From assembly GCF_000730165.1 (NCBI RefSeq), contig NZ_CP022111.1, positions 62,001-126,000 on the forward strand: a stretch of DNA of 64,000 nucleotides, given 5' to 3'. Position numbers and translations under genes: made by a program. The notes under the pieces are model-generated. The model worked only from the letters and a program-made list of their open reading frames with translations. It was not told the origin of the DNA and ran no database searches. This DNA is from Nitrospirillum viridazoti CBAmc (GTDB lineage: Bacteria > Pseudomonadota > Alphaproteobacteria > Azospirillales > Azospirillaceae). Positions 1 through 64,000 of this stretch are shown here, piece after piece; within the stretch, counting starts at the first letter, position 1; every line of letters starts with the position of its first letter.

Positions 1-1112
1 GCCATGCCGCGCTCCTTGTAGCCGCGCGCCAGCTCGAAGGTGGCGTAGTTCAGCGAGTGGAAGCCCGCCAGGGTGATGAACTGGAACTTGTAGCCCATGG
101 CGCCCAGCTCCTGCTGGAAGCGGGCGATGGTCGCCTCGTCCAGGTTGGCGCGCCAGTTGAAGCTGGGCGAGCAGTTGTAGGCCAGCAGCTTGCCCGGGAA
201 CTGCTTGTGCACGGCCTCGGCGAAGCGGCGGGCGTCGTCCAGGTTGGGCTTGGACGTTTCCCACCACAGCAGGTCGGCATAGGGGGCGTAGGCCAGGCCG
301 CGGGCGATGCAGTAATCGACGCCCATGCCCTTGCGGATGCGGAAGAAGCCTTCCGGCGTGCGGTCGTTGCGGTCAATGAAGGGATGGTCGCGCTCATCCA
401 CGTCGGACGTGATCAGCTGCGCGCTTTCCGCGTCCGTGCGGGCCACCACCAGGGTGCTGGTGCCGGAGACGTCGGCGCCCAGGCGGGCGGCGTTCAGGAT
501 GCGGATGAACTGCTGGATGGGGATCAGCACCTTGCCGCCCAGATGGCCGCACTTCTTTTCCGACGCCAGCTGGTCCTCGAAATGGACGGCGGCGGCACCG
601 GCCTCGATCATGGACTTCATCAGCTCATGGGCGTTCAGCGGACCGCCGAAGCCGGCCTCGGCGTCGGCGACGATGGGCACCATCCAGTTGATGTCGTCCT
701 TGCCCTCGGAATGGGAAATCTGGTCGGCGCGCAGCAGGGCGTTGTTGATGCGCTTCACGACGCTGGGGACCGAGTTGGCCGGGTACAGGCTCTGGTCCGG
801 GTACATCTGGCCCGCCAGGTTGGCATCGGCCGCGACCTGCCAGCCGGACAGGTAGATCGCCTCCAGGCCGGCCTTGGCCATCTGCACCGCCTGATTGCCG
901 GTGAAGGCGCCCAGGCTGTGGACGTAGGGGCGGGTATGCAGCAGTTCCCACAGGCGGCGGGCGCCCAGCTCGGCCAGGGTGTATTCGATCTTCACCGTGC
1001 CGGACAGGCGCTTCACGTCCTCCATGGTGTAGTCGCGCTTCACACCGTCGAAGCGGCGGGCATGCAGCGCCTTCAGGTCGGTGGGGGTGGGGCCTTGATC
1101 CAGCGGAGCCAT
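1..1112 (-). CDS. aceA: Isocitrate lyase (3' end cut by window)
   Basis: Isocitrate lyase splits isocitrate into glyoxylate and succinate, the first step of the glyoxylate shunt, in the cytoplasm. I translated the minus strand from the ATG at 1112; 370 codons stay open to the window edge, so the C-terminus is missing (the family is usually about 430 residues in this short form). The catalytic signature [13 protein letters not shown] is present, with [10 protein letters not shown] and the WWETSKPN stretch typical of the family. It is divergent from a RamB/ScfR-type regulator starting at 1477, a pairing known from glyoxylate-shunt control in other bacteria. Identity is very secure; only the end of the protein is unseen. 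Confidence 0.97.
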
Positions 1113-1476
1113 GATCGCCTAATTCCTTTCATTCAAGACGTCGGACGGCCTTTTGAGCGGGGTTGGAACCATGATGGTTCCGGCCGACCTGATGATGTTC
1201 CCGTGACCGCCGGCGTTCGCCTGTTTCGCACTGCGTCCGGCGCGTTCACTGCACTGCATTAGACTTGGCGATTTGGTAAACCGGATCAATAAGTCTTTGA
1301 TTGAAAAGTGGTAACGATGTAATCTCTTGTAATGTCGGTAAGTGAAAACTTGTAAAGTTTGTAAATTCACTTCCCCTTCCGGCGCAGTGCGGAAGGGGTG
1401 GGAACCAAGCGGCAGCGGGGCTAAGGCCCCGTGAAAACAGGCTGCCGGGGGACCGGATGGGAGGGAGTGGCGCGCG
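1113..1476. promoter_or_regulatory. Divergent aceA / regulator control region with GTAA repeats
   Basis: This 364-base intergenic stretch separates aceA from the divergent HTH regulator and must hold both promoters. Its middle (about 1260-1370) is much more AT-rich than the surroundings. GTAA occurs at 1311, 1319, 1329, 1338, 1352 and 1361, mostly 8-10 bases apart. The last two lie in TTGTAAAGTTTGTAAATTC; within it AAAGTTTGTAAA (1354-1365) resembles the RamB operator core (AAAGTTTGCAAA-like) described in Corynebacterium. That the divergent regulator binds here is inference. Confidence 0.55.
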
Positions 1477-2919
1477 ATGGCGGCGGAAAAGAAGGCGATG
1501 CTGGGCCACAAGGTGCGCCGCCTGCGTCGCGACCTGCACCTGACCCAGGCCCAGATGGCGGAGATGCTGGCCATCTCCCCCTCCTATCTGAACCTGATCG
1601 AGGGGAATCAGCGGCCGCTGACCGTGGCGCTGCTGCTGAAGATCGGCCAGACCTTCGACGTGGACCTCGCCACCTTCGCCGAGGATGACGAGGTGCGGCT
1701 GGTGGCGGGCCTGCGCGAGGTGTTCGCCGACCCGCTGTTTGATCATACCGACATCAAGAACCAGGACATGAAGGAATTGGCGGCGGTCGCCCCCGGCCTG
1801 GGCCAGGCGGTGGTCACCCTTTACCGCGCCTATCTTGAGGCGCGCGAGGACATCCAGGCGCTGGCGGAAAAGGTGGATGACCGCGACCGCCAGCACCCCC
1901 AGGCGGGCGCCCAGCAGTTCGCCCAGGATGAGGTGGGGGAGTTCTTCCAGGACCAGAACAACCATTTTCCCGAGCTGGAGCTGGCGGCGGAAACGCTGTG
2001 GTTCGACGGGGACCTGGACTCGGCCGACCTTTACGGTTCCCTCGCCCGCTTCGTGCAGAAGGCCCACGGCCTGACGGTCAAGCTGATGCCGGTGGAGGTG
2101 ATGGGCGAGACGGTGCGCCGCTACGACCGCCATTCCCGCCGCGTGCTGATCTCGGAAATGCTGCCGCCGGCGGGGCGCACCTTCCAGTTGGCGGTGCAGG
2201 TGGCCCTGATGCGCCACCGCGACCTGCTGTCGGCCACGGTGGAAAAGGCCACCATGGCCAGCGAGGATTCGCGCCAGCTGGCCCGCATCGTCCTGGCCGG
2301 CTACTTCGCCGCCGCCGTCATGATGCCCTATGGCCGCTTCCTGGAGGCGGCCAAGTCCGCCCGCTATGACATCGAGGTGCTGATGCACCGCTTCGTCGCC
2401 AGCTTCGAGCAGGTCTGCCACCGGCTGACCACCCTGCAGCGGCCGGGGGCCAAGGGCGTCCCCTTCTTCCTGGTGCGGGTGGATCCGGCGGGCAACATCT
2501 CCAAGCGGTTCAGCGCCGTGCCCGGCTTCCACATGGCGCGCTTCGGCGGCGGCTGCCCGCGCTGGACCGTGCACCAGGCCTTCCGCAACCCGGGCCAGAT
2601 CCTGACCCAGCTGATGCGCATGCCGGACGGCACCAGCTATTTCGCCATCGCCCGCACCCTCAGCAAGGCCGGCGGGTGGAAAAGCGTGCCGCGCCAGTTC
2701 GCCCTCAGCCTGGGGTGCGAGGCGACGCAGGCGCACCAGCTGATCTACGCCGACGGCATCGACCTGGCCGGCGCGCAGGCCACGCCGGTCGGCACCAACT
2801 GCCGCCTGTGCCCGCGCCTGGACTGCACGCAGCGGGCCTTCCCGCCCTTGAACCACCGCCTGGTGGTGGACGAGAACATTCGGGGCCTGTCCAGCTACAT
2901 CGGGCCGCCCACCGGCTGA
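1477..2919 (+). CDS. ScfR/RamB/PrpR-type HTH regulator of acetate or propionate metabolism
   Basis: A 480-residue cytoplasmic transcription factor. Residues about 8-63 form an XRE-type helix-turn-helix (LTQAQMAEMLAISPSYLNLI). The middle matches the IrrE-like domain of this family but shows no HExxH zinc motif, so peptidase activity is unlikely. The C-terminal half is the DUF2083-type domain with clustered cysteines: C360, C414 and NCRLCPRLDC near residues 441-450. In Mycobacterium PrpR, conserved cysteines of this domain hold an Fe-S cluster and the domain senses acyl-CoA. It is divergent from aceA, as expected for a regulator of the glyoxylate shunt. The start ATG at 1477 follows a purine-rich stretch. 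The exact inducer is unknown. Confidence 0.88.
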   Translation: MAAEKKAMLGHKVRRLRRDLHLTQAQMAEMLAISPSYLNLIEGNQRPLTVALLLKIGQTFDVDLATFAEDDEVRLVAGLREVFADPLFDHTDIKNQDMKELAAVAPGLGQAVVTLYRAYLEAREDIQALAEKVDDRDRQHPQAGAQQFAQDEVGEFFQDQNNHFPELELAAETLWFDGDLDSADLYGSLARFVQKAHGLTVKLMPVEVMGETVRRYDRHSRRVLISEMLPPAGRTFQLAVQVALMRHRDLLSATVEKATMASEDSRQLARIVLAGYFAAAVMMPYGRFLEAAKSARYDIEVLMHRFVASFEQVCHRLTTLQRPGAKGVPFFLVRVDPAGNISKRFSAVPGFHMARFGGGCPRWTVHQAFRNPGQILTQLMRMPDGTSYFAIARTLSKAGGWKSVPRQFALSLGCEATQAHQLIYADGIDLAGAQATPVGTNCRLCPRLDCTQRAFPPLNHRLVVDENIRGLSSYIGPPTG

Positions 2920-3020
2920 TGGTCATATTAACGGCGGGCATCCATCCCATCCCCTTGCGTCCTTGCCGCCTAACGCCGTAGGCGCCAGGGTGTCGCCGGA
3001 TCGTCGTGGGGGAATGCATC

Positions 3021-3551
3021 ATGCGCAGGTTGGCGGTGGGTATGGCCTTGGGCGCCATCGCGGGCGTGTCGATGGCCGCGTTCGCCGATCCGGCGCCGGG
3101 CCTGAAGCCCATGGCTTTCCTGGCCGGCCACTGCTGGAAGGGGGAATTCCCCGGCGGCCAGCGCACCGATACCCACTGCTTCGCCTGGCTGTACGAAGGC
3201 AAGGCCCTACGCGACACCCACACGGTGCGCACGCCCGGCCAGCCGGACTATGTGGGCGAGACGACTTACTATTGGGACTCGGCGGCCAAGCGGGTGGAAT
3301 ACCTCTACATCGAGAACCAGGGCGGCATCAGCCACGGCACGGTGACGGCCGAGGGCGGCGCCCTGGTCTTTCCTGCCACCCAATATGTGGCGGAGGGCCA
3401 AGCCATGACCTACCGCGTGCGTTGGACCCCCCAGCGGACTCCAGAAGCCGGCCCCGACGGCCAGCCGGACTCGTACGAGGCGTGGAGCGAGGCCCAGACC
3501 AAGGACGGCTGGTCCACCATGTTCAAGCTGGCACTGAAGCGGCAGCCCTGA
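3021..3551 (+). CDS. Secreted lipocalin-like protein of unknown function
   Basis: A 176-residue protein with an N-terminal signal peptide (MRRLAVGMALGAIAGVSMAAFA, cleavage likely after AFA). The mature part starts with a FLAGHCWKGEFPGG stretch like the FLxGxW motif of DUF1579/lipocalin-like small beta-barrels. I chose the ATG at 3021 because GGGGGAA (3008-3014) is placed correctly for it; an in-frame GTG at 3006 would start inside that ribosome site. It stands alone, between the aceA regulator and a convergent membrane-anchored protein. Function is unknown; a ligand-binding periplasmic protein is possible. Confidence 0.72.
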   Translation: MRRLAVGMALGAIAGVSMAAFADPAPGLKPMAFLAGHCWKGEFPGGQRTDTHCFAWLYEGKALRDTHTVRTPGQPDYVGETTYYWDSAAKRVEYLYIENQGGISHGTVTAEGGALVFPATQYVAEGQAMTYRVRWTPQRTPEAGPDGQPDSYEAWSEAQTKDGWSTMFKLALKRQP

Positions 3552-3567
3552 CTTTGCCACCGCCGGA

Positions 3568-4203
3568 TCAGTGGCTCTTGGGGGCCTCCAGCGCGCGGTC
3601 TGCCGCCGCCAGGGCGCCCTTGCCGGCCATGGTCAGGACGATGACGTAGTTTTGATAGTGGCGCAGCCGTTCGATCAGGCTCTGGCGCTGCGAGGGGCTC
3701 ATCTGGGCGGGATCGGTGCCGAACAGGCGCATGTCCTGCCATTCCGCCAGCTGCGCCTTCTCCTGCTCCGTGAACAGGCGGAAGCCGGCATAGGCCTCGG
3801 CGTAGCGGCGCACCTCATCATAGGGCAGTTCGCCCAGGGCCTGGGTGGCGATGGCGGCGTCCCAGCTGGCACTGGACATCAGGTCCAGGCGGATGCCGGG
3901 GTACTTAAGCTCGGTGCCCGCGGTTCCCTTGCCCTGCTGCCAGGCGGTCAGCAGGGCGATGTCCTCCTCCGCCCGGCTGTTGTGCCCGGCGATCTCGGCC
4001 ATGACCTCCTGCACCGCCTTGCGATTCTCAGCCAGCTCGGCATGGAAGCTTTCCACCGCCTGCCGCGCCAGCTCATGGCGGTGATAGGCCTCCACCGCCT
4101 GTTCCAGGCCCAGCGCGATCAGGATGCCGACGGTGACCACGCCGATATGGATGGCGAAGTCCTTCAGGGATTGGATGGGGCTTTCCGGGGCGTGGATTTC
4201 CAT
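3568..4203 (-). CDS. Membrane-anchored protein of unknown function
   Basis: A 211-residue protein with one membrane segment near the N-terminus (IHIGVVTVGILIALGLEQAV, about residues 17-37), preceded by the phrase ESPIQSLKDFAIHIG that recurs in hypothetical proteins of Caulobacter- and Sphingomonas-like bacteria. The rest is mostly helical and charged and probably lies in the periplasm. There are no catalytic motifs I recognise. It is convergent with the lipocalin-like gene (16-base gap) and lies 41 bases beyond the stop of the next minus-strand gene, so it may be transcribed with that acetyltransferase. Confidence 0.72.
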   Translation of the reverse strand: MEIHAPESPIQSLKDFAIHIGVVTVGILIALGLEQAVEAYHRHELARQAVESFHAELAENRKAVQEVMAEIAGHNSRAEEDIALLTAWQQGKGTAGTELKYPGIRLDLMSSASWDAAIATQALGELPYDEVRRYAEAYAGFRLFTEQEKAQLAEWQDMRLFGTDPAQMSPSQRQSLIERLRHYQNYVIVLTMAGKGALAAADRALEAPKSH

Positions 4204-4244
4204 GGGCGTGTTTCGCGTCTGGTCAGGATGGGAATGGAAAATGG

Positions 4245-4775
4245 TCAGTTTAGGATTTTCTGCAGGAACACCAAATCCAGCCAGCGATCGAATTTGCGCC
4301 CCACTTGGGGCAGGCGCCCGGTCTCGCTGAAGCCATAGCGCTGGTGCAGGCGGATGCTGGTCAGGTTGCTGGCCTCTATCCCCGCGATCATGACATGCAG
4401 GCCCGCGGACGTCGCCCGCGCCAGCAGGGCGGACAGCAGGGCGGTACCGATGCCCCGGCCCCGCGCCGCCTCATCCACGTACAGCGAATTCTCCACCGTG
4501 TGCTGATAGCCGCTGCGGGCGCGGAATTCGCCATATGTGGCGAAACCCAGCACCTCGCCCGGCGGCGCGTCGGGGCCGGGTGTGGCCACCAGCACGGGCT
4601 GTCCCTTGGCTTGGCGGTCGGCCAGCCAGGCGGCACGCTCCGCCACCGTGGTGGGCTGCAGGCTCCATATCGCGGTGGTATGGACGATGGCCTCGTTCAG
4701 GATGGCCACGATTCGCGGCAGGTCGGCGGCGTTGGCGTCGCGGATGTGCACGAAGGGGGACTGCGCGGCGGACAT
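4245..4775 (-). CDS. GNAT N-acetyltransferase, phosphinothricin acetyltransferase-like
   Basis: A 176-residue acyl-CoA-dependent N-acetyltransferase of the COG1247 (Pat/Bar, MddA) group. The protein opens with VHIRDANAADLPRIVAILNE, a typical GNAT start, and carries EAARGRGIGTALL, the acetyl-CoA pyrophosphate loop (R/QxxGxG/A). The phrases TTAIWSLQPTT and GLHVMIAGIEASN fit the family that acetylates L-phosphinothricin or methionine sulfone. The start is uncertain: ATG at 4775 has only a weak ribosome site, and an in-frame ATG lies a little upstream near 4829. Substrate cannot be told from sequence. Confidence 0.87.
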   Translation of the reverse strand: MSAAQSPFVHIRDANAADLPRIVAILNEAIVHTTAIWSLQPTTVAERAAWLADRQAKGQPVLVATPGPDAPPGEVLGFATYGEFRARSGYQHTVENSLYVDEAARGRGIGTALLSALLARATSAGLHVMIAGIEASNLTSIRLHQRYGFSETGRLPQVGRKFDRWLDLVFLQKILN

Positions 4776-4952
4776 GGGCGTCGGGGGGCCTCGGGTTCTC
4801 GCTTTGGTGGCACCGGTAAAACACATGAACATGGCCTCTTTGGCAATGGCCGTTGCCGGACCGGGGCCGGGCCGGATACGGTTGCGCCCAAGGGCCGCCG
4901 CCGGGAACGGGCGGCCCCACAAAGATGGGCGACAGGCAGAAAGGGCATGGGA
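4776..4952. promoter_or_regulatory. Divergent promoter region
   Basis: The 177 bases between the acetyltransferase (minus) and the exported amidohydrolase (plus) must hold both promoters. I see no clear operator repeat. AAGGG at 4941-4945 serves as ribosome site for the amidohydrolase ATG at 4953. Confidence 0.35.
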
Positions 4953-6281
4953 ATGAGGGGCTTGATGGGGACGTGCGCCGCGGTGGCGGCGCTGCTGGCG
5001 TCCACGGCGATGATGGTGGGGGCGCGGGCGGCCGAAGCGCCGCACGACACCGTGGTCTATGCCGGGGCGCTCATCGACGGCGTCACCTTCACCCCCCGCC
5101 GCCAGGTCACCATCGTGGTGCATGACGGCAAGGTCGCGGCGGTGGAATCCGGCTACGTCGCCCATCCCGGCGCCACGGTCGTCGACCTGAAGGACCAGAC
5201 GGTGCTGCCGGGCCTGATCGACTGCCACGTCCACATCTCGTCCAAGCTGCCCAGCCAGGCCAACGCGGTGGAGGACATGATGACCCACACCGCCGTGGAC
5301 GCGGTGCTGGACGGCGCCATCTTCGCCCGTGCCATGCTGCTGCAGGGCTTCACCAGCGCGCGCGACGTGGGCGGCGGGGACGACACGGTGTCGCTGCGCA
5401 ACGCTATCAACGAGGGCAAGGTGCCGGGTCCGCGCCTGTGGGTGTCGCTGGAACCGCTGGGCCCTACCGGCGGCCATGGCGACCCATCCAACGGCTTTGA
5501 TTCCCGCCTGCACCATCCCGACTGGCAGAACGGCATCGTCGACACGCCGGATATGGCCCGCCTGCGGGTGCGGGAGCATCACAAGCGCGGCGCTGACGTC
5601 ATCAAGATCATGCCGTCGGGCGGCATCGCCAGCACCGGCGACGATCCCCGCGCCCAGCTGATGACGAATGAGGAGATCAAGGCCGCCATCGACACGGCCC
5701 ACGCGTTGGGCATGAAGGTGGCGGCCCACACCTACCCGGCCCAGGCCATCATCAACACGGTGAACGCCGGTGTCGATTCCATCGAGCACGGTTCCTTCGC
5801 GGATGCCGACGCGGTGAAAGCCATGAAGGCCCACGGCACCTACCTGGTGCCGACGCTGACCGTCTACGACGTGTTCATGAAGGCGGCGCAGGAACATCCT
5901 GAGCTGCTGCCGCCCGGCACGGCGGAAAAGGAACTGGCCAACGACGCCATACCGAAACGCAACCTGCCCCTGGCCTACAAGGCGGGGGTGAAGATCGCCT
6001 ACGGCACCGACATCGGCGAGGGCGACCACGCCCGCGAGTTCGCCCTGCTGGCCGAGGCGGGCGTGACCCCGGCCGACGCCCTGGCCTTCGCCACCCGCAA
6101 CGCCGCCGACCTGATCGGTGCCACCGACCGCATCGGCACGGTGCAGCCGGGCCGCTACGCCGACCTGATCGCCGTGGCCGGCGACCCGCTGAGCCATCTG
6201 GAGTTGATGGAACAGGTGCGGTTTGTCATGAAGGGGGGCGTGGTCTACAAGGCCGACGGCCACCCCGTCCTGCTGCCCTGA
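4953..6281 (+). CDS. Exported amidohydrolase, Xaa-Pro/Xaa-Arg dipeptidase-like
   Basis: A 442-residue metal-dependent hydrolase of the amidohydrolase superfamily, close to the imidazolonepropionase-like group that includes exported dipeptidases. A signal peptide is followed by AEAPHDTVVYAG. Metal ligands are visible: HVH at residues 92 and 94 (GLIDCHVHISS), the bridging lysine in DVIKIMPSGG, histidines in VAAHTYPAQ and SIEHGSF, and the aspartate in AYGTDIGEG. A C-terminal GRYADLIAVAGDPL closes the small beta domain. I prefer ATG 4953 over 4947 because AAGGG is seven bases upstream. It probably acts in the periplasm on a peptide or cyclic amide; substrate unknown. Confidence 0.9.
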   Translation: MRGLMGTCAAVAALLASTAMMVGARAAEAPHDTVVYAGALIDGVTFTPRRQVTIVVHDGKVAAVESGYVAHPGATVVDLKDQTVLPGLIDCHVHISSKLPSQANAVEDMMTHTAVDAVLDGAIFARAMLLQGFTSARDVGGGDDTVSLRNAINEGKVPGPRLWVSLEPLGPTGGHGDPSNGFDSRLHHPDWQNGIVDTPDMARLRVREHHKRGADVIKIMPSGGIASTGDDPRAQLMTNEEIKAAIDTAHALGMKVAAHTYPAQAIINTVNAGVDSIEHGSFADADAVKAMKAHGTYLVPTLTVYDVFMKAAQEHPELLPPGTAEKELANDAIPKRNLPLAYKAGVKIAYGTDIGEGDHAREFALLAEAGVTPADALAFATRNAADLIGATDRIGTVQPGRYADLIAVAGDPLSHLELMEQVRFVMKGGVVYKADGHPVLLP

Positions 6282-6318
6282 GCGCAGGCGGAACCAGACG
6301 GCGATGGAGGAACAAGCG

Positions 6319-7266
6319 GTGACGGGACCTCGGGAGGGCGACATCAGTTTGGTGGAGCGCTGGCGCACCCGCATCCCCTCCTGGCGCGTCTTCCTGGAAC
6401 GGGCGCAAATCGACCGGCGGCTGGCCATTTATGACCTGCTGCCCATGATCTGGACGCCTCGGGCGCGTGATGTCGCCGCCGCCGTCGTCGCCTTCTTCCA
6501 GCCCAAGTCGCCCTGGCCTCGGCCCACGAACCAGGCCCGGTCCTGGGCGCGCGACTTGGCCTGGCAGGGCCTGGTGCCCCTGCCGGCCCTGGATGGCGAG
6601 GTGGCGGCCGAGATCCGCGCCTATTTCCAGGGTGTGCGGTGCAGCGACCCCTTCCGGCCCCACCTGGGGGCCTTCCCCTGGGATCAGCCGGCCAGCGATG
6701 AGACCAACATGGGCTATTACGCGGTGCAGGACATCCTGGCCGCCCCCCATGTGCTGGCGCTGCTGAACGATCCCACCATCCTGGACGTGGCGGAACTGTA
6801 CCTGGGCTGCAAGCCGGTGCTGGACAACATCGGCTGCTGGTGGTCCTACGGCGACCGTCCGGCGGCCAAGGGCACCCAGCGCTATCACCGCGACTGGGAC
6901 TCGCTGAAGGGCTTCAAGCTGTTCTTCTACCTGACCGACGTGGGGGAGGAGGACGGCCCCCATGTCTTCGTGCGCGGCAGCCACCGGGACCCCCGCCTGG
7001 CAGTGGGCAAGGCCTTGTCGGACGAGGTGGTGCACCGTGTCTTCGGCGCCGACAAGGTGGCGACGGTGACCGGGCCGGCCGGCACCCGCTTCCTGGCCGA
7101 TACCTTCGGCTTTCACAAGGGGCAGCTGCCCCGCGGCGGCCGCCGCCTGATCCTGACGGCCCAGTACAACGTCCACTCCTCCCCCCATACGCCGCGCCAG
7201 CCCTGGCTGCCCCGCGACAGCCATTTCGACCCGGACGTGAACCGGCGGGTGATGAAGCGGCGCTAG
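6319..7266 (+). CDS. Phytanoyl-CoA dioxygenase-like Fe(II)/2-oxoglutarate oxygenase
   Basis: A 315-residue protein with the metal triad of non-haem iron dioxygenases: HxD at residues 190 and 192 (RYHRDWD) and the distal histidine at 266 (TFGFHKGQLP) followed by a basic stretch that could bind 2-oxoglutarate. The phrase FYLTDVGEEDGPHVFVRGSH is characteristic of the PhyH family. GTG at 6319 is the likely start, since GGAGGA sits seven bases upstream; an ATG at 6304 is in frame but would overlap that site. Its stop shares the four bases CTAG with the stop of the convergent downstream gene. Substrate unknown. Confidence 0.83.
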   Translation: MTGPREGDISLVERWRTRIPSWRVFLERAQIDRRLAIYDLLPMIWTPRARDVAAAVVAFFQPKSPWPRPTNQARSWARDLAWQGLVPLPALDGEVAAEIRAYFQGVRCSDPFRPHLGAFPWDQPASDETNMGYYAVQDILAAPHVLALLNDPTILDVAELYLGCKPVLDNIGCWWSYGDRPAAKGTQRYHRDWDSLKGFKLFFYLTDVGEEDGPHVFVRGSHRDPRLAVGKALSDEVVHRVFGADKVATVTGPAGTRFLADTFGFHKGQLPRGGRRLILTAQYNVHSSPHTPRQPWLPRDSHFDPDVNRRVMKRR

Positions 7267-7625
7267 CGCTGCTGGAAGATGAAGGTGTTGCCGCTGGGAT
7301 CGTCGATATAGACCTCGCGCGTGCCCCAGGGCTGATCCAGTGGCCCCTCATGCACCGGTGAATTCGCTCTCGTCGGTGCCACTAGGCCCCGCGCCGTGAA
7401 GGATGCGAACAGCCCGTCGACATCGTCGCACAGGACGATGGTCGACGCGCGCCCGTATCGCCCATCCGGGGTGAGGTTGAGGTGCAATTCGTCCGTGTCC
7501 CTGTTCAGAAGGGCGTAGAATGGCGCTTCTGCCGGGAAGCTCCGAACCAGGTTGAAGTCCAGCACCCGGGTGAGGAACGTCAGCGCTTCCGCCATGTCCC
7601 GCACGATAAGCACAGGGATAAGCAT
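7263..7625 (-). CDS. VOC-family (glyoxalase/bleomycin-resistance-like) protein
   Basis: A 120-residue single-domain protein of the vicinal oxygen chelate fold. It has the two beta-alpha-beta-beta-beta repeats: LIPVLIVRDMAEALTFLTRV at the start and the closing motif EVYIDDPSGNTFIFQQ, which is common to bleomycin-resistance and fosfomycin-type proteins. The start at 7625 has a GGAGG ribosome site in front. The short length suggests a dimeric ligand-binding or resistance protein rather than a large dioxygenase. It overlaps the convergent gene by four bases. Ligand unknown. Confidence 0.82.
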   Translation of the reverse strand: MLIPVLIVRDMAEALTFLTRVLDFNLVRSFPAEAPFYALLNRDTDELHLNLTPDGRYGRASTIVLCDDVDGLFASFTARGLVAPTRANSPVHEGPLDQPWGTREVYIDDPSGNTFIFQQR

Positions 7626-7763
7626 AGGCCCACCTCCCCGCCTGATTTCACCTCGGGCGAGCCTCGCACGGACAGTGGATGGGCGGCAAGCGCGTGGGGG
7701 TCCCATCCACCTGGGCAGGGAAGCCGTGTGCCAGGTGGATGGGGAAACGGACGGCGGGTGGGC

Positions 7764-8243
<480 letters not shown>

Positions 8244-8573
8244 CGTCGTGATGTCTCAAGGGCTGAAAGAAGGGGTAGCTGTGCTGCCAGATACCGCAAA
8301 CCGCCGCCGGACACCAGTGCGCAGGCCGCACCGCCGCTTTCCCGCCACCGCTTTCTCGTCGCCGTTGATGGGCGACCATCAGCCGGAACCCTGCGCGCAT
8401 GGGCGGCACGCCAGCCTTGCGGCGCCGGGGCCTTGCGGCGGCGGGGCCGAGCGCTCATTTGCTTGATGTAACAGGATGTGTGCCCGGGTCGCATGCCGGG
8501 GCCGACCACCGCCGATCCCAAGGCCGACCCCATCCTCGCCCGCCGCACGATCCCTTCAGGGAGTGCACGAACC
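8244..8573. other. Intergenic region, divergent promoters, no gene seen
   Basis: These 330 bases lie between ychJ (minus) and a plus-strand lipoprotein gene. I see no conserved reading frame, RNA gene or clear operator. AGGGAG near 8558 is the probable ribosome site of the lipoprotein. Confidence 0.4.
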
Positions 8574-8963
8574 ATGTCCTTGCCTGGCAACACCGCGCTG
8601 ACGACGGGGCCGTCCACGGCCCCGAAACGCCGCTGGCCCTTCTTGGCGTTGAAAGGCCTGGCGGCTGGCGCGGCGCTTCTGGCCCTGTCGGGCTGCGTGG
8701 CCGACGGCTACTACGCCACGCCGGCCTATTCGGGCCCCTACGCCTATTCCGCCTACCCTTACTACGACGGCTACGGTTATTACGGCGCCTATCCTTACTA
8801 CGTCGGCATCGGCGGCTATTACCCATATTACGGCTGGGGCCATGGTTATTGGCATGGCCACTATGGGGGTTGGTCCGGCGGTCACTGGGGTGGCCATTGG
8901 GGGGGCGGCCACTGGGGCGGTGGTCATTGGGGCGGACACGGTGGCGGGTTCGTCCATCACTGA
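8574..8963 (+). CDS. Gly/Tyr/His-rich repeat lipoprotein
   Basis: A 129-residue protein with a hydrophobic N-terminal segment ending in a lipobox (LALSGC), so a lipoprotein signal peptide is likely. The next part is rich in tyrosine (repeats around YYGAYPYY), and the tail from about 8860 to 8945 is built of GHWGG / GGHWGG units. Histidine spacing suggests metal or surface binding, but this is inference. No family is recognised. ATG at 8574 was chosen because it gives an intact lipobox and has AGGGAG upstream. A terminator hairpin follows at 9017-9046. Confidence 0.75.
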   Translation: MSLPGNTALTTGPSTAPKRRWPFLALKGLAAGAALLALSGCVADGYYATPAYSGPYAYSAYPYYDGYGYYGAYPYYVGIGGYYPYYGWGHGYWHGHYGGWSGGHWGGHWGGGHWGGGHWGGHGGGFVHH

Positions 8964-9016
8964 AGCCCTCCCCAGGCGGGAAGCATCGGCATGAGGCATT
9001 TGCGGGGCTTGCCAGG

Positions 9017-9046
9017 CGCCCGGTCCAGCGATGGGCCGGGCGTTTT
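9017..9046 (+). terminator. Rho-independent terminator
   Basis: CGCCCGGTCC (9017-9026) pairs with GGGCCGGGCG (9033-9042) with a single G-U pair and a six-base loop, followed by TTTT. It lies 54 bases after the Gly/His-rich lipoprotein gene. Confidence 0.75.
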
Positions 9047-9211
9047 GCTGCGCCCTCCGCGGCGGTTTTCCTGCGTCAGCGTGCCACGGCATGAACCCGA
9101 TCATGCCCAGCAGCCGCCGTCTTGTTGTCGCATTTGGCTGCCAGATTTTTCCCATGCCGATAGCCCAACGGGACACGCCCAGGGCGCGGCCCGATAGTCC
9201 GGAGATACATC

Positions 9212-9349
9212 ATGTCTGATCGATCCCGTTCCATTCTGACCCGGCTGGTCCTGGCCGGGATGGTGCTGGCCGGACTGTCCGGCTGCGTGATTGAGGAACG
9301 TCCTTATCACCACCACTATTGGCATCACGATTATTACGACCACTATTAA
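9212..9349 (+). CDS. Small His/Tyr-rich lipoprotein
   Basis: A 45-residue product read directly: ATG at 9212, stop TAA at 9347-9349, ribosome site GGAGA at 9201-9205. It has a lipoprotein signal (LVLAGMVLAGLSGC; lipid cysteine at residue 25) and a mature part of only about 20 residues, dominated by histidine and tyrosine (YHHHYWHHDYYDHY). A strong terminator follows at once. It is a second, independent His/Tyr-rich lipoprotein next to the larger one at 8574. Metal binding at the membrane is plausible but unproven. Confidence 0.72.
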   Translation: MSDRSRSILTRLVLAGMVLAGLSGCVIEERPYHHHYWHHDYYDHY

Positions 9350-9390
9350 GCCAATCGGGCGCCGACGTCGGGCGCCGGAGACGATCGCGA

Positions 9391-9435
9391 AAGGCCGGAG
9401 GCGCCGGGAGACCGGAGCCTCCGGCCTTATATTTT
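9391..9435 (+). terminator. Strong rho-independent terminator
   Basis: AAGGCCGGAGGC (9391-9402) and GCCTCCGGCCTT (9417-9428) form a perfect 12-base-pair stem with a 14-base loop, followed by ATATTTT. It ends the small lipoprotein gene. Confidence 0.9.
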
Positions 9436-9600
9436 GGGAAATGGCTATCTTGGGAAATGGCGGTGACGCCGCCGCCCATCGCCCGGCGCGGGGCTGATCC
9501 GCACAAAGGCCGGATTGGTTAGCGCCCCGGCTGTGGCCATCATTGTTGCACATGCTCAATGGCGTGGTTGGGGGCGGGCGCACCGCTCAAGGAGTTGAAG

Positions 9601-10896
9601 GTGGCGGTGGAACAGGTGGCCTCGGGATCGGCGATCGCCGGCGGCGCGTCGATGGGGGTCTCCGCGGTCGCGGGGGCTGTGGATGCGGGCAAGCGCCGGG
9701 GCGCCGGGTTGCTGACCCAGCGTGGCGTGGGTTTTGTCGCCATGCTGGCCATGCTGATGTCCTTCGGCTCCATGTCGGTCGACATGTACCTGCCGGCCAT
9801 GCCGCAGATCGCCCGGGACCTGGGGGTCACCCAGGCCGGGGTTGAATCGTCGCTGACCGCCTTCTTCCTGGCCTTCGGCCTGTGTCAGCTGTTCTGGGGG
9901 CCTATGGGCGACCGCTTCGGCCGCCGCGGGCCCATCCTGGTGGGGATCCTGCTGTATCTGGCGGGCAGCGCCGGCTGCGCCGCCGCGCAGAACATCGCCA
10001 CCCTCAGCCTGTGCCGCGCCATCCAGGCGGCGGGCGCCGGCGCCGCGCCGGTTCTGGCCCGCGCCATGGTGCGCGACGTGTTCGACCGCGACCGCGCCGC
10101 CAGCGTCTTCTCCATGATGATGCTGGTCATGGGCATCGCCCCCATGGCCGCCCCGCTGCTGGGCGGCCAGGTGCTGGCCTATCTGGACTGGCGCGCCATC
10201 TTCTGGGTGCAGGCGGGCTTCGGCCTGGTGGCCATGGTCGGCCTGATCAGCCAGCCGGAAACCCTGAACCCGGCCTTGCGGGCGCGGTCCAACGGGCTGG
10301 CCCAGCTGCGTAGCTATGGCCAGTTGATGATCAGCGGCCGTTTCCTGGGCTACGCCCTGACGTCCGCGATGATCTATGGCGGCATGTTCGCCTATATCGC
10401 CGGCACACCCTTCGTGTACATCGACTATTTCCATGTGCCCGCTCGCCTGTATGGTCTGCTGTTCGGCCTCAACATCGTCGGCATGATCATCGTCAATATG
10501 ATCAACAGCCGGCTGGTGCTGCGCCTGGGCACGGATCGCCTGCTGGCCTGGGGGGCCGCCTGCATCGCCCTGTTCGGCATTGGGCTGGCTGCCGTTGGGT
10601 GGTTCGAGGCCAGCTGGAGCGGCGCGGCCGGCCTGTGGGGCATCGTCGCCGGGCTGTTCCTGTTCATGGCCTTCACCGGCCTGATCGGCGCCAATGCCAC
10701 GGCGGGCGCCTTGGCCTCCTACCCCCACATGGCGGGCACAGCCTCGGCCCTCATGGGCTCAACCCAGTTCGTCACCGGCGCCGTGGTCGGCACCCTGGTG
10801 GGCTGGCTGGCTGACGGCACGCCCTGGCCCATGGCCGCCATCATCGGCGGCGTGGGTGTGCTGGGTTTCATCTTCAACCGCCTGCTGATCCGCTGA
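9601..10896 (+). CDS. Bcr/CflA-type multidrug efflux transporter (MFS)
   Basis: A 431-residue inner-membrane exporter of the major facilitator superfamily with about 12 membrane segments. Family marks include SMSVDMYLPAMPQIARDLG in the first helix and loop, the GPMGDRFGRRGPILVG motif between helices 2 and 3, and RAMVRDVFDRDRAA after helix 4, all typical of Bcr/CflA drug resistance transporters. I chose GTG 9601 because AAGGAG lies six bases upstream; longer in-frame starts exist at 9559. It uses the proton gradient to expel drugs or small metabolites; substrate not predictable. An imperfect palindrome follows the stop. Confidence 0.9.
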   Translation: MAVEQVASGSAIAGGASMGVSAVAGAVDAGKRRGAGLLTQRGVGFVAMLAMLMSFGSMSVDMYLPAMPQIARDLGVTQAGVESSLTAFFLAFGLCQLFWGPMGDRFGRRGPILVGILLYLAGSAGCAAAQNIATLSLCRAIQAAGAGAAPVLARAMVRDVFDRDRAASVFSMMMLVMGIAPMAAPLLGGQVLAYLDWRAIFWVQAGFGLVAMVGLISQPETLNPALRARSNGLAQLRSYGQLMISGRFLGYALTSAMIYGGMFAYIAGTPFVYIDYFHVPARLYGLLFGLNIVGMIIVNMINSRLVLRLGTDRLLAWGAACIALFGIGLAAVGWFEASWSGAAGLWGIVAGLFLFMAFTGLIGANATAGALASYPHMAGTASALMGSTQFVTGAVVGTLVGWLADGTPWPMAAIIGGVGVLGFIFNRLLIR

Positions 10897-11152
10897 ATGC
10901 AACAGTGGCATGCGCCACTATTGTGCGCCCGCGTTAATCCATGTGCGCCGCGTCACTGAGACGCGGCCGGGGTTTGCCTTAAACAACGGCACGATTGCAC
11001 CGGATCGGGTGCGCCGGGCAGGGGCGGGGGGCCAACCCGATCGGCCTGGCGCACGCCGCTTCCCTCTGACACGCGTCCTGTCTGCCCAGCCCCTGCGCCG
11101 TTCCCGCGCGCGAGGGGCACGAAACCGTTTTGCCGGATCGAAGGTTTCCACG
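10897..11152. promoter_or_regulatory. Intergenic region with palindrome ahead of efflux gene
   Basis: The 256 bases hold the leader of the outer-membrane efflux gene. AGTGGC (10904-10909) and GCCACT (10914-10919) form a perfect core around ATGC, and flanking bases extend the dyad to about 24 bases with one mismatch. No T-tract follows, so this may be an operator rather than a terminator. AAGG at 11141-11144 is the ribosome site for ATG 11153. Confidence 0.4.
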
Positions 11153-12706
11153 ATGTCCACGTCGCGTACCCTTGCTTCCACCTCCTGGTTCCGCCGCCTC
11201 GCCACCCGCCGCCTGGCCGTCGCCTTCCTGCCGCTGATGCTGGCGGCCTGCGCGCTGGACGGGGAGACGCCGGCCGACCCGGCCAAGTCCCTGGTGATGC
11301 CGTCCCACTGGGATGCCACCTCCACCCAGGGCGGTGCGAAGGACGGCACCACCCAGACGGTTGCCGTCACCACCGATGCCGCCGCCTGGCCGACGACCGA
11401 TTGGTGGTCGGGCTTCAACTCGCCGGAACTGACCCAGCTGCTGGCCCAGGCCCGCGCCGACAATCCCGACCTGGGCGCCGCTGCGGCCCGCATCGCCCAG
11501 GCCGAGGCCCAGGCCGAAATCTCCGGCGCCTCGCTGTGGCCCAGCGTGCAGCTGGGGCTGAGCAGCACCCGCTCCGGCAGCCGCAACATCAAGGGCTCGG
11601 CCGCCGCCGGCCTGAACGGCGCCGTGCCGCTGAACGACTATGCCGGCAATGTGCACCAGGCCTCGCTGTCCGCCAGCTATGAGATCGACTTCTGGGGCAA
11701 GAACCGCGCCACCCGCGACAGCGCCCAGTTCAGCCTGGATGCCAGCCGCTTCGACAGCGAGACGGTGGCCCTGTCGCTCAGCAGCAACGTGGCCGCGACC
11801 TACTTCCAGATCCTGGCGATCCGCGACCGCCTGGCGGTGGCGCGCGGCAACCTGGAAAACGCCGAGCATGTGCTGTCCCTGATCGACGCCCGCGTGCAGG
11901 CCGGCGCCGACAGCCAGCTGGATCTGGTGCAGCAGCGCTCCATCGTCGCCACCCAGCGCGCCGCCGTCCCGGCTCTGGAGCAGCAGGAACGCACCCAGCT
12001 GAACGCCCTGGCCATCCTGCTGGGCCGCGCGCCTGAGGGCTTCACCGTGCAGGCCAAGGGCTTGGCCGACGTGCAGCCGCCGGCGCTGGGCACCGGCGTA
12101 CCGGCCGAGCTGCTGACCCGCCGCCCCGACATCCGTTTTGCCGAGGCGCAGCTGGCCGCCGCCGGTGCCGACATCAAGGTGGCGCGCACCCAGATGCTGC
12201 CGTCCGTCACCCTGAACGCCAGCACGGGCGTCGAGGCGGCGACCCTGGCCCACCTGGTGAACGCCCCCACCCTGCTGTTCAGCCTGGGCGGCGAGATCGC
12301 GCAGAGCCTGTTCTCCGGCGGCCGTCTGGAGGGCCAGGTGCACCAGGCCGAGGGCCGGCACCGGGAGCTGGCGGAGGATTACCGCAAGGCCGCGCTGTCC
12401 GCGCTGTCCGACGTGGAAAGCGCTGTCTACTCCATCGACCGTTATCAGGACCAGTACGGCCTGCAGAAGGACGCCGTGGCCCAGAGCCAGCGGGCCTTTG
12501 AACTGGCCGAGGATCGCTACCGCGGTGGCCTGACCGACCTGCAGACCCTGCTGGACACCCAGCGCACCCTGCTGTCCACCCAGGACACCCTGGCCCAGGT
12601 GAAGCTGTCGCGGGTGCAGGCCAGCGTCAGCCTGTTCAAGGCGCTGGGCGGCGGCTGGCAGGACGACGGCAGCAGCTTCCTGTCGCAGGCCAAGGCCGCG
12701 CGCTGA
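11153..12706 (+). CDS. NodT-family outer-membrane efflux lipoprotein
   Basis: A 517-residue TolC-like channel subunit of the NodT/OprM type. A basic N-terminus and hydrophobic stretch end in a lipobox (LPLMLAAC, cysteine at residue 33), so it is a lipid-anchored outer-membrane protein. The two OEP repeats are visible; NPDLGAAAARIAQAEAQAEI and RPDIRFAEAQLAAAGADIKVA are family hallmarks, and YRGGLTDLQTLLDTQRTLL closes the second repeat. It normally works with an inner-membrane pump and adaptor, but none is adjacent except the MFS transporter upstream, so its partner is not clear. A terminator follows the stop. Confidence 0.93.
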   Translation: MSTSRTLASTSWFRRLATRRLAVAFLPLMLAACALDGETPADPAKSLVMPSHWDATSTQGGAKDGTTQTVAVTTDAAAWPTTDWWSGFNSPELTQLLAQARADNPDLGAAAARIAQAEAQAEISGASLWPSVQLGLSSTRSGSRNIKGSAAAGLNGAVPLNDYAGNVHQASLSASYEIDFWGKNRATRDSAQFSLDASRFDSETVALSLSSNVAATYFQILAIRDRLAVARGNLENAEHVLSLIDARVQAGADSQLDLVQQRSIVATQRAAVPALEQQERTQLNALAILLGRAPEGFTVQAKGLADVQPPALGTGVPAELLTRRPDIRFAEAQLAAAGADIKVARTQMLPSVTLNASTGVEAATLAHLVNAPTLLFSLGGEIAQSLFSGGRLEGQVHQAEGRHRELAEDYRKAALSALSDVESAVYSIDRYQDQYGLQKDAVAQSQRAFELAEDRYRGGLTDLQTLLDTQRTLLSTQDTLAQVKLSRVQASVSLFKALGGGWQDDGSSFLSQAKAAR

Positions 12707-12729
12707 TCCCAGCTCGCTTGATATGAAGG

Positions 12730-12765
12730 AAAACCCGCCCCGGCGCCGGCCAGGGCGGGTTTTCT
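12730..12765 (+). terminator. Rho-independent terminator
   Basis: AAAACCCGCCC (12730-12740) and GGGCGGGTTTT (12753-12763) form a perfect 11-base-pair stem ending in a T-run. It closes the efflux gene and, being symmetric, may also serve the convergent MerR-type gene. Confidence 0.9.
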
Positions 12766-12770
12766 ATTAC

Positions 12771-13598
12771 CTACGCCTGGCTTCCTTTCATGGCGGCGCC
12801 GACGTAGTCCCACAGGCCTTGGTCGAAGGGCAGGCCCTGGCCTTGCGGGTCGCGGTCCAGCGCCTTCTGCCACAGGCCGGCGGTGCGCTGCGCCACCGCC
12901 CCGTCGCCCTGGGTGAAGGCGGTGACCAGGCCTTGCCAGCGCCGGGCGGCCTCCCGGGCGCGGGGGTCGCTGGCCGGCACGCCGGCTTGGCGCAGGCCCT
13001 GGATGTCGGCGATCAATTGCGTCCAGGCGCGGGCGCCCTCGGCCGCCGCCCCCTCACCGCCCCGGGGCGTCATCAGGGTAGCGCGCTCCTCGGCCGTATA
13101 GTCCTCGGCCAGGACGGTGCGCAGGGTTTCAGGCAGGGTGTTCATGTCCAATCTCCGGATCAAGGTGCACAGGTCATCGACGGAGATCGGGGTGGTGCCG
13201 GGGCGGGACATGTCCGTGCGGGCCAGGGTCTGTTCCACCAGATCCAAACCGGCCTGGGCCGCCGCCAGCCGCCCGCGCCAGAGGGCGGCCTGCACCTCCA
13301 GCACGCGCCGTAGCGACGGGGTGTCGCCGGCCAGGACCCGGGCGATTTCGGTCAGCGACAGGCCCACGGACTTCAGCGCCTGGATAATGCCCAGGCGCTG
13401 GAACTCCCGCGGGCCATACAGCCGCCAGCCCTTGTCGGTGCGTGGCGGGTCCAGCAGTCCCCGCGCTTCATAGACCCGCAGCGCCCGGACGGTCAGCCCG
13501 GTGCGCGCGGCGGCTTCCGCCGCCGTCAGCACCGGTTCCGCCATCCGCTTCCTGGCCATGCCGTCCACCCTTGTCCGCACCATCTTGTCCCCGATCAT
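12771..13598 (-). CDS. MerR-family transcriptional regulator
   Basis: A 275-residue regulator. The N-terminal winged helix is typical of MerR proteins: LTAAEAAARTGLTVRALRVYE, then GLLDPPRTDKGWRLYGPREF and GIIQALKSVGLSLTEIARVL. A long C-terminal part (residues about 150-275) resembles TipAS-like ligand-binding regions, where many MerR proteins bind antibiotics. No cysteines are placed for metal sensing. The start could be 13598 or an in-frame ATG at 13583. It is convergent with the efflux lipoprotein gene, which it might control; that link is inference. Confidence 0.85.
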   Translation of the reverse strand: MIGDKMVRTRVDGMARKRMAEPVLTAAEAAARTGLTVRALRVYEARGLLDPPRTDKGWRLYGPREFQRLGIIQALKSVGLSLTEIARVLAGDTPSLRRVLEVQAALWRGRLAAAQAGLDLVEQTLARTDMSRPGTTPISVDDLCTLIRRLDMNTLPETLRTVLAEDYTAEERATLMTPRGGEGAAAEGARAWTQLIADIQGLRQAGVPASDPRAREAARRWQGLVTAFTQGDGAVAQRTAGLWQKALDRDPQGQGLPFDQGLWDYVGAAMKGSQA

Positions 13599-13698
13599 CG
13601 TCGATAAGGGACGGTGCGGGTATGACCCAGGGTCCGGCTCAAGAGGTTTTTTGTCCCATCAAAGGCGCGGATGCGCCCGCCGGCGTTCGAGGAAAAAC

Positions 13699-14484
13699 TT
13701 AAAGATAATCCACGGTCAACGGCGCGTGGTCGCTGAAGCGCTGGTCTTTGTAGATGGCGGCCCGTTGCGCGGTGGCGGCCACGCCCGGCGTGGCGATCTG
13801 GTAGTCGATGCGCCAGCCCACGTTCTTGGCCCAGGCCTGGCCCCGGTTGGACCACCACGTGTAGCCTTCCTCGCCCACCTCGGGGTACAGGCGGCGATAG
13901 ACGTCGACCCAACCCTGTTCGTCGAACAGGCGGGACAGCCAGGCGCGCTCCTCCGGCAGGAAGCCGGAGTTCTTCAGGTTGCCCTTCCAGTTCTTCAGGT
14001 CGATCTCCTTGTGGGCGATGTTCCAGTCGCCGCAGAGGATGACCTGGCGGCCGGCCTGGGCCAGGGCCGCCATATGGGGCAGGAAGCGGTCCATGAAGGC
14101 GAACTTGGCGGCCTGGCGATGCTCCCCGCTGGAGCCGGAGGGCAAGTAGACCGAGACGACCGACAGGTCGCCGAACACCGCCTCGACATAGCGGCCCTCG
14201 GCGTCGATGTCCTCATGCCCCAGGCCCATGATCACCTGGTCGGGCGCCTTGCGGCTGTAGACGCCGACACCGCTATAGCCCTTCTTCTCCGCGTATTGGA
14301 AATAGCCGTGATAGGCGGCGCCGGCGGCGTCGCTGGGTGCCAGCATCAGGGGCGTCATATCCTCGGCCTGGGCCTTCAGCTCCTGCACGCACACGACGTC
14401 GGCGTCCTGGGCCGCCATCCATTCGAAGAAGCCCTTGGTGGTGGCGGAGCGGATGCCGTTCAGGTTGGCGGAGATGATGCGCAT
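13699..14484 (-). CDS. xth: Exodeoxyribonuclease III
   Basis: A 261-residue AP endonuclease / 3'-5' exonuclease of base-excision repair. Conserved EEP-fold motifs are all present: ISANLNGIRSA with the metal-binding asparagine, VQELKAQ with the catalytic glutamate (residue 35), GDWNIAHKEIDLKN, DYQIATPG, and SDHAPLTVDY at the C-terminus. Start ATG 14484 gives the normal family N-terminus; a TTG at 14505 is in frame. It is downstream of cstA-ybdD on the same strand but separated by a strong terminator, so it is its own transcript. Confidence 0.95.
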   Translation of the reverse strand: MRIISANLNGIRSATTKGFFEWMAAQDADVVCVQELKAQAEDMTPLMLAPSDAAGAAYHGYFQYAEKKGYSGVGVYSRKAPDQVIMGLGHEDIDAEGRYVEAVFGDLSVVSVYLPSGSSGEHRQAAKFAFMDRFLPHMAALAQAGRQVILCGDWNIAHKEIDLKNWKGNLKNSGFLPEERAWLSRLFDEQGWVDVYRRLYPEVGEEGYTWWSNRGQAWAKNVGWRIDYQIATPGVAATAQRAAIYKDQRFSDHAPLTVDYL

Positions 14485-14501
14485 GCTGGGGCTTTCGTCA
14501 G

Positions 14502-14535
14502 GCAAAGAAAGAGGGGGCCGGTCAGGGCCCCCTCT
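14502..14535 (-). terminator. Terminator of cstA-ybdD
   Basis: Read on the minus strand, AGAGGGGGCC (14535-14526) and GGCCCCCTCT (14519-14510) form a perfect 10-base-pair stem with a six-base loop, followed by TTCTTTG. It lies just beyond the ybdD stop at 14557. Confidence 0.88.
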
Positions 14536-14556
14536 CGGTAAACAAATCCGGCAGGT

Positions 14557-14757
14557 TCAGCAACAGCGGCCGACCTTGCCGCTGTAGCGCGCCTCCTGCC
14601 GTTCGCGGAAGAACTCCTCCCGCGACATGATGGGCTGGTCAGGATGGTTGAGGCGCCGGTGTTCGACATAGCTGTCATAGTCCGGCAGCCCCACCATCAG
14701 GTTGGCCATGCGGGCCACCAGCTTGGCGAAGGGAAGGGCTTGCGCCTGCGCCGACAT
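14557..14757 (-). CDS. YbdD/YjiX family small protein
   Basis: A 66-residue protein of the DUF466 family. The core [19 protein letters not shown], the [17 protein letters not shown] segment and the terminal CC match YjiX and YbdD of E. coli, which are encoded beside the pyruvate transporters BtsT and CstA. Its ATG shares one base with the cstA stop (TGATG), so it is translationally coupled. YbdD/YjiX is thought to support the transporter, but its mechanism is not known. The family call is secure. Confidence 0.92.
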
Positions 14758-16838
14758 CAATCGTCCCCGGCGGCGACGGCGGCCCCGCCCCCGAGGGAGA
14801 CGGCACCGACCTCGTGCGCCGTGGCGCGCGGGTTGGCCAGGGCCTTGCGGATGTTCAGGATGCCGAACACCAGCATGGACACGACCACGGCCATGAACAG
14901 GCCGCACAGGGTGGCGTCGACATAGTCGTTGGTGATGACCCGGGCCATGGCCTCCGTCGTCTTGGCCGGGGCCAGCACCTTGCCGTCGGCCAGCGCGGTG
15001 GAGAACTTCCGAGCGTGCGCCAGGAAGCCCACGGCCGGGTTGTCATCGAACAGTTTCTGCCAGCCGGCGGTCAGCGTGCAGATGGCCAGCCATACGGTGG
15101 GTAGGATGGTGACCCAGGCGAACTTCTCCCGCTTCATCTTGAATAGGATGACGGTACCCAGCATCAGGGCGATGGCTGCCAGCATCTGGTTGGAGATGCC
15201 GAACAACGGCCACAGCGTGTTGATGCCGCCCAGCGGGTCGACCACGCCCTGGTACAGGAAATAGCCCCAGCCGGCGACGGCGATGGCCGTGGCCAGCAGG
15301 TTGGCGCCCCAGCTCTGGGTCACGCGCAGGGCCGGCACCGCCGTGCCCAGTAGGTCCTGGATCATGAAGCGGGCGACGCGGGTGCCGGCGTCGACCGTGG
15401 TCAGGATGAACAGGGCCTCGAACAGGATGGCGAAATGGTACCAGAAGGCGGTCATGGACTGGCCGCCCACCAGGTTGGACAGGATGGTCGACATGCCCAC
15501 GGCCAGGGTGGGGGCGCCGCCCGCGCGGCTGAGGATGGTCGCCTCGCCCACGTTCTTGGCCACCTGGGCCAGCTCGTCGGGCGTGATGGCGAAGCCCCAG
15601 TTGCCCACCACCTGGGCCGCCTGGTCCACCGTGGTGCCGATGACGCCGGCCGGCGTGTTCATGGCGAAATAGACGCCGGGGTGCAGCACGCAGGCCGAGA
15701 TCAGGGCCATGATGGCGACGAAGCTTTCGGCCAGCATGGCGCCATAGCCGATCATGCGGGCCTGGGCCTCCGTCTCCAGCATCTTAGGCGTGGTGCCCGA
15801 GGAGATCAGGGCGTGGAAGCCCGAGACCGAGCCGCAGGCGATGGTGATGAACAGGAAGGGGAACAGCTGGCCGGAGAAGACCGGGCCGCTGCCATCGACG
15901 AAGCGGCTGACCGCTGGCATGTGCAGCTCGGGCATGACGATCAGGATGCCGACCGCCAGCGCGATGATGGTGCCGATCTTCAGGAAGGTCGACAGGTAGT
16001 CGCGCGGCGCCAGCAGCAGCCACACCGGCAGAACCGAGGCGATGAAGCCGTAGGCGATCAGCATCAGGGCCAGCGTCTCACCCTTGAAGGTGAAGGCGGC
16101 GGCCCAGGCGGGATCCTCCGCCACCCATTGACCACCCATGATGCCCAGCAGCAGCAGGACCAGGCCGATGGCCGACATCTCGCCCACGCGGCCGGGGCGG
16201 ATGAAGCGGCCGTAGATGCCCATCAGCACGGCAATGGGCATGGTGGCGAAAACGGTGAAGGTGCCCCAGGGGCTGCCGGCCAGGGCCTTGACCACGATCA
16301 GCGCCAGCACGGCCAGCAGGATGATCATGATGAGCAGCACGCCAAACAGGGCGATGACGCCCGGCACCGTGCCCATCTCGGACTTGATCATGTCGCCCAG
16401 CGACCGGCCGTCGCGGCGGGTGGAGGCGAACAGGATGATGAAGTCCTGAACGGCGCCGGCGAACACCACGCCGATCAGGATCCACAACGTGCCGGGCAGA
16501 TAGCCCATCTGCGCCGCCAGCACGGGACCCACCAGGGGGCCGGCGCCGGCGATGGCGGCGAAGTGGTGGCCGAACAGCACCCACTTGTCCGTGGGCACGT
16601 AATCCAGGCCGTCATTGTGGCGCACGGCCGGGGTCGGGCGCCTGCCGTCCAGCTTCAGGGCGGTGTTGGCGATGTACAGGCTGTAGAAGCGATAGGCGAT
16701 GGTGTAGGTGCACAGGGCCGCCACAACCACCCAAAGCGCGTTGACGGTTTCGCCGCGCGACAGCGCGACGACACCCAGCGATGCGGCGCCGACGAGCGCC
16801 ACAATCAGCCAGACGAGCCGTCCGGCGATTCCGTTCAT
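14757..16838 (-). CDS. cstA: CstA family carbon-starvation / pyruvate transporter
   Basis: A 693-residue polytopic inner-membrane protein, about 16-18 membrane segments. Diagnostic CstA phrases are present: [53 protein letters not shown] and [20 protein letters not shown]. Relatives in E. coli import pyruvate (CstA, BtsT) or peptides during carbon limitation. ATG at 16838 has GGAGG seven bases upstream. It forms a coupled pair with ybdD. Upstream, between 16839 and 17300, lies a plus-strand small-RNA candidate rather than a regulator gene. Confidence 0.96.
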
Positions 16839-17099
16839 TCCGTTTCCTCCCAAGAAATCCCGCGCCCCAGCCCCGGCCGCAGGGGGTACCTCGAATTCTC
16901 TTCACCCTCGGGCTGTCCGCCGGGTCTACGGCGATGGTCCGGGGCTGGCGTTGTCATTGCCGCGCCAGGGCTGATCGCGTTGATATTACAGGATCGTTTA
17001 CCGCTTGGACAGGGGCGGCGCCCGCCTCCGCCAGGGGCGATGCCAAGGGTTCGGTGTGCGGTGCGGTAAAGGAATTATTCATAGTTTTGCGCGATAACA

Positions 17100-17176
17100 G
17101 GGGTGCAACTTGGTTGCGTTTTCCTCCCTTCTGAAAACTCAGCCCCGGCGCCTTCTGGCAGCCGGGGCTTTTTATT
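17100..17176 (+). ncRNA. Candidate small RNA with CCUCCC loop
   Basis: Three hairpins follow each other and end in a T-run, with no plus-strand gene upstream to need a terminator. Hairpin 1: GCAAC (17105-17109) / GTTGC (17113-17117). Hairpin 2: GTTTTC (17118-17123) / GAAAAC (17133-17138), its loop beginning CTCCC so that C123 plus loop reads CCTCCC, an anti-Shine-Dalgarno sequence. Hairpin 3: AGCCCCGGC (17141-17149) / GCCGGGGCT (17161-17169), with GCC/GGC pairing inside, then TTTTTATT. GATAAC at 17093-17098 could be a -10 element. The layout resembles alphaproteobacterial sRNAs such as the CcsR group in Rhodobacter. The 5' end is a guess. Confidence 0.6.
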
Positions 17177-17236
17177 GCCCGCACCGCAGCGTCTTTTTGC
17201 TGCGACCGCAAAACGGCGACGACCCCGCCCGGGTGA

Positions 17237-17264
17237 TCCAGGCGGGGCCGTCCAGGCGGGGCCG
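17237..17264 (+). repeat. 14-base tandem direct repeat
   Basis: TCCAGGCGGGGCCG occurs twice back to back (17237-17250 and 17251-17264). Each copy can pair with GACCCCGCC at 17221-17229, so it may form alternative hairpins downstream of the secreted-protein gene ending at 17301. Confidence 0.6.
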
Positions 17265-17300
17265 TAATGTCAGCCGAACCGGTGCGGTTGCGGGGCGGGA

Positions 17301-17765
17301 TCAGCGGCCCTGGATGGTGATGGTGAGGGTGTCGGTGTAGCTGCCGGCGATGGCCTGGGCGTTGGCGGGGACGGTGACGGCGACGGTGGCGGTCTTGTTG
17401 AACTGGGCGGAAGAGCGGACGACGTTGACGCTGCTGCCGCTGGACTGGCCGTCGTAGATGGGGGTGTAGCTGACGGGCTGGGCGCCGGTGGCGTTGGACT
17501 TCAGGGTGCCGCCGTTGGCGGACTGGACGCTGATCTGGTAGCCGGCGCCGTCGTTGCAGGTCTCGACGACGCTGCCGACGGTGACGGCGTTGGAACCGGT
17601 CAGGATGTTCAGCTGGGCACCGGCATCGGTGACGCTGACGGTGCAGGTCTGGGCGACGGTGCTGTTCAGCTGGATGGTGCCGGAGGCGGCGGCCGTGGCG
17701 GCGAAGGCGGGGGTGGCGGCCAGGGAGACGGCGGCGATCAGGGCGGCGGCGGCGAAGCGGATCAT
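17301..17765 (-). CDS. Secreted beta-rich protein, SCPU/fimbrial-like (paralog A)
   Basis: A 154-residue protein with a clear signal peptide (MIRFAAAALIAAVSLAATPAFA). The mature part has two cysteines, in QTCTVSVTDAG and VVETCNDGAGY, likely forming a disulfide, and ends with the beta-strand phrase GSYTDTLTITI. The pattern resembles spore-coat-protein-U-domain or chaperone-usher pilin-like proteins, but no usher or chaperone gene is adjacent. It is a close paralog of the protein at 18087-18554, with the same cysteine frame and the identical stretch TVPANAQAIAGSY. Exact family and role are uncertain; a surface structural or adhesive role is plausible. Confidence 0.75.
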   Translation of the reverse strand: MIRFAAAALIAAVSLAATPAFAATAAASGTIQLNSTVAQTCTVSVTDAGAQLNILTGSNAVTVGSVVETCNDGAGYQISVQSANGGTLKSNATGAQPVSYTPIYDGQSSGSSVNVVRSSAQFNKTATVAVTVPANAQAIAGSYTDTLTITIQGR

Positions 17766-18086
17766 GACAAGGGTTCCTATCGGTTCGGCTGGGCTTGTTG
17801 CCCGATTGCTTTGATGTGAGATGTAAAAGCAATCGCGATGCCAGAACCGGGACCAAGTCGGCATTAATCCATTAACACATTGATATCATTAATTTATCTG
17901 ATTTAACGCCGCGCAGCGTGCCCAGGCATGCCGGCGGCGCTGTTGCGTCGCGCACCATGCGAAAGGTTAGGAATTCAAGCGAATCAATGCATTAGGATTT
18001 GCAGTCCGCCAGACGGCGGACACGCGAAAGGGCGCCCCGGCGTGGGGCGCCCTCTCCCGAACCTGAGGGTGGCCGTCGCTGGCGGC
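17766..18086. promoter_or_regulatory. Region upstream of paralog A, with terminator of paralog B
   Basis: These 321 bases hold the leader of paralog A and the end of paralog B. TCCTATCGGTTCG (17775-17787, plus-strand view) is identical to the leader of paralog B. The middle (about 17860-17905) is AT-rich, with ATTAA at 17863, 17871 and 17888, probably promoter DNA. Two hairpins near 18004-18053 belong to paralog B. Confidence 0.45.
18004..18053 (-). terminator. Double-hairpin terminator of paralog B
   Basis: AGGGCGCCCC (18029-18038) and GGGGCGCCCT (18044-18053) form a perfect 10-base-pair stem, followed on the minus strand by TTTCGCG. A second perfect hairpin, GTCCGCC / GGCGGAC (18004-18010, 18015-18021), comes next. 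Confidence 0.7.
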
Positions 18087-18554
18087 TTACTTGCCGGCGA
18101 TGGTGATGGTCAGGGTGTCGGCGTAGCTGCCGGCGATGGCCTGGGCGTTGGCCGGGACGGTCACGGAGACGTTGGAGGTCTTGTTGAACTGGGCGCCGGA
18201 GCGGGTGACGGCGAAGCTGCTGCCCGAACCGTTGGTGCCGTCGTAGGTGGTGGTGTAGCTGACGGCCTGGGCGCCGGTGGCGGAGGACTTCAGGGTGCCG
18301 TTGTTGGCGGAGGCGACGGTGATGGTGTAGCCGGCGCCGTCGTTGCAGTTCTCGACCACGCTGCCGACGGCGACATTGCTGGAGCCGGACAGGATGTTCA
18401 GGGTGGCGCCGGCATCGGTGACCGCCACGGTGCAGCTCTGGATGACGGTGCCGCTCAGCTTGATGCTGCCCGAGGTATCGGCCAGGGCTGGAGCGGAGAC
18501 CAGGGTGGCGGCCAGGGCGGAGGCGGCGACGGCGGCGGCGATGCGGCGGATCAT
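18087..18554 (-). CDS. Secreted beta-rich protein, SCPU/fimbrial-like (paralog B)
   Basis: A 155-residue paralog of the protein at 17301-17765. Signal peptide MIRRIAAAVAASALAATLVS ends near SAPALA. Two cysteines are kept (QSCTVAVTDAG and VVENCNDGAGY). The C-terminal part GAQFNKTSNVSVTVPANAQA aligns with its sister almost residue by residue. It lies 321 bases upstream of paralog A on the same strand, has its own terminator, and shares a 30-base leader, so each copy is probably transcribed by itself. Function unknown; duplication of a small surface protein is the simplest reading. Confidence 0.75.
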   Translation of the reverse strand: MIRRIAAAVAASALAATLVSAPALADTSGSIKLSGTVIQSCTVAVTDAGATLNILSGSSNVAVGSVVENCNDGAGYTITVASANNGTLKSSATGAQAVSYTTTYDGTNGSGSSFAVTRSGAQFNKTSNVSVTVPANAQAIAGSYADTLTITIAGK

Positions 18555-18878
18555 GACGGAAGGTCCTATCGGTTCGGGTGGGCTTTTGCCCGTTTCGTTC
18601 ATGCCCGGTTATAAGCAGGCAGCATGCCAACGCCAGGGTTGGGGGCTTGGAGTTAATTATTTCAATGGCTTGGGGAAAAATCCCTTAACAGGACTTAATC
18701 TACCCCTATGGCTTAGACCATTTCCTAGGTGTTTTGCGCTGCAACACGCATCGCGCCCTTGGGATAGGTTCGTTGTAATGTGCATTGCATAATGCGTTAT
18801 TCACGGAGTCTCTTGACCCCCCGTGGCTTCCCGCCTGCAATGCGGCCCACCAACGACCATCAATCAGGGGAAAGACCC
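18555..18878. promoter_or_regulatory. Divergent promoter region, paralog B / gcdH
   Basis: These 324 bases separate paralog B from the glutaryl-CoA dehydrogenase gene. TCCTATCGGTTCG at 18564-18576 is the leader shared with paralog A. A perfect 14-base dyad, GCATTgcatAATGC (18782-18795), lies 84 bases before gcdH and could be an operator. TTAAT-type sequence between 18650 and 18700 is AT-rich promoter-like DNA. Confidence 0.4.
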
Positions 18879-20069
18879 ATGGCGAGCGACAGTGCGGGCA
18901 AGGGCGGTTTCCAATGGGATGACGCCCTGCTGCTGGATGATCAGCTGGAGGCGGAGGAGCGGCAGGTGCGCGATAGCGCCCGCGCCTTCTGCCAGGACCG
19001 GCTGGCCCCCCGTGTGCGCGACGCCTTCCGGCATGAGGTGTTCGACCCCGCCATCATGGCCGAGATGGGGGAGCTGGGCCTGCTGGGCATGACCATCGAC
19101 GGTTATGGCTGCGCCGGGGTGAACCATGTCTGCTACGGCCTGGTGGCGCGTGAGGTGGAACGGGTGGACAGCGGCTACCGCTCCGCCATGAGCGTCCAGT
19201 CCTCCCTGGTCATGCATCCCATTCACGCCTATGGCAGCGAGGAACAGCGCCAGCGCTACCTGCCCGGCCTGTCGGCCGGCACGTTGATCGGCTGCTTCGG
19301 TCTGACGGAACCGGACGCCGGGTCCGATCCGGCCGCCATGAAGACGCGGGCCCGCCGCGTGGCTGATGGCTATGTCCTGACCGGATCCAAGATGTGGATC
19401 ACCAACGCGCCGGTGGCCGACGTTTTCGTCGTCTGGGCCAAGGATGACGAGGGGCAGATACGGGGTTTCATCCTGGAAAAGGGTATGACGGGCCTGTCGG
19501 CGCCCAAGATCGAGGGCAAGTTCTCCCTGCGCGCCTCCATCACTGGCGAGATCGTGATGGACGGGGTGGCGGTGCCGGAGACGGCCCTGCTGCCCGGCGT
19601 GATGGGGCTGAAGGGGCCCTTCGGCTGCCTGAACAAGGCGCGCTACGGCATTTCCTGGGGTGCCATGGGCGCGGCGGAGGCCTGCTGGTTCGCGGCGCGC
19701 GACTATACCCTGAATCGCACCGCCTTCGGCCGGCCGCTGGCCGCGACCCAGCTGATTCAGAAGAAGCTGGCCGACATGCAGACGGAAATCACCCTGGGCT
19801 TGCAAGGCGCCCTGCGCCTGGGCCGGCTGATGGACCAGGGCCGCGCGGCGCCGGAGATGATCAGCCTGATGAAGCGCAACAACTGCGGCAAGGCGCTGGA
19901 CATCGCCCGCGCCGCCCGCGACATGCACGGCGGCAACGGGGTATCCGATGAGTATCCCGTCATCCGCCATGTCCTGAATCTGGAGGCGGTGAACACCTAC
20001 GAGGGAACCCACGACGTCCACGCCCTGGTTCTTGGCCGGGCGCAGACGGGCCTGCAGGCCTTCGGCTGA
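18879..20069 (+). CDS. gcdH: Glutaryl-CoA dehydrogenase
   Basis: A 396-residue FAD-dependent acyl-CoA dehydrogenase that oxidises and decarboxylates glutaryl-CoA to crotonyl-CoA in lysine and tryptophan breakdown. The substrate arginine of this subfamily sits in [13 protein letters not shown], the FAD and acyl-CoA motifs are [13 protein letters not shown] and [12 protein letters not shown], and the catalytic glutamate is at residue 375 in [19 protein letters not shown] at 18879 follows AGGGGAAAG; an in-frame start 99 bases earlier would add an unconserved extension. It appears to be a single-gene transcript. Confidence 0.94.
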
Positions 20070-20191
20070 GCCCTGGGAATGATCGGCAACCAAACAAATC
20101 ACCCGCCGATTGATCCAGCTCAAGGACGGTGCGGCCGGCGAGGGATAGTCTTGGCCTTATCCAGAACGCATAGCCAGGGAAGCACCGCCCC

Positions 20192-20419
20192 ATGAACCTT
20201 CTCTTCCCTCATGCCACGGCCGTGGCGATGCCATCCCCGGCCTCGGTTTTAGGGGAACTGGCGGGGCTTTCCTTAATCGCCTATGCCATGGGGTCTGCCG
20301 CGCGGCGGGATGGACATGCCCTTTTGTCTAATCCCTTTGATGAGGCCGATCCCCTTGGCTCTTTGGGTCATATCGAACCGGCGGGGGCCTGGCGCGATGG
20401 TTGGCTGAACGGCGGCTGA
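20192..20419 (+). CDS. Small hypothetical protein
   Basis: A 75-residue reading frame starting at ATG 20192 with AGGGAAG upstream. It has a short apolar stretch (LGELAGLSLIAYAMGSA) and then an acidic tail. No family is recognised. Codon use looks less GC-biased than in neighbouring genes. It may be real, but evidence is only the ribosome site and an open frame. Confidence 0.4.
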   Translation: MNLLFPHATAVAMPSPASVLGELAGLSLIAYAMGSAARRDGHALLSNPFDEADPLGSLGHIEPAGAWRDGWLNGG

Positions 20420-20735
20420 AAGCGGGTAAAGCGCCCGTAACACGCGGCTTGTTGCGAACCCGGAACGGCTGGCGGGGTGACCGGCGCGCCACCCGGATTC
20501 CCGCGCTGGCGTCAACGGCCAAAAAATCCGGGGAAGATGTCGGGTGACAAGGTGATGACGTACCCCTAAGCTATATCCCTTGGCATTTGAATTGGATTAT
20601 GCTGATCGCAACAGCCCACGGGTTCCATTCCCCGGGGCGGACCGGTCCGGCGAACGGCCTGGGTTCTAGAGCCGACCCCCAAAGGCGCGCCGCGCAGGCA
20701 GGTGCCCCTGGGGGCTGTTAAGGAGTAGGGAAGCT
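20420..20735. other. Intergenic region with leader hairpin
   Basis: These 316 bases contain no convincing gene. CCCCCA (20676-20681) can pair with TGGGGG (20709-20714), placing a stem just before the AAGGAG ribosome site of the next small gene. This could shield translation, but the pairing may be chance. Confidence 0.35.
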
Positions 20736-20969
20736 ATGGCGTTGTCTAGGCGCGGGGTCGAACCGCCCAAACCGGGTGAATGGATGGAAGAGGTGAAGCT
20801 GCCCAAGCGTCGCCTGCTGGTTCATGCCATCCATCAGCGGGCGGGTCATCCGCCCCATGTCGAATTCCTGGTCGACGGCCGCTCCAGCGACCGCCTCAGC
20901 CTGGCGCTTGAGGTTGTGCTGGACAGTGACCGGTTCCGGCGCATGGGCGTATCGCAGAACGCCGCCTGA
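20736..20969 (+). CDS. Small basic hypothetical protein
   Basis: A 77-residue protein beginning at ATG 20736 with a good AAGGAG ribosome site. Composition is mixed and soluble-like, with alternating hydrophobic and charged residues (LLVHAIHQRAGHPPHVEFLV and RLSLALEVVLDSDRF), so a small folded domain is likely. No known family is recognised. A terminator hairpin follows at 20998, which supports a real short transcript. Confidence 0.6.
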   Translation: MALSRRGVEPPKPGEWMEEVKLPKRRLLVHAIHQRAGHPPHVEFLVDGRSSDRLSLALEVVLDSDRFRRMGVSQNAA

Positions 20970-20997
20970 CGCGCAGGGGAACGGACGGACCTGAGAT

Positions 20998-21034
20998 AGC
21001 CGGGCCGGCAACGGTCCGGCTGTTTCATTTTCTG
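20998..21034 (+). terminator. Rho-independent terminator
   Basis: AGCCGGGCC (20998-21006) pairs with GGTCCGGCT (21013-21021) with one G-U pair and a six-base loop, followed by a T-rich tail (TGTTTCATTTTC). It ends the small gene at 20736-20969. Confidence 0.75.
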
Positions 21035-21035
21035 G

Positions 21036-21608
21036 TCAGCGCGCCTGAGAGGAAATCCAATGCCATGCCGCGCCGAGCGCGGCATCCACCCCATGATAAA
21101 TGCCCAGGGGGCCAGGCTGGGCCGTCGGGAATGGCACGGGGTGTACCAGCATCAGGTTGGCGCCCAGGCCGAAATCCTCCACCATACGTCCTTCCGGATC
21201 TCGCCAGTCGCCCGTGGCGTCCTGGGTCAGGGGAAAATGGGCGCGGGTCCGATCCAGCAAACTGGCGGGTGTGTTCGTATAGGCGAAGACCGGTCGGCCC
21301 AGCGCCGCCGCGAATCCCATCTCATAGGCCGTGCCGTCGTCGGCCGAGGGGCCGCGAAAGGGACTGACGTTGGCCAACACCAGATCTGTTCCCCGGATCA
21401 GGTCCAGGTTGGTGGCGCGGATGCGGGCGGCGTGGTCCGCCGCCGTCTCGCCTGGAATCGAGGCCACCGCACCATCCATGGGGAAGACGCCAACGATGTC
21501 GAAGCGGGCGCAGGCCGCGCGCAGGCTTTCGGCGGCTGCGGCCGGATCGGGCAGGAACACCTCCGGCCCCGCCAGATATGCCCGCCAGACCTTCTTTTCC
21601 GCAGTCAT
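21036..21608 (-). CDS. Nucleoside 2-deoxyribosyltransferase
   Basis: A 190-residue enzyme that moves deoxyribose between bases, or hydrolyses deoxynucleosides, for salvage. The family marks are RAYLAGPEVFLPD at the N-terminus, LVLANVSPFRGPSADDGTAY with the catalytic region, and YEMGFAAALGRPVFAYTN with the nucleophilic glutamate. The start overlaps the stop of the upstream nucleotidase gene by four bases (ATGA), so the two are translationally coupled. With the nucleoside ABC transporter further upstream on the same strand it makes a coherent nucleoside-salvage set. Confidence 0.9.
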   Translation of the reverse strand: MTAEKKVWRAYLAGPEVFLPDPAAAAESLRAACARFDIVGVFPMDGAVASIPGETAADHAARIRATNLDLIRGTDLVLANVSPFRGPSADDGTAYEMGFAAALGRPVFAYTNTPASLLDRTRAHFPLTQDATGDWRDPEGRMVEDFGLGANLMLVHPVPFPTAQPGPLGIYHGVDAALGAAWHWISSQAR

Positions 21609-23602
21609 TTCCCCAGCACCTGGCCGGCCAGGGCGGTGGGTGACAAATCCACGCGGAACAGTTCCAGGCCCGGGTCGCCAGGCCCCACGTCGCTCAGGTT
21701 GGGGTATTGGGTCAACAGCGCCGCCGCCTTGGCGTTGGTATCGTACAACACGGTCACCGGTGCGGTGACGGGCACGAAGCCCCAGCTGTGGTTGGTGGCG
21801 GGCATCAGGGTGCCGGCGGCGCGCAGATAGTCGGCGATGATCTCCTGGATCGTTTCCGTGCCTGAGTAGACGACGTTCTTGCCGTCCAGGCCTGGGAAGT
21901 TGCCGCCGCCGTTGGCGCGGTAATTGTTGGTGACGACGATGAACTCATCCTCGTCCTTCACCGGCTGGCCATTGTAGCGCAGGTCGACGATGCGGTGGTT
22001 GTCGCCCGGCGCCAGCTTGCCATCGCCGCCGAAGCGCGGCGGCTGGGTCACATCGACCCGCCAGGTGACGCCGTCGATGACATCGAAGTTGAAGCTGGGA
22101 ACGGCCCGGTTCACCAGCATCTGCGGTTCCTTCTTGGCCGGATCGATGCGGTTGAAGACGCGGGCACCCATCTCCAGCCAGTCGCGCACCTGGGCGCCCG
22201 TCACCTTCACCGCCGCGACGATGTTGGGATAGAGATAGAGGTCGGCGACGTTGCGCAGGCTGATCTGGCCGGCGGCCACGTCGGTGAAATAATCGGCGCC
22301 GGGCTGGCCGCCCGCCTTGAAGGGGGCGGCCGCCGACAGGATGGGCAAATTGGCGTAAGGACCGCCCGCCAGCGCCTTGGCCACGTATTGGCGCTGGGCG
22401 TCCGACACGATGTCCAGGGCCGGCTGGTCGGCGATGAAGCTGAAATAGGTTTCGATGCGGCCGGTGCTCTTGCCCACGGGCTGGCGCACATAGTCCAGCG
22501 TCGCCTGGTGCGCGTCCTTGGCGATGGCCGCCACCGCCGCGTCCGGTTCCACCAGCGGCGTGGCCTTGCCATTCACGCGGGTGAGCACGGGCCGGGTCTC
22601 GGCATGGCCGGCGGCCACGGTCCAGCCGCCCTTGCCGCCATGGGCCTTGGGGTCGGCGGACAGGATCAGGTCGATCACGCCCAGATGGTCGCCGAAGAAG
22701 CCGGCCATGACCACCGGCTTGCCGTGGATCAGGCCGTGCGGGATGTCGGCATCCGGCAGGTTGGCATAGTCGGCGGCGGGGAAGACGCGGTGGGCATGGC
22801 CGGTGACGACGGCGTCCACCTCGGGAATGGCGGCCACGTCCACGCCGGCGTTCTCCGCCATCTTCTGGTGGGGGGCCGCCGACAGGCCGCTATGGATGAC
22901 CGCCACCACCACGTCCGCGCCCTGGGCTTTCAGATCCCGGGCGGTCTTGGCCGCCACCTCCACGATGTCGGAGGTGGTGACCTTGCCCTCCAGCTTGTCC
23001 TTGTCCCACAGCACGATCTGGGGCGTCAGCACACCGACCACGCCCACCCGGACCGTGTGCTTGGCGCCGGCGCCGTCGGTGAAGTCGCGGTCCAGGATGA
23101 CGCCGGCGGGAAACAGGGGCTGGCCATCCTCCACCCGGTTCACGTTGCCGGCCAGCACCGGGTACTTGGCCTCCTTCTCCGCCGCCACGGCATAGTCCAG
23201 GCCGAAGTTGAACTCATGGTTGCCCATGACGGCGGCGTCGTAGCCCAGGGCGTTCAGGGCGGCGATGATCGGCTGGAACTTGCCCGGCCCCAGGCCCTGC
23301 ACCCGGGCGACATAGTCGCCCATGGGCGTGCCCTGGATCAGGTCGCCGGCGTCCACCAGCAGGGTGTTGGGCTTCTCGGCCCTGGCCTTGCGGATCAGGC
23401 TGGCCACCCGCACCAGGCCGACGCCGGGGTCCGGCTTGTCGGCGTAGTAGTCGTAGTCCATGACGTTCATGTGCAGGTCGGTGGTCGACAGGATCTGCAC
23501 GTCGATCTGGTCGGACTTGGCCTCTTGCGCCTCCGCGTCCAGGCCCCCGAACACCATGGTACCGGTCAACAGCAGGGCGGCCAGGCGGCGGCAGGCGGGC
23601 AT
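21605..23602 (-). CDS. cpdB: 2',3'-cyclic-nucleotide 2'-phosphodiesterase / 3'-nucleotidase
   Basis: A 665-residue periplasmic enzyme that converts 2',3'-cyclic nucleotides and 3'-nucleotides to nucleosides. A signal peptide is followed by a calcineurin-like phosphoesterase domain: TTDLHMNVMDYDYY, DAGDLIQGTPMGDY, MGNHEFNFGLDY, VVAVIHSG and VTGHAHRVFP carry the metal ligands. The C-terminal nucleotidase domain includes TNNYRANGGGNFPG. Length and order match CpdB. It is coupled to the deoxyribosyltransferase downstream, and lies after a terminator that ends the ABC transporter genes, so it may have its own promoter. Confidence 0.95.
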   Translation of the reverse strand: MPACRRLAALLLTGTMVFGGLDAEAQEAKSDQIDVQILSTTDLHMNVMDYDYYADKPDPGVGLVRVASLIRKARAEKPNTLLVDAGDLIQGTPMGDYVARVQGLGPGKFQPIIAALNALGYDAAVMGNHEFNFGLDYAVAAEKEAKYPVLAGNVNRVEDGQPLFPAGVILDRDFTDGAGAKHTVRVGVVGVLTPQIVLWDKDKLEGKVTTSDIVEVAAKTARDLKAQGADVVVAVIHSGLSAAPHQKMAENAGVDVAAIPEVDAVVTGHAHRVFPAADYANLPDADIPHGLIHGKPVVMAGFFGDHLGVIDLILSADPKAHGGKGGWTVAAGHAETRPVLTRVNGKATPLVEPDAAVAAIAKDAHQATLDYVRQPVGKSTGRIETYFSFIADQPALDIVSDAQRQYVAKALAGGPYANLPILSAAAPFKAGGQPGADYFTDVAAGQISLRNVADLYLYPNIVAAVKVTGAQVRDWLEMGARVFNRIDPAKKEPQMLVNRAVPSFNFDVIDGVTWRVDVTQPPRFGGDGKLAPGDNHRIVDLRYNGQPVKDEDEFIVVTNNYRANGGGNFPGLDGKNVVYSGTETIQEIIADYLRAAGTLMPATNHSWGFVPVTAPVTVLYDTNAKAAALLTQYPNLSDVGPGDPGLELFRVDLSPTALAGQVLGK

Positions 23603-23627
23603 GGCGGGGGCATCCTTGATCTGTATC

Positions 23628-23658
23628 GGGAAAAAGGGGCCGGATGCGTTCCGGCCCC
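23628..23658 (-). terminator. Terminator of nucleoside ABC operon
   Basis: GGGGCCGGA (23636-23644) and TCCGGCCCC (23650-23658) form a nine-base-pair stem with a five-base loop; on the minus strand it is followed by TTTTT. It lies between the last permease gene and cpdB. Confidence 0.85.
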
Positions 23659-23718
23659 CTGGCTCTACAGGCGCGGTGTTACACCTACGCTATCGCCGCA
23701 GGCTTTGATGTAGGTCGC

Positions 23719-24693
23719 TTACCGGTCTTTCACATAGGCCTGGCCCGCCGCCTTGGGCGGGATGGACTTGCCGACGAAGCCTGCCAACAGCAGCACGGTC
23801 AGGATGTAGGGCAGCACCTCGATGATCTGCACCGGCACCGCGCCGACGACCGGCAGGGCGACACCCTGCAGCCGCGCCTGCAGCGCGTCGGTGGCGGCGA
23901 ACAGCAGGCAGCCGGCCAGGGTGGGGTAGGGCCGCCACTTGCCCAGGATCAGGGCGGCCAGGGCCAGATAGCCCTTGCCGGCGGTCATGTTCTCCTGGAA
24001 CCCCGCACCTTGCGCGATGGAGAGGTAGGCGCCCGCCACGCCGCACAGCAAGCCAGTGATCAGCACGGCGCGATAGCGCAGCCAGGGCACGGAAATACCG
24101 GCGGTGTCCACGGCGGCCGGGTTCTCCCCCACCGCGCGCAGGCGCAGGCCGAAGCGGGTGCGGTAGGCCACCCACGAGGTGGCGGGCACGGCCAGCACCG
24201 CCAGGTAGACCAGCAGGTTCTGCCCGCCGATGACCTCGCCATAGAAGCGGCCCAGCAAGGGCACGCCGCGCACGGCCTCGGCCAACGGGAAGTGCAGGCC
24301 CAGGAAGCGCTGCCCGCTGTCCAGCGAGGGCGTGCGGCCGCCCAGGTCGAACCAGGCGTTGGCCAGCACGGCGGTCAGGCCGGCGGCGATGGTGTTGATG
24401 GCGACACCGGCGACCACTTGGTCACCCCGGTGGGTGATGCAGGCGAAGCCGTGCACCAGGGCCAGCACCAACGAGGCCGCGATGGCGGCCGCCAGGCCCG
24501 CCCAGGGCGAACCGGTGACGGCGGCCGTGGCCGCGGCGGCGAAGGCGCCGGTCAGCATCTTGCCTTCCAGGCCGATGTCGACCACGCCGGCGCGTTCGGA
24601 ATAAAAGCCGGCCAGCGAGGCCAGCACCAGCGGCGTGGCCAGGCGCACGGTGCTGGCCAGCAGCGACACGATCCACAGGGCGGTATCGTCCAT
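23719..24693 (-). CDS. Nucleoside ABC transporter permease (second)
   Basis: A 324-residue polytopic membrane protein of the BPD_transp_2 permease family. It contains GLEGKMLTGAFAAA and the ASLAGFYSERAGVVDIG signature that is typical of the NupQ/YufQ-type partner in BMP-dependent nucleoside uptake systems. It follows the other permease by 19 bases on the same strand. It acts in the inner membrane as half of the translocation pore. Specificity for nucleosides is inferred from subunit type and from neighbours cpdB and deoxyribosyltransferase. Confidence 0.9.
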   Translation of the reverse strand: MDDTALWIVSLLASTVRLATPLVLASLAGFYSERAGVVDIGLEGKMLTGAFAAAATAAVTGSPWAGLAAAIAASLVLALVHGFACITHRGDQVVAGVAINTIAAGLTAVLANAWFDLGGRTPSLDSGQRFLGLHFPLAEAVRGVPLLGRFYGEVIGGQNLLVYLAVLAVPATSWVAYRTRFGLRLRAVGENPAAVDTAGISVPWLRYRAVLITGLLCGVAGAYLSIAQGAGFQENMTAGKGYLALAALILGKWRPYPTLAGCLLFAATDALQARLQGVALPVVGAVPVQIIEVLPYILTVLLLAGFVGKSIPPKAAGQAYVKDR

Positions 24694-24712
24694 GGTCTCT
24701 TTCCCCGGGATC

Positions 24713-25837
24713 TTAAGCGCGCTGACCGGCGGTCGCCGGGGCCTTGGGCTTCAACAGGCGCGCCAGCGCCGGGCGGAACATGTGCTCCAAGGCGCCGGAG
24801 AACAGGATGACCACGCCCTGGATGACAACCACCAGGCGGGGGCTGATCTCGTTGTACTCGAACGACAGCTCGGCCCCGCCCTGGTACAGGGCGCCGAACA
24901 GCAGCGACGACAGGACGATGCCCACCGGGTGCCCCCGGCCCATCAGGGCGACCGCGATGCCGGTGAAACCCATGCCGGCCTGGAAGTTCAGGGTGATGCG
25001 GTGCTGCACGCCTTGCAGCTCGTTGATGCCCACTAGGCCGGCCAATGCGCCGGAAATGGCCATGGCGATGACGATGGTGGTGCGGGCGCTGATGCCGGCA
25101 TAGCGCGCGGCGGCCTCGTTGGCGCCCACCGTGCGCATCTGGAAACCCCAGCGCGTGTGCCAGATCAGGAACCAGACGCCGGCCGCGCATAAGAGCGCCA
25201 GGAGCAGCGACAGGTTCAGCGGCAGGGTGGGGGTGCGGTACCCCAGGGCGGCGGCGATCTCCTTCACCGCCGGCAGGAAGGTGCTCTCGGCAAATTCCCG
25301 GCTTTCCGGCGCCATCTGGCCATGTTCGATCAGCGGCCCGCCCAGCAGATAGACCATGAGGGCGCTGGCCAGGAAGTTGAACATGATGGTGGTGATGACG
25401 ATGTGGCTGCCACGGTAGGCCTGCAGATATCCCGGGATCAGGCCCCACACCGCGCCGAACAGGGCGCCCGCCAGCACCGCCACCGGCAGCACCGCGTACC
25501 AGGGCCAGCCGCTGAGCGCCAGGCACACCAGGCCGGTGCCCAGGCCGCCGACATAGGCCTGGCCCTCGCCGCCGATGTTGAACAGGCCGGCATGGTTGGC
25601 GATGGCCACGGCCAGGCCGGTGAAGATCAGGCTGGTGGCGTAATAGAGGGTGTAGCTGAGGCCCGTGCCGCTGCCCACCGCCCCCTTGACCATGAAGGCC
25701 AGGGCGGAAACGGGGTCCTGGCCGATAGCCAGGATGACCAGGGACGAGACCACCAGGGCGGCGAACAGGTTGATGGCCGGCAGCAGGGCCAGCGTGGCCC
25801 AGCGCGGCAGGCCGTCGGTGTTGGTAGACGCGCTCAT
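24713..25837 (-). CDS. Nucleoside ABC transporter permease (first)
   Basis: A 374-residue inner-membrane permease of the NupP/YufP type. After an N-terminal membrane segment come LSYTLYYATSLIFTGLAVAI and the family mark NHAGLFNIGGEGQAYVGGL. The ATG at 25837 overlaps the ATPase stop by four bases (ATGA), so translation is coupled. It pairs with the 324-residue permease to form the channel. The longer open frame upstream of 25837 lies inside the ATPase gene and was not used. Confidence 0.92.
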   Translation of the reverse strand: MSASTNTDGLPRWATLALLPAINLFAALVVSSLVILAIGQDPVSALAFMVKGAVGSGTGLSYTLYYATSLIFTGLAVAIANHAGLFNIGGEGQAYVGGLGTGLVCLALSGWPWYAVLPVAVLAGALFGAVWGLIPGYLQAYRGSHIVITTIMFNFLASALMVYLLGGPLIEHGQMAPESREFAESTFLPAVKEIAAALGYRTPTLPLNLSLLLALLCAAGVWFLIWHTRWGFQMRTVGANEAAARYAGISARTTIVIAMAISGALAGLVGINELQGVQHRITLNFQAGMGFTGIAVALMGRGHPVGIVLSSLLFGALYQGGAELSFEYNEISPRLVVVIQGVVILFSGALEHMFRPALARLLKPKAPATAGQRA

Positions 25838-27450
25838 GCCGCCCCTCCGGCCGCGTCGGTGCGCTGGCCCCGTTCCAAGGTGTTGGGTTCGATGTCGTCG
25901 GTGATGCCGGCCATCAGGCGGCCGATCAGGCCCTCGGTCGCGTCCTCGGCCGCGAGTTCGCCGGTGATGGCGCCGTCGCACATCACCAGGATGCGGTCGG
26001 ACAGGGCCATGATCTCCTCCAACTCGGCGGAGACCAGCAGGATGGCCTTGCCAGCGTCGCGCATGGTCAGCAGGCGGCGGTGGATGAACTCGATGGCGCC
26101 GATGTCCACGCCGCGGGTGGGCTGGCCCACCAGCAGCACGTTGGGGTCGCGCTCCATCTCCCGGCCCAGCACCAGCTTCTGCTGGTTGCCGCCGGAGAAG
26201 AGCGAGGTGCGCAAAGAAGGCTGGCGGGGGCGGACGTCCCAGTCCTCCATCAGCCGGGCGGTGGCGGCGGCGACGCGTTTCCAGTTCAGGCGCGGGCCAT
26301 CGGCCATGGCCGGGTCGTCCTGATAGCCCAGCAGGGCGTTCTGAAAAGCGGGGAAGGGCTTCACCACCGCGCGGCGCAGGCGGTCCTCCGGCACGTGGGC
26401 GATGCCCTGGCGCCGGGCCTGGGCCGGATCCATGGGCGATTCCGGTGTCACATCGCGCCCGTTGACGTGGACGCGCCCGCGCTGGAACGGCGTCATGCCC
26501 GACAGCGCCTCCAGCAGTTCCGACTGGCCGTTGCCGGCGACGCCGGCAACGCCGACGATCTCGCCCGCCCGCACGCGGAAGGTGGCGTGCTTCAGCCGCT
26601 CCACCCCGCGCTCGTCGAACACGCTGAGGTCTTCCACCGTCAGCAGCGGCGCGCCCGCCGGCGCGCCCGGCCGCCGCACGGCGGGGTTGGCGCGCCGTCC
26701 GACCATGGCCTCGGCCAGGGCCGCCTCGTTGGTGTCCTGGGTGTGGAAGTTGGCGACCACCGCCCCCTGGCGCAGCACCGACACGGCGTCGGTGATGGCC
26801 ATGATCTCCTTCAGCTTGTGGGTGATCATCAGGATGGTGCGGCCCTGGGCGCGCAGCGCGTCCAGGATGCGGAACAGGTCCTGCACCTCCGGCGGCGACA
26901 GCACGGCGGTGGGCTCATCCAGGATCAGCACCTGGGCGCCACGGTACAGCGCCTTCAGGATCTCCACCCGCTGCTGGATGCCCACGTTCAGGTCGGCGAC
27001 CTTGGCATCCAGCGGCACGTCCAGGCGATAGGCCTTTTCCAGCCGCTCCACCTCGGCCCGGGCCTTCTTGATGCCGTCCTTCAGCAGGGCACCGCCCTCG
27101 GCCCCCAGCATCAGGTTCTCCAGCACCGTGAATTCCTCCACCAGCATGAAGTGCTGGTGCACCATGCCGATGCCGAGGGCGATGGCGTCCTTGGGCTCGC
27201 GGATGCGCACCTCGGCCCCGTTCACCAGGATCTGCCCCTCATCGGCCTGGTAGAAGCCGTAGAGGATGCTCATCAACGTGGATTTGCCGGCGCCGTTTTC
27301 CCCCACCAGGCCGTGGATGGACCCGGCGCGAATGCGCAGCGAGACCGCCTTGTTGGCGTGGACGGGGCCGAAGCGCTTGTCGATGCCCACCAGTTCCACG
27401 GCCCAGGGGCCCGGCTGCGGCGGCACGGAGAGGGGAACGGTTTGCGACAC
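25834..27450 (-). CDS. Nucleoside ABC transporter ATPase, double-domain
   Basis: A 538-residue ATPase with two fused ABC domains, like NupO/YufO and sugar-type RbsA. Domain 1 has Walker A GLVGENGAGKSTLMSILYG, signature LNVGIQQRVEILKALYRGA and Walker B LILDEPTAVL. Domain 2 has the degenerate Walker A GVAGVAGNGQSELLEALSG, signature LFSGGNQQKLVLGREMERD and LLVGQPTRGVD. The altered second site is normal for this class. It powers the two permeases encoded downstream and works with the binding protein encoded 64 bases upstream. Confidence 0.95.
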   Translation of the reverse strand: MSQTVPLSVPPQPGPWAVELVGIDKRFGPVHANKAVSLRIRAGSIHGLVGENGAGKSTLMSILYGFYQADEGQILVNGAEVRIREPKDAIALGIGMVHQHFMLVEEFTVLENLMLGAEGGALLKDGIKKARAEVERLEKAYRLDVPLDAKVADLNVGIQQRVEILKALYRGAQVLILDEPTAVLSPPEVQDLFRILDALRAQGRTILMITHKLKEIMAITDAVSVLRQGAVVANFHTQDTNEAALAEAMVGRRANPAVRRPGAPAGAPLLTVEDLSVFDERGVERLKHATFRVRAGEIVGVAGVAGNGQSELLEALSGMTPFQRGRVHVNGRDVTPESPMDPAQARRQGIAHVPEDRLRRAVVKPFPAFQNALLGYQDDPAMADGPRLNWKRVAAATARLMEDWDVRPRQPSLRTSLFSGGNQQKLVLGREMERDPNVLLVGQPTRGVDIGAIEFIHRRLLTMRDAGKAILLVSAELEEIMALSDRILVMCDGAITGELAAEDATEGLIGRLMAGITDDIEPNTLERGQRTDAAGGAA

Positions 27451-27514
27451 GGGGCGGCTGGTCTCTAGTTCTGGGGGACCGGAACGGGCCCCGAGGCGTG
27501 GATGGGATGGCCTG

Positions 27515-28528
27515 TCAGTACTTGCAGCCGTTGGTTTCGTCGTAATTGGCGACCTTGCGGGTACCGTTCTGGATCTCGGCGGACGCCGCGTCCAGCGCCG
27601 CCTTCATGTCCGGCGTCACCAGCTTGGCGTTGTTCTCGTCGAGTGCCCAGCCCACGCCTTCCTCTTTCAGGCCCAGGGTGCGCACGCCCGCCTGCCAGGT
27701 GCCGTCCTGCGCCGCCTTGATGGCGTTGTAGGCGGCCACGTCCACCCGCTTGACCATGGAGGTCAGGACCGAGCCGGGGAACAGGTGGTTCTGGTTGCTG
27801 TCGACGCCGATGGAATACTTGCCCGCGTCCTTGGCCGCCTGCAGCACGCCGATGCCGCTCTGCCCGGCGGCGGCGAACACCACGTCCACGCCCCGGTCGA
27901 ACTGGCTCTTGGCCAGCTCGCCGCCGCGCGTGGGGTCGGACCAGGCGGCCGGCGTGGTGCCTACCATGTTGGCGATGATGTGGTCGTCCGGCGCCACGGC
28001 CTTCACGCCCTGCTCATACCCGCACTCGAATCGGCGGATGAGGGGGATGTCCATGCCGCCGACGAAGCCCACGGTGTGGGTCTTGCTGGTGAGGGCGGCC
28101 AGCATGCCCACCAGGTAGGACCCCTCCTGCTCGGAAAACAGGATGGACTGCACGTTGGGCAGTTTCACCACGCCGTCGATCAGGGTGAACTTGATCTCGG
28201 GGAATTCCTTGGCGACCTTGGCCACCGCCGGCGCCTGGCTGAAGCCCACGGCCAGGATGATATCGGCGCCATGCTCCGCCAGGCGGCGCAGATACTGCTC
28301 GCGCTGGACGTCGTTGCTGATCTCCAGCGCCTTGTAATTGATGCCGGTTTCGCTGTGGAACCGCTCGATGCCCGTCAGGACGCCTTCGTTGAAGGACTTG
28401 TCGTACTTGCCGCCATAATCGAAGACCACGCCGGGAAAGAAGGCGGCCTGCGCCCCACGGGTGGGGACGGTCAACGCGCAGCTCAACAGGGCGGCCGCCG
28501 CCAACGCCGCACGGATCGCTCTACTCAT
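27515..28528 (-). CDS. BMP-family nucleoside-binding protein
   Basis: A 337-residue periplasmic substrate-binding protein of the basic membrane protein (BMP/PnrA/Med) family. A signal peptide ends near GAQAAF. Family phrases include VVFDYGGKYDKSFNEG, ILAVGFSQAPAVAKVAKEFP and HTVGFVGGMDIPLI. BMP proteins such as TmpC/PnrA bind purine nucleosides. Start ATG 28528 has AGGGA upstream. It is the first gene of the minus-strand transporter set. The likely cargo is nucleosides, supported by cpdB and the deoxyribosyltransferase downstream. Confidence 0.93.
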   Translation of the reverse strand: MSRAIRAALAAAALLSCALTVPTRGAQAAFFPGVVFDYGGKYDKSFNEGVLTGIERFHSETGINYKALEISNDVQREQYLRRLAEHGADIILAVGFSQAPAVAKVAKEFPEIKFTLIDGVVKLPNVQSILFSEQEGSYLVGMLAALTSKTHTVGFVGGMDIPLIRRFECGYEQGVKAVAPDDHIIANMVGTTPAAWSDPTRGGELAKSQFDRGVDVVFAAAGQSGIGVLQAAKDAGKYSIGVDSNQNHLFPGSVLTSMVKRVDVAAYNAIKAAQDGTWQAGVRTLGLKEEGVGWALDENNAKLVTPDMKAALDAASAEIQNGTRKVANYDETNGCKY

Positions 28529-28889
28529 GAAGGGTCCCTGCCTCCGTGGGCATACTTTTGACGGTGGCGAACGGGATGCGCCGCACCGCCTGCTCTGCTG
28601 AAACCTAGTCCATTTCCCAAGGTCCCGGCAAGTCGGGGGCTTAGGGGGCACGGCACGGGAACCAACCCTGGCCGATCCTGACCAAATGGTCAAGATGGGG
28701 CGCAAGCCCGGCGGGTTCGCCATGTAGGGTTGCGGCCCACGATACGTCGAGGTTGCAAGGTCTTGGCGACACTTTCATGACAGGGCGTCCGCCAAAGGTT
28801 TTCATGGTTGAACGCGGTTCCACCGGCGGGCACTCTGCCGCGCATTCCCGCCCTTGCCCTTTTGGCCCGCCCGCATCGAGACGCCACCC
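28529..28889. promoter_or_regulatory. Divergent promoter region with possible PHO box
   Basis: These 361 bases separate the nucleoside-binding protein gene from phoD. On the minus strand 28783-28766 reads CTGTCATGAAAGTGTCGC; the first half equals the PHO-box repeat CTGTCAT and the second keeps only TGTC at the right spacing. It is inverted relative to phoD. No gene is seen in the rest. Confidence 0.35.
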
Positions 28890-30494
28890 ATGACCCGGTT
28901 CAGCCCCGTTCCCGAGGCCACCCGCCGCGCCCTGCTGAAGACCTTCGGCGCCACCGCTGTCACGGCCTTCCTGCTGCCGTCGTCCGTGGGCTCGGCCCTG
29001 GCGCAGGCGGCGTTCAGCAACGACCCCTTCTCGCTGGGCGTGGCCTCGGGCGATCCGCTGCCGGACGGCTTCGTGCTGTGGACCCGCCTGGCGCCCGAAC
29101 CGCTGGCCTTCGGCTATGGCATGCCCAAGCGCCCGGTGGAGGTGGATTGGGAAGTGGCGACGGACGAGCGCCTGCGCAACATCGTCCAGAGCGGCACCGA
29201 GGTGGCGCGGCCGGAACTGGGCCACGCCATCCATGCCGAGGTGGGCGGGCTGGAGCCGGGGCGCGACTACTATTACCGCTTCACCGTGGGGGCGGAGCGC
29301 AGCATGGTGGGCCGCGCCCGTACCGCCCCGGCCCTGGGCGCCAAGGTGGAGCGCGTGCGCCTGGGCATGGTCGGCTGCCAGAATTACGAGGACGGCTACT
29401 ACACCGCCTTCCGCCACTTGGCGGAGGAACGGCCGGACTTCGTCTTCCACTACGGCGACTACATCTACGAGAATCGGGTGCGGACGCATGATACCAGCCG
29501 CTATTACGGCGGCCTGGCCCAGCCCACCGCCCGCCGGCACTTAGGCGACGAGCCCTATTCCCTGGATGAGTACCGCCGCCGCTATGCCCAGTACACCCTG
29601 GACCTGGACCTGCAGCTGGCCCGTGCCGCCTGCCCGTGGATGGTGACCTGGGACGACCATGAAGTCGACAACAACTGGACCGGCGCCGTCGACGGCGCCG
29701 GCATCGCTCCGCCGGAATATTTCCTGCTGCGCCGCGCGGCGGCCGCCCAGGCCTATTTCGAGCACATGCCCCTGCGCCGCGCCTCCTGGCCCAAGGGACC
29801 GGACATGCAGATCTACCGCCGGCTGGCCTTCGGCAACCTTATCGACCTGCACCTGCTGGACACCCGCCAGTTCCGCACCGACCAGCCCTGCGGCGACGGC
29901 TTCAAGCCCGCCTGCGAGGGGCAGGACAGCGACGACGCCGAGATGATGGGCGAGGACCAGGAACGCTGGCTGTTCGAGGGGCTGGACCGCGGCCGCGCCC
30001 GCTGGAACCTCATCGGCCAGCAGGTCATGATGATGACCATGAACCGCGAGCCCTGGCACGGCCCCATCTACAACATGGACAGCTGGGAAGGCTATCACCA
30101 GCCGCGCCAGCGCCTGCTGCGTCATATCGCTGACCGGCGCCTGAATAATGTGGTGGTGCTGACGGGGGACGAGCACCAGAACTTCGTGGGCGACCTCAAG
30201 ACCGACTATCACAGCGACAAGGCCGGCGTGGTCGCCACCGAGTTCGTCGGCACCTCCATCAGTTCCGGCGGCGATGGCGCCGACAAGCGCCCGCGTTATG
30301 ACGAGGTCATGCGCGGCAACCCGCACATCCGCTTCATGAACGACCAGCGCGGCTACCTGATGTGCGACATCGGCCATGACAAGCTGACGGCCAACTTCCG
30401 CGTCATGGACCGCGTCACCACCCCCGGCGGCACCATCAGCACCCGCGCCAGCTTCGTGGTGGAACCGGGCAAGCCGGGCGCCAAGCAGGCGTAA
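28890..30494 (+). CDS. phoD: PhoD-like alkaline phosphatase, Tat-exported
   Basis: A 534-residue phosphodiesterase/phosphatase. The N-terminus has a twin-arginine signal (TRRALLKTFGATAV), so it is exported folded with its metals. Active-site motifs are present: SGDPLPDGFVLWTRL, GCQNYEDGYYTAFRHL, HYGDYIYE, VTWDDHEVDNNW and VLTGDEHQNFVGDL. PhoD enzymes release phosphate from phosphodiesters and are usually induced by phosphate starvation. It stands alone, six bases before the convergent nfeD stop. A weak PHO-box-like site lies upstream. Confidence 0.94.
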   Translation: MTRFSPVPEATRRALLKTFGATAVTAFLLPSSVGSALAQAAFSNDPFSLGVASGDPLPDGFVLWTRLAPEPLAFGYGMPKRPVEVDWEVATDERLRNIVQSGTEVARPELGHAIHAEVGGLEPGRDYYYRFTVGAERSMVGRARTAPALGAKVERVRLGMVGCQNYEDGYYTAFRHLAEERPDFVFHYGDYIYENRVRTHDTSRYYGGLAQPTARRHLGDEPYSLDEYRRRYAQYTLDLDLQLARAACPWMVTWDDHEVDNNWTGAVDGAGIAPPEYFLLRRAAAAQAYFEHMPLRRASWPKGPDMQIYRRLAFGNLIDLHLLDTRQFRTDQPCGDGFKPACEGQDSDDAEMMGEDQERWLFEGLDRGRARWNLIGQQVMMMTMNREPWHGPIYNMDSWEGYHQPRQRLLRHIADRRLNNVVVLTGDEHQNFVGDLKTDYHSDKAGVVATEFVGTSISSGGDGADKRPRYDEVMRGNPHIRFMNDQRGYLMCDIGHDKLTANFRVMDRVTTPGGTISTRASFVVEPGKPGAKQA

Positions 30495-30500
30495 GCGCGC

Positions 30501-30959
30501 CTACGCCGCCTCCACCCTCAGCGCCGTGCCGTCCACGCCCACCACGCGCACGGTCGCCCCGGCGGCCAGGCCGTCGGGGCCGTAGACGATCCAGGCGCCG
30601 TCGTCCAGGCGGGCGCGGCCCTGGCCGTTGGTGATGGGCGTTTCCAGCGTCAGGACGCGGCCGACATACTGGCTGGCGCGGGCGTTCAGGGGCGGGCCGG
30701 CGGGTGCTTCCTCGATCCGGCCGCCACCCAGCCAGCGGCGGGTGGCCAGCAGCAGGCCGGCGGCCAGCACGGCGAACAGCACCGCCTGCCCGGCCAGGGC
30801 CAAGGCGGGGAACAGGAACAGCGCCGTGCCCACCAGCACCGCCGCCACGCCCAGCCACAGCAGGCCAAAGCCGGGGGTCACCATTTCCACCAGCGCCAGG
30901 GCGACGCCAGCCGCCCACCAATGCCAGGCGTGGGGCGTCCAGGCGGTGAAGTCGGGCAT
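30501..30959 (-). CDS. NfeD-like membrane protein
   Basis: A 152-residue protein with membrane segments in its first 75 residues (HWWAAGVALALVEMVTPGFG and following) and a C-terminal OB-fold like the short NfeD1b proteins (YVGRVLTLETPITNGQGRAR, VVGVDGTALRVEA). It is encoded 31 bases after the SPFH gene on the same strand, the usual arrangement for NfeD and stomatin-like partners. It probably anchors or organises the SPFH complex in the inner membrane. Confidence 0.9.
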   Translation of the reverse strand: MPDFTAWTPHAWHWWAAGVALALVEMVTPGFGLLWLGVAAVLVGTALFLFPALALAGQAVLFAVLAAGLLLATRRWLGGGRIEEAPAGPPLNARASQYVGRVLTLETPITNGQGRARLDDGAWIVYGPDGLAAGATVRVVGVDGTALRVEAA

Positions 30960-30990
30960 GATGTCCTTTCTCCGCGTCAGCGGCCGGGGG

Positions 30991-32076
30991 TCAGCGGCCG
31001 GGGGTGGACCAGGGACTGTCGCCGGGCTGCAGCTGCCCGCCGGCGGCCGGTGGATCCCCACGGCGGGGCGGCGGGGCCGGGCGGTTGGCCGGCACGCCGG
31101 CGAAGCTGTCCTTGGCCAGTTCGGCGATACCGCCCAGGGCGCCCAGGATGCCGGTCGATTCCATGGGCATGAACAGGATCTTCTGATTGGGGCTGGCGGC
31201 GAAGCCCTTCAGCGCGTCGACATAGCGCTGGGCGATGAAGTAGTTCACGGCCTGGACGCTGCCGCCGGCAATGGCCTCGGACACCACGCGGGTGGCGGTG
31301 GCCTCCGCCTCGGCCAGGCGCACGCGGGCCTCGGCCTCGCGGAAGGCGGCCTCTTTCTTGCCCTCGGCCTGCAGGATGGCGGATTGCTTCTCACCCTCCG
31401 CCCGCAGGATGGCGGACTGGCGTTGGCCCTCGGCCTCCAGGATCAGGGCGCGGCGTTCCCGCTCCGCCTTCATCTGGCGGGCCATGCTGTCCACCAGGTC
31501 GCGCGGCGGCTGGATGTCGCGGATTTCCACGCGGGTGATTTTCACGCCCCAGGGGTGGGTGGCGGCGTCGACCACGGTCAGTAGGCGGGCGTTGATGGCG
31601 TCGCGCTGCGACAGCAGCTCATCCAAATCCATGGAGCCCATGACCGTGCGCAGGTTGGTCATGGTCAGGTTCAGGACGGCGCGGTCCAGGTTGCGCACCT
31701 CATAGCTGGCCTTGGCGGCGTCCAGCACCTGGAAGAACAGCACGCCGTCCACCGTCACCATCGCGTTGTCCTTGGTGATGATCTCCTGCGACGGCACGTC
31801 CAGCACCACCTCCTGCATGGTCTGGCGGGCGCCGATGCGGTCGACGAAGGGCACGATGATGGCCAGGCCCGGCTTCAGGGTGCGGGTATACCGCCCGAAC
31901 CGTTCCACCGTGTATTCCATGCCCTGGGGCACGGTCTTGATGCTGCTGTAGACCAGGACGATGGCGAAGGCCAGAACGGCCAGGATGAACACGCCGAAGG
32001 GCGACAAGGCGTCTCTCCCGCTTGTGGGCGCGGGTGCCGCCGCCGGAACGGCCGCCCCGCTCTGCCCCGCCATCAT
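30991..32076 (-). CDS. qmcA: SPFH/Band 7 protein, QmcA-like
   Basis: A 361-residue stomatin-like protein. A membrane anchor lies at about residues 27-45 (FGVFILAVLAFAIVLVYSSI), then the SPFH domain (VPQGMEYTVERFGRYTRTLK, IITKDNAMVTVDGVLFF), then a coiled coil of repeated RAEGEKQSAILQAEG units. The C-terminus is proline- and glycine-rich and probably disordered. QmcA-type proteins form large rings that mark membrane microdomains and can tune proteases. The ATG doublet at 32076/32073 leaves the start open by one codon. It is paired with nfeD and preceded by a patatin-like gene. Confidence 0.94.
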   Translation of the reverse strand: MMAGQSGAAVPAAAPAPTSGRDALSPFGVFILAVLAFAIVLVYSSIKTVPQGMEYTVERFGRYTRTLKPGLAIIVPFVDRIGARQTMQEVVLDVPSQEIITKDNAMVTVDGVLFFQVLDAAKASYEVRNLDRAVLNLTMTNLRTVMGSMDLDELLSQRDAINARLLTVVDAATHPWGVKITRVEIRDIQPPRDLVDSMARQMKAERERRALILEAEGQRQSAILRAEGEKQSAILQAEGKKEAAFREAEARVRLAEAEATATRVVSEAIAGGSVQAVNYFIAQRYVDALKGFAASPNQKILFMPMESTGILGALGGIAELAKDSFAGVPANRPAPPPRRGDPPAAGGQLQPGDSPWSTPGR

Positions 32077-32127
32077 GCCACAGCGCGGGTGCCGCCACCC
32101 GATCTTTTATCTTTCTGGTTGTGGCGT

Positions 32128-33363
32128 TTACTCCTGGGTAAGGGCGACCCACCGCGCCTTGGCCTCGGCATAGGTGCCGTCGCCCAGCACGCAATCCAGC
32201 TGCGGCAGGCGGGTGATCAGGGGTTGGTTCGGGACGTCGCCCGCCATCCAGTCGCGTCCCAGCTGCTGGATCAGGGCGATCTGCGCCGGAGCCACCGCAT
32301 CGGCCGGCAGGGCCGCCACCTGGACAAAGCGCCCGTCGGCTAGGCCCGGCGGCGCCTTCCACACCCCGCTGTCCAGTACCGGCTGGACGGAGACGTTCAG
32401 GCGCACCAGCCCACCCGGGGCGGCGGGGTCCCGGCCCGCCAGCCGCTGGGTCAGGATATGGGCCTCCAGGCTGGCGGTGTCCGGCGGATCGTCCAGGGTG
32501 GTCTGGGCCAGCAGCGACAGGTCGCCCAGGGTGCCGCGCATCCCCACCGGTTCGGCCAGCTCGTCCGGCGGCTGGCTGGTGCTGGTCACCGGCGCGTGGC
32601 GGGTGGTGCCGCTGCCGAGACTCAGGATTTTAAGGTCGGTGTCGCCGCCGGGTTGCGCCAGCGCCTCCATCACCGCCAGCATCACCGGGTTGTTGCAGCC
32701 TGTCACGCCGCCGTCCCAGTACAGGCGCCCGTCGCACCGGGCGGGTTCGTCGAAGAAGGCCACGGGCGCGGTGCTGCTGGCGTTGATGACCTCCGCCAGG
32801 GGCGCGGTGGAGGCCTGCGGCTCCGTCACCGCCGTGGCCAGGCCGGCATAGCTGCGGAAGGTCATGGCCCGGCGCTGGGCGTAGTCGAAGGCGGGGATGA
32901 ACACCTTCACCGGCACGACGCCCCGCCGCGCCAGGGGCAGCGGCAGGCGGGCCATGGGGCAGGCCGACAGGGCCAGGGGGCGCGCCTGGCCATCGACCGT
33001 GGCGGGAGTGGGCGGCGCCAGGCCGGGGTCGTCCAGCATGGCGGTCAGGCCGGCCAGCTTGCCCTGGGTGCTGTACTGCGGGCCCAGGTCCAGGTCGGCC
33101 ACCAGCCTGTCCAGCCCATCGACCTTCACGAACAGGGTGCCCCGCCGCGTATCATCGACGAACATGTCCAGGATTTGGGCCGGTGTCAGGTTCTTGATCA
33201 GCCCGCCCAGCACGATGGCCCCGGCCGAGGTGCCGGCCGCCAGGTCGAATTCCGCCAGGATGTCGTGGCCCGGCGTATCGCTGCCGTACAGATCGGCCAG
33301 AACCATGGCCTCCAGCAGGGCCCAGGGGCCGCCGCCGTCCAGCGTCAGGATGCGATAGGACAT
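32128..33363 (-). CDS. Patatin-like phospholipase
   Basis: A 411-residue patatin-fold hydrolase without a signal peptide, so probably cytoplasmic. The nucleophile motif is GTSAGAI (GxSxG) and the catalytic aspartate lies in YWDGGVTGCNNP, the DGGxxxNNP pattern. The oxyanion loop reads DGGGPWAL instead of the usual DGGGxRG, so its activity or specificity may differ. Start ATG 33363 has GGGAGGG upstream. It lies 51 bases before qmcA on the same strand, suggesting a lipid-related three-gene unit with nfeD. Bacterial relatives include CapV-type effectors, but no cyclase gene is nearby. Confidence 0.87.
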   Translation of the reverse strand: MSYRILTLDGGGPWALLEAMVLADLYGSDTPGHDILAEFDLAAGTSAGAIVLGGLIKNLTPAQILDMFVDDTRRGTLFVKVDGLDRLVADLDLGPQYSTQGKLAGLTAMLDDPGLAPPTPATVDGQARPLALSACPMARLPLPLARRGVVPVKVFIPAFDYAQRRAMTFRSYAGLATAVTEPQASTAPLAEVINASSTAPVAFFDEPARCDGRLYWDGGVTGCNNPVMLAVMEALAQPGGDTDLKILSLGSGTTRHAPVTSTSQPPDELAEPVGMRGTLGDLSLLAQTTLDDPPDTASLEAHILTQRLAGRDPAAPGGLVRLNVSVQPVLDSGVWKAPPGLADGRFVQVAALPADAVAPAQIALIQQLGRDWMAGDVPNQPLITRLPQLDCVLGDGTYAEAKARWVALTQE

Positions 33364-33424
33364 GGTTCCCTCCCTCAACCCCGCGCACCTCTACGCGGTT
33401 TTGAGGGGAATGGGCTAGTGCCAC

Positions 33425-34075
33425 TTAGCCGCGCAGCGCCGCGATGTTGGCCTGATAGCGCCCCACCCCGCCCTGGAAAACGGCCGAACCCGCCACCAGC
33501 ACCTCCGCCCCCGCCTGCACGCACAGGCGGGCCGTCTCCGGATTCACGCCGCCGTCGACTTCGATCTGGATGGGCCGCCGGCCGATCATGGCGCGCAGGG
33601 CCTGAATCTTGGGGATCATGGCGGGGATGAAGGATTGGCCGCCGAAGCCGGGGTTCACCGTCATGACCAGCACCAGGTCCAGCCGGTCCAGCACATAGGC
33701 CACGGCGCTTTCCGGCGTGGACGGGTTCAGCGCCACGCCGGCCTTTTTGCCCAAGGCGCGGATGCGTTCCAGCGTGCGGTCCAGGTGGGTGGTGGCCTCT
33801 GCCTGCACGGTGATGATGTCGGCCCCGGCCTCGGCGAAGGCCTCCAGGTAGGGATCGACCGGGCTGATCATCAGATGCACGTCGAAGGGGCGGTCGGTGT
33901 GGGGACGCAGGGCTTTCACCACGGCGGGACCGATGGTCAGGTTGGGCACGAAATGGCCGTCCATGACGTCGACATGGATGTAGTCGGCCCCCGCCGCCGT
34001 GATGGCGCGCACCTCGGCGCCCAGGCTGGCGAAGTCGGCGGACAGGATGCTGGGGGCGATCAGGGGTTGGGTCAT
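33425..34075 (-). CDS. rpe: Ribulose-phosphate 3-epimerase
   Basis: A 216-residue TIM-barrel enzyme that interconverts ribulose-5-phosphate and xylulose-5-phosphate, feeding regeneration of the CO2 acceptor. Motifs: [45 protein letters not shown] and [12 protein letters not shown], which carry the metal and catalytic residues. Its ATG overlaps the cbbX stop by four bases (ATGA), so it is the last coupled gene of the cbb operon. A separate rpe copy elsewhere in the genome is possible. Confidence 0.97.
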
Positions 34076-35052
34076 GACGGGGCTTCCCCCACCTGGCTAT
34101 CCGGCGTGCCAGCGAACACCCGGCTGGCCAGGATGTCCTCCGCCTCGATCACCGTCAGGTCGTCCACCGACAGGGGGCCGTCGTCCCGCTGGAACAGGCG
34201 GCTGGCCTGGCGCAGGCGGGCGCGGTCCAGGGCGTTGCGGATGGACCGGCCGTTGGCGAAATGCGGCTGGCCCCGGCGCAGAGCGATATACTGGGCGAAC
34301 ACCGCCTTGGCCTGGGGGCTAAGGCGGTAGTTCATGGCCTCCAGCTGCCGCTCCCCGATTTCCAGCAGTTCTTCTTCGCCATAGTCGGGGAAGTCGATGT
34401 GGTGGGCGACGCGGGAGCGGAAGCCGGGGTTGGCCTGGAAGAAGCGGTCCATGCGGTCGGCATAGCCGGCCAGGATGACCACCAGGTCGTCGCGCTGGTT
34501 CTCCATGACCTGCAGCAGGATCTCGATGGATTCCTGGCCATAGTCGCGCTCGTTCTCCGGGCGGTAGAGGTAGTAGGCCTCATCGATGAACAGCACGCCG
34601 CCGGCGGCGCGCTTCAGCACCTCCTTGGTCTTGGGCGCTGTGTGGCCGATGTATTGGCCCACCAGATCATCGCGGGTGACGGTCACCAGGTGCCCGCGCC
34701 GGACATAGCCCAGCCGGTGCAGGATGGCCGCCATCTTCAGTGCCAGGGTGGTCTTGCCCGTGCCGGGGTTGCCGGTGAAGCTCATGTGCAGGGTGGGGGC
34801 GCCCACCGCCAGGCCGAAGCGCTGGCGCGCCCTGTCCACCAGCAGCAGGGCCGCGATTTCGCGCAGCCGCCGCTTGATGGGGGCCAAGCCCACCATCTCC
34901 TGGTCCAACTGGTCGAAGATTTCCGGCAGGCCGGAGGCCTCGAAATCCGCGCGCAGATCCACCGCTCCTGGGGCCGCCCCCGGGGCCGCCCCAGGGGCCG
35001 CCGGCGCCACGTCGGCGGCGTCCGGCGAGATTGCCATGAGGGTCGCGGCCAT
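34072..35052 (-). CDS. cbbX: Red-type RuBisCO activase CbbX
   Basis: A 326-residue AAA+ ATPase that removes inhibitory sugar phosphates from red-type form I RuBisCO. Walker A is [12 protein letters not shown] (lysine about residue 100), Walker [11 protein letters not shown], and the pore and sensor segments [14 protein letters not shown] and [17 protein letters not shown] are typical of CbbX. The N-terminus is extended by an Ala/Pro/Gly repeat ([11 protein letters not shown]) encoded by a GC repeat near 34970-35000. The ATG at 35052 shares one base with the cbbS stop; a second ATG at 35037 is possible. Confidence 0.97.
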
Positions 35053-35471
35053 CACGAATACCGCTCCCCTTCCGGCAGCTGGGTGGCGTAGGACCGAGTG
35101 GTGTAGCGGACGCGCCGGCCGTCGCTTTCCTGGCGTTCCAGGGCGAAGCCGGGCTCGTTGGCGGGCCGGTTGACGATGAAGGACAGGCGCACGCTCTCCC
35201 ACCCGTGGCTGGCGTCGAAGCCGGAGATGCGGATGTAGCGGTCGCCGTAGACCTTGCGGCAGGACGCCAGCTCGCCCATGACGCCGGCGGCGTCGCGGAT
35301 GTCGAACATGGGCAGGCCCCACATGTCCCAATAGGTGTTGCGGGGGTGCGGGTCGTCGGTGAACTCGATATTCACCGCCCAGCCCTGGTCGATGCAGTAC
35401 TGCACCTGGGCCGTGATCTGCTCGTCCGTCAGGTCGGGCAGGAAGGAGAAGGTTCCTTGGGTGAGGCGCAT
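35052..35471 (-). CDS. cbbS: RuBisCO small subunit, form IC/D type
   Basis: A 139-residue small subunit of the CO2-fixing enzyme. It starts with [18 protein letters not shown] and contains [18 protein letters not shown] and [18 protein letters not shown], which mark the red-type small subunits with a longer C-terminus that forms an extra beta hairpin. Eight copies cap the L8S8 enzyme. It lies 17 bases after cbbL and is coupled to cbbX. The red type fits the presence of CbbX. Confidence 0.97.
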
Positions 35472-35488
35472 CTTAAGTCTCCTTATCC

Positions 35489-38171
<2,683 letters not shown>

Positions 38172-38184
38172 TGTGTAGCGCTCC

Positions 38185-40206
38185 TTAAGCGTGGGCGACG
38201 CGGGCGCGGACGGCGGCCATGATGGCGTCGACGGTGATGCCGAAATGGCGGTAGAGGTCCGGCGCGGGGGCGGAGGCGCCGAAGCCCCCCATCCCGATGA
38301 AGGCGCCCTGGTCGCCCAGCCAGCGGTCCCAGCCGAAGCGCACCGCCGCCTCCACCCCGACGCGCGGGGCATTACCCAGGACGATGGCGCGGTTGGCGGG
38401 CGCCTGCCGCTCGAACAGTTCCCAGCAGGGCATGGACACCACGGCGGTGGCGATGCCCTCTTCGGCCAAGCGCTCCGCCGCCTCCACCGCCAGCGCCACC
38501 TCTGATCCCGTCGCCAGCAGGGTGGCGTCGCGCGGGCCGGGGGTTTCGCGCAGGATGTAGGCGCCGGTGGCGCTGCGGTTCCAGGAGGCGTCCCGGCGCA
38601 GGGTGGGCAGGTCCTGGCGCGACAGGCACAGGGCCGACGGCGTGCCGGGACTGGTCAGTGCCAGTTCCCAGCACTCCGCCGTCTCCACCGCGTCGGCGGG
38701 GCGGAAGACGTGCAGGTTGGGTGTCGCCCGCAGCATGGCCAGGTGCTCCACCGGCTGGTGGGTGGGTCCGTCCTCCCCCAGGCCGATGCTGTCGTGGGTC
38801 AGCACATGGATGACGCGCACGCCCATCAGTGCCGACAGGCGGATGGCGCCCCGGGCATAGTCGGAAAACACCAGGAAGGTGCCCCCGTAGGGGATGACGC
38901 CGCCATGCAGGGCCAGGCCGTTCATCACCGCGGTCATGGCATGCTCGCGGATGCCGTAATGGATGTAGCGCCCGGCATAGTGGCCGGCGTTCATCACATC
39001 CATTCCCTTGGTCTGGGTCAGGTTGGAATGGGTCAGGTCGGCGGATCCGCCCACGGTCAGGTCGGTGGCGGCGTTCACCACGCCCAGCACCAGCTGCGAA
39101 GCCTTGCGCGTGGCCATCTTGGGCCGGGACTCCGCCAGTTCCTGCCGGTAGGCGGCCAAGGCGTCGACCACGTCCGCCCCCGGTTCCGTCGCCATGACGC
39201 GCCAGAAGTCGGCGCGGGCGGGATGGGCGGCCAGACGCCGTTCCCAGGCCTCGCGGGCTTGCCGTCCCGCCCGGCCCACGGCACGCCAGGAGTCCCGGAT
39301 GTCGTCCGGCACGGTGAAGGGCGGGCTGTCCCAGCCCAGGGCCTGTGCCGTGGCCTGCGCCTCCTCCATGCCCAGGGGGGCGCCGTGGACGCCGCAGGTG
39401 CCGGCCTTGGTGGGGGCGCCATAGCCGATGACGCTGCGGCAGGCGATCAGGGTGGGGCGGTCGCTGGCCCGGGCCCGGTTCAGGGCCGCCTCGATGGCTT
39501 CATGGTCGTAGGCGTCCACCCGTTCCACCGCCCAGCCGGAGGCTTTGACGCGCGCCAGCTGGTCCGTGCCGGTGGACAGGGTGGTAGACCCGTCGATGGA
39601 AATGCCGTTGTCGTCCCACAGCACCACCAGGCGGGACAGCTTCAGATGGCCGGCCAGGTCGATGGCCTCCTGGCTGATGCCCTCCATCAGGCAGCCGTCG
39701 CCGGCGATGACATAGGTGCGGTGGTCGACCAGGGCGTCGCCGAAGCGGGCGTTCAGGTGCCGCTCCGCCAGCGCCATGCCCACGGCGGTGGTGATGCCCT
39801 GGCCCAGGGGGCCGGTGGTGGTCTCGATGCCGGCCGCATGGCCGTATTCCGGATGGCCCGCCGCCTTGGAGCCCAGCTGGCGGAAGCGCTTCAGCTCCTC
39901 GATGGGCATGTCGGCATAGCCCAGCAGATGATGCAGGGCGTATTGCAGCATGCTGCCGTGGCCGGCCGACAGGACGAAGCGGTCGCGGTCGGGCCAGTCG
40001 GGGCGGGCGGGATCGATGCGCATCACCCGGCTGAACAGCACGGTGGCGACGTCGGCCATGCCCATGGGCATGCCGGGGTGGCCGGACTTCGCCGCCTCCA
40101 CCCCCGCCACCGCCAGCATGCGCACGGCGTTGGCCATCTCGGCCAGATCAGGGGTGGTGTCAGGCTCGGCGCTTTCGACTTGGCGCAGGGATAGGGTGGG
40201 GGTCAT
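38185..40206 (-). CDS. cbbT: Transketolase
   Basis: A 673-residue thiamine-diphosphate enzyme for sugar rearrangement in CO2 acceptor regeneration. Domain motifs include [40 protein letters not shown], the ThDP/Mg motif [20 protein letters not shown], the pyrimidine-domain [20 protein letters not shown], and [20 protein letters not shown]. Length is normal. It lies 15 bases downstream of the phosphoribulokinase gene and is part of the cbb operon, so it is the dedicated Calvin-cycle copy. Confidence 0.97.
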
Positions 40207-40221
40207 GGCGGTGTCCCTCCT

Positions 40222-41097
40222 TCAACCGGCGCGGCGCTTGCGTTCGACCAGCTGCAGGATCAGCGGCGTCAGGATCAGCTGCATGGCCAGGTCGAGCTTG
40301 CCGCCCGGGATGACGATGGAATTGGCGCGCGACATGAAGCTGCCGGCGATCATGGACAGCAGGTAGGGGAAGTCGATGCCGCGCGGGTTGCGGAAGCGGA
40401 TGACGACGATGGATTCGTCCGGGGTCGGTATCCACCGCGCGATGAAGGGGTTGGAGGTGTCGACCGTGGGCACCCGCTGGAAATTGATGTCCGTCTGGGT
40501 GAACTGCGGGCAGATATAGCGGACGTAATCCGGCATGCGCCGCAGGATGGTGGTCATGACGTCTTCGGTGCTGTAACCCCGCGCGGTGCGGTCGCGGTGG
40601 ATCTTCTGGATCCATTCCAGGTTGATCACCGGCACGACGCCGATCTTGAGGTCCGCATGGCCGGCGATGTCATAGCCGTCGGCCACCACCGCGCCGTGAA
40701 GGCCCTCATAGAACAGCAGGTCGCTGGGGCCTGGCAGATCCTCCCAGGGGGTAAAGGTGCCGGGGGGGCAGCCATAGTGTTCCGCTTCGCCCGCGTCGTG
40801 GACATAGTGGCGGGTGCGGCCCGTGCCGTCGTCGCCATAGCGCCGGAACAGCTCCTGCAACTCGCCCAGCAGATTGGCGTGGGGGCCGAAATGGCTGAAA
40901 TGGTGGTCGCCGTCCTTGTCGGCCTGCGCGATGGCCTGCTTCATCTGGGCGCGGTCATAGCGGTGATAGGCGTCGCCATCGATGCAGACGGCGTTCACCC
41001 CCTCGCGCCGGAAGACGTGCTCGAAAATCTGCCGGACCGAGGTGGTGCCGGCCCCGGACGAACCGGTGACGGAAATGATGGGATGGCGGATGGACAT
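40222..41097 (-). CDS. cbbP: Phosphoribulokinase
   Basis: A 291-residue kinase that makes ribulose-1,5-bisphosphate, one of the two steps unique to the Calvin cycle. It is the octameric proteobacterial type: the P-loop is VTGSSGAGTTSVRQIFEHVF, followed by CIDGDAYHRYDRAQMK and FYEGLHGAVVADGYDIAGHA, and IVIPGGKLDLAMQLILTPLI at the C-terminus. The bacterial type is usually activated by NADH. It lies 17 bases after the fructose-bisphosphatase gene. Confidence 0.97.
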   Translation of the reverse strand: MSIRHPIISVTGSSGAGTTSVRQIFEHVFRREGVNAVCIDGDAYHRYDRAQMKQAIAQADKDGDHHFSHFGPHANLLGELQELFRRYGDDGTGRTRHYVHDAGEAEHYGCPPGTFTPWEDLPGPSDLLFYEGLHGAVVADGYDIAGHADLKIGVVPVINLEWIQKIHRDRTARGYSTEDVMTTILRRMPDYVRYICPQFTQTDINFQRVPTVDTSNPFIARWIPTPDESIVVIRFRNPRGIDFPYLLSMIAGSFMSRANSIVIPGGKLDLAMQLILTPLILQLVERKRRAG

Positions 41098-41114
41098 GGT
41101 CTGGACCCCTTCCG

Positions 41115-42233
41115 TCAGGCGCGCAGCAGGCCGCGCTGCCCGAACAGGGGTGCGCGATCGGCCAGGAGGGGCGGGGCGGCATGGTGGTTGGCCACCCGCT
41201 CCACCTCGGCGCGGGACCCGAAGACCAGGGCGGTACGCTCATGCAGGTGGCCGGGCGTCAGATCCAGGATGCGGGTCTGCCCGTCTGTGGCGGCCCCGCC
41301 GGCCTGCTCGATGATCAGGGCGATGGGGTTGGCCTCATAGACCAGGCGCAGGCGGCCGCTGCGATATCCCGGACGCTCGTCGGTGGGGTAGAGGTAGACC
41401 CCGCCCCGGCGCAGGATGCGGAAGGCGTCGGCCACCAGGGACGCGATCCAGCGCATGTTGTAGTTCTTGGCCCGCGGCCCGTCCGACCCCGCCAGGCAAT
41501 CGTCGACATAGGTGCGGATGCTGGGCGCCCAGTGCCGCTGGTTCGACGCGTTGATGGCGAATTCCTTCGTTTCCGCCGCCACCGCGACAGGCCCGGTCAT
41601 GCGGACGAATTCCGCCTTCGGCGTGGGCGGCGGCGGGGCGGCCCAGCCATTGCCCGCCTGCACCGACACCACGGGCGCCACCGGCCGCTTATCCAGGAAG
41701 AAAATCTCGGTGCCCGATCCCAGGGTCAGGACCAGGGCGGTTTGCGGCCCGTAGACCAGGAAGCCCGCCGCCAGTTGGCGGTGCCCGGGTTGCAGCAGCG
41801 CCGCCGCCGGATCGTCGGCATCCTCCACACCCAGAATAGAGAAGATGGTGCCGACCGAGACGTTGGTTTCGATGTTGCTGGACCCGTCCAGGGGATCGAT
41901 GGCGACCGCCAGCGTGCCCGCGGGATCCAGCAGGACGGGGGCGTCCGCCTCCTCCGACCCCACCACCGCCACCGGGGCGCCGGCCAGGCGGTCGATGACG
42001 ATGTCGTGGGCCCTGAGATCCAGTTCCTTCTGGGTGTCGCCGTTGCTTTCGCCGCGCACCGCCGCCATCTCGCCCGCCAAGGGGCCCATAGCCACCAGAT
42101 CGGCGATGGCCAGGCCGGCGTCGGCCAGGGCCAGGATGGTGCGGACCACGTCCGCCCGCCGATGGGCCGCGCCGTTATGCGCAGCATTGCTCCAGGCTAC
42201 CAGATGCCGTGCCAAAGTCGTGGCGTCCGCCAT
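41115..42233 (-). CDS. cbbF: Class I fructose-1,6-bisphosphatase
   Basis: A 372-residue phosphatase, first gene of the cbb operon. The metal motifs are intact: VVGSEEADAPVLL and IDPLDGSSNIETNVSVGTIF. The segment DDCLAGSDGPRAKNYNMRWI and GGVYLYPTDERPGYRSGRLR form the sugar-phosphate site. In this type the enzyme also hydrolyses sedoheptulose-1,7-bisphosphate. The start ATG 42233 lies beside the divergent cbbR promoter region. Confidence 0.96.
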   Translation of the reverse strand: MADATTLARHLVAWSNAAHNGAAHRRADVVRTILALADAGLAIADLVAMGPLAGEMAAVRGESNGDTQKELDLRAHDIVIDRLAGAPVAVVGSEEADAPVLLDPAGTLAVAIDPLDGSSNIETNVSVGTIFSILGVEDADDPAAALLQPGHRQLAAGFLVYGPQTALVLTLGSGTEIFFLDKRPVAPVVSVQAGNGWAAPPPPTPKAEFVRMTGPVAVAAETKEFAINASNQRHWAPSIRTYVDDCLAGSDGPRAKNYNMRWIASLVADAFRILRRGGVYLYPTDERPGYRSGRLRLVYEANPIALIIEQAGGAATDGQTRILDLTPGHLHERTALVFGSRAEVERVANHHAAPPLLADRAPLFGQRGLLRA

Positions 42234-42370
42234 GATGTCCTCCCGTTGTGAGCCGGGTTCCCAGTCCCCGTATCGTTCTTGAAAGGAGTGTGCGGACGAT
42301 TGCCTTGTTAGAAAATTCGAATAAACTTAGCTTCACGTTCAGTTTTTCTGAAAGCGTGCCGGGAGGGCCT
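42234..42370. promoter_or_regulatory. cbb operon / cbbR control region
   Basis: The 137 bases between cbbF and cbbR are AT-rich in the middle. TTCAG-TTTTT-CTGAA (42338-42352) is a perfect dyad, and TTA-N11-TAA (42308-42324) has the T-N11-A form of LysR-type operators. CbbR is expected to bind here and activate the cbb operon in response to ribulose-bisphosphate and other metabolites. Confidence 0.6.
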
Positions 42371-43291
42371 ATGCGTAACGTGACGCTGAAGCAGCTGCGC
42401 GCCCTGGCGGCGGTGGCGGAGACGGGTTCGGTGACGGCGGCGGCCAAGCGCCTGCACGTGACGCCGCCGGCCGTCACCATGCAGGTGCAGGCGCTGGAGG
42501 ATCTGCTGGGCGTGCCGCTGCTGGACCGGCTGGGCGAGCGCTTCAAACCCACCGACGCGGGGCGCGAGGTCATCGAGACGGCGACCCGCATCGAGGCGGA
42601 ACTGCACAACTGCGCCGCCGCCATGGAGGCGCTGCGCAACCTGTCCGGCGGCCGGGTGGCGGTGGGGGTGGTCAGCACCGCCAAGTACTTCGCGCCCTAC
42701 GCCCTGGGCGCCTTCCGCGCCGAATACCCTCAGATCGAACTGTCGCTGATGGTGGGCAACCGCGAGGACATCATCGCGGCGCTGAAGGCTGACAGCATCG
42801 ATATCGCCATCATGGGCCGCCCGCCCCGGGATTTGCAGGTGGACATGCATGCCATCGGCGACCATCCGCACATCATGATCGCCCCACCGCACCACCCGCT
42901 GGTGGGGCGCCGCCACCTGAAGCTGGCGGAATTCGCGCATGAGACCTTCCTGGTGCGCGAGGTGGGGTCCGGTACCCGCATGCTGATGGAATGGTTCTTC
43001 GCCCAGGCCGACCTGCACCCCCCCATCAGCATGGAGGTGGGCAGCAATGAGACGGTAAAGCAGGCGGTGATGGCCGGCCTGGGCCTGTCCTTCATCTCCG
43101 CCCACACCATCGCCGCGGAACTGGAAAGCGGCCGCCTGGCGCCCCTGGATGTGGAAGGCCTGCCCATTGTGCGCCAATGGTTCTTGGCCAAGCGGTCGGA
43201 CAAGCGCCTGGCGCCGGCAGCGGCGGCCGTTAAAGCATTCCTGGTGGAACGGGGCCGGGAATTCCTGCCCAGCGTGAAGCCCATCGCGTGA
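42371..43291 (+). CDS. cbbR: CbbR, LysR-type activator of the Calvin cycle operon
   Basis: A 306-residue LysR-type regulator. The helix-turn-helix is MRNVTLKQLRALAAVAETGS through VTAAAKRLHVTPPAVTMQVQ, and the effector-binding region includes GRVAVGVVSTAKYFAPYALG and REVGSGTRMLMEWFF, typical of CbbR. ATG 42371 follows GGGAGG exactly, so the in-frame extension from 42248 was rejected. Divergent transcription from the operon it controls is the classical CbbR layout. Confidence 0.96.
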   Translation: MRNVTLKQLRALAAVAETGSVTAAAKRLHVTPPAVTMQVQALEDLLGVPLLDRLGERFKPTDAGREVIETATRIEAELHNCAAAMEALRNLSGGRVAVGVVSTAKYFAPYALGAFRAEYPQIELSLMVGNREDIIAALKADSIDIAIMGRPPRDLQVDMHAIGDHPHIMIAPPHHPLVGRRHLKLAEFAHETFLVREVGSGTRMLMEWFFAQADLHPPISMEVGSNETVKQAVMAGLGLSFISAHTIAAELESGRLAPLDVEGLPIVRQWFLAKRSDKRLAPAAAAVKAFLVERGREFLPSVKPIA

Positions 43292-43370
43292 CGCATACTC
43301 TTTAGGGTCCCTTGCGCAGGGACGGGCAACGCGTTCAGATCTTGATGGGGCGGGCAGGAGCCGCCCAGCC

Positions 43371-43862
43371 ATGCGGATCAGCCGTCTTTCCATCCTTGCC
43401 CTGTGCCTGTCGACCCTGTGTCTTCCGGCCACCCGGCCGGCGGCCGCGCGCGCTCCGGCCGAGGGCGTGCCGGCCTGCAATTACCAGCCCTTCGAACCCG
43501 GCCCCAGCCGTATGCGCATGGGCTGGGTCACCCTGGATTTGGGGCCGGGCGACAATCCCAGGACGCCGGAGACCTGGCGCGGTCCCATCATCATGACGCG
43601 GCCGGACCGCAGCTATTGCATCACCGACCTTCACACCGGCGTGCTGCAGCGGCCCTTCTTCACCGATGGCCAGAACTTCGTGATGACGACCTATGCGGAT
43701 GAACAGCAGACGGTCTTCTTCATCGAAGCCGCCACCTGCCGCGTGCTGTGGAAAAGCCCCGCCTTCTCCGGCAACGTGGCCTTGACGGCCACGGTCCTGC
43801 ACACCGGCCGCAAGGCCTGGAAACTGGGGCCGCGCTGCCTGCCGGAGACTGATCTTCCTTGA
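43371..43862 (+). CDS. Secreted four-cysteine protein (paralog 1)
   Basis: A 163-residue protein with a signal peptide (LSILALCLSTLCLPATRPAA). The mature part is mostly beta-strand with four cysteines: PACNYQPFEPG, SYCITD, ATCRVLWKS and PRCLP. It aligns over its whole length with the next gene (43959-44429), sharing VTLDLGPG, W-GP, FTDGQ/YSDGQ and LWKS. Two disulfides are likely. No known family is recognised. It lies 79 bases after cbbR but is not clearly in the same transcript. Confidence 0.75.
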   Translation: MRISRLSILALCLSTLCLPATRPAAARAPAEGVPACNYQPFEPGPSRMRMGWVTLDLGPGDNPRTPETWRGPIIMTRPDRSYCITDLHTGVLQRPFFTDGQNFVMTTYADEQQTVFFIEAATCRVLWKSPAFSGNVALTATVLHTGRKAWKLGPRCLPETDLP

Positions 43863-43958
43863 GCTCCCCAAGGGGGTAATCCGGCTGAGGAGGTGGCGGC
43901 GGCGCCCAGGCAGCGGATCTTGTTAGGCAGACAGGCTATTCCAAGGACCGCACCCCCC

Positions 43959-44429
43959 ATGAACAAGCCCGCCCAAACATTGCTCCCATTGGCCGCTTTG
44001 CTGGTCGTTGCCGCCACGGCCCAGGCCGCCCCTCAGCGCCACCTGCCCGTGGTCTGCCCCTACCAGCCGGTGGAACCCGCGTCGGGCAAAGTCCGCGCCG
44101 ATGTCCTGACCCTGGACCTGGGCCCCGCCACCGGTGGGGGCGCCAAGTCGTGGAAGGGGCCGCTGACCATCACCGGCCAGGACGGCACCACCTGCACCGC
44201 CGACGCCGCCGTGGCCCCCATCGAGGGCACGCTGTACAGCGACGGCCAGCATCTGCTGGTGACCACCTCCGCCGGCGGCGGCCGCAAGGTCTTCGTGCTC
44301 AGCACCACCAGCTGCCAGCCCCTGTGGAAAAGCAACAGCTTCACCGGTGCCGTCTACCTGAAGGACGGCCAGCTTTACACCGGCAAGACCGCCAACAAGC
44401 TGAACCCGGATTGCCTGCCGCTGCCGTAA
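43959..44429 (+). CDS. Secreted four-cysteine protein (paralog 2)
   Basis: A 156-residue paralog of the preceding gene. Signal peptide NKPAQTLLPLAALLVVAATA ends near AQAAP. The four cysteines are in VVCPYQPVEP, TTCTAD, TSCQPLWKS and PDCLP. A predicted compact beta domain with a repeated strand pattern is likely, in the periplasm or outside the cell. The ATG at 43959 gives an intact signal peptide; AAGGA lies upstream. Function is unknown. Tandem position and full-length match show a gene duplication. Confidence 0.75.
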   Translation: MNKPAQTLLPLAALLVVAATAQAAPQRHLPVVCPYQPVEPASGKVRADVLTLDLGPATGGGAKSWKGPLTITGQDGTTCTADAAVAPIEGTLYSDGQHLLVTTSAGGGRKVFVLSTTSCQPLWKSNSFTGAVYLKDGQLYTGKTANKLNPDCLPLP

Positions 44430-44507
44430 CGGGCAAATGACGCTGGCGGCGTGCCTCCTCTTTCGGCGATGATCTCCTCAAATTCCATGAGGGAGCCCGA
44501 ACCGCCG

Positions 44508-44735
44508 ATGATCGACCAGAACGGCCAGCCCGTCCGCAAAGCGGCGCTCAAGACCTATCTTGAGACCTACAACGCCGGCGCGCGCGGCTCCAAGGAGTTC
44601 GGCGGCCTGCCCCGGGCCCTGGTGATCATTTGCGACGGGCTGGTGCTCGGCAAGACCACCTATGTGAAGTGCGTGGACGGCCAGGTGCAGCTGTCCCGCC
44701 GCAAGGACGGTTCGGTGGTCGGCGGCGGCCTGTAG
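44508..44735 (+). CDS. Small hypothetical protein
   Basis: A 75-residue protein, soluble-looking, with KAALKTYLETYNAGARGSKE and a hydrophobic strand ALVIICDGLVLG. No family is recognised. ATG 44508 follows GGGAG at a rather long distance; an in-frame ATG at 44487 is an alternative. It lies 38 bases before the aldo/keto reductase gene and could be cotranscribed. Confidence 0.55.
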   Translation: MIDQNGQPVRKAALKTYLETYNAGARGSKEFGGLPRALVIICDGLVLGKTTYVKCVDGQVQLSRRKDGSVVGGGL

Positions 44736-44773
44736 ACGACCGCCACCACAGAAAAGGAAAAAGGGATCTGATC

Positions 44774-45676
44774 ATGCTGGGACGTCGTACCGTGCTCGCC
44801 GGCGGTGCCGCCGCCGCGACCGTGCTCGCTTTCGGTGGCGCCCGCCGGGCCCTGGCCGCAGAGGCGCCCGCCATCCCCACGGTGCCGCTGGGCGGCGGGG
44901 TGGCCATGCCGGCCCTGGGCTTCGGCACCTATGGCTTGCGCGGCGATGTGTGCCGCCACAGCGTCGCGGACGCCATCGCCGCCGGCTACCGCCTGATCGA
45001 CACCGCCAAGGTCTATGTCAACGAGGAAGAGGTCGGTGCCGGCATCCGGGACAGCGGCATCGACCGCAAGTCCCTGTTCGTCACCTCCAAGATCTGGGTG
45101 GACGACGCCGGCTATGAATCAGGCAAGCGCGCCTTCCAGACCACCCTGGACAAGCTGGGCCTGGACTATCTCGACCTCTACCTCATCCACCGGCCGCGCG
45201 GCGACCTCGCCGGCGCCTGGCGGGCCATGGAAGAACTGCACAAGGCGGGCCGGATCAGGGCGATCGGCGTCAGCAACTTCGACGACGCGCAACTGGCCGG
45301 CCTGATGGCCCATGCCACGGTCAAGCCCGCCGTCAACCAGGTGGAAACCCACCCCTTCTTTCAGGAGACGACTGCGTTGGGCTCCCTGGCCGCCGCCGGC
45401 ATCGTCATGGAGGCCTGGGCCCCCTTCGCCGAGGGCCGCAACGGCCTGTTCACCAACCCCACCCTGCAGGCCATCGGCCGCGCGCACGGGAAGACCGCCG
45501 CCCAGGTGGTGCTGCGCTGGCACCACCAGCGCGGGGTGATCGCCATCCCCCGGTCCTCCAACCCGGCCCATCGGCGCGAGAACCTGGCCATCTTTGACTT
45601 CCAGCTGGACGCCGACGAGATGGGCCAGATCGCGAAGCTGGATTTGAGCCGCTCGCAGTTCCCGGAATGGACGTGA
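44774..45676 (+). CDS. Tat-exported aldo/keto reductase
   Basis: A 300-residue NADPH-type aldo/keto reductase. The catalytic tetrad is complete: D76, Y81, K106 and H139 (RLIDTAKVY, TSKIW, LYLIHRP). The barrel and cofactor loop are present (IGVSNFDDAQLAGL, AIPRSSNPAHRRENLAIFDF). Unusually the N-terminus carries a twin-arginine signal (MLGRRTVLAGGAAAATVLAF), so the enzyme should be exported folded with its cofactor. ATG 44774 is preceded by AAGGGA. Substrate unknown. Confidence 0.88.
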   Translation: MLGRRTVLAGGAAAATVLAFGGARRALAAEAPAIPTVPLGGGVAMPALGFGTYGLRGDVCRHSVADAIAAGYRLIDTAKVYVNEEEVGAGIRDSGIDRKSLFVTSKIWVDDAGYESGKRAFQTTLDKLGLDYLDLYLIHRPRGDLAGAWRAMEELHKAGRIRAIGVSNFDDAQLAGLMAHATVKPAVNQVETHPFFQETTALGSLAAAGIVMEAWAPFAEGRNGLFTNPTLQAIGRAHGKTAAQVVLRWHHQRGVIAIPRSSNPAHRRENLAIFDFQLDADEMGQIAKLDLSRSQFPEWT

Positions 45677-45708
45677 GGGGGCGCGGGGCCTGGACGGTTT
45701 CAAATGAC

Positions 45709-45736
45709 GAGGCCTCGGAGATCCGAGGAGGGCCTC
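45709..45736. terminator. Bidirectional terminator-like hairpin
   Basis: GAGG / CCTC outside and CCTCGG-AGAT-CCGAGG inside form a stem with a small bulge. It sits 33 bases after the aldo/keto reductase stop and could end either that gene or the convergent HNH-like gene. The T-tail is weak on both strands. Confidence 0.45.
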
Positions 45737-45902
45737 AAAATTTCGGTCGCGGCTGATTATGATAACGCAAGTATCGTCACCTTAAGGATGATCAATATTT
45801 GATCGATCCTCGATGCGTGAAGGCCAACTCTAAAAAGCTACAATATGGCCAATTACTTCTTTAAAGAGATTAACGTATTTGTTTTCCCATAGCTACGGTG
45901 GT

Positions 45903-46763
45903 TCAGGCCATCCATATGGGATCGTTGTGGAAGATGAATTCCTCAAGAGCAGCCGCCAGCCTATCAATGGCGGTCGGGTGGAAGGTTCTTGTGGGCGGCC
46001 AGGGGCGGATCAAGACACTTCGCGGCCAGATTTGAATGAGTGGCCAGTCTGGATTCCAGGTAAGGATGCGCTCCATTCCTGGGTCAAGGACGGCAGAAAA
46101 GTAGATGATAAGCTTCCCGATCCCCCAGGTAACTGTTTGTATATTTTTAGGACGTAAATTATTAAAAGATGGTTCTGGTGGAGTAGGTGAAGAAATTAAG
46201 CCAGCTGCATGTCTTTGAAAACCTAAGGACCATTTTTCTTCGCCGGTGTGGATGCCAATTCCAATTTTTACTCCTTTAGGAATTTTGCCTGAAATTCGAA
46301 AAGAGTCCCTGGTAATTTGGTTAAATATTGGATCGGGAGCGTAATGTCTGTATACGTCATTCTCGGCAACAAGTACTTTCATAAAAATCCATTGGGCAAT
46401 CGTTGTCTGTGCAATTTCGGTTAAGTCCGCTTTCTCTCCTTTAATGAGAGGAATTAAATACGGCTTAACGTCTTTTTCTCTCCTGCTCATCCACGTATTA
46501 TTGCAATTAGTGCAAACAACTTTAACTCTCTTGGTTTGTGCGCCACCTTGCTTGTCAAATTTACTGATGACCGGATTTGAGTTCCTAGGTTTTGTTCCAC
46601 GTAATTCGACATGCTCACTTAGCAAAGGAATAAGCCCAGTGCGAGCTAACCAAGTTGACCAGAGATGTTCGTCGCTCATTTTATTGCCCGACGTTCCGCC
46701 TCCTTGGCAAAAGATACATTTTTGCGGTGGCCTAACGTCCTTCCGCCGAGGTTTCTCGGGCAT
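45903..46763 (-). CDS. HNH-like zinc-finger orphan protein
   Basis: A 286-residue protein in an AT-rich patch unlike the rest of the window. A treble-clef pattern is visible: C16-x2-C19 (CIFC), E32-H33 (SDEHLWSTWLA), C84-x2-C87-N-N-x-W (CTNCNNTW). This layout fits HNH-type nucleases or related zinc proteins seen on islands and plasmids, but the last histidine of a true HNH motif is not clear. The remaining 180 residues have no recognised motif. GAGG lies six bases before the ATG. It has no partner genes and shows codon use unlike its neighbours; recent transfer is likely. Confidence 0.6.
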   Translation of the reverse strand: MPEKPRRKDVRPPQKCIFCQGGGTSGNKMSDEHLWSTWLARTGLIPLLSEHVELRGTKPRNSNPVISKFDKQGGAQTKRVKVVCTNCNNTWMSRREKDVKPYLIPLIKGEKADLTEIAQTTIAQWIFMKVLVAENDVYRHYAPDPIFNQITRDSFRISGKIPKGVKIGIGIHTGEEKWSLGFQRHAAGLISSPTPPEPSFNNLRPKNIQTVTWGIGKLIIYFSAVLDPGMERILTWNPDWPLIQIWPRSVLIRPWPPTRTFHPTAIDRLAAALEEFIFHNDPIWMA

Positions 46764-47051
46764 GCTTAACCTCGTGAATAAGTTTCCAAATAAATATTTA
46801 GCAAATTGGAATTGTCTTAAGTAAGAAACGGCATCAGCTTTAAGTTAGGTGCCGTGAGGTGAGTTTAATTATTGCTTTTCCCGCGCATATTTCCCGAATG
46901 TAATCGGCTTAGATGATATTCCTGGGCCGTGAATCGCACCAAAACCAAAAGATTAGTGTGTCTCCGGCGATTCTATTCAAGCCGAAACACACTAATCATA
47001 CTATACTTCCCGCATCACCTCCGCGGGTGATGCGGGAGACCCATCATCGCC
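46764..47051. other. AT-rich intergenic region with two hairpins
   Basis: This 288-base stretch holds the promoter side of the HNH-like gene and the 3' end of nrdJ. No reading frame or RNA gene is convincing. The two hairpins near its end are listed separately. Confidence 0.45.
46941..47036 (-). terminator. Double terminator hairpin of nrdJ
   Basis: Read on the minus strand after nrdJ: first GGTGATGCGGG / CCCGCATCACC (47026-47036, 47009-47019), then GATTAGTGTGT / ACACACTAATC (46987-46997, 46951-46961) with an inner CGGC/GCCG pair, followed by TTTTGGTTTTGG. The second hairpin has a usable T-tail. Confidence 0.7.
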
Positions 47052-50000
47052 TCAGCTGCACCCCGTCGTGCTGCCGCAGGTGTCGCACTTCAGGCAGGTG
47101 CCGTTGCGCACCAGGGTCATGTTCTGGCATTCGGGGCAGGGGTCGCCTTCGTAGCCCTTGGCGCGGGCTTCCTTGACGCGTTCCCAGCGGGCGTCGCCGC
47201 CGCCGGAGACGGCGCCGCCGTAGCTGGTGCCGGTCACCACCTTTTCCGCACGGCTCAGGGCCGAGAAGGCCTGGGCCGCGCCGTGGGTGCCGGTGGCCAC
47301 GTGGGTCTCGACGCTGGCAGTGGCGGTCGCGGTGGCCGTCTGGAAGGCGGCGACGGCGCGGCCGGCCTGGCCGCCGGGCAGAACCCGCAGGTTGGGCAGG
47401 TTGTTGCGCACATAGCCGGTGGAGGTGATGCGGGCCACCGCGTTCAGCGTCTCCTCCGCCACCTCGGCCGCGTGCGGGGGCAGGTCGCTCTGCTTCACGC
47501 CGCCGCCCATGGTGTCGGGCAGGATGTCGTCCGGCGTGGCGTGGGCGAGATCCGTGCGCGACAGATAGCTGATGGCCAGCTCCCGGAACACATAGTCCAG
47601 GATGGACGTCGCCATCTTGATGGCGTCGTTGCCCTGCACCATGCCGGCGGGCTCGAAGCGGGTGAAGGTGAAGGCCTCCACATACTCCTCCAGCGGCACA
47701 CCGTACTGCAGGCCCAGGCTGATGGCGATGGCGAAGTTGTTCATCAGCGAGCGGAAGGCGGCACCCTCCTTGTGCATGTCGATGAAGATTTCGCCCAGCT
47801 TGCCGTCCTCATACTCGCCAGTGCGCAGGTAGACCTTGTGGCCGCCCACTGTGGCCTTCTGGGTGTAGCCCTTGCGGCGGTGGGGCAGGCGCTCGCGCTG
47901 GGCGCGCACCACCTTCTCGATCACCTTTTCCACGATGCGCTCGGTCACCACCTCGACGCGGACGGCGGCCGGGGCCTCCAGCACCTTTTCCAGCGTGGTC
48001 TCGGCGATGGCCTCATCCTCGTCATCCTCCTCCAGCACCTGGGCGTTCAGCGGCTGGGACAGCTTGCTGCCGTCGCGGTAGAGCGCGTTGGCCTTCAGGC
48101 CCAGGCTCCACGACAGCATGTAGGCGTCCTTGCACGCCTCCACCGTGGCGTGGTTGGGCATGTTGATGGTCTTGGATATCGCGCCGGAGATGAAGGGTTG
48201 TGAGGCCGCCATCATGCGGATGTGGCTTTCCGCCGACAGATAGCGCGTGCCGATCTTCCCGCACGGGCTGGCGCAGTCGAACACCGGCAGATGCTCGGCC
48301 TTCAGGCCCGGCGCGCCCTCCAGGGTCATGGCGCCGCAGCAGTAGACGTTGGCGGCCTCAATCTCGGCTTTGCTGAAGCCCAGGTGGGACAAGAGGTCGA
48401 AGCCGAATTCCTCCAGCTTGTGCGCCGGCACGTCCAGCGCCCCGGTCAGGAAGTCGGCGCCCAGCGTCCACTTGTTGAAGGCGAACTTGATGTCGAAGGC
48501 GTTGGCCAGGCCCGCTTCCAGCTTCTCCAGCTGTTCCGCGCCGAAGCCCTTGGCCGCCAGCGTCTCGTGGTTCACGCCCGGCGCGCCCTTCAGCGTGCCG
48601 TGGCCCACGGCATAGCGCTCGATGCGGGCCACGTCCGTCGCGGAATAGCCCAGGCGCGACAGCGCCTCCGGCACCACGCGGTTGATGATCTTGAAGTAGC
48701 CGCCACCGGCCAGCTTCTTGAACTTCACCAGGGCGAAGTCCGGCTCGATGCCGGTGGTGTCGCAGTCCATGACCAGGCCGATGGTGCCGGTGGGGGCGAC
48801 CACGGTGGCCTGGGCGTTGCGGTAGCCGTGCTTCTGGCCCAGCTCCAACGCCTCATCCCAGGCGCGGCGGGCGGCCACGATCAGCCGCTGGTCGGGGCAA
48901 TCCTCGGCATCCAGCGGCACCGGGGTGACCGACAGGCCCTCGTACCCTTCCCCGGCGCCATAGGCGGCGCGGCGATGGTTGCGGATGACGCGCAGCATGG
49001 CCGTGGCGTTGGGGGCATAGCCGGGGAAGGTGCCCAGCTCACCCGCCATCTCGGCGGAGGTGGCGTAGGCCACACCGGTCATGATGGCGCTGATGGCGCC
49101 GCAGATGGCCCGGCCCTCGGCGCTGTCATAGGGAACGCCCTCGGCCATCAGCAGGCCGCCGACGTTGGCGAAGCCCAGGCCCAGGGTGCGATACTCATAC
49201 GACAGGCGCGCGATCTCCTTGGAGGGGAACTGCGCCATGAGGACCGAGATTTCCAGCGCCACCGTCCACAGCCGGCAGGCGTGGCGGAAGGCATCGGTGT
49301 CGAACGAGCCGTCGGCCCGGCGGAACTCCATCAGGTTCAGGGACGCCAGGTTGCAGGCCGTGTCGTCCAGGAACATGTATTCCGAGCAGGGGTTGGACGC
49401 GTTGATGCGACCGGACTCGGGGCAGGTGTGCCAGTCGTTGATGGTGGTGTCGTACTGCACGCCCGGGTCGGCCGATTGCCAGGCGGCGTGGCCGATCTTG
49501 TCCCACAGGTCGCGGGCCTTCAGCGTCTTGGCCACCTTGCCGTCGGTGCGGCGGATCAGGTTCCAGTCGGCATCTTCCTTCACCGCGCGGATGAAGGCGT
49601 CGGGCACGCGGACGGAGTTGTTGGAGTTCTGGCCGGAAACGGTCAGGTAGGCGCTGGAATCCCAGTCCGTGTCATAGGTCTGGAACTCCATCTCCGTATA
49701 GCCCTGGCCGGCGAACTGGATGACCCGCTGGATGTAGTTTTCCGGGATCATGACCTTGCGGGCGTCGATGATGGCCCGCTTCAGCGCCTTGTTCTTCGTC
49801 GGGTCCAGGCGATCGGCGTCGGGGCCCATGCCTTCCGTCGCCGCCGCCATGATGGCGTTCAGATGCTTGTTGGCCAGCTTGGATCCCGCCACCAGGGCGC
49901 AGACCTTCTGCTCCTCCACCACCTTCCAGTCGATGTAGGCCTCGATGTCCGGGTGGTCCAGGTCCACCGTCACCATCTTGGCGGCGCGGCGGGTGGTGCC

Positions 50001-50813
50001 GCCCGACTTGATGGCCCCGGCGGCGCGGTCGCCGATCTTCAGGAAGCTCATCAGGCCGGAGGACTTGCCGCCGCCGGCCAGCCGCTCGCCGTCGCCGCGC
50101 AGGCGGGAGAAGTTGGAACCGGTGCCGGAGCCGTACTTGAACAGGCGGGCCTCACGCACCCACAGGTCCATGATGCCGCCCTCGTTCACCAGGTCGTCTG
50201 CGACAGACTGGATGAAGCAGGCGTGGGGCTGCGGGTGCTCATAGGCCGACTTGCTGGCCACCAGCTCGCCGGTCTTGAAGTCGACGTAGTGATGGCCCTG
50301 GGCGGGGCCGTCGATGCCATAGGCCCAGTGCAGGCCGGTGTTGAACCACTGCGGGCTGTTGGGGGCCGCCATCTGGCGGGCCAGCATGTGGCGCATCTCG
50401 TCGAAATAGGCGCTGGCGTCGGCCTCGCTGTCGAAATAGCCGCCCTTCCAGCCCCAATAGGCCCAGGTGCCGGCCAGGCGGTCGAAGACCTGGCGGGCGG
50501 AGGTCTCGCCACCCACCCGCTCCTTGGCGGGCACATCGGCCAGCGCGTCCTCGTCGGCCACCTGGCGCCACAGGAAGGAGGGGACGTCGTTCTCCTCCAC
50601 CTTCTTCAGGCGCGCGGGCACGCCCGCGCGGCGGAAATACTTCTGGGCCAGGATGTCACAGGCCACCTGGCTCCAATCCGCCGGCACCTGGATGTCCTTG
50701 GCCTGGAAAACCACCGAGCCGTCGGGGTTGCGGATCTCGCTGGTCGCCGTGCGGAAGGCGATCCCCTCGTAAGCGTCCCGACCGTCGACCGTGAACCGTC
50801 TCTCGATGCGCAT
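47052..50813 (-). CDS. nrdJ: Class II (B12-dependent) ribonucleotide reductase
   Basis: A 1253-residue adenosylcobalamin-dependent reductase that makes deoxyribonucleotides with or without oxygen. Core motifs: [29 protein letters not shown] with an active-site cysteine, [37 protein letters not shown] and [20 protein letters not shown]. The C-terminus has a zinc-ribbon-like cysteine cluster ([20 protein letters not shown]...) and the redox cysteines TGCS. The long form of about 1200 residues is common in alphaproteobacteria. No nrdA/nrdB or nrdR gene is in the window. Confidence 0.97.
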
Positions 50814-51430
50814 GGTGCCCCGACCCCCGAATGAAATGCCGCGATGGTGGGGTGGGTGTCGCGGGGGCGCCGATTCCGGAGATCGTTGTCCGGACCTGGG
50901 GTCCTGGAAACAGGCAAAACCACCCCAAAACCTGGGCTGGTCCCCGGTGCTCTACGCCGCGACAGCACCCCTAGATGCTGTATGTCGGGGAAGCGTATGC
51001 CACCATGTTTCGACCATCAACGACATTTTGTGGTCTCTAAAGGGGAGGTGCATACCGGTTGTGGTTGACTCTTCGTACAGGGGGCGATTCTTCAACGAAA
51101 CCGAGCCTTTCATGGTTTTGGCTCACCCTGGTTCGCAAGCTGAAGAATGCGTCCGGCCGCCCGCTTCCCGGGTGGTGCGCCCGGCGGGGCGGGAACACCC
51201 GGGGCGCCCCCGCGCTTTTGGGTTTCCAACCCCCCCTGGAAGATGGCAGGGTGCCTCTCCGGCACCGCAGGTGGTGCGGCGTCTTGGCCCCTTGTCTTTG
51301 AGAATCCCCGTCCCGAATGCCCCCTGAGCGCAGCCCAGACCAGCGCCCCGACCGACCGACTTATCATCACCCGGTGGTCATCGATCCGGCGGCGCGCCCC
51401 CCGGCGGGGGAAAAAGCGGAAGGAAGCGCG
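50814..51430. promoter_or_regulatory. Divergent region nrdJ / flippase-like gene
   Basis: About 617 bases with no convincing gene. ACAGCA (50962-50967) and TGCTGT (50976-50981) form a perfect dyad around CCCCTAGA, a possible operator near the nrdJ promoter. GTATGC near 50994 and GCATAC near 51050 form a wider inverted pair. No B12 riboswitch signature was found. The AAGGA at 51420-51424 is the ribosome site for the GTG at 51431. Confidence 0.4.
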
Positions 51431-52444
51431 GTGGATGACAAGGCGGTGGGCGGCGATGCGGCCAAGCCCAACTGGATAAAGCGCCTGACCACCCTGGTCA
51501 CCGCCCTGGTGCTGGTGGGCCTGGTGGTGCTGGCCATCCGCCATGTCGCGCGCGATTTCCACCCGGCGGAGGTCTGGGCCTATGTCCGGCTGCTGCCCTG
51601 GGCGCGGGTGGCGCAGGCGGCGGGCTTGGTCGCCTCCGCCTACCTGGTGATGACGCTCTACGACGTCTCCGCCCTGAAATACCTGGGCATCAAGCTGCCC
51701 TACCGCACCGTGGGCTTCGGCAGCTTCGCCGGCTACGCCATCTCCAACAACGTGGGTTTCGCCGTCATCAGCGGCGGGTCCGTGCGCTATCGCGTCTATT
51801 CGGTGGCCGGCCTGTCGGCGGCGGACATTGCCAAGATCGTCGTCTTCTCCACCACCACCTTCACCCTGGGCATCACCTTCACCGGTGCCCTGGGCGTGGC
51901 CATCGGGCCGGAGGTGGGGGCGGGCTTGCTGAACCTGCCGGCCTGGCTGCTGCAGGGCATCGCCGGCCTGGTGCTGGTGGGCCTGGGCGCCATGACGGTG
52001 GCGGCGGCGGTGACGCACAAGCCCGTGCGCCTGTGGCGCTGGTCCTTCGCCCTGCCGTCGTCGGGCGTGATGCTGTCGCAGATCGTCATCGCCTCGCTGG
52101 AGATCCTGCTGTCGGCGGCGGCCCTGTGGACCCTGCTGCCGCCGGAGACGGGCGTGGGCTTCATGGAGTTCACCGCCCTGTTCTGCGCCGGCCTGGCCAT
52201 CGCCATCGTCAGCCACGTGCCGGGCGGACTGGGCGTGTTCGAGACCATCCTGCTGCTGGGCCTGCGCGACCACGGTCCCGCCGGCGGCGCCATCGGCGCC
52301 CTGCTGGCCTATCGATTCCTGTATTATGTGCTGCCCCTGGTCCTGGCTGGCATCCTGCTGCTGACCTGGGAAATCCGCGCCGACCACGGCCCCGTCGCCG
52401 CCTGGCGCCGCTGGCGGGCGCGCAAGGCCGGCCGATCCCAATAG
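51431..52444 (+). CDS. MprF-like flippase-domain membrane protein (LPG synthase TM region)
   Basis: A 337-residue polytopic inner-membrane protein of the UPF0104/COG0392 family, equal to the N-terminal flippase half of MprF. Typical phrases are FGSFAGYAISNNVGFAVISGG, VRYRVYSVAGLSAADIAK and ISHVPGGLGVFE-like AIVSHVPGGLGVFETILLLG. The C-terminal aminoacyl-phosphatidylglycerol synthase domain is absent, so it may flip another lipid. GTG 51431 has AAGGA six bases upstream; an in-frame ATG at 51317 lacks a ribosome site and would add a disordered 38-residue extension. Confidence 0.88.
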   Translation: MDDKAVGGDAAKPNWIKRLTTLVTALVLVGLVVLAIRHVARDFHPAEVWAYVRLLPWARVAQAAGLVASAYLVMTLYDVSALKYLGIKLPYRTVGFGSFAGYAISNNVGFAVISGGSVRYRVYSVAGLSAADIAKIVVFSTTTFTLGITFTGALGVAIGPEVGAGLLNLPAWLLQGIAGLVLVGLGAMTVAAAVTHKPVRLWRWSFALPSSGVMLSQIVIASLEILLSAAALWTLLPPETGVGFMEFTALFCAGLAIAIVSHVPGGLGVFETILLLGLRDHGPAGGAIGALLAYRFLYYVLPLVLAGILLLTWEIRADHGPVAAWRRWRARKAGRSQ

Positions 52445-52588
52445 ACGTCACGCGGGGGAGCTACCCGCTGGCTGCGGCCCCTCAGCGTATGGACGCGGGG
52501 GGCCGAAACTGCCATAGTCCGGCCGGTCCGTTTCGGGGGGCCCGCTGCCAGGCGCTTGGCCCTGTTCACACTTTTCTGGTTTTGGCCC

Positions 52589-52978
52589 ATGACCCAACGC
52601 ATCTCCATCCTGACCTGGCTGTCCCAACTGTCGATCCGCCTGCTGATTTCCCGGCGGGGTGAGCTGGTGGGCACCGACCGGTTCGGCAACCGTTACTTCC
52701 GGGAAAAGAAGGCGCGTCCGGGCATGAAGGTGCGCCGCTGGGTGCTGTTCGCGGGTGAGCCCGAGGCGTCGGCCGTCCCGGCCGAGTGGCACGGCTGGCT
52801 GCACTACTCCATGGAACAGCCCCTGCCGGAGAACAGTGCCTATCACAAGCCGTGGGTGAAGCCGCACGAGGCCAACCAGACCGGCACTGTGGACGCGTAC
52901 CGTCCGCCCGGTCACACCTACGAAGGTGGCCACCGCGCCGCCGCCACCGGCGATTACGAGCCCTGGACCCCCGCGTAA
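52589..52978 (+). CDS. NADH:ubiquinone oxidoreductase subunit NDUFA12
   Basis: A 129-residue accessory subunit of alphaproteobacterial complex I, homologous to mitochondrial NDUFA12/B17.2. The motif LVGTDRFGNRYFREKKARPG, the RWVLFAGEPEASAVPAEWHG stretch and WLHYSMEQPLPE are diagnostic. It sits at the head of the conserved NDUFA12 - MlaD - DUF2155 block. A terminator-like hairpin follows at 53106, but the gene order is kept in related genomes. Confidence 0.95.
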   Translation: MTQRISILTWLSQLSIRLLISRRGELVGTDRFGNRYFREKKARPGMKVRRWVLFAGEPEASAVPAEWHGWLHYSMEQPLPENSAYHKPWVKPHEANQTGTVDAYRPPGHTYEGGHRAAATGDYEPWTPA

Positions 52979-53105
52979 GGGGGCGCCGGCCTGCAGGATG
53001 CGCGGCGCATCGCCGACGGTGACGCCGCCCCGACATCGTGACAGGTTGGATGACAGGGCTGGGGACCGGGCAGTGGCACCGGTGTCCCCCCGACAGGCGT
53101 CGGCC

Positions 53106-53134
53106 AAGGCCCCTCCCGGGGCCTTGCGTCTTTC
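53106..53134 (+). terminator. Rho-independent terminator-like hairpin
   Basis: AAGGCCCC (53106-53113), TCCC, GGGGCCTT (53118-53125), followed by GCGTCTTTCC. It lies between the NDUFA12 and mlaD genes. The T-tail is modest. Confidence 0.55.
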
Positions 53135-53173
53135 CGGACCTGTCCTATTTCTAGGGTTTTCCAGAGGAAGCGA

Positions 53174-53761
53174 ATGCGCAGCAATGTGATCGAGACCGTG
53201 CTGGGGGCCGTCGTCCTGGTGGTGGCGGCGTTCTTCCTCTATTTCGCCTACACCACGGCGAACGTGCGGGCCGTGTCGGGCTATGCCCTGCAGGCCCGCT
53301 TCGCCAGCACCGGCGGCTTGACGGCCGGCAGCGACGTGCGCATCAGCGGCGTGAAGGTGGGATCGGTCACCAAGGCCTACCTGGATCCCAAGACCTACCA
53401 GGCCGTCATCGAGATGCAGATCGACAGCCAGGTGAAGCTGCCCGAGGACACCAGCGCCGGCATCGCGTCGGAAAGCCTGCTGGGCGGCAAGTTCCTGAAC
53501 CTGCAGCCCGGTGGCGAGGAAGAGATGCTGAAGCCCGGCGGCCGCATCCAGTACACCCAGTCGGCGGTGAACCTGGAGGATCTGCTTGGCCGCTTCATCT
53601 TCAGCGCTGGCGGCAGCAACGCCAACAAGGGCGGCGACGGCCAGGGTCAGCAGAACCAGGGCCAGCCCGCACAGCCGGCCCCGCAGGGGCAGCAGCCCGC
53701 CCAGACCCAGCAACCCAAGGCCGACCCGTCCAAGGGGCTGCTGAACGGCGGCGGCAAATGA
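53174..53761 (+). CDS. mlaD: MlaD, outer-membrane lipid asymmetry protein
   Basis: A 195-residue MCE-domain protein anchored by one N-terminal membrane segment (VLGAVVLVVAAFFLYFAYT). The MCE domain reads LQARFASTGGLTAGSDVRIS, GVKVGSVTKAYLDPKTYQAV and SESLLGGKFLNLQPGG. The tail is Gln/Gly/Pro-rich and disordered. MlaD forms a hexameric ring in the inner membrane with MlaE, MlaF and MlaB to move phospholipids between membranes; those genes are not in the window. Its stop overlaps the next start (ATGA). Confidence 0.93.
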   Translation: MRSNVIETVLGAVVLVVAAFFLYFAYTTANVRAVSGYALQARFASTGGLTAGSDVRISGVKVGSVTKAYLDPKTYQAVIEMQIDSQVKLPEDTSAGIASESLLGGKFLNLQPGGEEEMLKPGGRIQYTQSAVNLEDLLGRFIFSAGGSNANKGGDGQGQQNQGQPAQPAPQGQQPAQTQQPKADPSKGLLNGGGK

Positions 53762-54456
53762 GCCAGCGCCGCCTGCTGATGGCGGCGGCCTCGTGCCTGG
53801 TGCTGGCCGCCGCGGCCGGCGCCTGGGCCCAGAACGTGCCCCAGAACGCGCCTACTGGTAACGCCCCCACCATTCCCGGCACGCCGCCGGCCCCGCCCGC
53901 CGCGACTCCGGATCAGAAAAAGTCCGGCGACCAGGCCCCGGAGGAGCAGCCGCCCCCCAGCCAGCCCGTGACCGGGCCCGGTGCCGCCGGCCAGCCGCCG
54001 CAGCAGGCCCCGGCGGAGGGCGCCGCCGCAGCCCCGGCCGAGGGCGCGGCCTCGCCTGTGACGCCGCTGCCCCCCCTGCCGCCGCAGCCGGCCGTGGCGC
54101 GCACCTTCGAGGATATGAAGATCGCCGTGCTGGGCGGCCTGGACAAGGTGACGGGCCGCGTCTCCACTGTGGAGATCGCGGTGGGCCAGACCGGCCGCTT
54201 CGGGCAGCTGACGGTGGCCGCCCGGGCCTGCCGCAAGACCACGCCCATCGAGGAACCGGAATCGGCCGCCTTCCTGGATATCGTGGAAGCCAAGCCGGAC
54301 GATCCGGCGGCCAAGGTCTTCACCGGCTGGATGTTCGCCTCCAGCCCGGCCCTGTCGGCGATGGAAGACCCCGTCTATGACGTCTGGGTGGTGGACTGCA
54401 AGAACCCGGCGACCAAGGCGCCCTCGTCCAAACTTCCGTCTGGCAAGCCGCAGTGA
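53758..54456 (+). CDS. DUF2155 family periplasmic protein
   Basis: A 232-residue protein with a signal peptide ([20 protein letters not shown]), a long Pro/Ala/Gly/Gln-rich linker, and a C-terminal DUF2155 domain: [40 protein letters not shown] and [28 protein letters not shown]. Two cysteines may form a disulfide. The role is not known, but it is conserved next to NDUFA12 and aat in alphaproteobacteria. Its 3' end overlaps the convergent aat gene by 82 bases. Confidence 0.9.
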
Positions 54457-55040
54457 AACCGCGCCGGCCGGGGCAGGGCCCGGGCCAGCCGGGCCTGATA
54501 CTCCGCGCGGGGGATTTCCACCGCGCCGAACTGCGACAGGTGGGTGGTGACGAACTGCGTGTCCAGCAGGCTGTAGCCGCCGGCGCGCAGGCGGGCCACC
54601 AGGTGGACCAGGGCCACCTTGCTGGCGTCCGTCTCGCGCGAGAACATGCTCTCCCCGAAGAAAGCCCCGCCGATCGACACGCCGTAGAGGCCGCCCACCA
54701 GTTGGCCTTCCCGCCGGCATTCCACGGAATGGGCATGGCCTTGGCGGTGCAGGGCGACGTAGGCCTCCAGGATCTGGGCGTTGATCCAGGTATCCGGCCG
54801 GTCGGTGGTGGATTCGCCGCAGGCCCGCATCACCCCTTCGAAGTCGGTGTCGACGCTGACCTGGAAGCGCCCCTGGCGCACGGTGCGCAGTAGGCGGCGC
54901 GGCGCGTGGAAGCCGTCCAGGGGCAGGATCCCCCGCTCCGGCGGGTCGAACCAGAAGATTTCGTCGTCATCGGCGGACTCCGCCATGGGAAAGACACCCA
55001 TGGCGTAGGCGCGCAGCAGCAGTTCCGGTGTCAGGCGCAT
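54375..55040 (-). CDS. aat: Leucyl/phenylalanyl-tRNA-protein transferase
   Basis: A 221-residue enzyme that adds Leu or Phe from tRNA to N-terminal Arg/Lys proteins, marking them for ClpAP (N-degron pathway). Motifs: [57 protein letters not shown] and [23 protein letters not shown] 55040 shares a base with the upstream DUF2339 stop; a GTG at 55043 is also possible. The last 82 bases are antisense to the DUF2155 gene. Confidence 0.96.
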
Positions 55041-57685
55041 CACGGGGTCTCACCTGGCATTGGATTGGCCGGCACCCGTGCTGGCGCGAACACCACCCGC
55101 TGGTAGACGTAGCCGATGCCCATGAGGCACAGGCCCAACCCCAGGAAGGACAGGATGCGCAAGAGGCCGGTCAGGTCCGCCATGTCGGACAGGAAGACCT
55201 TCAGCACCGTCACCAGCAGCACGGCCAGCGAGGCGTAGCGCAGATCCGCCCGGCGCGTGCGCACCCCCAGCGCCAGCAGGACCAGGGCGAAGGCCAGCCA
55301 GGCGGCGGAATAGCTGTACCACTCCGCGTCCGTGCGCTCGCCGCCATGGGCCCACAGGGTCAAGGTGCTGCCGTGGAAGGCCTGGCGCACCTCCAGCGAC
55401 ACCCAGGTGAACGCCAGGACCAGCACCAGGATGACCAGAGCGCGGCGCACCAGTCCCGCCTCCCGCCGCCAAGCCGCCAGACCGAACATCAGAGCGGGCA
55501 GGGCGTAGACCAGCAGCAGCAGGTTGAACACCGGCCAGGGCCCCACCGGCTCCACCGCCCACAGGGGGTTCAGCACGCCCAGCTGCACCAGCACCACCTG
55601 GGCCGCCGCCACCCGTACCAGGATGCGGGCGCCCCAATGGGCGACGGGGTGGGTGACGGGCCCGGCGGTGTTGCCGACGCGCCCGGTCAGCACCAGGGCC
55701 ACCGCCAGGAACAGCACGCTGCGGAGGCTGGTGGGCAACAGGGCGAAGGGATCGCTGGCCAGGCTACCGGTCTGCATGACCTGGATTTCCAGACAGGCGA
55801 ACAGCAGGCCCAGCACCAGGGCCGCCGCCGCCAGCCCCTGTGCCGGCCGGTCGTCCCGCCGCTGTCGCAACAGCCAGGTGCCGGCCGTACAGGCCACCGC
55901 CGGCACGCCATAGCCCCACAGCAGCCAGTTGAGGGGGGAGGTGCCGTTCAGCGGATAGTCCAGCAGCCAGGGGTTCAGGGTCAGGCGCGCCACCACCACG
56001 ACCGCCACGGCCACCGCCCCGCGCCGCAAGGCATTGGCCAGTGGGGAGGCAGTCGTGCGGTTTTCGATCAGTGCCGCCGCCGGTACCAGCAGCGACAACG
56101 CCGCCGTCAGCCAGGAGGTGCGCAGCAGGGCGGCCAGCGCCAGCCCGGCCAGGGCCAAGGCCGCCAGGACGAAGGCGCCCGGCACAGGCTGTGGGCGGTC
56201 TGGCCGCCCCGCCCAAGCGGCGGCCCAGGCCATGCCGCCGGCCAGCGCCACGGCCCCGCCCGCCCAGGCGAGGTCGGGCAGGGCGCCGGTATGGTCGAAG
56301 GTCCAGCCGGCCCAGGCCAGCCCCACCAGGGGCAGGGCGGCACCCCAAGCCCAGGCCCGGGGCAGGCGGTGCGTGCCGGTCAGGGCCCGCAGCCCTGCCG
56401 CCGCGAAGCCCAGGCCGAAGGCGGCGGCCACGCCCAGCTGAACGGGATAGGACAGGCCGGCGGTGCGCACGGTATAGCCCTGGGCCAATGCCAGCGTGGC
56501 CAGCAGGGCGGCGATGGGCGCCAGCGCCTCCGTCACCTCCGGCCTGTGGGACGGCGCGCGCGCAGCGGCGACGGCCAGCAGGGCCAGGGCCGCCAGCCCG
56601 GCCACGCCAGCGGCGTCATAGTCCGTGGCCACCAGCAACAACCAATCCAGCACCATGGGCAGGCCGCCTAGGGCGGCGACGATCCAGGCGTCGGTGACAA
56701 TCGGCCGCTCCCGCCGCAGGTCCAGCAGGCCGAAGCCCAGCCCGGCGGCGGACAAGGCCACCAGGAACAGGACGATGGGCGTGGCTTCCACGGTATGCGC
56801 GGCGGCGGTGACCACCCATAACGCCGCCCCGGCCAGCACGGGCAGGCCCAGCCAGGCGGCCGGCAGGCGCCAGCTTACGGCCAGGGTGGCGGTATTCAGC
56901 AGGGCCAGATAGCCGAACAGGGCCCAGGCGGAGGGGTGGTCGCTGGGCACCAGGGCGGGCACGGCCAGGCCGCCGCCCAGGCCCAGCAGGGCGATGAAGG
57001 CGCCGGGGGACAGCCCGTCCCCCCCGCCGTGGCGCAGAGCCAGCAGAAAAGCCACGGCCGACAGGGCGCCCAGGCCGGCGAAGGTGGCGCCGGGGCCGAT
57101 CAGCCCGTGCAGGGCGTGCGCGGCATAGACGCAGGCGAAGGCGATGGCAAGGCCCGCCGCCGTCAGGGCCGCGGGGATGGAGGCGGCGGGCAGGGGCGCC
57201 TTGGTCGTGGTCGTGTCCCCGGCGCGGCCGCGCATCACGTCACCGGCGGTAACGAGGGCCGCGCCGAACAGGCCGCCCAGGGTCAGACGCACGGCGGGGC
57301 CCAGCAGGCCCTGGTCCACGGCATATTTGGCCAGGAACACGCCGGCCAGCGCCACGGCCAGCGCACCCAGCCACACCAGCCAGCGCGTGCCCAGCGCCTG
57401 TTCCAGCGACGGGGCGGCGGGCCGGTAAGCAGGCTGGGAAGCGGCTTTGGGAATGGGCGCCGGCGACGGTGGGGCGACTGGGCCGGGCGGCGGGCCGGAG
57501 GCTGGGAGGGCGGGCGGCGGCGCCACCGCGGGCCGGGCGGGTGGGGCACCCCCCTCCAGGTGGCTCAAACGGTGGGCCAACGCCTCCAGCCGGGCGTTCA
57601 GCTCTGCCAGACGGCGTTCCGACTTTTCACTGCGGATCAGGGCCCACAGGGCCACCATCAGGGCGATGAAGACAAGAAAGGCCAT
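55040..57685 (-). CDS. DUF2339 polytopic membrane protein
   Basis: An 881-residue inner-membrane protein. It starts with a membrane helix and a coiled coil ([20 protein letters not shown]), followed by a Pro/Ala-rich linker and more than 20 membrane segments. The conserved DUF2339 opening [20 protein letters not shown] and the late [20 protein letters not shown] are present. The function of this family is unknown; it is coupled to aat by overlapping stop and start. A role in the envelope is likely. Confidence 0.92.
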
Positions 57686-57751
57686 GCCGGTCCCGGTGTC
57701 GCGCTCAGTGACAGGAAGGGTAGTGCATTTCCCCGGTCCGTGCAGGCCCGG

Positions 57752-57799
57752 AAAAAGCGACGGGCCCGGGACCGACCGTCACGGTCGCTCCCGGGCCCG
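57752..57799 (-). terminator. Strong terminator of accB-accC
   Basis: On the minus strand GCGGGCCCGGGA...TCCCGGGCCCG with an inner CGACCG/CGGTCG pair forms a very long stem, followed by CGCTTTTT. It lies just beyond the accC stop at 57827. Confidence 0.9.
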
Positions 57800-57826
57800 C
57801 GCTCAAGCGATGCCGAAGGATGGAAA

Positions 57827-59185
57827 TCAGCCGGCGGGCTGGTTCTTCATCCATTCCTCCAGCCAGCGGATGTCATAGTCGCCGTTGATGAAGTCCGGCT
57901 GAGCGATGATGCGCTGGTGCAGGGGCAGGGTAGTGTCGATGCCGCCGATGACGAATTCCTCGATGGCGCGGCGCAGGCGCATCAGGCACTCGTTACGGCT
58001 GTTTCCGTGGACGATCAGCTTGGCGATCATGCTGTCGTAGTGCGGCGGCACGCGATAGCCGTCGTACAGGGCGCTGTCGACGCGCACGCCCAGGCCGCCC
58101 GGGGCGTGGTAGCCGTCGATCCTGCCCGGGCTGGGGGCGAAGGTCACCGGGTTCTCGGCGTTCACGCGGCATTCGATGGAATGGCCGTTGAACTTGATGT
58201 CGTCCTGGCCATAGCCCAGCGGCGCGCCAGTGGCCACACGGATCTGCTCGCGCACCAGGTCGACGCCGGTGACCATCTCGCTGATGGTGTGTTCGATCTG
58301 CAGGCGGGTGTTCATCTCGATGAAGTAGAACTGCCCGTTCTCGTACAGGAACTCCATCGTGCCGACGCCGCGGTAACCGAAGGCCGCCGCCGTCTTGGCC
58401 GCCAAGTTGCCGATGAAGGCACGCTCTTCCGCGTTCAGCGCCGGCGACGGCGCCTCTTCCACCACCTTCTGGTGGCGGCGCTGGATGGAGCAGTCACGCT
58501 CGCCGAAATGCACCACGGTGCCGTGGTGGTCGCCCAACAGCTGGATTTCGATGTGGCGCGGCTTGGCCAGGTACTTTTCCATGTAGACTTGGTCGTTGCC
58601 GAAGGCGGCGCGCGCCTCGCCCCGGGCCAACTGATAAGCCTCCCGCAGCTCGGACTCGGCCCAGGCCACCTTCATGCCCTTGCCGCCGCCGCCGGCCGCC
58701 GCCTTGATCAGGACGGGGTAGCCGATGCGGGCGGCGTTGACCAGGGCGGCCTCCACCGTCTCCACTGGGCCGTCCGAACCGGGGACGACCGGCAGGCCCA
58801 GCTCCAGCACCGTGCGCTTGGCCGTGACCTTGTCGCCCATGATGCGGATGTGTTCCGGCGACGGGCCGATCCAGGCGAAGCCGTGTTCCTCCACCATCTG
58901 CGCGAACTGCGCGTTCTCGGACATGAAGCCGATACCCGGGTGGATGGCGTCCGCCCCGGTGATGGCCGCCGCCGACAGGATGGCCGGAATGTTCAGGTAG
59001 CTTTCCTTGGCCGAGGGCGGGCCGATGCACACGCTCTCGTCCGCCAGGCGGACGTGCATGGCGTCGGCGTCGGCGGTGGAATGCACCGCCACGGTTTTGA
59101 TGCCCATCTCGCGGCAGGCGCGGTGGATGCGAAGCGCGATCTCGCCGCGATTGGCGATCAGGACCTTTTCGAACAGGCCGCCCAT
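57827..59185 (-). CDS. accC: Acetyl-CoA carboxylase biotin carboxylase subunit
   Basis: A 452-residue ATP-grasp enzyme that carboxylates biotin on AccB in the first step of fatty acid synthesis. Motifs: KVLIANRGEIALRIHRACRE, IHPGIGFMSENAQFA, KAAAGGGGKGMKVAW (ATP loop), FGERDCSIQRRHQKVVEEAP and EMNTRLQIEHTISEMVTG with the catalytic Arg/Glu. ATG 59185 with GAGGG upstream gives the normal start. It follows accB by 10 bases. Confidence 0.98.
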   Translation of the reverse strand: MGGLFEKVLIANRGEIALRIHRACREMGIKTVAVHSTADADAMHVRLADESVCIGPPSAKESYLNIPAILSAAAITGADAIHPGIGFMSENAQFAQMVEEHGFAWIGPSPEHIRIMGDKVTAKRTVLELGLPVVPGSDGPVETVEAALVNAARIGYPVLIKAAAGGGGKGMKVAWAESELREAYQLARGEARAAFGNDQVYMEKYLAKPRHIEIQLLGDHHGTVVHFGERDCSIQRRHQKVVEEAPSPALNAEERAFIGNLAAKTAAAFGYRGVGTMEFLYENGQFYFIEMNTRLQIEHTISEMVTGVDLVREQIRVATGAPLGYGQDDIKFNGHSIECRVNAENPVTFAPSPGRIDGYHAPGGLGVRVDSALYDGYRVPPHYDSMIAKLIVHGNSRNECLMRLRRAIEEFVIGGIDTTLPLHQRIIAQPDFINGDYDIRWLEEWMKNQPAG

Positions 59186-59195
59186 GGTCAAACCC

Positions 59196-59645
59196 TCACT
59201 CGATGATCAGCAGGACTTCGCCGTATTCGACCGGCTGGGCGTCGCCAACCTGGATCTGGGTCACGGTGCCGGCCTTGGTCGCCTTGATCGGGTTCATGAC
59301 CTTCATGGCCTCAATGATCAGCAGGGTCTGGCCCACCTTCACCGCGTCACCGACCTTCACGAAGGTGCCGGCGCCCGGCTCGGGCGCCAGGTAGGCGGTG
59401 CCGACCATGGGGGACTTCACAGCACCCGGGTGCTGGGCCGGCGGCACGGCGGCCACCGGAGCGGTGGCGGGGGCGGCGGCCACCGGGGCGGCGGCCACGG
59501 CGACCGGGGCCATGGCGGCCGGCGCGGCGCGGGACAAGCGGATGCGCTTTTCGCCTTCCGCGTATTCGATCTCGGTGAGACCGGTCTCGCCGAGAAGCTC
59601 GGCCAACTTGCGGACGAATTCGCTGTCGAGTTCGAAGGTCGCCAT
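59196..59645 (-). CDS. accB: Biotin carboxyl carrier protein of acetyl-CoA carboxylase
   Basis: A 149-residue carrier. The N-terminal dimer helix (FVRKLAELLGETGLTEIEYA) is followed by an Ala/Pro-rich flexible linker and the biotinyl domain with EAMKVMN, in which K115 receives biotin. The thumb segment (SPMVGTAYLAPEPGAGTFVK) is present. It is in an operon with accC and is preceded by aroQ on the same strand with a 121-base gap. Confidence 0.97.
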   Translation of the reverse strand: MATFELDSEFVRKLAELLGETGLTEIEYAEGEKRIRLSRAAPAAMAPVAVAAAPVAAAPATAPVAAVPPAQHPGAVKSPMVGTAYLAPEPGAGTFVKVGDAVKVGQTLLIIEAMKVMNPIKATKAGTVTQIQVGDAQPVEYGEVLLIIE

Positions 59646-59766
59646 TGTCATGATCCTGGGTACTGGGCTGCGGTTAAGCCGCCGATGGGTCGATCGATTT
59701 GTTGGGGTAGGCCGGTTGCCCGTAGGTGCTGCGCCGGTGACGGCGTTACGGTTACCCTGTCACGGG

Positions 59767-60225
59767 TCACGCGGGGGGTGGGCTGTCGATCAGGCGGGCC
59801 GCCGCCTGCAGCGCCAGCAGGTAACCCTGCGAGCCGAAGCCGCAGATGACGCCCTTCGCGACCGGCGACACGTAGGAATGGTGCCGGAACGGCTCGCGCC
59901 GGAAGATGTTGCTCAAATGCACCTCGACCACCGGCAGGCCCACGGCGCTTAGCGCGTCGTGGATGGCGATGGATGTATGTGTGTACGCGCCGGCGTTCAG
60001 AATGATGGCGTCGTGTTCGCCACGGGACTCCTGAATCCAGCTGACCAGTTCGCCCTCATGGTTGGATTGGCGGAAATCAACCTCCAGGCCCAGGCGCGCG
60101 GCCATCTCCTGGCAAGCGTTCTCGATATCCTCCAGCGTCTCCGCGCCATAGATGTGCGGCTCGCGAATCCCCAGCATGTTGAGGTTCGGACCGTTCAGGA
60201 TCAGGACGGAGGGCGCGATGGCCAA
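59767..60225 (-). CDS. aroQ: Type II 3-dehydroquinate dehydratase
   Basis: A 152-residue dodecameric enzyme of the shikimate pathway. Motifs: [20 protein letters not shown] with the catalytic tyrosine, [36 protein letters not shown] and [20 protein letters not shown]. Length and order match the family. It is placed upstream of accB-accC, the usual alphaproteobacterial order, and may be cotranscribed with them. Confidence 0.97.
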
Positions 60226-60399
60226 GGATATATCGCCTTTGCGTACGTACGTCTCAAAAACCGAACGTGCGGAGGGTATGCGTGCCCCGCGCGGCGTTCG
60301 TCGAAGGCCGCTTTATAACACGGGCAGCAGCGGGGGCAAGAATCCACACGCATGGCCGCCAGGGGGCGCCCATGCGTTCCGGCATCGGAAACCCGCCTG

Positions 60400-60413
60400 A
60401 CGCCTGCTGGCGT
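60400..60413 (-). terminator. Weak terminator-like hairpin after dsbA-like gene
   Basis: ACGCC-TGCT-GGCGT forms a short stem just beyond the stop of the thioredoxin-like gene; flanking bases extend it slightly and GGGTTTCC follows on the minus strand. Confidence 0.35.
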
Positions 60414-60426
60414 GGCCACACCGGGA

Positions 60427-61209
60427 TCAGCTCTTGGCGCTGCGGGCCTTGGCGAACAGATCCTTGAAGGCGTCGGCGCCGATGGCGCCCGGCACCAGGG
60501 TGTTGCCGATGACGAAGCCCGGCGTGCCGTGGATGTTCAGCGCGTCGGCCAGCGCCAGGTTGGCGTCGATCTCCTTCTGCACCGCCGGGGACTCCATGTC
60601 CTTGGCCAGCCGGTCGGTGTCGGCGCCGGCGTCTTTGGCGATGGACAGGATGCGGTCCTTGTCCAGCTTGCCGGTGGCGGCCATCAGCGCCGCGTGCACG
60701 GTGTCGTATTTGCCCTGCATGTTGGCGGCCAGGGCGGCCTTGGCGGCGATGACCGACGCCGGGCCCAGGATGGGGAATTCCTTGTAGACGATGCGGACCT
60801 TGCCATCCTTCTTGATGGCGGCGTCCATCTCCGGCTGGGTGTGCTTGCAGTAGCCGCACTGGTAGTCGAAGAACTCCACCATCGTCACGTCGCCCTTCAG
60901 GTTGCCGCCCGCGGGGGAGGTCTTGGAGGCGAACAGCTCATCCTTGTGCTTCACCAGCGCGTCGGCGGCGGCCTTGGCCTCCTCCGCCTCGCTCTTGTCC
61001 TGCAGGGCCTGCACCGCCTCGGCGATCACCTCGGGATGGGCCAGAAGATAGTCGTGGACGATCTGTTCCACCTGCGCCTTGTCGTAGGGGCCCTTGTCGG
61101 CCACCGGCTTGTCGCTCATTGCTTTGTCGGCGGCGAAGACGGGGCTGACGACCGCCAGGCCGGCGAGCGCCACGGTGGCGTAGAGGGTGGCGGCGATGGT
61201 ACGCGACAT
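60427..61209 (-). CDS. DsbA family thiol:disulfide protein
   Basis: A 260-residue periplasmic thioredoxin-fold protein. A signal peptide ends near SPVFAAD. An N-terminal helical region (VEQIVHDYLLAHPEVIAEAV) is typical of the Com1/ScsC-like DsbA group and may drive oligomers. The active site is CGYC at residues 118-121 (EFFDYQCGYCKH), and the cis-proline is in HGTPGFVIG. It could oxidise or isomerise disulfides in exported proteins. It belongs to the conserved aroQ - dsbA - M48 peptidase neighbourhood. Confidence 0.92.
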   Translation of the reverse strand: MSRTIAATLYATVALAGLAVVSPVFAADKAMSDKPVADKGPYDKAQVEQIVHDYLLAHPEVIAEAVQALQDKSEAEEAKAAADALVKHKDELFASKTSPAGGNLKGDVTMVEFFDYQCGYCKHTQPEMDAAIKKDGKVRIVYKEFPILGPASVIAAKAALAANMQGKYDTVHAALMAATGKLDKDRILSIAKDAGADTDRLAKDMESPAVQKEIDANLALADALNIHGTPGFVIGNTLVPGAIGADAFKDLFAKARSAKS

Positions 61210-61478
61210 CGAGACGAACTCCGGTTTGCGGCCCGAACCTTCGGGGAACGGCGAAGGCCGGCAGCATGGACCAGCCGGCGGCGGGGCGCAATGCCGCAAG
61301 CCTTGGCGGGACCTGGGTGCGGCGTCGTGCGCGAACCGCGACTGCCTGCGTTTGTAGGCTACCTATCGTCGCGCTTGCCAGGGCCGCGGCGCTGTGCGGT
61401 CATGGACGGGCCCGGGTCACGAGGGATCACGCCGGCGGGGATGCGTTTCCACGCCCGGGCACGACGGTGGGGTTGGCC
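61210..61478. promoter_or_regulatory. Divergent promoter region
   Basis: 269 bases between the DsbA-like gene (minus) and the response regulator (plus). No clear operator or RNA was recognised. Confidence 0.3.
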
Positions 61479-62483
61479 ATGACCATGGCGGATGATGACG
61501 ACGATTTTCTGTTCCAGGACGAGGAAGAGGACGAGGCCGACGAGGTCTCGGAACTGGTTCCAGGCATGCCGCCCTGGCAGGTGCTGATCGTCGACGATGA
61601 TCCCGAAGTCCATGCCATGACCCGCCTGGTCATGCGCAAGTTCGCATTCCAGGGCCGCGGCCTGGCCTTCATCTCCGCCTATTCCGCCGCCGAGGCGCTG
61701 GAGGTCATGAAGGGGGAGCACGACATCGCCATGATCCTGCTGGACGTGGTGATGGAAAGCGACGACGCCGGGCTGAAGCTGGTGCCCCGCATCCGTGACG
61801 AGCTGGGCAACCGGGCGGTACGCATCATCCTGCGCACGGGCCAGCCGGGCCAGGCGCCGGAGGATGCGGTGATCGCCGGCTATGACGTGAACGACTACAA
61901 GGCCAAGACGGAACTGACCGCGCGCAAGCTGGTCACCGCCACCATCACGGCGCTGCGCGCCTATCACCACATCCGTACGCTGGAACGCTCCTGCCAGGGC
62001 ATGGAGCGTGTGGCGGGCCTGGGCCTGTGCCAGATGGCCCAGGCCGGCCCGTCCTCGGCGGCGGGCGCCGCGCTGGACCAGATGGCCGAGGTGCTGGAGC
62101 AGCCGGCCGACGGCTTGTTCTGCGTCATCTATGGTGCCGACCGCCTGTCGGCGCGCATCCTGGCGGGACGCGGGCGCTATCAGGACGCGGCCGGCCATCC
62201 CTTGGCCACCGTGGCCGACACCGGCGCCTTGGCCACCGCCCTGCGCAGCCCCGGCGATCTGCGGCACGAGTTCACCGACGATGCCATGACACTGGCCTGG
62301 CCGCTGACGCCCCAGGCCTCCAGCGGCGGTGGTGCCCATGCCGGGGCGGTCGCCATGCTGCACCTGCATCTGGTGCGCCCCCTGGATGAGATCGCGCGCC
62401 GGCTGGCCTTGCTGATGATGATGCGCATTGCCGACGCCCTGGTCACTGCCTGGGCCCTGGAACAGGCGCGTGACCCGGCCTGA
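61479..62483 (+). CDS. Response regulator with DUF3369 sensor domain, no output domain
   Basis: A 334-residue signalling protein. An acidic N-terminus (ADDDDDFLFQDEEEDEADEV) precedes a receiver domain with acidic triad (LIVDDDPEV), phosphorylatable aspartate at residue 89 (ILLDVVME), threonine 120 (LRTG) and lysine 141 (DYKAKTE). The C-terminal region (residues about 165-330) fits DUF3369, a GAF-like domain usually followed by HD-GYP or GGDEF. Here the protein ends after it, so there is no visible output module. No histidine kinase is adjacent. Confidence 0.88.
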   Translation: MTMADDDDDFLFQDEEEDEADEVSELVPGMPPWQVLIVDDDPEVHAMTRLVMRKFAFQGRGLAFISAYSAAEALEVMKGEHDIAMILLDVVMESDDAGLKLVPRIRDELGNRAVRIILRTGQPGQAPEDAVIAGYDVNDYKAKTELTARKLVTATITALRAYHHIRTLERSCQGMERVAGLGLCQMAQAGPSSAAGAALDQMAEVLEQPADGLFCVIYGADRLSARILAGRGRYQDAAGHPLATVADTGALATALRSPGDLRHEFTDDAMTLAWPLTPQASSGGGAHAGAVAMLHLHLVRPLDEIARRLALLMMMRIADALVTAWALEQARDPA

Positions 62484-62545
62484 CGGGTCGGGCTAAGGGC
62501 GGCTAACCCGCTGCGGTGCCTCAATAAGAAAGCAGCCGATAGGGA

Positions 62546-64000
62546 TCAGCGCCCGCCGGGTTGTGGACCGCCACGGCCCGCGCCGCCCAAAGGCGTGCCT
62601 CCCATCGGGCCGCCCGTCCCCAACGTGCCCAGGCCCGTGGGGCCGCTGCCGATGGTGGTGGCGTTGGGCAGGTCGGCGACGCTGGGGAAGCCGGCCCCGA
62701 TGGCGGAGATTCCGCCGGTGGACAGCGCGTCTTCCGGCATGCGCCCGGTGGAGATGATGGGCGTGTCGGGCGAGGCCAGGCCGCTGCTGGGCGCCAGTTG
62801 CGGACGCATGTTGTGCGGCAGGCGGCTTTCCACCAGCACGCGGATGTCCTGGGCCCGCACCCAGTCGGGCGAGCCGGCCGGCAGCATCTGCTCAGCCCGG
62901 TCGGCGTGATAGCGGGCGGCGCGGATGTCGCCCCGGGCCAAGGCCTCTTCCGCGCGGGCATAGGCCAGCTGCGGCGCCATGTCGGCGCGGGCGTAGGCGC
63001 TGGCCAGCAACAGCCACGTCAGCTCCACCAGCGGCTCGTCCCGGGCGGAGGAGCGCAGGACGTCGATGGCCTCGCGCACCAGCTTGTCGTCACCGGCCTC
63101 CAGCAGGGCATGGCCCAGGGCCATGCGCAGCTGGGCGCTGTCGGGGGCATACTTGACGGCGTTGCGGTAGGGGTCGACCGCTTCCCTGGCGCGGCCGTTC
63201 TCGAACAGGATCTGGCCCTTCAGCTCATAGAAGTAGGGATTCTTCGGTTCCTGCTCGATCAGGCCGTCGACGATCTTCAGGCCCTTGTTGATGTCGCCCA
63301 CCTGGTAATAGGCGATGGACTGGGCGTAACGTGCCGGGACGCTGGTATCACTCTCCGGATACTTGCGCAGGGCCAGATCGGGATGGATGAAGCCGTACAG
63401 CTTGGCCCGCATGCGCTGGTGCATGTCGTAATAGGCCGACGGCATCTTGGCGTTGGTGAACTTCGAGATATGGTCGACGAAGTTCTCGATGTATTCCACG
63501 CGGTTCTTGGTTAGCGGGTGGGTCATCAGGAACTCCACCTGCTTGGTCTGCGGCAGGCCGGCGTCCTGGCGGCGCAGCTTCTCCATGAATTCCAGCATGC
63601 CCTTGGACGAATAGCCGTTGGCTTCCATGTAGGACAGGCCGGCCTCGTCCGCCGATGCCTCCTGCGCGCGGCTGAAGGCGAAGAAGGAACGGGCGCCCAG
63701 TTCCTGCGCGCCGGCGATGCCGCCCATGGCGGCACCACCACCATCGCCCCGCCGCGTGCCGCCGATGGCCGCCGCCACGCTCAGCAGCGTGGCCAGGGTG
63801 GACAGGATGACGGCGTTCTCGATGGCGTCGCGTGAGCGCACCTGGTGCCCGCCGGCCATGTGGCCGGTTTCGTGGGCCATGACGCCGATCAGCTGTTCCG
63901 GCGTGTCGGCCGCCATGATCAGGCCGGTGTTGACGAACATGTTCTGGCCGCCCGCCACGAAGGCGTTCAGCTCGTCATCATTGACCAGGACCAGGGTGAC
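62546..64000 (-). CDS. M48 metallopeptidase with TPR repeats (5' end cut by window)
   Basis: 485 codons are visible; the start lies beyond position 64000. The zinc site is HExxH (IGVMAHETGHMAGGHQ) with the third ligand region SRAQEASADEAGLSYMEANG. A TPR stretch follows (GDINKGLKIVDGLIEQEPKN, YFYELKGQILFENGRAREAV), then a Gly/Pro-rich tail. This is the BepA-like architecture, an exported protease and chaperone that checks outer-membrane protein and LptD assembly. Position beside a DsbA-like gene fits a role in envelope quality control. Confidence 0.93.
   Translation of the reverse strand, partial: VTLVLVNDDELNAFVAGGQNMFVNTGLIMAADTPEQLIGVMAHETGHMAGGHQVRSRDAIENAVILSTLATLLSVAAAIGGTRRGDGGGAAMGGIAGAQELGARSFFAFSRAQEASADEAGLSYMEANGYSSKGMLEFMEKLRRQDAGLPQTKQVEFLMTHPLTKNRVEYIENFVDHISKFTNAKMPSAYYDMHQRMRAKLYGFIHPDLALRKYPESDTSVPARYAQSIAYYQVGDINKGLKIVDGLIEQEPKNPYFYELKGQILFENGRAREAVDPYRNAVKYAPDSAQLRMALGHALLEAGDDKLVREAIDVLRSSARDEPLVELTWLLLASAYARADMAPQLAYARAEEALARGDIRAARYHADRAEQMLPAGSPDWVRAQDIRVLVESRLPHNMRPQLAPSSGLASPDTPIISTGRMPEDALSTGGISAIGAGFPSVADLPNATTIGSGPTGLGTLGTGGPMGGTPLGGAGRGGPQPGGR

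Follow-up and report, generated by a model that had tools for sequence, protein, structure and literature searches.

The intergenic region upstream of cstA in Nitrospirillum viridazoti CBAmc very probably contains a real regulatory RNA gene of about 70 nt that belongs to the αR8 (MmgR/SisA) type. A sequence-only reading had proposed here an unannotated sRNA with an exposed anti-Shine-Dalgarno motif, and conservation, covariation and family match all speak for it. We estimate at roughly 0.82 the probability that this is an αR8-type sRNA of about 70 nt whose core UUUCCUCCCU pairs with ribosome sites of the GGGAGGAAA type and lowers expression, probably with the participation of Hfq. According to the available text of PMC12559287, αR8 RNAs act in carbon use in Caulobacter and in carbon storage in Sinorhizobium. 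Azospirillaceae include plant-associated nitrogen fixers, and each of the 59 genomes analysed from this family carries several αR8-like matches; no report on αR8 RNAs in this family has been found in the open-licence literature, and suhB/mmgR is absent from the accessible main text of PMC7685610, a paper on sRNAs of Azospirillum brasilense.

Organization of the probable sRNA locus

The window analysed is a stretch of 64,000 nucleotides, whose coordinates are used throughout (Table 1). The sRNA lies in a stretch of about 450 bases, without a convincing plus-strand gene, between cstA and a gene encoding an SCPU-domain protein (PF05229, 25.5 bits). Since both neighbours are located on the minus strand, no gene needs a plus-strand terminator, as had been claimed earlier; a terminator of a plus-strand gene has been rejected as there is none upstream. 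The sRNA comprises, from 5′ to 3′, the GCAAC/GTTGC hairpin, the motif UUUUCCUCCCUU and an intrinsic terminator, the letters between 17105 and 17173 being GCAAC-TTG-GTTGC, GTTTTCCTCCCTTCTGAAAAC, a GC-rich hairpin and TTTTT. GATAAC at 17093, the three hairpins and the plus-strand T-run are all found where the sequence-only reading had placed them. The RNA itself had been taken to span 17085-17176; there is very probably an sRNA, at approximately 17105-17176, and the better reading sets its 5′ end near 17104-17106, about 7 bases past GATAAC, and not at 17085. A promoter scan found no consensus sigma-70 promoter for the sRNA.

Table 1 Features of the cstA-sRNA intergenic region in window coordinates
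Feature	Position	Strand	Remarks
cstA (carbon starvation protein CstA), divergent neighbour	14757..16838	-	PF02554, 871 bits; 693 aa, ATG at 16838
Ribosome site and start of cstA, GGGAGGAAACGGAATG	16836..16851	-	complementary to the core; identical in 7/7 genomes
Conserved block, probable cstA promoter	16975..17015	-	role inferred; 30/41 positions unchanged in the seven-genome alignment
Conserved block with -10-like GATAAC (17093-17098), probable sRNA promoter	17053..17098	+	36/46 positions invariant in 7 genomes
αR8-type sRNA gene (very probable)	17105..17176	+	5′ end inferred; 3′ end within the T-run
5′ hairpin of the sRNA, GCAAC-TTG-GTTGC	17105..17117	+	invariant among congeners
Weak middle hairpin GTTTTC/GAAAAC around the core	17118..17138	+	predicted; partner strand varies between genera
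Core UUUCCUCCCU, anti-Shine-Dalgarno seed	17120..17129	+	exact αR8 10-mer; invariant among congeners
Intrinsic terminator (stem 17141-17169, TTTTT 17169-17173)	17141..17173	+	predicted fold; covarying pairs

Downstream of the sRNA a GC-rich inverted repeat occupies positions 17226-17262 of the window and may terminate the minus-strand SCPU gene; similar repeats are present in most congeners.

Conservation, covariation and predicted folding

The sRNA, its -10 and the upstream block are kept in all six Nitrospirillum congeners, with the core invariant. A DNA search of 59 genomes gave matches at E≤0.01 in 15, including N. viridazoti CBAmc itself, all six congeners (E 4.3e-32 or better) and eight genomes of other genera, several of them through short pieces alone. 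In the seven-genome alignment 58 of the 69 sRNA positions and 22 of the 24 positions at the cstA start are invariant, against 1/37 in the flank 17016-17052 and 8/49 in 17177-17225, the latter figure being lowered by genome G003, where the sequence seems unrelated and the contig ends. The SCPU neighbour is present at five of the six congener loci and absent at G003.

Plus-strand frames at 17103-17267 and 17110-17340 exist mechanically, and the element could in principle be a small protein gene. Such a gene is hardly credible and has been rejected, because indels of one or two bases distinguish the congeners inside the element, between the core and the terminator; the sequence downstream is, moreover, hardly conserved.

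More distant relatives have been collected by a pattern scan (hairpin plus core) of a species-genome collection, which returned 39 stretches: 32 from other genera, namely Azospirillum, Niveispirillum, Aerophototrophica, Oleisolibacter and, once, Roseomonas, and five from the own genus, four of them named Nitrospirillum (the Azospirillum sp. B4 stretch is the same contig as a Nitrospirillum congener). Matches in Streptomyces and Sphingomonas are probably due to chance (18.1 and 21.0 bits with the covariance model R1) and were excluded from the resulting alignment A2. R1 has been built from 41 distinct sequences. Since the scan pattern fixes the letters of the 5′ hairpin, A2 is unable to test this helix, and the alignment A4 was used instead, with 69 matches (64 distinct, canonical αR8 RNAs included). 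In A4, which leans towards the R1 model because it was fitted to it, 99.0% of cells are paired, a value as high as this being reached by none of 500 shuffles. Eight of the ten pairs show changes on both sides, three of five in the 5′ hairpin across the family and all five modelled pairs in the terminator; in slid controls at most 64.6% of cells were paired, and the covariation score was at most 0.125 versus 0.494. The covariance check in Azospirillaceae suggested by the sequence-only reading thus reveals compensatory changes in the 5′ hairpin and the terminator, whereas the partner strand of the middle hairpin is not conserved.

When folding begins at 17105, the RNA has three hairpins and no others at minimum free energy (-34.4 kcal/mol), and CUCCC is left unpaired. 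The fold of 17099-17176 is more stable than those of all 200 dinucleotide shuffles (z -3.67), and in it the 5′ AGGGG pairs with CUCCC in place of the three-hairpin layout; the predicted fold therefore hinges on the start site. By far the most stable part is the terminator (-26.4 kcal/mol), which is what would be expected of a mere transcription terminator or a remnant of a 5′ or 3′ UTR that yields no stable regulatory RNA. We consider this explanation improbable, as the 5′ hairpin and the core are invariant in seven genomes, both helices covary, the same RNA lies by tex in one set of genomes and by cstA in another, and there is no plus-strand gene upstream.

The GTTTTC/GAAAAC hairpin that had been proposed to expose CCTCCC is indeed predicted, and the motif is exposed; the hairpin itself is weak (-1.7 kcal/mol alone) and its partner strand, GAAAAC here, is mostly GAAC in other genera. 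As an isolated fragment it beats its shuffles in two of five distinct congener versions and in none of the 23 versions belonging to other genera. When complete RNAs are folded, a small hairpin enclosing the core has a probability of 0.99 in the N. viridazoti copy; 33 of 41 sequences reach 0.5 or more, the mean being 0.70 versus 0.43 for spacer shuffles, in comparison with which eight of the 41 reach the 5% level. CCTCCC is unpaired with a mean probability of 0.90 over the 41 sequences, often as the loop of a weak hairpin, and in these models it is exposed under either partner. A middle stem fixed across genera is not shown by the predictions; a labile loop presenting the core is possible, because most relatives have a weak enclosing hairpin with a changing partner and an unpaired CCTCCC.

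Two further observations concern the surroundings of the relatives. TTAAC, often as GTTAACC, occurs upstream (65 bases upstream of the sRNA) in 35 of the 36 copies outside Nitrospirillum (L037-L075) and resembles a CtrA half-site; Nitrospirillum copies are without it and have TAAAGGA-TT instead. In genome G021 (L018, 1501-1530) a terminator-like stretch lies between CRISPR-like repeats, possibly by chance.

Probable assignment to the αR8 family

As described in the available part of PMC12559287, αR8 RNAs carry a 10-nt single-stranded core downstream of a weak hairpin, followed by a Rho-independent terminator. The Nitrospirillum sRNA contains the exact 10-nt core, a hairpin just upstream of it, which is present and covarying, and a covarying Rho-independent terminator. 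With the αR8 RNAs (RF00519, Caulobacter SisA-D, Sinorhizobium MmgR) it shares the succession of a short hairpin, the 10-nt core and an intrinsic terminator, the length of about 70 nt and the presence of several siblings per genome; it differs in its A-T-rich GCAAC/GTTGC hairpin, which in canonical copies is GCCC/GGGC-like, and in its neighbourhood, as it adjoins cstA (tex in other genera) and not an FGase gene. The four FGase genes of the genome are located on contigs C1 and C3, whereas the sRNA locus is on C2. An FGase neighbour is usual for the single or main αR8 copy only, and Caulobacter SisB-D are likewise without it (PMC12559287, accessible sections). In N. viridazoti itself the canonical αR8 copy (L085, 4552-5041) has a tRNA-Val gene and a glucokinase frame nearby and no FGase gene.

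The best Rfam match of the sRNA is RF00519 (suhB/mmgR) with 23.1 bits, which falls short of the 41-bit gathering cut-off and, taken by itself, is not significant (genome-wide E 0.055). Ten copies of the same branch in eight loci score 24.2-45.9 bits, and one of them, the close relative at L061, passes the cut-off with 45.9 bits. R1 in turn recovers canonical αR8 RNAs both in N. viridazoti and in relatives: among the matches listed for this species the sRNA locus scores 59.9 bits, C2:1583107 37.9 and the canonical αR8 at C1:2136472 30.5, the further ones being weak (20.3 and 16.9 bits). At E≤10 RF00519 has 21 matches in this genome. Three of them, the sRNA locus, C1:2136465 and C2:1583100, are taken as αR8-type because R1 finds them well too; C1:2580200 is a doubtful αR8 (27.0 bits with RF00519, 20.3 with R1), and the remainder look mostly like ordinary terminators. 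Each of the 59 Azospirillaceae genomes has 3-15 RF00519 matches at E≤0.01 (loci L095-L124), and in 58 of them a match exceeds the cut-off. R1 matches at E≤0.001 in 38 of 39 family genomes; in a class-wide sample with stricter filters it matches at E≤1e-5 in two of 142 genomes, the own one and one of another family (35.8 bits), so that strong members seem confined to Azospirillaceae. The sRNA is thus best described, by its sequence, as a divergent sibling of the αR8 RNAs (Rfam suhB/mmgR; Caulobacter SisA-D), and the Nitrospirillum and tex-linked RNAs together as a putative Azospirillaceae-specific αR8 branch that scores below the Rfam cut-off in most tested copies.

The sequence-only reading had likened the RNA to CcsR. 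CcsR RNAs belong to the cuckoo/αr14 type (NfeR1), with which the Nitrospirillum sRNA has in common that it is a short alphaproteobacterial sRNA with an anti-Shine-Dalgarno seed. A small predicted hairpin presents its CCUCCC in the loop, and in 33 of 41 relatives a hairpin enclosing the core has a probability of 0.5 or more, as would suit an RNA with anti-Shine-Dalgarno hairpin loops. The cuckoo/αr14 type, however, consists of several hairpins each carrying CCUCCUCCC (PMC10746234 and PMC3927594, as far as their text is available), with this motif in each of the three hairpins of αr14 RNAs, whereas the sRNA has a single CCUCCC and no CCUCCUCCC; CCTCCTCCC does not occur within 17085-17180, and CCTCCC occurs once. 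The partner strand of the core hairpin also varies between genera, the top Rfam match is suhB/mmgR, and no family named αr14 appears up to E 10. A CcsR identity is therefore very unlikely and has been rejected on the motif; the accessible descriptions of αR8 fit its core, hairpin and terminator.

Candidate targets and genomic place

SisA, an αR8 RNA of Caulobacter, represses mRNAs together with Hfq, the same core pairing with them ahead of the start codon. Direct pairing and repression have been shown, and SisA is sequestered by the sponge CrfA upon carbon starvation (PMC12559287, available text, which does not mention cstA). By analogy with SisA, 17105-17176 would be transcribed from the plus strand as a separate RNA of about 70 nt; its exposed core would pair with GGGAGGAAA-type ribosome sites of mRNAs, block ribosome entry and lower target expression, probably with Hfq taking part. 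The divergent cstA is a plausible target, as are several envelope and catabolic genes, and the other αR8 siblings encoded in the genome would probably act on it as well.

The pattern GGGAGGAAA-N4-10-ATG occurs at 11 distinct places in the 7.38 Mb genome (12 rows, one place twice) and its reversed control once. Six of the 11 open long frames, encoding cstA, DUF1329, DUF1302, an oxidoreductase, an AraC-type regulator and L170, in whose frame no Pfam family exceeds its cut-off; among the other five there are two short frames (102 and 76 aa) and three places without a notable frame. In seven congeners (9-16 rows each) the sites of cstA, DUF1302 and L170 recur identically in 7/7 among the matches listed, and that of DUF1329 in 5/7, orthology being judged by the identical site sequence except for cstA, which was aligned.

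The earlier suggestion that cstA could itself be a target is plausible, its core-complementary site being identical in all seven genomes and one of only 11 such places in the genome; duplex energies do not single cstA out. The sRNA core is predicted to pair with cstA at -17.9 kcal/mol (RNAduplex), a value that places cstA joint fourth when 67 ATG frames, picked mechanically from the window, are compared; the canonical αR8 sibling reaches -21.7 kcal/mol, and we see no special energetic tie between the sRNA and cstA, as this sibling pairs at least as well. Two cstA leaders of other genera gave -22.6 and -25.1 kcal/mol with the sRNA core (the last bases of one leader being inexact). At the readable cstA sites of other genera, some starts being unreadable, GGGAGG is partly kept and GGGAGGAAAC is not. 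Taken together, cstA is a plausible target candidate.

The locus had also been called unrelated, which is true in another sense: other genera have the RNA upstream of tex, and Nitrospirillum is the only genus in which it adjoins cstA. Among the 32 stretches outside the genus, which hold 36 copies, 30 have a divergently oriented tex, with a copy less than 500 bases from the tex match in 28 of the 32 (32 of the 36 copies); at L064 and L073 the distance is 2.0 and 2.7 kb, L061 is without tex and L045 ends at a contig edge. The RNA adjoins cstA in 6/6 Nitrospirillum congeners, and the single tex locus of the N. viridazoti genome has no R1 match at E≤1. As the RNA is tex-linked in other genera and cstA-linked in Nitrospirillum, the simplest reading is that the branch moved from tex to cstA in this genus. 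That the branch, once moved to the cstA leader, forms with the genus-fixed cstA ribosome site GGGAGGAAACGG a divergent sRNA-target pair restraining the carbon-starvation transporter is a tentative idea that we regard as rather unlikely; if true, Azospirillaceae would join the bacteria in which αR8 RNAs have a feast/famine role. A named locus with an adjoining candidate target makes the division of labour between the siblings directly testable.

The tex-linked sRNA is present in two tandem copies about 170-200 bases apart at L037, L048, L057, L064 and L071. At L051, L060, L143 and L153 tex-linked and canonical αR8 copies lie about 0.3-2.6 kb from each other in convergent orientation, as if by local duplication.
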